From a virus, in the IMG/VR virus record IMGVR_UViG_3300048102_000225, positions 1 to 25,552 of that record: a stretch of DNA of 25,552 nucleotides; one strand, given 5' to 3'. The translations under genes and the position numbers were made by a program. Below are positions 1-25,552 of this stretch, piece by piece; within the stretch, counting starts at the first letter, position 1; every line of letters starts with the position of its first letter. The notes beneath the pieces are model-generated. The model saw nothing but the letters and a program-made list of their open reading frames with translations, was not told the DNA's origin and did no database searches.

Positions 1-2747
1 TCAACGTTGCTCAGCGTTCTGGTTTTGCGGCTCAAGGCCCTGCGCTGATGGCGCAGTTAGGCGATCTAATGCAGATGAAGCCTGACGATGCATACAAGTG
101 GTTTAAGAGAGAAGGCCTTCTTGATAAGGATGGGTTTATTCAACCAGACAAAACTGTAGAAGCGACTGGCACAAACGGTGCCATCATGAAAACGTATATG
201 TATCAGATAGCTGGTGGTGTTAAAGAGTTAGGCAATGCGTTTTTATACAAAGCAAAAACAGGAGCTGATGCAACTGTTGAGGCTTTGGCGTTTGCTCAAC
301 AGATGAAAACAATCTCCAAGATTGGCGATGCAATTCTTGGATACGATCAAGGCTTAGGTCGCGGAATGCTGCGGACTCAGCGCGGCTTCATGTCAGGTGT
401 TATTGGCCAAGGCGCAGAAGGTCGGCGTTTGGTTGAAACATCTGCTCGCAGCCAAAACGCAATGCGGGATCAGCTTTCCCTGCTTGAGGTGATTCAGAAA
501 GACCTTGCTGATCCGCGAACAGCTCCGCGTGCAATTGATCAGCTGGTTGCCATTGCTGAGCGGGTGAAGTTTGCAGATCGCCCGGACAAGATCGCTCGAA
601 TGAGCACGAATCTTGGTTTAGTCCCGTTCAACGTGGCGGCAGAGATGATGGTCAATGGCCTGCTATCTGGCGTTTCGACCTTTACCACTAATGCGGCTGG
701 TGTTGTTTATGTGCCGTTTCGTGTCGCCATGACCACCGGCAGTGGTGCCGCTCTTTATGCCGTGACTGGTGGTGGTGAGGCTGGTCGGATGGTTCTCAAG
801 CAGGGCTTGGCTGGTCTGTCTGCGATGCACGCAAGCACAAAGGACGCGCTTGAGCTTGGCTGGAGAGCTTTTCAAACGGAGACATCGGTCTACCAAGACG
901 TCCGACAGCCAGCGATTTTTATGGATAAGGCTGGCCCAAGGGTCAGAGCAATGTCTGAGAAATACGGAGTTGATACGGCATACACAGTTGCAGAAACAGT
1001 CAATTCGCTCGGAAGGACTCTCAGGATTCCCAGCCGGTTGTTGCTTGGTACTGATGAGTTTTCCCGTCACATGGCAAGCCGCGCTGAAGTGGCGATGCGT
1101 GGTGTTGCCAATGCTTTTGATGAAGGCATTGATCTCACCGATTCAGCAGCTCTCCGTGGGCGTATCCAGAAGGAAGCAGAAGACGCCTTCCTTGTTCAGA
1201 GCTTTGCTGATCGTCAGATCAAGGCTGGATTGAATCAAGGCTATGAGGCCAAGTCAGCTGAAAAGTTTGGCAAGACTGTTTCCAAGCAGGCTGCGGAAGG
1301 TGTTTTTCAGGAGAACCGCGAGTATGTCGGCAAGATCGTCGCGCTAACTGATAACCCGGTAGCCAAGCCGTTGTTCCCGTTTGTGCGAACACCGTTGAAC
1401 ATGATTGTTCAGGGCTTGTGGGAGAGCACTGGTGCCGATGCTGCTTCTAAAGGCATCAGCACAATGGGCCAGATCGTCGGTGCGTCGCTAAATGGCAATT
1501 CACCGCAGGCCAAGGTTTTAGAACTACAGCAGCAACTACTCAGGAATCCTCAAGAGACAGCGAGGATGACGGGTCAGATTGCATTTACATCTGTGTTGGG
1601 CATGTATCTGTTCAACCTGGCAACACAAGTAGACGGCGAGACTGGCAAACAAGTGTTGTCTGGTGGTGGCCCTGCTCGCAGCTATGGGTGGGAGAAAGGC
1701 AAGGCTGCACAAACAGCATGGGAGCTTGCTGGAAACTCAAGGTATTCACTTCAGTTTGGTGGCACGACAATTCCACTGGAGCGGTTCGGTGAACCGTTGG
1801 CGCTAGCCATGAAGATCATGGCTGACCTTGGCACTCATCATGCATTTATTCCTCAGAAACAAAAGGATGCAGCGCAAGGTGCATGGGCTGGAATCATTGC
1901 AACCGGCTTGTTTAACTCATCATTTTTGGTTGGGCTTAATGACCTTATAGATGTTGCCATTACAGAGGACGCTCAAGAAAGGGATCGGTTGCTGGGTAGG
2001 ACTGTTCGCAACTATGCGGCAACGTTCACGCCGTTTGGCGGTTTCCTGTCGATGGTTGAGCGAGCCAACGATCCATATAAGGCAGCGATGGAGAAGCTGA
2101 CGATTAGTGACTTGTTTGTGGGACTGGATGATCAGATCAATCTTGGTGTTCTCGCCAATGCAGCCAAGCGCATTCCTGGCAATGAGACGCCAGTGCAGGT
2201 TGATCAGTTCCTTGGTGAGCCGATACCGATCTATCCGGGGGTTGGCCCTGAGGGTTGGGCGTGGGCATCAGTGGCTATTCCGATGTGGCCGCGCAAGGTT
2301 GATCAAGAGAATCCCGCAGCGCAGCAGTGGCTGAAGATGGTTGGTGCTTATACGGAGTATGAGCCAAGGATCAGGAACCTGCGTCTTACAGAAATAGAGC
2401 AACAAGAGCTGAACAAGAGAATGGCAAACTTACAGATCAACGGAAAGCTGTTTAGAGAAGTTGTCAACGAACAGTACAACACAGTTGAGGCTCAGAACTG
2501 GATCAAAACAAAAGGAATCACGTATGGAGCGGTCAACAGTCCGTTTGCTATTTACTTAAACAAAATGCGAAGCAAGTATGGCAAAGCTGCATTTTCTTCA
2601 ATGTTACAAGACAGCGAAGAACTCAGGACTCGCGCAGCTATGGCTGAACAATTAAAGAGCTTTGAGAAAGAGGGCAGGATCGAAGAAAGCAATCAGATGC
2701 GTAGCGATCTTGAACAGCTTTATCAACGTGCCCGTAGGGGCTATTGA
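1..2747 (+). CDS. Large internal virion / DNA-ejection-type protein, 5' end outside window
   Basis: The reading frame is open from the left edge (in frame from base 3), so the ATG at 48 is probably internal and the gene starts upstream. At least 914 residues are visible. They are Ala/Gly/Gln-rich, with long helical stretches and hydrophobic segments near nt 640-780, 1575-1625 and 1890-1960. A PFVRTPLN motif near nt 1378-1400 resembles what I recall from very large phage internal proteins. The gene sits directly before the tail fibre gene, where T7 gene 16 lies relative to gene 17. By family knowledge such proteins are packaged in the head and ejected with the DNA to form a channel across the cell envelope. 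The gp16-like role is inferred from size, composition and position. No catalytic domain (such as T7 gp16's N-terminal transglycosylase) is visible in this part. It could instead be another large polyvalent virion protein. Confidence 0.6.
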   Translation, partial: NVAQRSGFAAQGPALMAQLGDLMQMKPDDAYKWFKREGLLDKDGFIQPDKTVEATGTNGAIMKTYMYQIAGGVKELGNAFLYKAKTGADATVEALAFAQQMKTISKIGDAILGYDQGLGRGMLRTQRGFMSGVIGQGAEGRRLVETSARSQNAMRDQLSLLEVIQKDLADPRTAPRAIDQLVAIAERVKFADRPDKIARMSTNLGLVPFNVAAEMMVNGLLSGVSTFTTNAAGVVYVPFRVAMTTGSGAALYAVTGGGEAGRMVLKQGLAGLSAMHASTKDALELGWRAFQTETSVYQDVRQPAIFMDKAGPRVRAMSEKYGVDTAYTVAETVNSLGRTLRIPSRLLLGTDEFSRHMASRAEVAMRGVANAFDEGIDLTDSAALRGRIQKEAEDAFLVQSFADRQIKAGLNQGYEAKSAEKFGKTVSKQAAEGVFQENREYVGKIVALTDNPVAKPLFPFVRTPLNMIVQGLWESTGADAASKGISTMGQIVGASLNGNSPQAKVLELQQQLLRNPQETARMTGQIAFTSVLGMYLFNLATQVDGETGKQVLSGGGPARSYGWEKGKAAQTAWELAGNSRYSLQFGGTTIPLERFGEPLALAMKIMADLGTHHAFIPQKQKDAAQGAWAGIIATGLFNSSFLVGLNDLIDVAITEDAQERDRLLGRTVRNYAATFTPFGGFLSMVERANDPYKAAMEKLTISDLFVGLDDQINLGVLANAAKRIPGNETPVQVDQFLGEPIPIYPGVGPEGWAWASVAIPMWPRKVDQENPAAQQWLKMVGAYTEYEPRIRNLRLTEIEQQELNKRMANLQINGKLFREVVNEQYNTVEAQNWIKTKGITYGAVNSPFAIYLNKMRSKYGKAAFSSMLQDSEELRTRAAMAEQLKSFEKEGRIEESNQMRSDLEQLYQRARRGY

Positions 2748-2762
2748 CGATAATGTTCCTAC

Positions 2763-2768
2763 GGAGGT
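2763..2768 (+). promoter_or_regulatory. Strong Shine-Dalgarno for the tail fibre gene
   Basis: GGAGGT lies 8 bases before the ATG at 2777, in the 29-bp gap after the upstream stop. It fixes the fibre start. It stands out because most minus-strand genes in the window lack a recognisable Shine-Dalgarno. Confidence 0.8.
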
Positions 2769-2776
2769 ACTAACCA

Positions 2777-4513
2777 ATGACCAGCTCCAAAGTTTATTCA
2801 GGTGTCACCTACTCCAGTCCAGCAGTCGGTTCGACGAACTTTGCCCTGACTTCGGACGCTGGCAATGCCATTGAGTATTTGTCGCAGGACCATATCAAGG
2901 TTGAGTCCAGCGCAGACGGAACTGTTTGGACAACTCTTGTAATTACTACTGACTACACATTCAACAGTAATGGCACAGAGATAGTTTTAGTTGTTCCTAC
3001 AGTAGAAGACCAGCAGATACGAATTAATAGATACACGCCATTGTCGGCTCAATACGTCACGTTTAGTGATGGTTCACTGCTGACGTCAAATCAGCTAAAT
3101 AAAGCTGAGCGGTTTTCACTGTTCTGTGATCAGGAAATTGTCGATGGAAACGTTGGTTTTGACCCTAGCGACATTGGCTTAGACAGTACTGACGATCTGC
3201 CAGAAGGCAGCGTCAATCTCTATTACACCGATGCACGGGTTGAGGCATGGGTTGATGCCAACCTTGCCGATACGGATGCTCTTGCTGAGGGTTCGACAAA
3301 CCTCTATTACACCGACGAAAGGGTCCAAGGACTGCTGGACGCAGGTGGATATAAGCCTGGCGGGGGTGACGGGGGCGGCATTCCCGAAGCCCCAAGCGAT
3401 GGGAAGCAGTATGGACGTCAGAGCGAAGGTTGGACTGAAATCGTCAGTGGCGCTAGCGGTGTCACCAAGCTCATTGCAGGAACAAACGTCACGATCAGCC
3501 CAACCAGCGGCGTTGGTGAAGTCACGATCAACAGCACTGGCGGTGGCAGTGGCCCTGGCGGTGATCCTGAGTGGGTGCTGGATGGCAATAATCTAGAGCC
3601 TAAAGCTGATACGACAAACGTTGTTATTGGCGACGGTGAAATAACACTCAGCGCAGACGGCTCGGCATCGTTTACTGGTTCTGTAAATGTCAATCGTGCC
3701 GACGGTTCTACTTCCGATGGTTTTTCTGTCGAAGCTGGAACTAAGAAAAGATTTGGTGTTGACGCATCAGGAAGTCTCAAACTAAGTGATGATATTAGAA
3801 ATGATGTAACAGTAGGTGTTGAGCTGAAGGCAAACGGCTCGGCATCGTTTACTGGTGGAACTAATTTTATCCAACCAAGCGGAAATCAACAGTGGGGTGG
3901 AGCTGCTGCATCTGGAGTAAAAGGTTTTCTTGTCTCTGTAAATGGAACTTCTTACGCTTGTCCTTCAGCTGGATCCGAAGCTTATCTTGCGTATAACGAA
4001 GGATCTGAAATACCAACCGTAACCATTAAAGGTGACGGCACGGGGACGTTTGCTGGAACTGTTAAATCAGGAGATTCCACTTTTGCTGCTCTAAACCGTG
4101 GATATATTGTTAATCAAAATTCTGCTGCAGATGGAAATAGTATTTTTATCCGCTGCCGCAAATCTGCTGGAGATCATCAATTTGAAGTTCTTGGTGATGG
4201 CACTACACATATTGGTGGCAGTATCACGGGGGATCCTGCTACAACCGAGCCTAATATCAAATTAAGTTCTAACGGCAGTGCAACGTTTGCTGGCACTGTA
4301 AAAGTAGAAGGAGATTCCACTCCAGTTGGAAAATATAGTGCAATTAGTAAATATGGCTCTCTTTTAATCGGAACAGCTAGTGATATTGTTTCTGATGCTC
4401 GTTTGTCAGTTGATGCTGGTAACGGAAATCTTATTTCAAGCGGCTCGGCGACGTTCGCTGGCAAAGTAAATGCCACAGGTTATCGCATTGATCAATTGCA
4501 GACACTGCCATGA
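2777..4513 (+). CDS. 17: Tail fibre protein, T7 gp17-type N-terminus
   Basis: This 578-residue protein should be the receptor-binding tail fibre. Residues 1 to about 125 match the T7 gp17 N-terminal tail-attachment domain: a YSG..YS start, then beta-rich IKVESSADGT, DYTFN and LTSNQLNKAERFSLF segments. Two NLYYTD-R copies follow (nt 3218 and 3302), then a Gly-rich linker (nt 3355-3570). About five G-SATFAG/SASFTG repeats follow (nt 3650, 3830, 4035, 4270, 4440), a pattern expected of a trimeric beta shaft. The distal half shares nothing with T7 gp17, as expected for a host-specific tip. A strong ribosome-binding site precedes it, and its stop overlaps the next start (ATGA). Family assignment of the N-terminus is firm; the receptor is unknown. 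Confidence 0.88.
   Translation: MTSSKVYSGVTYSSPAVGSTNFALTSDAGNAIEYLSQDHIKVESSADGTVWTTLVITTDYTFNSNGTEIVLVVPTVEDQQIRINRYTPLSAQYVTFSDGSLLTSNQLNKAERFSLFCDQEIVDGNVGFDPSDIGLDSTDDLPEGSVNLYYTDARVEAWVDANLADTDALAEGSTNLYYTDERVQGLLDAGGYKPGGGDGGGIPEAPSDGKQYGRQSEGWTEIVSGASGVTKLIAGTNVTISPTSGVGEVTINSTGGGSGPGGDPEWVLDGNNLEPKADTTNVVIGDGEITLSADGSASFTGSVNVNRADGSTSDGFSVEAGTKKRFGVDASGSLKLSDDIRNDVTVGVELKANGSASFTGGTNFIQPSGNQQWGGAAASGVKGFLVSVNGTSYACPSAGSEAYLAYNEGSEIPTVTIKGDGTGTFAGTVKSGDSTFAALNRGYIVNQNSAADGNSIFIRCRKSAGDHQFEVLGDGTTHIGGSITGDPATTEPNIKLSSNGSATFAGTVKVEGDSTPVGKYSAISKYGSLLIGTASDIVSDARLSVDAGNGNLISSGSATFAGKVNATGYRIDQLQTLP
3658..3856 (+). repeat. Identical 22-nt repeats within the tail fibre shaft
   Basis: The 22-base string starting CGGCTCGGCATCG occurs identically at 3658-3679 and 3835-3856. 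Diverged copies lie near 4035, 4272 and 4441. They encode the recurring G-SASFTG/SATFAG shaft motif. The identical pair could support recombination that changes fibre length. Confidence 0.7.
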
Positions 4514-7500
4514 GCACTATTGATCCCAATGACAAGTTCCTCGTACAAAGAGGAGAAAACTCTTACCGCACCAACGCTTCCGAACTCATGAGCACAATCG
4601 ATACAACTAAGGACTGGATGCTGATCCAGCGAGGCGAGAACAGCTTTAAGGTTTCAGCCCAGGATGTCAAAGATCAGCTTGGATCAGGTGAAGGAGGTGA
4701 CCCTGTAATTATTAGCACCGCTCTTGTTCAAGATCAAACTAATAGCAATCGCTTTACCGGCAATTCTTTTACGACGGAAGTTAATGGCGCACAAGTGGCC
4801 CAGCTCAAGATGGAAGCTTCCGTTACTGGTGCTTTATCTATTGAAGGCACAACTGATGTTGTTGAAGAAAATAACTCTACAGGTTCTAGTTCAATTCCAC
4901 TTAAGCTGAAAACTGATTTTAATTTAAACAACGGTACGTTTGAGGTTGGTGATGTAGTTCAGACAAGTGGTACTTATCAGCCAGTCACGAGTGAGATTAC
5001 TAATGTTACTCAAGCGCTGAATATGGTGGCAAGCAATTGGGGTTCACCTGGCCGAGTACTTAACGGTGATCAGAGCACAAAAGGTAGCAGTGTGAATTTT
5101 TCAGCTAGTGATACTGACGAATGGGGCACTATTGATTTTGGAGAAGAGATTGATGTAACTTCGTTTAATGCTTTTACTAGAATTCTTTCCGTACCAAATC
5201 AATTTAGATTAGTTGACGAAGCTGGTAATGTCGTCCATTTTGTGCAAGATTTTCCAACACAAGGAGCAAACCCCACTGTTATTTACAGCGGACTTCCTAT
5301 AAAAGCACGTTATTATCAACAAAGGGTATTTAATGGTGGTATTTGGACTTCTGATGATTTCCATACTTTTAATCTTAATGGGCCACAAGTTATTTGTAGC
5401 AATGTAGATGTAGCTGCTGGTACTGGAACATATGAACTAGATAATACAATTCTTGAATTTGCTGATAACACAGACCTTAAATACTTCCAGGCTGGAGATG
5501 TTGTTAAAGCTGCCGAATATGCAGTTGGTGCGGAGGTAGTTCCGGGAGGTGTAGATTTTACATCACCACCTGATGCAAATTATCAAGAACGTTTTAGCAA
5601 TATCTTTGGCCCAGAAAACGCAACCTTTTACAAGTCAGGCAAGACAGATATAACTGTTACGTTTACACCACCACTGGAATATGTAGGTGGTCAAATGCAG
5701 ATGTACCATGCAAAAATCAATGGAATTGAGATTTTCTATGAAGAGGGCGGAACTACTTATTTCGACCCAAATGAGAGTAATACTGGTATAAGCACTATAA
5801 ACATACAGCCTGATCAGACCATTCGTCAAATTAGGTTCTTTACCTCCCCAGGTTCAGTTAATAACTCGGTCTCTTGGATCAAGTTGAGTGGTCAAGTTGT
5901 TACTCTAAGCCTTGACCAGTTTAAAGTTGTCAGTACCAACGTAGCTGCTAACAAAATGATTGTTGATGGTGGTGACTGGTCTACCGGCAATACCGTCACC
6001 GTCCCTGCTAAACGTGGTGAGGGAACTATTAGCAGCATCAGTGGTACTAACGTTGTCATCGCTCCCTTTGTTGACAATGCATTTATCACTGATCAATACT
6101 TAGTACATAAGGAACCTAAGGTTGTTACTGTAACGCCTAAGTCTGATTCTATTGATGATTATGACAGAGCTACAAAAGTGCTTGCTTTAAGTGGTGATAA
6201 GGATCTTCTTGATTTTGCAACAGGTGATGAAGTTTCAATGTGTGATGCTGATGGCAATCCTGCTCAAGCAACTGTTGAGACCAGCGGTGTTACAACAACT
6301 GAAGCGAAAGATATATGGGCACCCGTTGCTCAAGATATTGATGCTGATGGAGCCTATAACAACGGTAACGGCAATTTAGGTAAGATCTTGGACACCGACG
6401 CAACTAGTGGTGTTCAGCTTGATTCTAACGGTGGAGATAGTTTTAATGGTGTCAGATTCAACATACCAATAACTTCTACAGACGGGTCAGGATTAGAGAT
6501 CGGAATTTATACCGTTTCTCATGGCAATTATTTTGCAGGTACAGTCAAGGTTAATAACGTTGATTACACTACACCGGGTTTGCCACCTATCCCTAATGAA
6601 TATGGCCCAGGGGAGATGGTTGTTCCAATACCAGTTGGAAACATATCATTAACAAGTGTCAAAGGAAGAGCCTTCAGCGGTGGCGCTACAGGCTTGACTT
6701 ATATTCGCAATGCTGGCAATAAGCAGTTGCTTGTGGATCAGGCTAGGTTTACGCCTACTCCAGAAAATGGCGGGCAACAATTAATCGTTAATTTTGAAGA
6801 CAATACCAACCTTCAATACTTTAAGGCTGGTGATGTTTTAAAGAGTCAAGTTCCTACAGGCAATCCTGATTGGAACGAAACCAAGATGTGGAGTAACTTT
6901 ATATCTAGTCAATCAGGCTCATGGGGCAGTGGAACACCATCTAATGTTTTTGATGGCAACACTGGAACTGATGTGCTTGAAGAAACTGCAATAACGTTTA
7001 ATCCGCCTGATCTTACTTTTACAGATAAAATCGAAATCTATACGTCTACCAATAACAATAACGATGGCAGTAAGGTCTATCGTGTCATAACTACTAATGG
7101 CACTTACGAGACAACAGCAGGTTCAGCTAATAGTGCGCATGGCAATTATTACGTGGGCTGGGTAACGATGACTCAAGATATGTCCTCCGGTAGCAAGGGG
7201 CCTATTCTTGAGATCTACACTGGTCAGTCAGACGTTTGGAATAGCTGGTATGCCGTCAGGGTCGACGGGAAGATTTTGGTGGACCCCTCAGGAAGCATCT
7301 CAGTTGTTAAATCAGAACCTGAAAATAACAGGTTATTTGTTACCGCTTTAACCGTAACGGCAGGCGAAACTTTCAGTAAATCAATATCGGGTACCGGCAC
7401 TATAGACATTGTTGATCCAATGACTAGCACGATTACACTTTCAGCGTCTAATGATGAATGGGCTGCGGATTATTACGTAACAACTCCAGCCAAGCCTGCT

Positions 7501-7962
7501 GTTTCAATGACAGCTTATTTGAACTTTGATGGCGATGGCGCTGTAACTGGCTTACAAAGTTTTCCTTACAGCTCTTTGATGCTCAACGTATACTCACCTA
7601 CTCTTACATTCCCTAATACTTTCTCAACTGGTGACGCTCCTGATGTAAGTATCCCATCACCTAGTTATCTGCAAACAGCTGTAACAGGTATTGGTGATGT
7701 TGATACAGAGAAGGTAAGTAGTAACATTTTGTTCCCTGCTACCACCACTGTTCTTGGACTAAAGACACCAAAGACTTATACCACTGAGGAATTCGGTGAG
7801 TTCTGCCGGTGGGCTTGTTCTTATGAATACCGTGATGCTGTTAAGACAGTCCAAGATACTGAGGAAACTGTTGCTGACCTAAGAGAGAAGGCTGAAAAAC
7901 TAGCATTAAACTTTATCAATGCCCAAGCAGAAAAGAAAAGCCCCTCGGGGGAAGGGGCCTAA
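4510..7962 (+). CDS. Large multi-module fibre / adhesin-like structural protein
   Basis: This 1150-residue protein starts in an ATGA overlap with the tail fibre, so the two are probably co-translated. Residues 1-26 and 27-52 are a tandem duplication around a (F/M)L(V/I)QRGENS core. The rest shows about four modules. Each begins with a GDVV/GDEV strand motif (residues near 144, 320, 575 and 768), often inside an F-DNT-L-YF-AGDVVK phrase. After each comes about 110-130 residues with N-FDG/LD-D-T-type and WS-F patterns that look like discoidin/galactose-binding beta sandwiches. The C-terminal ~65 residues are predicted helical and charged. Third codon positions and overall bases are visibly AT-richer than in the head genes. 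Position and repeats suggest a secondary fibre or adhesin on the virion; the sugar-binding idea is inference. Confidence 0.65.
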   Translation: MSTIDPNDKFLVQRGENSYRTNASELMSTIDTTKDWMLIQRGENSFKVSAQDVKDQLGSGEGGDPVIISTALVQDQTNSNRFTGNSFTTEVNGAQVAQLKMEASVTGALSIEGTTDVVEENNSTGSSSIPLKLKTDFNLNNGTFEVGDVVQTSGTYQPVTSEITNVTQALNMVASNWGSPGRVLNGDQSTKGSSVNFSASDTDEWGTIDFGEEIDVTSFNAFTRILSVPNQFRLVDEAGNVVHFVQDFPTQGANPTVIYSGLPIKARYYQQRVFNGGIWTSDDFHTFNLNGPQVICSNVDVAAGTGTYELDNTILEFADNTDLKYFQAGDVVKAAEYAVGAEVVPGGVDFTSPPDANYQERFSNIFGPENATFYKSGKTDITVTFTPPLEYVGGQMQMYHAKINGIEIFYEEGGTTYFDPNESNTGISTINIQPDQTIRQIRFFTSPGSVNNSVSWIKLSGQVVTLSLDQFKVVSTNVAANKMIVDGGDWSTGNTVTVPAKRGEGTISSISGTNVVIAPFVDNAFITDQYLVHKEPKVVTVTPKSDSIDDYDRATKVLALSGDKDLLDFATGDEVSMCDADGNPAQATVETSGVTTTEAKDIWAPVAQDIDADGAYNNGNGNLGKILDTDATSGVQLDSNGGDSFNGVRFNIPITSTDGSGLEIGIYTVSHGNYFAGTVKVNNVDYTTPGLPPIPNEYGPGEMVVPIPVGNISLTSVKGRAFSGGATGLTYIRNAGNKQLLVDQARFTPTPENGGQQLIVNFEDNTNLQYFKAGDVLKSQVPTGNPDWNETKMWSNFISSQSGSWGSGTPSNVFDGNTGTDVLEETAITFNPPDLTFTDKIEIYTSTNNNNDGSKVYRVITTNGTYETTAGSANSAHGNYYVGWVTMTQDMSSGSKGPILEIYTGQSDVWNSWYAVRVDGKILVDPSGSISVVKSEPENNRLFVTALTVTAGETFSKSISGTGTIDIVDPMTSTITLSASNDEWAADYYVTTPAKPAVSMTAYLNFDGDGAVTGLQSFPYSSLMLNVYSPTLTFPNTFSTGDAPDVSIPSPSYLQTAVTGIGDVDTEKVSSNILFPATTTVLGLKTPKTYTTEEFGEFCRWACSYEYRDAVKTVQDTEETVADLREKAEKLALNFINAQAEKKSPSGEGA
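7931..7958 (-). terminator. Rho-independent terminator of the minus-strand operon
   Basis: Read on the minus strand, a GCCCC...GGGGC hairpin (7954-7958 pairing with 7940-7944, nine-base loop) is followed by TTTTCTTTTC (7940 down to 7931). It lies about 45 bases past the stop of the cyAbrB-like gene. On the plus strand the hairpin is followed by CTAATGCG with no T-run, so it should not act on the fibre transcript. It is embedded in the final codons of the converging fibre gene. Confidence 0.75.
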
Positions 7963-7971
7963 TGCGTCCAC

Positions 7972-7994
7972 GTCGCCGCCTCTCTCAAAGCGAC
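7972..7994. other. Weak 5-bp inverted repeat between converging genes
   Basis: GTCGC (7972-7976) and GCGAC (7990-7994) can pair around a 13-base loop, in the 39-bp gap between the two convergent stop codons. There is no T-run on either side, so it is at best a weak or accessory 3' structure. Confidence 0.25.
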
Positions 7995-8001
7995 AAGTTA
8001 A

Positions 8002-8385
8002 TCATGCCGCCATAGGTGTCAATCCACAAGCTGGATCAGGAGCAGGTTGAAGGACTAAAGCCTCACCGTCCTTGACGACCTCAACGTAAGAGCCAGGCTC
8101 CCAGTTCATTTCTTTGGTGTAAGTAGGTCCGACAGGGATTGTGCCTTGGGGGCCAACTTTCAGGCGATAACCTGCTTTCTTGCCAGTACCTGGCTTGTTA
8201 GCAGGCGTTCCAAGTTGCACGCCTTGTGCAGCTGCAATAGCCATGAAAAAGCTTTGTCTCTGCAGACCTTCGACACCATTGCGGGTGGCGACATAACCAG
8301 CGCCAGCAATTTGTGCTGTGAGGTCCATGTCTTGATTCTCTCTGATGTAGTCAAGAAGCTCTTGACCCGTAAGTTTGGTTGCCAT
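8002..8385 (-). CDS. Cyanobacterial AbrB-like (cyAbrB) transcription regulator
   Basis: This 127-residue protein has the layout of cyAbrB regulators of cyanobacteria. It has an N-terminal helical part (TGQELLDYIRENQ..., then the family's 'GY..TRNG...FF.A.AAA.G' stretch). The C-terminal part (residues ~70-120) has YRLKV...G.I.VGPTYTKEM...PG..VEV, which I recognise as the family's DNA-binding hairpin. In hosts, cyAbrB proteins modulate nitrogen and carbon metabolism genes. Here it is the last gene of the virion operon, 35 bases after the internal virion protein gene and just before the operon terminator. I chose the ATG at 8385 because it gives the usual MATKLTG start; a GTG at 8409 would add eight residues. 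Neither has a Shine-Dalgarno. Family is confident; targets and timing are unknown. Confidence 0.85.
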   Translation of the reverse strand: MATKLTGQELLDYIRENQDMDLTAQIAGAGYVATRNGVEGLQRQSFFMAIAAAQGVQLGTPANKPGTGKKAGYRLKVGPQGTIPVGPTYTKEMNWEPGSYVEVVKDGEALVLQPAPDPACGLTPMAA

Positions 8386-8420
8386 TGTGAATGGTTGACA
8401 CCGTTTCACATTAGCAGTGT

Positions 8421-9866
8421 TCAGTAGAATCGCAATCCAGTGCTTGTAAATTCACTGAACTTCAGCGATTGATCTACGCCTGCAAAAATTGCATTCCCGT
8501 ATTGACTGATTGGGCTTTGCATTGGTGTTGACGTTGGCACCAGCTTCTCTGGTTCCAACCCTCTTGTCGGAGCAATTGGATCAAAGATGATTGAGTCTCT
8601 GTATGGAGTAGAGGCTGACTCAATTGATGACTTGGTTTGCAGGTAGAGACCGCTCATCTCTCTAATCCCTTGCCGTCTCGCAACGTCAAACGAAGGCAGC
8701 GTCAGTTGATTGGTGCCGCGTCGTGCTGAGTTGTAAGACAGGGCTACCTTCTCTTTGGCTGATTTCAGGCCTCGCTTAATGCCTGTGATCTGGTTGCGTG
8801 ACATCTTGCTGGCAACGCCAAAGTTCTCCAGCATCTCTTCTCGCTCATTGATCACAGCCAGTTGCTGCAGCCTCAGTGAGTTGTTCTTGACTTTCTGTTG
8901 GCTGATTAAATTGCCGCTGCGCTCTGCCATGGTCATCATGTCCTGCGACAGCTGAGCCATTTCCTTGGCACGTGGCCCTTGCACCTCAGCGTTAAAGCCA
9001 GCCTGCTTAGCCATCTGCTGTTGCTTGAGCATTTGAATCTGCCCATACGTGCGGCCAAACTCTTGGGCAGCATTCATGGCAATGCGTCTGCCAGTTGCTG
9101 TGCCGCCAGTTCGTGCTGCTGCTGTTGCTTTAGCTCCTGCACCTTCAAAGGCACTTTGGATGGCGAGCACGTCACGCTCCATCAGCTTCTGTTTCATCTC
9201 CAGTGCGTTCTGCTCCTGAAGGGTTACGCCTTTGTTTTCTAGGTTCTGCCTAAGAATGTTCCGCTGCCTGCGTTTTGATCTAACGCCCTGCAGCAACTCA
9301 TATACCTGCTGTGTTGTTTGCTGCTGGTTGACCCTCGCCTGTTGTGCAAGGTTCTTGCGGCGAACTTCATAGTTTAAATCTGATATGTCCTGCTCGTTCT
9401 GTAGCTTCTTGTCGTTATATCTAATGTCATCCGCTTTTGTTTTTGCTTGCCTGATTTGGCTTTTCCGTTCGTTTGTATTGGTGCCCTCAAGATCCTTTAA
9501 CTTGAGCTTTGCTTCTGTAGCCCGCAGTCCTTCCTCAAGTTTGTACTTGTCTTGCAACGCACTACTGTTCAGCCGCAGATTGTTCAGTGCCTGATCTAGC
9601 AGTTGATCAGTTCTGAATTCATAGTCTGACTTTCTTTGTCTCTCAGTAAATCTTTGTGCTTCTGTCTTTGCCATGTCCCAAGCAAAGGCTGCACCTGCCT
9701 GGTCCCACTCAATGTCATATTCCAACATCGCCCGTTCAAAGTTTGCCTGATTGATTTTGGCTGCTTTCTTCTTGCCAGTAGCCTGAGCGGTACGCTGAGC
9801 GCTTGACTGCATTATTGATGAGGCAAAGCTCAGTCCGCCAAGGATCAAAGAAATTGCGCCGATCAT
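8421..9866 (-). CDS. Coiled-coil internal virion protein (gp14-like by position)
   Basis: This 481-residue protein starts with a short hydrophobic segment (ISLILGGLSFASSIM, residues 5-19). A long Lys/Gln/Glu/Arg-rich helical region (about 25-340) follows, with strong coiled-coil character and a Gly/Ala-rich stretch near 240-260. The start overlaps the stop of tail tubular protein B (TGATG), which is where T7 internal core protein gp14 lies (after gp12 and gp13). T7 gp14 is 196 residues, so this is much longer and may combine the roles of gp14 with part of the missing gp15; that is inference. By family knowledge such proteins form the inner core and are ejected into the host envelope. Sequence similarity to gp14 is weak, so the call rests on position, N-terminal hydrophobicity and helix content. 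Confidence 0.6.
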   Translation of the reverse strand: MIGAISLILGGLSFASSIMQSSAQRTAQATGKKKAAKINQANFERAMLEYDIEWDQAGAAFAWDMAKTEAQRFTERQRKSDYEFRTDQLLDQALNNLRLNSSALQDKYKLEEGLRATEAKLKLKDLEGTNTNERKSQIRQAKTKADDIRYNDKKLQNEQDISDLNYEVRRKNLAQQARVNQQQTTQQVYELLQGVRSKRRQRNILRQNLENKGVTLQEQNALEMKQKLMERDVLAIQSAFEGAGAKATAAARTGGTATGRRIAMNAAQEFGRTYGQIQMLKQQQMAKQAGFNAEVQGPRAKEMAQLSQDMMTMAERSGNLISQQKVKNNSLRLQQLAVINEREEMLENFGVASKMSRNQITGIKRGLKSAKEKVALSYNSARRGTNQLTLPSFDVARRQGIREMSGLYLQTKSSIESASTPYRDSIIFDPIAPTRGLEPEKLVPTSTPMQSPISQYGNAIFAGVDQSLKFSEFTSTGLRFY

Positions 9867-12463
9867 CAGTTAAGTGCCTTTGCTCGATTGCTATAAGCAC
9901 CTTCCCAACACGCTGATGTCAGCACGATTGGAAGGTGGTTATCTGACTCGACACTAACGGTTGCCTCTAGGTTCCGGCAATAGACAGGAACACGGAATGA
10001 GCCATCTCCAAGAAATGCAGTGTTAGTCAATGTTGTATTACTGACAGCAAGCTGTCGTGCTCTAAATGTATGCACAGTGTCTGTCGCTCTATTCTGACGT
10101 TTTACTCTCACTTGATAATAACCAGTGTTGTAGTGATTAACCTGCCAGGTCAGCACCTGCGTCCTGCCTTCTAAGTTGCCCACCACCTTCCGTTTGGATT
10201 GATCTGGCTCTGGCACAAATGCTGTAGTGAACGTGTATTCAAATTTGTACTTCTCACCAATGAACACCTGTGCGTCAGTGAAGTCACCGTCTTCCGTGCA
10301 GACCAGTGTGTTGGTTGTAGTACTGCCAAGGATCAACCCGCAGTTCGTTTGGCCCAGATACCTAATGCCTGCCACTGCATCAGTCAGTGGGGTGTACGGC
10401 AGAACAAAAGTTGTCTTATCAGTGGTGGCGTTATAGGTGGCTGTCACGTCATCACTGGTGGCTGTGTTGTTATTGCACTCGGGATACAGCAGCAACCTGT
10501 CCAGATGTGGCTGGATCGCATCTTCCGTTTCTATCTCATCGGCAAAGTAGGTCACACCAAACAGACCAGTGCCGTCATCCAAAAGAACTGACAGCACGTT
10601 GTCGATGAATTGGAACCAGCGCACATTGCCTGCCAGTTTCCACTTGCTCCATGAGGCCTGCACCTTCTGGATCCCACCGTCGCCTGACGTCCATAGGTAC
10701 TTGTAGATGTAGAGGATGGATCGATCGTTAGGACTGCTGGCTACTGCAAAGTCCACTGCCTCACCCACATCAAAATGTGTGACCAGACCCGGCAGATACT
10801 TCGGCAGGTTCAGCATCGTGTCGTTGCTGCCGCCCAAGTTCAAACCCAGTCGCCGCTGCGTTGCATTAAAGAACTGGTATTCCCTGAAGTGGGTGTAGCC
10901 ATATTCAATTGATGGGAACAAAACCTGAGCACCAGCCTTCTTGGGTCTGACGTTCGGGTTCATGTCGATGTTGGACAACCGGATCACGATCCCGGTCAGT
11001 GGCGTCAACACATCACCATCCGCTGCCCTGATCTGAAACTGACTCTTGGCACTGAAGGTCAGGATGCTGTCGTCAACCGCAAGCATCCATTCCAGTGGTG
11101 AGCTGACCTCGCTCTGGCATCGCAACGAGAACGAGTCTGTTGCTGTGATCTGCTGTGCCGTATCAAGGAAGAAATTAAATGCGTCGTCGGTTTCGCTAAA
11201 CACGATCGACTCACCAGCTAGCACCGTGTAGCGCTGCCGGAAGATCTGATGATCACGGATGGGCTGACCTAAGAAGTCAGGGTCAGGGACCGTCTCTGTA
11301 TTCCCTGCTGTCCGCTCACCCCACTTGGGGAACGTGTATTCAGTGCCATCTAGATTCTTTTTTACTCCGTCAGCTGGCCCAATAAAAATCTTGTCCTCAG
11401 CCTGGCGATACAGCACCAGCGGCATGGTGTTGTCATTCAGCTTGAACTGGACTCCTGGCGCTGGACATTCAGACCAGTTGCCTTCACCCATGTCATTGCC
11501 ATTGAAGGTTTCAAACTTCAGCCACAGGTCATCAATGTTTGTGCCCGGATCGTTCTCAACCTTGACCCTGTAGGTGTTCTTGCCAATCAATGGCAGGTAA
11601 CTGGTCAGAGCCACTGAGTCAGTGAATGCCCTGGCTAATGCATTGGATCTGCTGTCATCCATCTTTAGATCCATGTCCGTATCGTCTTTCTTCTTGAGCC
11701 AGATCACATACTGCTCACGCTTCTTTTCGTATGTGTCTGGGATCTGACTAAACAGCTCTTGAGCCACAGTCGATGTACTGATCTCGTTGTCATCATCATC
11801 AGACTTTGGCGTTGTAAACGTTGCTATCTCTGTGTCGCCATCACTCAATGTGTACTTGATTGAATAGGCAACAGATTGAATGAACACCATGCCCCACTTT
11901 TCTAGGTCTGGTGTTTCGTCATTGGTGTATGACGTGCTGATATTCCTGTTGGCCAGCAAGCCCAATGGCCCACTGCTGGTCAGCACATATCCCTTGTAAA
12001 GCTCTTTCGCAGTCTTGGCTGCAGTGTTTGCCAGGTAGCTGCCGGTCTCTATCTTCCAACCGGGCAAGCTGTTCTGCACGTCATAACTCAGACCAGTCCC
12101 ATGGACGTCCACTTTGGTGCTGTCCATTGGCGCACCGTCGCGCCATACCTCAAGTCGCAGCTCGTCATTGCTGTTGTAACCATCCCAGATGAAAACTGAA
12201 TAACGCTCTGTTGAGCTGATTCTCCAGATAGCCAGGTAGAAATCATCTACTGATTGGTTCAGCAGCTTGCTCTGCATCCGAAATGGATTGCGTTTCGTCA
12301 GCCCTTCCACCGGACTAGACCAGCCATTGATCTGCTCTGTCCCCTGACCTACCGCCCTGATGTGTGGCGGTTGCTGGCTGACACCCTGAGTCAGCGTGTC
12401 GATCTTTACTTCGACAGGTGCAGCAGCCGGATTGACGCGGCGCTGAATCTTGGATTTGGGCAT
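9866..12463 (-). CDS. 12: Tail tubular protein B (T7 gp12-like nozzle)
   Basis: This 865-residue protein is the tail nozzle. Near its start are the family signature IDTLTQGVSQQPPHIR and, soon after, EQINGWSSPVEGLTKRNP, both typical of T7 gp12 proteins. The centre carries the FRQRYTVLAGESIVFSETDDAFNFF and NPNVRPKKAGAQVLFPS regions seen in the family. T7 gp12 is 794 residues, so length fits. An in-frame ATG at 12526 exists, but the ATG at 12463 gives the usual basic start (MPKSKIQRR) and forms a TGATG overlap with the stop of tail tubular protein A. In the virion it forms the distal tail tube below gp11. Confidence 0.93.
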   Translation of the reverse strand: MPKSKIQRRVNPAAAPVEVKIDTLTQGVSQQPPHIRAVGQGTEQINGWSSPVEGLTKRNPFRMQSKLLNQSVDDFYLAIWRISSTERYSVFIWDGYNSNDELRLEVWRDGAPMDSTKVDVHGTGLSYDVQNSLPGWKIETGSYLANTAAKTAKELYKGYVLTSSGPLGLLANRNISTSYTNDETPDLEKWGMVFIQSVAYSIKYTLSDGDTEIATFTTPKSDDDDNEISTSTVAQELFSQIPDTYEKKREQYVIWLKKKDDTDMDLKMDDSRSNALARAFTDSVALTSYLPLIGKNTYRVKVENDPGTNIDDLWLKFETFNGNDMGEGNWSECPAPGVQFKLNDNTMPLVLYRQAEDKIFIGPADGVKKNLDGTEYTFPKWGERTAGNTETVPDPDFLGQPIRDHQIFRQRYTVLAGESIVFSETDDAFNFFLDTAQQITATDSFSLRCQSEVSSPLEWMLAVDDSILTFSAKSQFQIRAADGDVLTPLTGIVIRLSNIDMNPNVRPKKAGAQVLFPSIEYGYTHFREYQFFNATQRRLGLNLGGSNDTMLNLPKYLPGLVTHFDVGEAVDFAVASSPNDRSILYIYKYLWTSGDGGIQKVQASWSKWKLAGNVRWFQFIDNVLSVLLDDGTGLFGVTYFADEIETEDAIQPHLDRLLLYPECNNNTATSDDVTATYNATTDKTTFVLPYTPLTDAVAGIRYLGQTNCGLILGSTTTNTLVCTEDGDFTDAQVFIGEKYKFEYTFTTAFVPEPDQSKRKVVGNLEGRTQVLTWQVNHYNTGYYQVRVKRQNRATDTVHTFRARQLAVSNTTLTNTAFLGDGSFRVPVYCRNLEATVSVESDNHLPIVLTSACWEGAYSNRAKALN

Positions 12464-13086
12464 CAGCTTCTGTTGTAACGAAGGCCTTGTACTGGTTGAT
12501 AGCCAATGCCTTGGCCCATCCCCCAATTGTTTCCATACAGCATGTTGTTCTGCTGCCCTGCTTCCTCAGCTCTGATCAACTGGTTACGGGCATACTCCTC
12601 ATCACCAATCGTGTACTGATAGATCACGTTGCTATTGATGAATCGATCTGAGTAGATCCGCGCTGATCTGATCGTGATGTACTGCTGCCCTGCATGAGGA
12701 CATTCATCCCAGTCAATGTTGCGGACCAGCTCGTTCACCGTGACCTTGTCCACCACATCACCAAAGTCAAACTTCCGCAGGTTCTTGTCGTAGACCTTCA
12801 GCCCCCTCTGCACGTACTCCATGTATGGATAGGAGCTGGGATGGAAGGTGACACGCAGCGTGTCTGATGGCAGAGCAAACTCGTTGCTGCTGTTCTTGTT
12901 GATGGGGTAGCCAACGTCTGTGTTCCAGCTCCACCCCTCAGCCAGCACATCACGCTTGACCTCTGTCAGGGTCTTTCGCGCTAGTGCTGCATCAGTGATG
13001 TCATTGGTTGTCAGTGATGGCAGTGCATCAACAGGTGCTTCACCAATGACGCTGAGCAGTGTGTTGATTGCTTCGAGTTCAGTCAT
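12463..13086 (-). CDS. 11: Tail tubular protein A (T7 gp11-like adaptor)
   Basis: This 207-residue protein matches T7 gp11 (196 residues). It has an N-terminal EAINTLLSVIGEAPVDAL, then a long helix (LTEVKRDVLAEGWSWNTD) and the conserved FALPSDTLRV segment. It forms the ring connecting the portal to the tail nozzle. Its ATG overlaps the preceding stop by four bases (ATGA), and its own stop overlaps the next start (TGATG), so gp11 and gp12 are probably translationally coupled. Confidence 0.95.
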   Translation of the reverse strand: MTELEAINTLLSVIGEAPVDALPSLTTNDITDAALARKTLTEVKRDVLAEGWSWNTDVGYPINKNSSNEFALPSDTLRVTFHPSSYPYMEYVQRGLKVYDKNLRKFDFGDVVDKVTVNELVRNIDWDECPHAGQQYITIRSARIYSDRFINSNVIYQYTIGDEEYARNQLIRAEEAGQQNNMLYGNNWGMGQGIGYQPVQGLRYNRS

Positions 13087-14183
13087 GATTCAAGGTATCT
13101 GATGGTCCACATGAAACCAGCGCCAGCACTTTCGTATTTGGTGTCTGCCCAAATAGAACAGCTTATGCTGCTAGAGCCGGGATATTCTGTGGGAAGTTGA
13201 ATACTGCAATAGGGCAGGTCTGTATCACCGCGAATAGTTGCTGACCCACTCCTGACCTTCCATTCATAAAGTAAATAATCAAAGGGCATATCACCATCAA
13301 CTTCAGCTAGGTACGTGGCCGACACACCTTGCAGCAGTTCTTCTGTGCTGCCATTAACAATGTCTGCATCAGTGCTACTGTTTTTCATGCTGATCTCACC
13401 AACGTTGTAAATACCAACCGGTCCAATAGCATTGCTGGTTGTATGCGCGGTGTCTCCATTCGCATCAGTGACAGTGATGTATGCGCTTACCATTTTCTCT
13501 TCGTCAATTTTCATCAGCACCGTGCTGTTGCTGGATGACTTTGTTCCAGCCTGATCTAGCCACATATAACTAAAGCTGTATGGTGCTCGGCCACCACTCA
13601 CAGTTGGCTGTGTTGCTGTGATTGTCTCTCCAACAAATGGTTCGCCAGTCAGCAAAGAACTGCCGACAACTAATGGCAAGGCCTCAACAGTCTGAGCGCT
13701 GGTAAAGCTGTTGACTTGATCAACTGGCTCAACAGTCGCATCCCTGGCTTGGCACTGAAATCTGATCTGGCATATGTCAGTGATTGTCGTTGAGACTTCC
13801 AAGGCGTGATCGTTATAGTTAGTCCACTTGCCATTGACCCAGGTGTCATCAGGGTCTGTCTTGGTCTGCCAGCGATAGCGATATATCGTCTCATCTGCGT
13901 CGCCACCTGCAAATGCAGCAACGTCAGCAAAGACTTCGCTGCCTACTTTGTAGTCATTCAGGTTGGCCCATTGGACTGCTGTTGTGACGGTGATGGGTTC
14001 TCGTTCGGGCTCAGGCGGAGGGGGTGGTGTGTCTGGTGCCATGACTGCATCGCCATGGCGTTGCCCACTGCCGCTATCCACATCAATTGTCCAGACGGCA
14101 TGGCTATCTGGTGAGGTGTTGGGAAGGATGCCTGACGGTGGCGGGGCCACGCTGTCGTGTGGCAGTGGGGTGTAACCGGTCAT
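13083..14183 (-). CDS. Ig-like-domain virion protein between capsid and tail adaptor genes
   Basis: This 366-residue protein has a Pro-rich N-terminus with a run of prolines (residues ~50-62). Three or so beta-sandwich repeats follow: one around WANLNDYKVGSEVFADV...YRWQTK, one around EPFVGETITATQPTVSGG...SYMWLD, and one near the end with EVDGDMPFDYLLYEWKV. The pattern 'G...T.T...V.GG..P..F.Y.W' is typical of Ig/PKD-like domains common on phage capsids and tails. It sits where no T7 gene exists (between genes 10 and 11), so a capsid decoration or head-fibre role is likely but inferred. Start and stop overlap both neighbours (TGATG, ATGA). Confidence 0.65.
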   Translation of the reverse strand: MTGYTPLPHDSVAPPPSGILPNTSPDSHAVWTIDVDSGSGQRHGDAVMAPDTPPPPPEPEREPITVTTAVQWANLNDYKVGSEVFADVAAFAGGDADETIYRYRWQTKTDPDDTWVNGKWTNYNDHALEVSTTITDICQIRFQCQARDATVEPVDQVNSFTSAQTVEALPLVVGSSLLTGEPFVGETITATQPTVSGGRAPYSFSYMWLDQAGTKSSSNSTVLMKIDEEKMVSAYITVTDANGDTAHTTSNAIGPVGIYNVGEISMKNSSTDADIVNGSTEELLQGVSATYLAEVDGDMPFDYLLYEWKVRSGSATIRGDTDLPYCSIQLPTEYPGSSSISCSIWADTKYESAGAGFMWTIRYLES

Positions 14184-14380
14184 CAGACTGTGTCAGTCTT
14201 GGCAGCGCCTGCTGTTGTTGGTGCTGTGTCACCACCTTTTCCGACTTGTGAGGTGGGTGTCCACTCACCGCTGTTGGTGCCAGGAACAAAGACATCGACA
14301 GCTGTTAGAGGATTCAGCGTCTGATCGTCTTGCCAGCTAAACGTTTGAGCAACGGTGTCAACCTTGATGGTGGCGGCCAT
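14183..14380 (-). CDS. Small conserved-looking protein after the capsid terminator
   Basis: This 65-residue protein begins MAATIKVDTVAQ and has a Thr/Gly-rich C-terminus. I do not recognise the family. I chose the ATG at 14380, although the frame stays open to an ATG at 14410, because the longer version would translate through a terminator hairpin. The ATG at 14380 comes one base after the terminator's T-run and has no Shine-Dalgarno. It overlaps the Ig-like gene (TGATG), suggesting the two are made together and that this may be a small capsid-associated protein. Confidence 0.6.
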   Translation of the reverse strand: MAATIKVDTVAQTFSWQDDQTLNPLTAVDVFVPGTNSGEWTPTSQVGKGGDTAPTTAGAAKTDTV

Positions 14381-14381
14381 G

Positions 14382-14405
14382 AAAAAAGGGGGCATTGCTG
14401 CCCCC
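14382..14405 (-). terminator. Intrinsic terminator after the major capsid gene
   Basis: On the minus strand GGGGGCA and TGCCCCC (14405-14388) form a perfect 7-bp stem closed by a GCAA tetraloop (a GNRA loop). Six T residues (14387-14382) follow directly. It lies 31 bases past the capsid stop, the same place as the T7 Tphi terminator after gene 10. It would let capsid mRNA outnumber the tail transcripts. Confidence 0.9.
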
Positions 14406-14436
14406 AACATAAATGTTCTGCCGAAGAGAATCTAGC

Positions 14437-15477
14437 TCACTGGGAGTTGTAGATCTCAACGCAGCATTCAGGGCGAAGTGGTGCAAAACCACAGGCGTAC
14501 TTGGCCACCATCAAAGTTGATTGATACATTGTATTGTAATCATTGCCTGTCATTTGCATAGACAAATCACGAAGCTTGACTACACCTGCAGCGCCTCTTT
14601 GATACGCCAACATTTTAGTTTGACGCATGTCAACAGAAGACAGAGTTACATCTGATCCGTTGAATGTGTAGCCCTGTTCACCAGCGGCTGCAGTTACATT
14701 GCCCTGTGCAATGTTGTTAGAGGCGATGATTGTGAATCCAGCCAGCTTAGCAATCTGACCCTCTTTGTAAGAGCCATTTGCACCTTGCTGGTTGAAGTCA
14801 AAGTTGACAGCCCTACTTGACTGGATCAACGTATAAAAACTTTCTGGCGTACAAGCCAGAATTCTGCCCTCTGAACTAACATCTTTTTCGTCTAATGCTC
14901 GTGCTGCAGCAAACACTGAAGCGACAAGATCATCAGCAGTTGGAGTTGCTTTGTTCAGGTCAATACGTGAACCAGTACGTGCTGCTTGATCAGGTGTCAA
15001 TCCAGTTGGACTGTTAGCCTGCAAGTCAGCAGTAGATGTTCTTGCACCTAAAGTCAACACTCTAGCAAGACGTTTGTCGTAGGCTCTTGATAAAGCCTCG
15101 CCCAATTCTGTGCTATAGATTGACCTTATGTCAAAATGATTCTTGGCGTCATCGAGATCATAAAGCGTTGCATCTGCAATCAGAAGATCATCAATTTTGA
15201 CGACGACTTCGTTTTGCTCAAGTTGACCTTGACCGACAATCATCTTGCCGGGAGTGTGGAAAGAACTTGTGAACCTACCAGTTACAGGGAACTGTGCAGA
15301 TTTACCGTTCTGTATAGTACGATTTTGAACAGTGTCTCCAAACACGTTTACACGTTTGAAGGCTGATAGTACCTCTCCACTAAAGACCTTGAGGAAAAGT
15401 GCGTTGTCTTTTGTCCAAGAACCGGAGTCGCCTTTAGCTACACCGGGCCGTGAAAGTGTTAGATCTGGAGCTGCCAT
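14437..15477 (-). CDS. 10: Major capsid protein (T7 gp10A-like)
   Basis: This 346-residue protein is the size of T7 gp10A (344) and has the family signature. An N-terminal DLTLSRPGVAKGD is followed by LFLKVFSGEVLSAFKRVNVF and the strand NGKSAQFPVTGRF...PGKMIVGQGQ. The HK97-like core follows, with ALSRAYDKRLARVLTLGAR and FYTLIQSSRAVNFDFN. It lies downstream of the scaffold gene and is followed by a strong terminator, as in T7. The ATG at 15477 has no Shine-Dalgarno. I found no evidence of a frameshifted long form. Confidence 0.95.
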   Translation of the reverse strand: MAAPDLTLSRPGVAKGDSGSWTKDNALFLKVFSGEVLSAFKRVNVFGDTVQNRTIQNGKSAQFPVTGRFTSSFHTPGKMIVGQGQLEQNEVVVKIDDLLIADATLYDLDDAKNHFDIRSIYSTELGEALSRAYDKRLARVLTLGARTSTADLQANSPTGLTPDQAARTGSRIDLNKATPTADDLVASVFAAARALDEKDVSSEGRILACTPESFYTLIQSSRAVNFDFNQQGANGSYKEGQIAKLAGFTIIASNNIAQGNVTAAAGEQGYTFNGSDVTLSSVDMRQTKMLAYQRGAAGVVKLRDLSMQMTGNDYNTMYQSTLMVAKYACGFAPLRPECCVEIYNSQ

Positions 15478-15518
15478 GACGGCTGAGAATGAAGGTTTGT
15501 TGTTAGCTCACCTTTGCC

Positions 15519-15543
15519 TCAGGGTGGACCGCAGTCGGCCTGA
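15519..15543 (-). other. Possible hairpin in the capsid leader
   Basis: The 88-bp gap between the scaffold stop and the capsid ATG holds TCAGG...CCTGA arms with an inner CCG/CGG stem (minus strand), bulged on one side. There is no T-run. It could stabilise or protect the capsid mRNA 5' end, but this is weak. I see no clear promoter or Shine-Dalgarno in the rest of the gap. Confidence 0.25.
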
Positions 15544-15565
15544 TCATTGTTGAACTGCCTACAGA

Positions 15566-16276
15566 CTAACTTGCTTGAAACACATCGGAAACAGCAATAC
15601 GTCTTTCCACCTCAGCAACAAATGCAGGATCACGACGAGCGGGATCGCGATACCTAGGATCATTCATCATCTCAACTACTTCAGCCTCGCTGTTAAAAGC
15701 CTTCTGCTCATTGGTAGGTGTACGTCCACCACCAAGCTTTGGCTCATGACCACGGGCTTGCAGCATGTCCCACATAAAGGACTTGAGCTGAGCTTCCATA
15801 CCTGTGACGTCAGCCTTTTCAAGTGACTCGTTCCATGCATCCTTGCGAGCCTCATCAATGTTTGATGCTGCCCACGTCTGCAGGTTCCGATACTCATCTT
15901 CACCACCAGCGATGCTGAACATGCGCTTGCTGATGTCTTGAACCTGTGCCTCAGTCAGGCCGGGTGAGAGGTCTTCCTCCTCTTCCTCTTCGCTCTCCTC
16001 GCTGTCGTTAGCTTCGGGCTCTTCAGGTTCTTCAGGTTCCTCAGCATCCGTTGCGCTGCGCTGGTTGTAGGCACGCTGCAACTCTTTGTATGCAGAGGCT
16101 AGTTCGTCAACTGAGTTGTACTTGCCAAGGATCTTTCCGTTGTCAGGCTCAACTGCAGATTGTTGCTCATCATATAAAGCAGCCTTGGCTTCATTAACCT
16201 TGGCTGCTTCTGCTGCTTCTGCTGCTGAGTTGTCGTCACCAGATTGGATAGTGACTTCTCCACCTTCAATAGCCAT
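15566..16276 (-). CDS. 9: Capsid assembly scaffolding protein (T7 gp9-like)
   Basis: This 236-residue protein is acidic and helical. Its Ala-rich N-terminus (EAAEAAKVNEAKAAL) is followed by an NGKILGKYNSVDELASAYKEL segment shared with phage scaffolds, then a long Glu/Pro repeat (residues ~77-103). It lies between the portal and capsid genes, as T7 gene 9 does. T7 gp9 is 307 residues. Scaffold guides procapsid assembly and leaves before DNA fills the head. The start overlaps the stop of a small ORF (TGATG). Confidence 0.88.
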   Translation of the reverse strand: MAIEGGEVTIQSGDDNSAAEAAEAAKVNEAKAALYDEQQSAVEPDNGKILGKYNSVDELASAYKELQRAYNQRSATDAEEPEEPEEPEANDSEESEEEEEEDLSPGLTEAQVQDISKRMFSIAGGEDEYRNLQTWAASNIDEARKDAWNESLEKADVTGMEAQLKSFMWDMLQARGHEPKLGGGRTPTNEQKAFNSEAEVVEMMNDPRYRDPARRDPAFVAEVERRIAVSDVFQAS

Positions 16277-16440
16277 CAGCCCCGTGCCTCATTTTCATTG
16301 AAACCATCATAAATAAACATGTAACCAGAGCCATCTGGATACTGCAATAGATGTTCCCCTGGCTTTATCTCGTAAGTGTCAGGTGTTTTAGGCTCCTGCT
16401 TCTGCTGGGATCTCCGGGGCTGGCGGCTGGGTTGTTCCAT
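16276..16440 (-). CDS. Small ORF of 54 residues between portal and scaffold
   Basis: Starting at the ATG at 16440, inside the last 53 bases of the portal gene in another frame, there is an open frame of 54 codons ending in the TGATG that starts the scaffold gene. The N-terminus is basic (Arg/Gln/Lys). The C-terminal half is YEIKPGEHLLQYPDGSGYMF followed by acidic residues, which looks like a small beta domain. It covers the whole 111-bp portal-scaffold gap. I do not recognise the family; coding status is inferred from gap filling, stop-start coupling and protein-like composition. Confidence 0.6.
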   Translation of the reverse strand: MEQPSRQPRRSQQKQEPKTPDTYEIKPGEHLLQYPDGSGYMFIYDGFNENEARG

Positions 16441-17956
16441 TGTTGACTGCACTATCAGTGAGTTGCTGCGTTAATGCTAACTCCTGTGCTTGTTCTTGCT
16501 CAGCCTGTAATTCTTGTTCGGTTTTCACTAAGCCAGCTGTCTCAATAGAATCAGACGCAGCGAAGCGTCTAATCAGTTCAGCAGGATTGATGTACTGCAG
16601 CATCTGCTCTGGTCCTAACGTTGCAGCTATCACTTGCAAGAAGTTAGTAAGACGTACCTTGTCATTTGTTCTTGCAATTGCTTCTAGTCCAGTTGTTACT
16701 TGAGGCTTGACCAGACCAGCAGGGATCGGTGGCAGTGCTCCATCTGATTCCATCAGTGCCAACACACGACGGACCAGCGGCAGTTGCAGCTCCTGACTCA
16801 GCTGTGAATAGATACCTCCCAGTCCTTCCTCAAGTTGGCTGGCAATCAATCTGATCTCCTCTGCTGTCACCCGCTCTGCATCACGCCTTGTCGCCTCGTT
16901 CAGCAGGAAGCTATAGGTCAGTCGTTTCTCAATCACCTGCATCGTTTGCAGTGCTGTTGAGAAGTCACCCTGCTTGTTCGTGGTCATTGGCTCCACGTCC
17001 GCAGCATTGCCTGCCACGATCGCCCCGTTGCTACTGCGGGCCAACACATCAGCTCTCGTCAATCCATTCGGATTCACAAGGAACAACGTCTTAGCTGCAA
17101 TCAAACTTCCTTCTGTGATCGCTTTCGTCAGGCTGTCCAGTGCCTGTAGATCCGGTAAAAGCTCCTCGCATAATCCTCTGCCGTAGCTCTCCCCACTGAC
17201 CTTCGCCCAGCGCAATGCGATCCAAGGTGAGCGCTCAACAGTGGTGAATCCCAGTGTGCTGGCAATACGTTCGCCACTGAATTCTTGATACCACTCCACC
17301 CTGTCCTTGTCGTAATCAACCCGGACGTGGGTGTAGAGATCATGGAACGCATTGGGATCGTCATCCTTGACCTTGGCGTGTCCTGCTGGCAGGTGATCAG
17401 CCGTGACTTGCTCACGCACCACAATCTCTGACACGTGTCCCTCAGGGTCACGCTGCACCACATAGCTACGCAGGGAGTACATGCGGATGGCATCTCTCTC
17501 GATGTAGAGCAGTGCATTGCCCGACACGATCAGATGCTTCATCGCTTCAAACAGCGATGCCCTTGCCTGTAGCTGGTCAAGCTTGGCAATGATCTCCATC
17601 TCAATGTTGGCTAGCGCCACATCGATCTGACTGATCAGTTCGTTCTCTTCGATCTGCTGGTTCTCTGCCTCACGACGCATTGCCTCGCCGTCAATCATCA
17701 GGCGAAAGAATGGGGACGCGGGAGGGTAAAGAGCAAGAAGAATTTTTGCGGACAAAGAAGAGACACCTCGGCTACCCACGCCTTGGTGGCAAGTAGGCAG
17801 GGCGTTGAATTGTTCTCCTGTGAGTCCTTCGTTCTGATCGCTCTCAGGTATGAGCGAAGGGATCGTGAGCTTGGAAGCATCAATGCCTCGTCTGAGGTAG
17901 ATGCTGCGATAAAGCTGCAGGTTGCGATAGCGAGTTTGAGCTGTGGTTTTTGCCAT
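16388..17956 (-). CDS. 8: Portal / head-tail connector protein (T7 gp8-like)
   Basis: This 522-residue protein matches the T7 gp8 connector (536 residues). An N-terminal RYRNLQLYRSIYLRRGIDASKLTIP is followed by the typical GVGSRGVSSLSAKILLALYPP region and the FEAMKHLIVSGNALLYIE core. DAERVTAEEIRLIASQLEEGLGGIYSQL follows near residue 365. Twelve copies form the DNA entry ring at one capsid vertex. The ATG overlaps the previous stop (TGATG), and the last 53 bases overlap a small ORF. Confidence 0.95.
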   Translation of the reverse strand: MAKTTAQTRYRNLQLYRSIYLRRGIDASKLTIPSLIPESDQNEGLTGEQFNALPTCHQGVGSRGVSSLSAKILLALYPPASPFFRLMIDGEAMRREAENQQIEENELISQIDVALANIEMEIIAKLDQLQARASLFEAMKHLIVSGNALLYIERDAIRMYSLRSYVVQRDPEGHVSEIVVREQVTADHLPAGHAKVKDDDPNAFHDLYTHVRVDYDKDRVEWYQEFSGERIASTLGFTTVERSPWIALRWAKVSGESYGRGLCEELLPDLQALDSLTKAITEGSLIAAKTLFLVNPNGLTRADVLARSSNGAIVAGNAADVEPMTTNKQGDFSTALQTMQVIEKRLTYSFLLNEATRRDAERVTAEEIRLIASQLEEGLGGIYSQLSQELQLPLVRRVLALMESDGALPPIPAGLVKPQVTTGLEAIARTNDKVRLTNFLQVIAATLGPEQMLQYINPAELIRRFAASDSIETAGLVKTEQELQAEQEQAQELALTQQLTDSAVNNGTTQPPAPEIPAEAGA

Positions 17957-19011
17957 CAGGCGAGCTGTAAACCAGCGAGAGGATTAGCGTTGCGGCCAAG
18001 ACCAGTGGAGATGGTCAGGCTGGACAGGGCTGACTTGCGATCTGCAGCTTTGCGGCCCTTGCGCCTGTCACCAACGGCAGGGTTACCTGCTACTTGGTTA
18101 GACGAGGGGATGTAGGCACGCCTCATGTTCTGCGCTCTTCTGTTCTGGTCGGCATAGATCTGTGCTGCTTGTGTGGCCTGCTGTGTTTGCAGGGCGTATG
18201 CGTCGTCCAACCTGCCAAGAGCGTTGGTATATGACTGACGATCATCTGCGATCCTTTGTTCATAGTCATCAATCAAACCTCTGTTTGTGTCCTGAAGGTT
18301 GTTGACAAGAGTGTTGAGGTTTCCAATCTGGTCATTAAATGAATCGCGATCTAACTTGGCTCCTGCTCTTAGATCTCCTAATTGATTTTGCAGCCCCTTT
18401 GTAATCTTGTCGTTGCCGTTGAGCTGGTCATTTGCTGCGTTATACATACCCTGCAGCGAGCCAAGCTGATCATTCAGCCCAAGGTTTGCAGCTGTAAGAT
18501 CATTCATATTGCTATTCATATCTCTAAGATCTCTTCTCAAGTCTTTCCTGTCTTTGTTGCTTTCCCTTAGCTTGTCTTTGACAGGCTCAACAGCTTTGTT
18601 TGCATACAAGTCAGCCTGGCGCTTGCCGTCCCTCTTGTCTGAATACTTGGCAAACCTAAGCGCTGCAACGTCTTTGCTCTTTCTTTGAACACTGAATCCA
18701 ATTGCATTCCTCAGTGAGTCAAGCTCTTTCTTTGTATTGACACCACCGCTGACACCAAGGGCCTTCTTGTGAACGCTGGATAATCCCTTGAATTTGGCGT
18801 TGTTGCCAACGATCTTCCCCTTAGCGTTTGCCTTTTTCCTGCTGCCAAACTTTTGGATGGCCGCTTGATTGACCGTTTTGCGCGTCGCGTTGGTGATCTT
18901 TTTCCCAACGTAAGACCGGGCTGTCTTTTTCTCCTGAAGCTTCTTGCCCTTCTTAGACGTTTCAATCCTGAACGTCCCTCTCTTGTTCTTCTTTTTGTTC
19001 TTCTTACCCAT
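17956..19011 (-). CDS. Basic coiled-coil protein, gp6.7/gp7.3 position
   Basis: This 351-residue protein has a very basic N-terminus (MGKKNKKKNKRGTF, then Lys/Arg-rich to about residue 80). A long heptad-like helical region (about 125-270) has many Asp-Leu and Asn-Asp-Gln repeats. The tail ends with a Gly/Leu-rich NPLAGLQLA. I do not recognise the family by sequence. In T7 the slot between exonuclease gene 6 and portal gene 8 holds the small virion proteins gp6.7 and gp7.3, which are ejected at infection. A similar virion role is plausible by position only. The start overlaps the preceding small ORF by eight bases, and the stop overlaps the portal start. Confidence 0.55.
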   Translation of the reverse strand: MGKKNKKKNKRGTFRIETSKKGKKLQEKKTARSYVGKKITNATRKTVNQAAIQKFGSRKKANAKGKIVGNNAKFKGLSSVHKKALGVSGGVNTKKELDSLRNAIGFSVQRKSKDVAALRFAKYSDKRDGKRQADLYANKAVEPVKDKLRESNKDRKDLRRDLRDMNSNMNDLTAANLGLNDQLGSLQGMYNAANDQLNGNDKITKGLQNQLGDLRAGAKLDRDSFNDQIGNLNTLVNNLQDTNRGLIDDYEQRIADDRQSYTNALGRLDDAYALQTQQATQAAQIYADQNRRAQNMRRAYIPSSNQVAGNPAVGDRRKGRKAADRKSALSSLTISTGLGRNANPLAGLQLA

Positions 19012-19144
19012 TGGAAAGCCCCCTGAGAAAACGGATAACAGAGCGTTGCCCTGAACTGTACCGAACTTGATCGATTGAGTCAGTCAGCTCTGGTGTCTTC
19101 TCAGGGAATAATTTGTCTAGTGCATCTAACAATTCATCTGTCAT
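19004..19144 (-). CDS. Small conserved-looking protein after the exonuclease
   Basis: This 46-residue protein (MTDELLDALDKLFPEK... ending GQRSVIRFLRGLSNG) fills the gap between exonuclease and the coiled-coil gene. Its ATG is 11 bases past the exonuclease stop, with a GCGAG just before it. An upstream ATG at 19186 would overlap the exonuclease by 31 bases. From memory, the acidic helix followed by a 'GQRSV..FL' ending resembles small proteins at this place in cyanopodoviruses. No function is known to me. Confidence 0.6.
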   Translation of the reverse strand: MTDELLDALDKLFPEKTPELTDSIDQVRYSSGQRSVIRFLRGLSNG

Positions 19145-19155
19145 CTCGCGAGTGA

Positions 19156-19938
19156 TTATGCGCTTAAGTGAATCGGGGGATTCCACAGCTTGACTTCTTT
19201 AGTTGCAAAGTCATATTCACCTGTTCGCAGTATGCGTGTCAATCGCGCCGTCGTGAGCGCTGCTGCGTGTGGCTGCTCCACTTTCCCTTTTTCCCTATAG
19301 AGCTGAACAACTTTTTTCCAACACTCCATGGGTCTCGACAGATCGAACTCCGCAACCGCTCGTTCCGCTCTGACTTTCCCCAACGTCGGACAACCGGGGA
19401 CGTTGTCTGTCGAATCTCCTGCGATGACTTGTGTCCAGAAGTTTTGTTCTGCTTCTCGTAAACCAACGAAATGCTCCTCATCATTTGTGAACCAGTAATG
19501 TCTGCCTTGAATTTGATTTAAGTCTTTGTCGTTTGAAATGATAACGTAGTCTGCATTGTCGCACAACATTTCAGTTGCCATGATGCCGATCATGTCATCT
19601 GCCTCGATCATGTCATGCACAGATGCCATGTCACTTTGCAGAAGTTCCTTCTTTAAAGCCAGGTAGCCCGGTGGCTTCCTAGTTGCCTTTCGGTTGCCCT
19701 TGTACTCAGGATAAATCTCTTTGCGGAAGAAGCTGCCGGTTGTCCAGCACTCATGGATCTCGTCGTAGTCAACGTTGAATTGTTCACGAAGATCATTGAG
19801 CATCCCCTTGTATTCGTCTCTGGCTGCGGCGATGTCACAGCTCCATGTCCAGATGTCTGTTGACCACTGAACATCTTTCTGATGCTTGGTGCACGCAGTC
19901 ATGCACGCCATGTCTGCGTCAAGAAGTAGGTACGTCAT
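19156..19938 (-). CDS. 6: 5'-3' exonuclease (T7 gp6-like, FEN family)
   Basis: This 260-residue protein has the metal-binding pattern of 5'-3' exonucleases. It shows DAD at 7-9, YKGNRK at 79-84, EADD at 112-115, SNDKD at 135-139 and GDSTDN at 174-179, the last starting the helix-hairpin-helix (VPGCPTLG). T7 gp6 is 300 residues. It removes RNA primers, degrades host DNA and processes recombination ends. The start overlaps the preceding small ORF by 20 bases. Confidence 0.93.
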   Translation of the reverse strand: MTYLLLDADMACMTACTKHQKDVQWSTDIWTWSCDIAAARDEYKGMLNDLREQFNVDYDEIHECWTTGSFFRKEIYPEYKGNRKATRKPPGYLALKKELLQSDMASVHDMIEADDMIGIMATEMLCDNADYVIISNDKDLNQIQGRHYWFTNDEEHFVGLREAEQNFWTQVIAGDSTDNVPGCPTLGKVRAERAVAEFDLSRPMECWKKVVQLYREKGKVEQPHAAALTTARLTRILRTGEYDFATKEVKLWNPPIHLSA

Positions 19939-20041
19939 TGTTGTTCATGTTGAGTACGGTTTGCAGTGCTGTCCTGTAGCCACGCCAGAAATCTTCTGAC
20001 CCCTTTGCTTCACGCAATAAGACTCCAATCACATGCTCCAT
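19919..20041 (-). CDS. Small ORF where DNA polymerase would be expected
   Basis: A 40-residue frame from the ATG at 20041 overlaps the last 13 bases of the helicase gene and the first 20 bases of the exonuclease. It covers the 90-bp gap between them. The sequence (EHVIGVLLREAKGSEDFWRGYRTAL) looks like a real amphipathic helical protein. The frame is open to an ATG at 20140, deep in the helicase gene, so the start is uncertain and no Shine-Dalgarno decides it. I do not recognise the family. Confidence 0.5.
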   Translation of the reverse strand: MEHVIGVLLREAKGSEDFWRGYRTALQTVLNMNNNDVPTS

Positions 20042-21723
20042 TGAGGGGCTGATTCTGTGAGCTGGTATTTGTTCGCATCGAACGTTATCGATGACATCCA
20101 GCCAACTCTGCCGGTTTCGCGATTCTTTTTCAGGAGACATTTGGTGACGTTGGTTTCTTCAGTGGAACTAGGGTCTGCCATCGGATTGCGTTGCAGCAAC
20201 CAGATGTATGAAGGGATCTGTGCGAGAGAGGCACTGCCTCTCAGGTTTTTAAGTGTCGGTTCACCACCCTCTTCGAACGGCTTACCCAAACCTGCGTCTC
20301 TGGAGAGATGGTTGACGATGACAAAAGTGAAGTTCTCTTTGATTGCGAGCGTCTTGAGTTCAGCAATCGCTTTGTCAATAGTGCGACGCTGGTCAGCGCG
20401 AAGATCAATACCATCTGCGAGAAGGGAGAAGTGGTCAAGGAAAACAACTTTGCATTGTTCATTGAGTACATAATGTTTAACGGTGGCAACAAAATTGTGC
20501 AAAGAATCCATACCAAACTTGTCAAGCAGGTATAGATTTTGTGCAAAGTTTTTGGTCACATCTCTAATCTTGTTCTCATTCTTCTTGCGCTTCGCTTCAT
20601 CCCACAAGTAAAGCGGTTGGCAAGGCGACAAGTCTGGATACAACTTATTCATTGCCTCTGAAATCATCCGCTCATAGGTAACAGATGGAGCTTCCTCAAG
20701 GCCGATGTAAGCACACTTGACCTGCTGCCTCATCACAAGGTCTAGGCAGATGCTTCGTGCGAACAACGACTTGCCGATGCCAGTACCAGCAGCAATGAGG
20801 TGAACCTCACCGGGTCTCATGCCCCTTGTGCATTCGTTCCATAGCTTCCATGGATAGTCATACCCTCTCGAAACATCAGGCTTAAGGATCTTGGCGAGGA
20901 AGGATGGATCATCAGCTTTGACAACGCCATCTATCTGAGCGGCAGGGGCTTTGACAATGGCGTCTGTGATAGCTCCCCTGTCACCATTCATCCATGCTTC
21001 ACTTGCATCCTTATAGGGGAATGCAGTGACGACTCTGGCCCGTGCGCCAATCACTTCGACAGCTTGCTTCGCAGCCTTTTGGCCTGCCTCGTCCTGATCA
21101 AAAAAGATGATCACACGTTGGAACTGCTCGATAAAACTAATGTTTGCCTCAAGCCCCTTCTTGACTGAGCCGGTACCTGAGCAGATAGAGACAATTATCA
21201 TGTCTCTTGTGTTTGCATTAATGCACTCGTAAATACTGAGACAATCAAGCTGTCCTTCTGTAATGACAAGCGTGCCGCCCTTGCCAGTGTGCTGCCCAAA
21301 CAGTTGGACGCCGCTTGATGTGCCTACCCATTCAAATCTTTTCGTCTCAACAGTCCGAATGTGACAGCCAACAACAACGTTGTCCTGATTCCTGACAAAT
21401 GCCAGGTGCTGCTTCATGCCGTTGTGCGTCCTGCATTTGTAGTCATACAGTTGGCATGTCCGCTTGCTGATTTTGCGATTAGTCAGTGCGTAGTAATCAC
21501 CTTGAGGCAATAGTGGTGCTGGAACTTGTTCGCTGATGCTCACGTCGAAACGATCTCCTTTTGTTAGTTGGTAGTAAAGAGGTTGGCTTGGTTCATCTGC
21601 GTCTTCTGCTTTGTAGTTGGCTTCGCAACTGAAGCAGTGGACCCATCCGTTTTCGTCCGTTGAGGCTGCGTCTGAGCTTTCGCATTTGGCACATGCATGG
21701 TGACTCTTGATCCACTTAGCCAT
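20029..21723 (-). CDS. 4: Primase/helicase (T7 gp4-like)
   Basis: This 564-residue protein is a bifunctional primase-helicase. It has an N-terminal zinc-binding domain with CxxC pairs at 11/14 and 30/33. The TOPRIM motifs are TEGQLD (about 153-158) and FFDQDEAG (about 203-210). A RecA-like DnaB helicase domain has Walker A GTGIGKS (about 312) and a Walker B-type VVFLDHFS (about 427). The LRGSASLAQIP segment near the C-terminus contains the family's conserved LRGS motif. T7 gp4A is 566 residues. I chose the ATG at 21723 (MAKWIKSHHACAKC) over one at 21786. The first 160 bases overlap the endonuclease I gene in another frame. Confidence 0.95.
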   Translation of the reverse strand: MAKWIKSHHACAKCESSDAASTDENGWVHCFSCEANYKAEDADEPSQPLYYQLTKGDRFDVSISEQVPAPLLPQGDYYALTNRKISKRTCQLYDYKCRTHNGMKQHLAFVRNQDNVVVGCHIRTVETKRFEWVGTSSGVQLFGQHTGKGGTLVITEGQLDCLSIYECINANTRDMIIVSICSGTGSVKKGLEANISFIEQFQRVIIFFDQDEAGQKAAKQAVEVIGARARVVTAFPYKDASEAWMNGDRGAITDAIVKAPAAQIDGVVKADDPSFLAKILKPDVSRGYDYPWKLWNECTRGMRPGEVHLIAAGTGIGKSLFARSICLDLVMRQQVKCAYIGLEEAPSVTYERMISEAMNKLYPDLSPCQPLYLWDEAKRKKNENKIRDVTKNFAQNLYLLDKFGMDSLHNFVATVKHYVLNEQCKVVFLDHFSLLADGIDLRADQRRTIDKAIAELKTLAIKENFTFVIVNHLSRDAGLGKPFEEGGEPTLKNLRGSASLAQIPSYIWLLQRNPMADPSSTEETNVTKCLLKKNRETGRVGWMSSITFDANKYQLTESAPQWSM

Positions 21724-22109
21724 TGCTGTATCAAGTCGGGAGGAATCGGAATAGTTGTCCAAGGGATCCCGTACTTGCTGCACCACTCGCAGTAAGACGT
21801 CTTGGATGTCTTGCTGATCTTGTCGTGTGGCTTTTGCAGAGCCACAAGAAGGCGCAGATCAGGGTTGGCTGTGATTACAGCCAGTGTCTTGGTGCGATCA
21901 GAAGGGATCCAATACCCCTTCACTTCGATGTGAAAGGGGTGAGGACCATTAACCGTGAAGTCTGGCGTGTACCTGCCTTTCCGGTAATAAACAAAAGAGT
22001 TTTTCTCGTAACTACAGGAGAGACCTTGGGATTCCAAGGCCTGTTCAACCTGTGTTTCGAGCCTTGAGCGGTGCCCCTTCTCTTTGTTCCGCCTGATGTG
22101 CCTGAACAT
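21564..22109 (-). CDS. 3: Endonuclease I (T7 gp3-like Holliday junction resolvase)
   Basis: This 181-residue protein has the T7 endonuclease I active site: Glu18 (SRLETQ), Asp50 (YTPDF), Glu62 and Lys64 (IEVKGYW). T7 numbering is Glu20, Asp55, Glu65 and Lys67. It cuts branched DNA and helps digest host DNA. T7 gp3 is 149 residues. Here residues from about 129 onward are encoded in the overlap with the primase gene and are polar and low in complexity (Gln/Thr/Lys). The start overlaps the SSB stop (TGATG). Confidence 0.93.
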   Translation of the reverse strand: MFRHIRRNKEKGHRSRLETQVEQALESQGLSCSYEKNSFVYYRKGRYTPDFTVNGPHPFHIEVKGYWIPSDRTKTLAVITANPDLRLLVALQKPHDKISKTSKTSYCEWCSKYGIPWTTIPIPPDLIQQWLSGSRVTMHVPNAKAQTQPQRTKTDGSTASVAKPTTKQKTQMNQANLFTTN

Positions 22110-22726
22110 CAGTATTCAGAGGGCTCCATGATGCTGACAGCAGCGTCGTTTTGATCAGAAACAAATCCGTTCTCAATCTTTTCAAAGCCTTTGCTTGCAC
22201 CGCCAGGTGCTACAAGTTCAGTGATTTGAAACTCTTGCAGCTCAAAGTAAACGCCATTCGACATTTGGCTGTAAGCATAGAAAGTAAACTTGACTCTGCC
22301 CATTGAGTTAGAGCCAACAATGTGGTTGCACTCCAGCCCGTTGGAATCATAAAGAGTGGGTGCAGTTTCTTGCCTAATTTCACCTGTCTTAGTTTTCTTC
22401 TGTGCATTTCTTTTAAAGACCCACATCAGATAGCCCTCCTTAGGAGTCTTAGTACCGTCAGGATGCTTATCCATTGACTGCTTGTAAGGCACATTGATCT
22501 TTGTGTTGTTCTTAACAGCAAGAGCAAACTTTTGATTCTCTACTGCTGCCTTGTCAATGATGCTGTCTACAAGCTCAATCAATGGCTTGGATTCTTCCAT
22601 TGTTAGTTCCAAACCGCATTGCCATTGCAGCTTGCCTTGGCCAAAATTGTCGACTTGAGGCTCGTTCAAATTGCAGAATGTGACTCGACCGATGGGCGTG
22701 ACGCCTTCTTGAATGTTGGATGCCAT
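22109..22726 (-). CDS. 2.5: Single-stranded DNA-binding protein (T7 gp2.5-like)
   Basis: This 205-residue protein fits the gp2.5 family. It has an N-terminal GRVTFCNLNEPQ, then beta-rich segments with KPLIELVDSIIDKA and EGYLMWVFKRNA. The C-terminal tail ends with acidic residues and an aromatic (EPSEY), like the acidic, aromatic-ended tail that T7 gp2.5 uses to contact the polymerase and helicase. The frame is open further upstream into the RNA polymerase gene, but the ATG at 22726 gives the family start (MASNIQEGV). Confidence 0.88.
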   Translation of the reverse strand: MASNIQEGVTPIGRVTFCNLNEPQVDNFGQGKLQWQCGLELTMEESKPLIELVDSIIDKAAVENQKFALAVKNNTKINVPYKQSMDKHPDGTKTPKEGYLMWVFKRNAQKKTKTGEIRQETAPTLYDSNGLECNHIVGSNSMGRVKFTFYAYSQMSNGVYFELQEFQITELVAPGGASKGFEKIENGFVSDQNDAAVSIMEPSEY

Positions 22727-22752
22727 GAGTGAGTGATGGATGTCGTGTGACT

Positions 22753-22766
22753 TGCTAACGTTAGCA
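22753..22766. promoter_or_regulatory. Perfect 14-bp palindrome, possible operator
   Basis: TGCTAACGTTAGCA is a perfect inverted repeat in the 56-bp gap before the SSB start, overlapping the possible -10 element. It has no loop and no following T-run, so a protein-binding site fits better than a terminator. The binding protein is unknown. Confidence 0.4.
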
Positions 22767-22786
22767 GATATATACAATGCGGTCAA
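22758..22786 (-). promoter_or_regulatory. Possible sigma70-type promoter before the SSB gene
   Basis: On the minus strand TTGACC (22786-22781), overlapping the RNA polymerase stop codon, is followed 17 bases later by TAACGT (22763-22758). The -35 is good and the -10 is poor. A TATATATC stretch lies in between. A start here would give the replication genes a transcript separate from the polymerase. Confidence 0.35.
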
Positions 22787-25209
22787 CAAAATAAGAAAGG
22801 ATTTTGCCCCACTTCTGTCAGGCACAAGTCGTCAACGAAGGGGAACGGCGGCAGCCGCTTCTTGTCTCGCGTCTTGAGCTTTGCAATGGCAGTCATAGCT
22901 GTCTTGAATGAATGGTCTTCTGAATAGAAACGGTTGAATTGATCGCATAATTCGTCTCGCATAAGGCCAACGCTGTCTAACGTCGTCCCAAAGCAATCAT
23001 GCACCGTGGCAATGGGCTGCCCATAGCAGACATCCCAGTGGTGGACGAACCTCTCAAGGAAAGAGGCATCCAGCATATGCAGATAGTTCGGCGCTAGACC
23101 TTGGCGACTTCTCTTGTGATCCACCTCGTCACGCTCTTCCCTTGCCATGAACGTGATGCGCTTGCCACTCAGAACTAAATGGCTGCTATTCATGAAGTGT
23201 TGCTTCTTACCTACGTCAACCCACATGTCGTTGGCTGAGCTGAAACCTGGCAGTTCGTCGTCATCAAAACAATCCACATAACTTCTCAACCACTTATCAA
23301 GGCTGTGTATAGATGGCATGATCTCTTTTACAGCATCATGCACTTTGTTTGCCAGATAATTAGCAAGCACTCCTGACTTTAACTTGCCGCCTTCATCATC
23401 ATCAACAAGAAAGTTGACGTATATACTTTCTATGTACTCGCGTATCACTTCCATCAGCGTCAGGTGTGAACGGGCATAGACAACAGGCATCACGGCCAGC
23501 TTCATCAGTTCACGGCTGATCTCTGCCTTGCCGTTATGCAGCCACCAACGTGCGTGTTTGTTGTACGGGTCTGTCCTCAAATCTTCCAGAACAAGAGCCT
23601 TTACGCGGCACTGGTGATCTGCATACAGATCGTTGTATTCAGTGCCCGCCACATTGGTTTGCAGGGCCAGCTTCTTGTCTCTTGTCAGTGCTGCCAGGTG
23701 GCCGTACCCACTGTTGGTTTGATCCAACCAGAAGATCAGCTTGGTTTCGTGGCAAGGGTCTTGATGGGCTAAGAAGATCTCCCTGCACAGACTCATGAAC
23801 CGCCATGGCTCTTTGCGGCCCTCCCAGAAGGCGACAGCACCTAATGGGTCAATGCCTGCCCTGAGTATCTGCGCCATGTTCTCCCGGTACCAGACTTCAC
23901 GTGTCTGATGGCACTTGCGAAGGCCAACAGCATCACCAACGGCCCACACCACCTCTTTCCAATGGCGACTCAGGGGAGCACCAGTGTCAAAGGTGAGTTG
24001 GCTGCGATACATCTCGTTGAGTTGATAATTAACGCAACCACCCTTCGCGTAGTAGCGACCACGAAAGTCCTTCTCACCAGCAAAGTACAGAGTTTCGTTC
24101 TTTAACTTTTCATAGACGAGTTTGTTCCTCAAATACTTTGTGCGCTGTGGGTTGAGATTCTGGTCGCTGTTCCATCTGTACTTATCACTCCAGTATTTTG
24201 TGCCGCCTTCTATTGTTTGTGCATAGTCTCTATTGTTTGGCATTTTCATTCTGTCCCTTGGCGGTAACTTGCCGATTGAATGTCCCTGCTGCCATACGGC
24301 CCACTGTGAATTCATCACATGATGGTTAAACAAAAATGCCTGCTTCTGTTGATAGTTTGCAGAGCCAAGAACACAAGGCTGAGCTATCTCAAGCGCATCT
24401 TTCACCTCTTCTGTATTCATCTTGCCAATCAAACTAGATTGTATTTTGTAGTAACCACCTGTATTGCTTTTAGTCCATGGCTTTGGTGGAATGATCAATG
24501 GCGCATGATGTGGCCGTGTTGCTTCTAAGCACTGCTTGTAATTGCCCATGAATTGCCAATACAATTCGGTGAACCTGAGCTGATACTTTTGCTTGTTCTT
24601 TTGTACTCTTATCAGCTCCCATGTAAATAGTTTCGTAACTGCTCTTGCTATCTCTAAGAAACACAAGCCAAGTTTCTGGCGCTGTGTATTGTCCATTGGC
24701 CTGTAACTTTTAGATGCCCTGAATCCTCGGTCAGATAACCTTGCCTGCATTTCTTTTGTATCTAAGTCGCGGCCATGTAATCGTCTCAATGACTTCATGT
24801 GTCCTGGCAGCTTACGTTGTAGATACAGCATGAGTAAAGTATTCTCTGCTCTTTTGCCCACGTCATTGATAAGCTTAGTTCTGAATACGTTCTCTTCTGC
24901 TATACCCAGGACGTAGACAAGTGTCTCTCCTGCTACTTGCATAACAGCTTTATCATCTTTCAGTATTGACATATCAGCGCCAAACATCTGCGCTCTACAT
25001 TGACTCTCTTTCCATATTCTTAGACATGCTCTCTGCATAGCAGGCATGTATATCTTTTGCATATATCCTTTACCACCCTTCTCCCATCCTTTTGCTGTTG
25101 CAATCTCTGCGCCATAGCCTATTAGCCAATCTTCAAGCTCAAGTTGCTTCAGAAATTGTGCCTCTGAAACTTTCTTCGGTCGATTTGTTGCGTTAATGGA
25201 GTCAACCAT
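22783..25209 (-). CDS. 1: Phage single-subunit DNA-dependent RNA polymerase (T7 gp1-like)
   Basis: This 808-residue protein (T7 RNA polymerase is 883) transcribes the phage middle and late genes. Polymerase motif A is LDQTNSGYGH with catalytic Asp496. Motif B is ELMKLAVMPVVYARS with Lys570 and Tyr578, spaced as T7 Lys631 and Tyr639. Motif C is VHDCFGT with Asp738, matching T7 HDSFGT. The C-terminus is FLFC rather than T7's FAFA. The ATG at 25209 follows a run of TCTCAC repeats and has no Shine-Dalgarno. Promoters recognised by this polymerase could not be identified by eye. Confidence 0.96.
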   Translation of the reverse strand: MVDSINATNRPKKVSEAQFLKQLELEDWLIGYGAEIATAKGWEKGGKGYMQKIYMPAMQRACLRIWKESQCRAQMFGADMSILKDDKAVMQVAGETLVYVLGIAEENVFRTKLINDVGKRAENTLLMLYLQRKLPGHMKSLRRLHGRDLDTKEMQARLSDRGFRASKSYRPMDNTQRQKLGLCFLEIARAVTKLFTWELIRVQKNKQKYQLRFTELYWQFMGNYKQCLEATRPHHAPLIIPPKPWTKSNTGGYYKIQSSLIGKMNTEEVKDALEIAQPCVLGSANYQQKQAFLFNHHVMNSQWAVWQQGHSIGKLPPRDRMKMPNNRDYAQTIEGGTKYWSDKYRWNSDQNLNPQRTKYLRNKLVYEKLKNETLYFAGEKDFRGRYYAKGGCVNYQLNEMYRSQLTFDTGAPLSRHWKEVVWAVGDAVGLRKCHQTREVWYRENMAQILRAGIDPLGAVAFWEGRKEPWRFMSLCREIFLAHQDPCHETKLIFWLDQTNSGYGHLAALTRDKKLALQTNVAGTEYNDLYADHQCRVKALVLEDLRTDPYNKHARWWLHNGKAEISRELMKLAVMPVVYARSHLTLMEVIREYIESIYVNFLVDDDEGGKLKSGVLANYLANKVHDAVKEIMPSIHSLDKWLRSYVDCFDDDELPGFSSANDMWVDVGKKQHFMNSSHLVLSGKRITFMAREERDEVDHKRSRQGLAPNYLHMLDASFLERFVHHWDVCYGQPIATVHDCFGTTLDSVGLMRDELCDQFNRFYSEDHSFKTAMTAIAKLKTRDKKRLPPFPFVDDLCLTEVGQNPFLFC

Positions 25210-25250
25210 GTGAGACGAGTGAGAAATCAGGTGAGAACGTAGATGTGAGC
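25210..25250 (-). repeat. Four TCTCAC-type repeats directly before the RNA polymerase gene
   Basis: GTGAGA/GTGAGC on the plus strand occurs at 25210, 25219, 25231 and 25245 (TCTCAC/GCTCAC on the coding strand), at irregular spacing of 9, 12 and 14 bases. The last copy touches the start codon. They may be binding sites, for example for a regulator or integrase arm, or a leader element. The rest of the 114-bp gap (25251-25323) shows no clear promoter. Confidence 0.4.
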
Positions 25251-25323
25251 TGCCATCTCTGCAATAAATGACAGCCCGTTAGAAACCTCATCGTGTGCTG
25301 GATACGCTGAGGAAATGCCAGAC

Positions 25324-25552
25324 TCATTGCCACGCAAAGGGTTTGGCCGTATTGCCAGTTGACGATTGTTGACCGCTGGCAGGTTTTTCCCACGACGAGA
25401 CACCAGCCAACGCATCCAAGCTCACTGCAGATGAGTGGATGTATCTGTTTGAAATAGCAAGGCTTGTGTGGCCTGCCCATTCCTTGATCTGCACGGCTGA
25501 TGCCCCTTGCATAGCCAGGTTGGTTAGGCATGTGTGCCTAAGGGTGTGGCAG
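25324..25552 (-). CDS. int: Tyrosine recombinase (phage integrase), C-terminal part only
   Basis: The frame is open to the right edge, so only the last 75 residues are seen. They carry the hallmark catalytic end of tyrosine recombinases: HTLRHT (box II His-x-x-Arg), then KEWAGH with the second His, and NRYIH with the nucleophilic Tyr at the usual distance. A 37-residue tail follows. The gene is upstream of RNA polymerase on the same strand, as int is in marine cyanopodoviruses such as P-SSP7. Its presence suggests integration ability; no att site or tRNA fragment is visible nearby. Confidence 0.9.
   Translation of the reverse strand, partial: CHTLRHTCLTNLAMQGASAVQIKEWAGHTSLAISNRYIHSSAVSLDALAGVSSWEKPASGQQSSTGNTAKPFAWQ

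Follow-up and report, generated by a model that had tools for sequence, protein, structure and literature searches.

A cyAbrB-family gene at the end of the virion operon of a Krakvirus-like phage: a possible route for viral interference with host gene silencing

The stretch of viral DNA analyzed here, referred to as the window (25,552 nucleotides), carries on its minus strand, at positions 8002..8385, a gene encoding a 127-residue homologue of the cyanobacterial cyAbrB proteins. The plus-strand reading of 8002-8385 contains a stop. The open reading frame listed at this place begins with GTG and covers 8002-8409 (135 aa), but its homologues favor a start at the ATG of 8383-8385, for a protein of 127 aa. 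The PF14250 (AbrB-like) profile aligns through positions 2-61 of 70 with residues 46-103 of the protein (E 6e-11). The score is 42.7 bits against a curated Pfam cut-off of 25 bits, a match far beyond chance, and the syntenic homologue at L178 scores 36.8 bits with the same model. A tblastn search of the protein against phages returned a single record (E 8e-21, 93% of the length), a six-frame search of cyanobacterial genomes gave a match spanning residues 4-106, and the protein is 36-49% identical to its syntenic counterparts in Krakvirus S39C11 and in IMG/VR contigs. The protein is assigned to no PHROG family. The sequence-only reading of this DNA had called the gene a cyAbrB and proposed an AbrB/cyAbrB HMM search as one check. 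The presence of a cyAbrB-family gene at 8002-8385 is confirmed, with the strand added, and the family call is borne out by that HMM search, by tblastn, by synteny and, weakly, by fold comparison.

The full-length alignment with host proteins shows a two-domain layout consisting of an N-terminal cyanobacterial domain and a C-terminal AbrB-like domain. The N-terminal cyAbrB-specific domain (residues 4-59; 8209..8376, minus strand) was delimited by alignment to 145 host proteins and by an AlphaFold model, in which it is predicted with confidence as a helix-helix-hairpin-helix arrangement (pLDDT ~72-91 per block; mean 68 for the whole protein). The C-terminal domain, putatively of the swapped-hairpin type (residues 69-115; 8041..8181, minus strand), is modeled with uncertainty (pLDDT ~40-67), and its top Foldseek matches, AbrB, MazE and SpoVT, have E ≥ 0.1. 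The stretch matched by PF14250 (8077..8250, minus strand) takes in the end of the N-domain and extends into the AbrB-like one. A profile search found a weak match to 2GLW (E 0.02), an AbrB-like swapped-hairpin protein. A single-sequence search of solved structures returned unrelated chains only, and the N-domain alone had no match among solved structures.

The gene had been described as the last of a virion operon, and the surrounding features bear this out. The operon runs in the order portal, scaffold, capsid, tail tubes, virion protein and then the cyAbrB gene, all on the minus strand. It includes the major capsid protein (14437..15477; PF21703, E 2e-53; 72% identical to that of Krakvirus), tail tubular protein B, the nozzle (9866..12526; PF25675, E 7e-151), and an internal-virion-type, 'T10G3.5'-like virion protein (8421..9866) that lies directly upstream of abrB throughout the lineage, here with a gap of ~35 bases. 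Just after abrB, an intrinsic-terminator-like hairpin (7938..7960, minus strand; folding z-score -2.3) marks the end of the operon, and a tail/fiber gene whose N-terminus resembles the Krakvirus 'lectin' converges on it from the plus strand (4510..7962). The far end of the window cuts through the C-terminus of a tyrosine integrase (25324..25551, minus strand; PF00589; 63% identical to the Krakvirus integrase). With a single-subunit RNA polymerase, a T7-type portal, capsid and tubes, and this integrase end, the window represents a T7-like phage. The RNA polymerase, the T7-type portal, the capsid, the tubes and collinearity place it among the Krakvirus-like T7 phages (Autographiviridae).

The nearest public genome is the uncultured phage MedDCM-OCT-S39-C11 (Krakvirus S39C11, AP013549.1), which most window genes match. 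The virion and replication blocks of the two are collinear, and in both the tail genes lie on the opposite strand. Krakvirus S39C11 is nevertheless a clearly distinct phage, with 38% identity in the RNA polymerase and 72% in the capsid. Its AbrB (BAQ94494.1) belongs to the same family, occupies the same operon position and is 39-40% identical to the window protein. The AbrB identity (39%) is thus similar to that of the RNA polymerase (38%) and the exonuclease (35%). The Krakvirus gene is annotated in GenBank as 'AbrB family transcriptional regulator'; papers discussing it were not found in the literature searched, and it is known as a database annotation only. In IMG/VR, a cyAbrB gene stands in the same place in 13 contigs (L005-L010, L012-L015, L178-L180); in these, as in Krakvirus S39C11, it comes after the virion protein gene and opposite convergent genes. 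A further locus from the first viral scan, L002, was rejected as a false match, a chance peptide in a Mu-like contig. The dN/dS values among the Krakvirus-like copies are 0.007-0.11, indicating strong purifying selection, and therefore the protein is maintained by selection. That the gene is a passenger conferring no benefit, or a mis-annotated reading frame of low similarity, is suggested by its long branch and sequence drift; it is nevertheless very improbable given these dN/dS values, the strict synteny and the significant HMM match. Together the data show that cyAbrB is a core gene of this T7-like lineage (Krakvirus and relatives) and a phage-adapted, long-established member of its family.

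The phage proteins differ from those of hosts at several highly conserved residues. Alignment of the 145 host rows with 11 rows of the phage lineage showed that the cysteine of the ACGY motif (A-C-G-Y) is present in 140/145 host rows and is Ala in 11/11 phage-lineage rows, as Ala29 in the window protein (8299..8301, minus strand). Since five host rows also have no cysteine at this position, it is not strictly defining for cyAbrB. R40, present in 144/145 host rows, is G or S in the phage lineage, and N80, present in all 145 host rows, is Q, R or K. The host's basic R/K-K turn (R107/K108) becomes G/D followed by D/E, so that the window protein has the turn DGEA (residues 106-109; 8059..8070, minus strand) where hosts have the basic G-R-K-H/Q. 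In proteins of the phage lineage the C-domain carries a net charge of about -1 (range -2 to +1; +1 in the window), compared with a host mean of +3.85. Neither the basic G-R/K-K-x-I turn nor a positive C-domain is found in the window lineage; these features are host-typical, and they do not establish a strict definition of cyAbrB. Because the phage rows are related and represent about four distinct lineages, few independent events lie behind the residue losses.

The sequence-only reading had singled out the C-terminal DNA-binding hairpin as the best-matching part of the protein and as an especially close match. The alignment reverses this. The C-domain is the most altered part, with N80 and R107/K108 lost and the positive charge gone; no match covers the final 9 positions of the profile, and on that model almost every host protein reaches 82-123 bits. 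Charge loss alone does not prove that DNA binding is lost, however. The window copy retains K69, K70, R74, K76 and K91, and the AbrB of Bacillus binds DNA despite an acidic turn at the corresponding position. As regards the cysteine, glutathionylation of the conserved cysteine of host cyAbrB2 (C34) blocks DNA binding (PMC4264147, PMC13421787). With Ala at this position, the phage protein is therefore not switchable at that site. Separately, some host cyAbrBs carry ASGY, SAGY or AAGY in place of the cysteine motif (L118, L150 and L173; genome G098), and the redox switch is therefore not universal among cyanobacteria.

These changes bear on whether the phage protein mimics the host regulator, binding DNA by sequence or shape, replacing host cyAbrB at promoters late in infection and redirecting nitrogen and carbon metabolism. 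The retention of the full two-domain architecture under purifying selection fits such a role, as do other phage cyAbrBs that retain a basic domain, one of which adjoins psbA/psbD. In the window lineage, however, the invariant or nearly invariant host C-domain residues and the positive charge are gone and the protein has diverged extremely far from host copies. We regard host mimicry as somewhat unlikely, though as the main rival of the reading preferred below.

The relation to the host proteins was examined in a tree, the phylogeny with host cyAbrBs having been proposed along with the family call. Homologues of cyAbrB were found in 289/291 cyanobacterial genomes (best E 3e-15). The phage proteins of the window lineage form a clade of their own (starred in the tree), which has a very long branch and is separate from every host paralogue. 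Within the family they thus represent an old line of phage proteins and not a fresh host gene. Judged as a host-derived auxiliary gene of the kind exemplified by phage psbA, the window lineage is not nested within host sequences, and recent acquisition from a host is ruled out by the tree and synteny together. The phage copies that lie between terL and portal or beside psbA/psbD, described below, do group among picocyanobacterial cyAbrBs. A joint clade of the window lineage with the terL-portal lineage is compatible with the data (p-AU 0.68), the window branch being long and its composition odd. As a side observation, small picocyanobacterium-sized genomes contain a strongly divergent cyAbrB paralogue (L174, L167, L176) with the motifs ARGCGYVGPSGR and KVHGNGNLLIGHAYTKK, beside normal copies.

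From several lines of evidence we infer strongly that the hosts of the window lineage are picocyanobacteria. Among 14 control genomes PF14250 was found in one only, that of the cyanobacterium Synechococcus elongatus. When group G9 was discovered, its authors were unable to name a host (PMC3861242); later, the Synechococcus isolate S-SRP02 was shown to have its gene order in common with other group G9 phages (PMC8790148). S31-C1 (Nohivirus), another G9 phage, has a full-length tRNA-Met that overlaps the end of its integrase (L184:39797-39869). In a comparison made within cyanobacteria, the best matches of this tRNA are mostly in small picocyanobacterium-sized genomes.

An integrase raises the question of a regulator internal to the phage, one that represses or switches phage promoters, for example in late shutdown or in a lysogeny decision together with the integrase. 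Relatives with an integrase and a MarR-type regulator, and the integrase end in the window itself, would be in keeping with this, and the cyAbrB gene is also present in integrase-bearing relatives. On the other hand, the integrase-bearing relatives S38-C3 and S31-C1 have no cyAbrB, and the gene lies in the virion operon, not adjoining the integrase. Nor was an att site, a prophage or a repeated operator seen: the 291 cyanobacterial genomes contained no match to the region at the integrase end, either that of the window or that of Krakvirus, no prophage-like cyAbrB copy stood out in them, and direct repeats near the gene included no operator- or promoter-like family. The palindrome that the sequence-only reading had offered as a candidate target does not stand up either. 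It is a perfect 14-base palindrome, TGCTAACGTTAGCA, at 22753-22766 in the interval that separates the coding regions of the RNA polymerase and SSB, and with one such 14-mer observed in the window against ~1.6 expected and no good second copy, it is at chance level and is rejected as a special regulatory site. A phage-internal regulator is accordingly considered improbable.

The gene is not confined to Krakvirus-like phages. A scan of IMG/VR with a picocyanobacterial cyAbrB gave 209 contigs, of which 80 were kept. An uncultured lineage related to KBS-S-2A and S-H1 (L213-L223, L225-L230, L233-L270; e.g. L219:6001-6339) carries a complete basic cyAbrB, which lies shortly before the portal in 53/55 contigs, usually after the terminase. 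These terL-portal copies retain the cysteine and the basic C-domain. The portal of this lineage is 81% identical to that of cyanophage KBS-S-2A and 76% to that of S-H1, both isolated on Synechococcus WH7803; the two isolates themselves have other genes in the gap before the portal. In one cyanophage contig type, L231 (5941-6354) and L232, cyAbrB directly follows psbA and psbD. The Prochlorococcus isolate P-TIM68 (KM359505.1 55868-56026; L271:2501-2659) has a 52-aa gene that consists of the cyAbrB N-domain alone, and in Synechococcus phage B23 gp246 (L272:2465-2893) the N-domain is fused to an unrelated C-terminal part. Both of these genes are without the cysteine and are annotated as hypothetical. 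Besides this T7-like ocean phage, at least three other kinds of cyanobacterial phage carry their own altered cyAbrB or N-domain forms. The scan also yielded host-like contigs that may be host DNA (L191-L212, L224), and one contig, L212, that may be host or cyanophage DNA has two different cyAbrB copies. No paper describing recurrent cyAbrB in phages was found, and the association appears to be undescribed in the literature searched.

The position of the gene in two unrelated lineages also bears on whether the protein is packaged in the virion and injected, acting at once on the incoming DNA or on the host nucleoid. Its constant place after the virion protein gene here, and between terminase and portal in the second lineage, would accord with packaging; operon position alone is no proof of it, however, and no targeting signal was recognized, so that we rate a virion-carried protein as distinctly improbable.

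The reading we prefer is that the phage protein associates with host cyAbrB through its N-domain, loosening or redirecting silencing. It is put forward tentatively, at a little less than an even chance. In the host, cyAbrB1 and cyAbrB2 are nucleoid proteins that control carbon and nitrogen metabolism, and they interact with each other (PMC13421787). cyAbrB2 binds AT-rich DNA and has been proposed as an H-NS-like nucleoid protein and a possible guard against foreign DNA (PMC11368403). Association with host cyAbrB through the N-domain seems likeliest because that domain is common to all phage forms, and P-TIM68 has none of the DNA-binding features, which are already weakened in the window protein. 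In the proposed mechanism, the product would be made together with the virion proteins and its N-terminal cyAbrB domain would bind host cyAbrB1/cyAbrB2. Lacking the switch cysteine and the greater part of the basic charge, the phage protein would form mixed assemblies with the host proteins whose DNA binding is weaker or different and which are no longer under redox control. In this way host silencing and regulation would be relaxed as the phage takes over. Loss of DNA binding would not be general among phage cyAbrBs, since in the terL-portal lineage the domain is still basic and the cysteine is present. For an anti-silencer required early, a late position at the operon end is an awkward fit, except in the case that virions carry the protein. 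The ideas of the sequence-only reading, in which DNA binding rewires metabolism or the protein takes part in the lysogeny decision, are conceivable but less likely.

More broadly, several unrelated cyanophage lineages may have repeatedly taken up cyAbrB as a takeover factor, in forms expected of dominant-negative anti-silencers, a proposal that we hold as rather doubtful at present. The forms could be arranged as a series from complete and basic (the terminase-portal lineage) through charge-depleted (the window lineage) to N-domain-only (P-TIM68). If the repeated uptake is real, it would imply a general cyAbrB-based silencing defense in cyanobacteria and viral counter-measures against it. Repeated altered copies in virion or packaging operons of Prochlorococcus and Synechococcus phages would likewise support the idea of an H-NS-like cyAbrB2 from the virus side, a recent proposal (PMC11368403) on which the phage copies bear. 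The data suggest a possible route, undescribed in the papers searched, for viral interference with host gene silencing, and the small phage protein may provide a handle on how cyanophages overcome that silencing and redirect metabolism in the ocean's main photosynthesizers.

Among known systems, the closest include, besides the Krakvirus AbrB, the host proteins cyAbrB1 and cyAbrB2 (Sll0359 and Sll0822 of Synechocystis; PF14250), with which the phage protein has the two-domain layout in common and ~30-40% identity over residues 4-106; it differs from them in having no redox cysteine, RK turn or positive charge, and in forming a separate clade. The solved structures that come nearest to the C-terminal part are the swapped-hairpin proteins Bacillus AbrB, MazE and SpoVT; the similarity is below formal significance, and these proteins have no N-terminal cyAbrB domain. 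In function, the comparison would be with the mimics and antagonists of H-NS carried by phages and plasmids, examples being a phage-encoded H-NS (PMC3097231), an anti-repression phage protein (PMC8501957) and the truncated H-NST (PMC3897749). H-NS belongs to an unrelated protein family, and anti-silencing by phage cyAbrB is proposed by analogy only; the likeness would be that, in both, a mobile element brings in an altered or partial version of the xenogeneic silencer of its host, or else a protein that antagonizes it.
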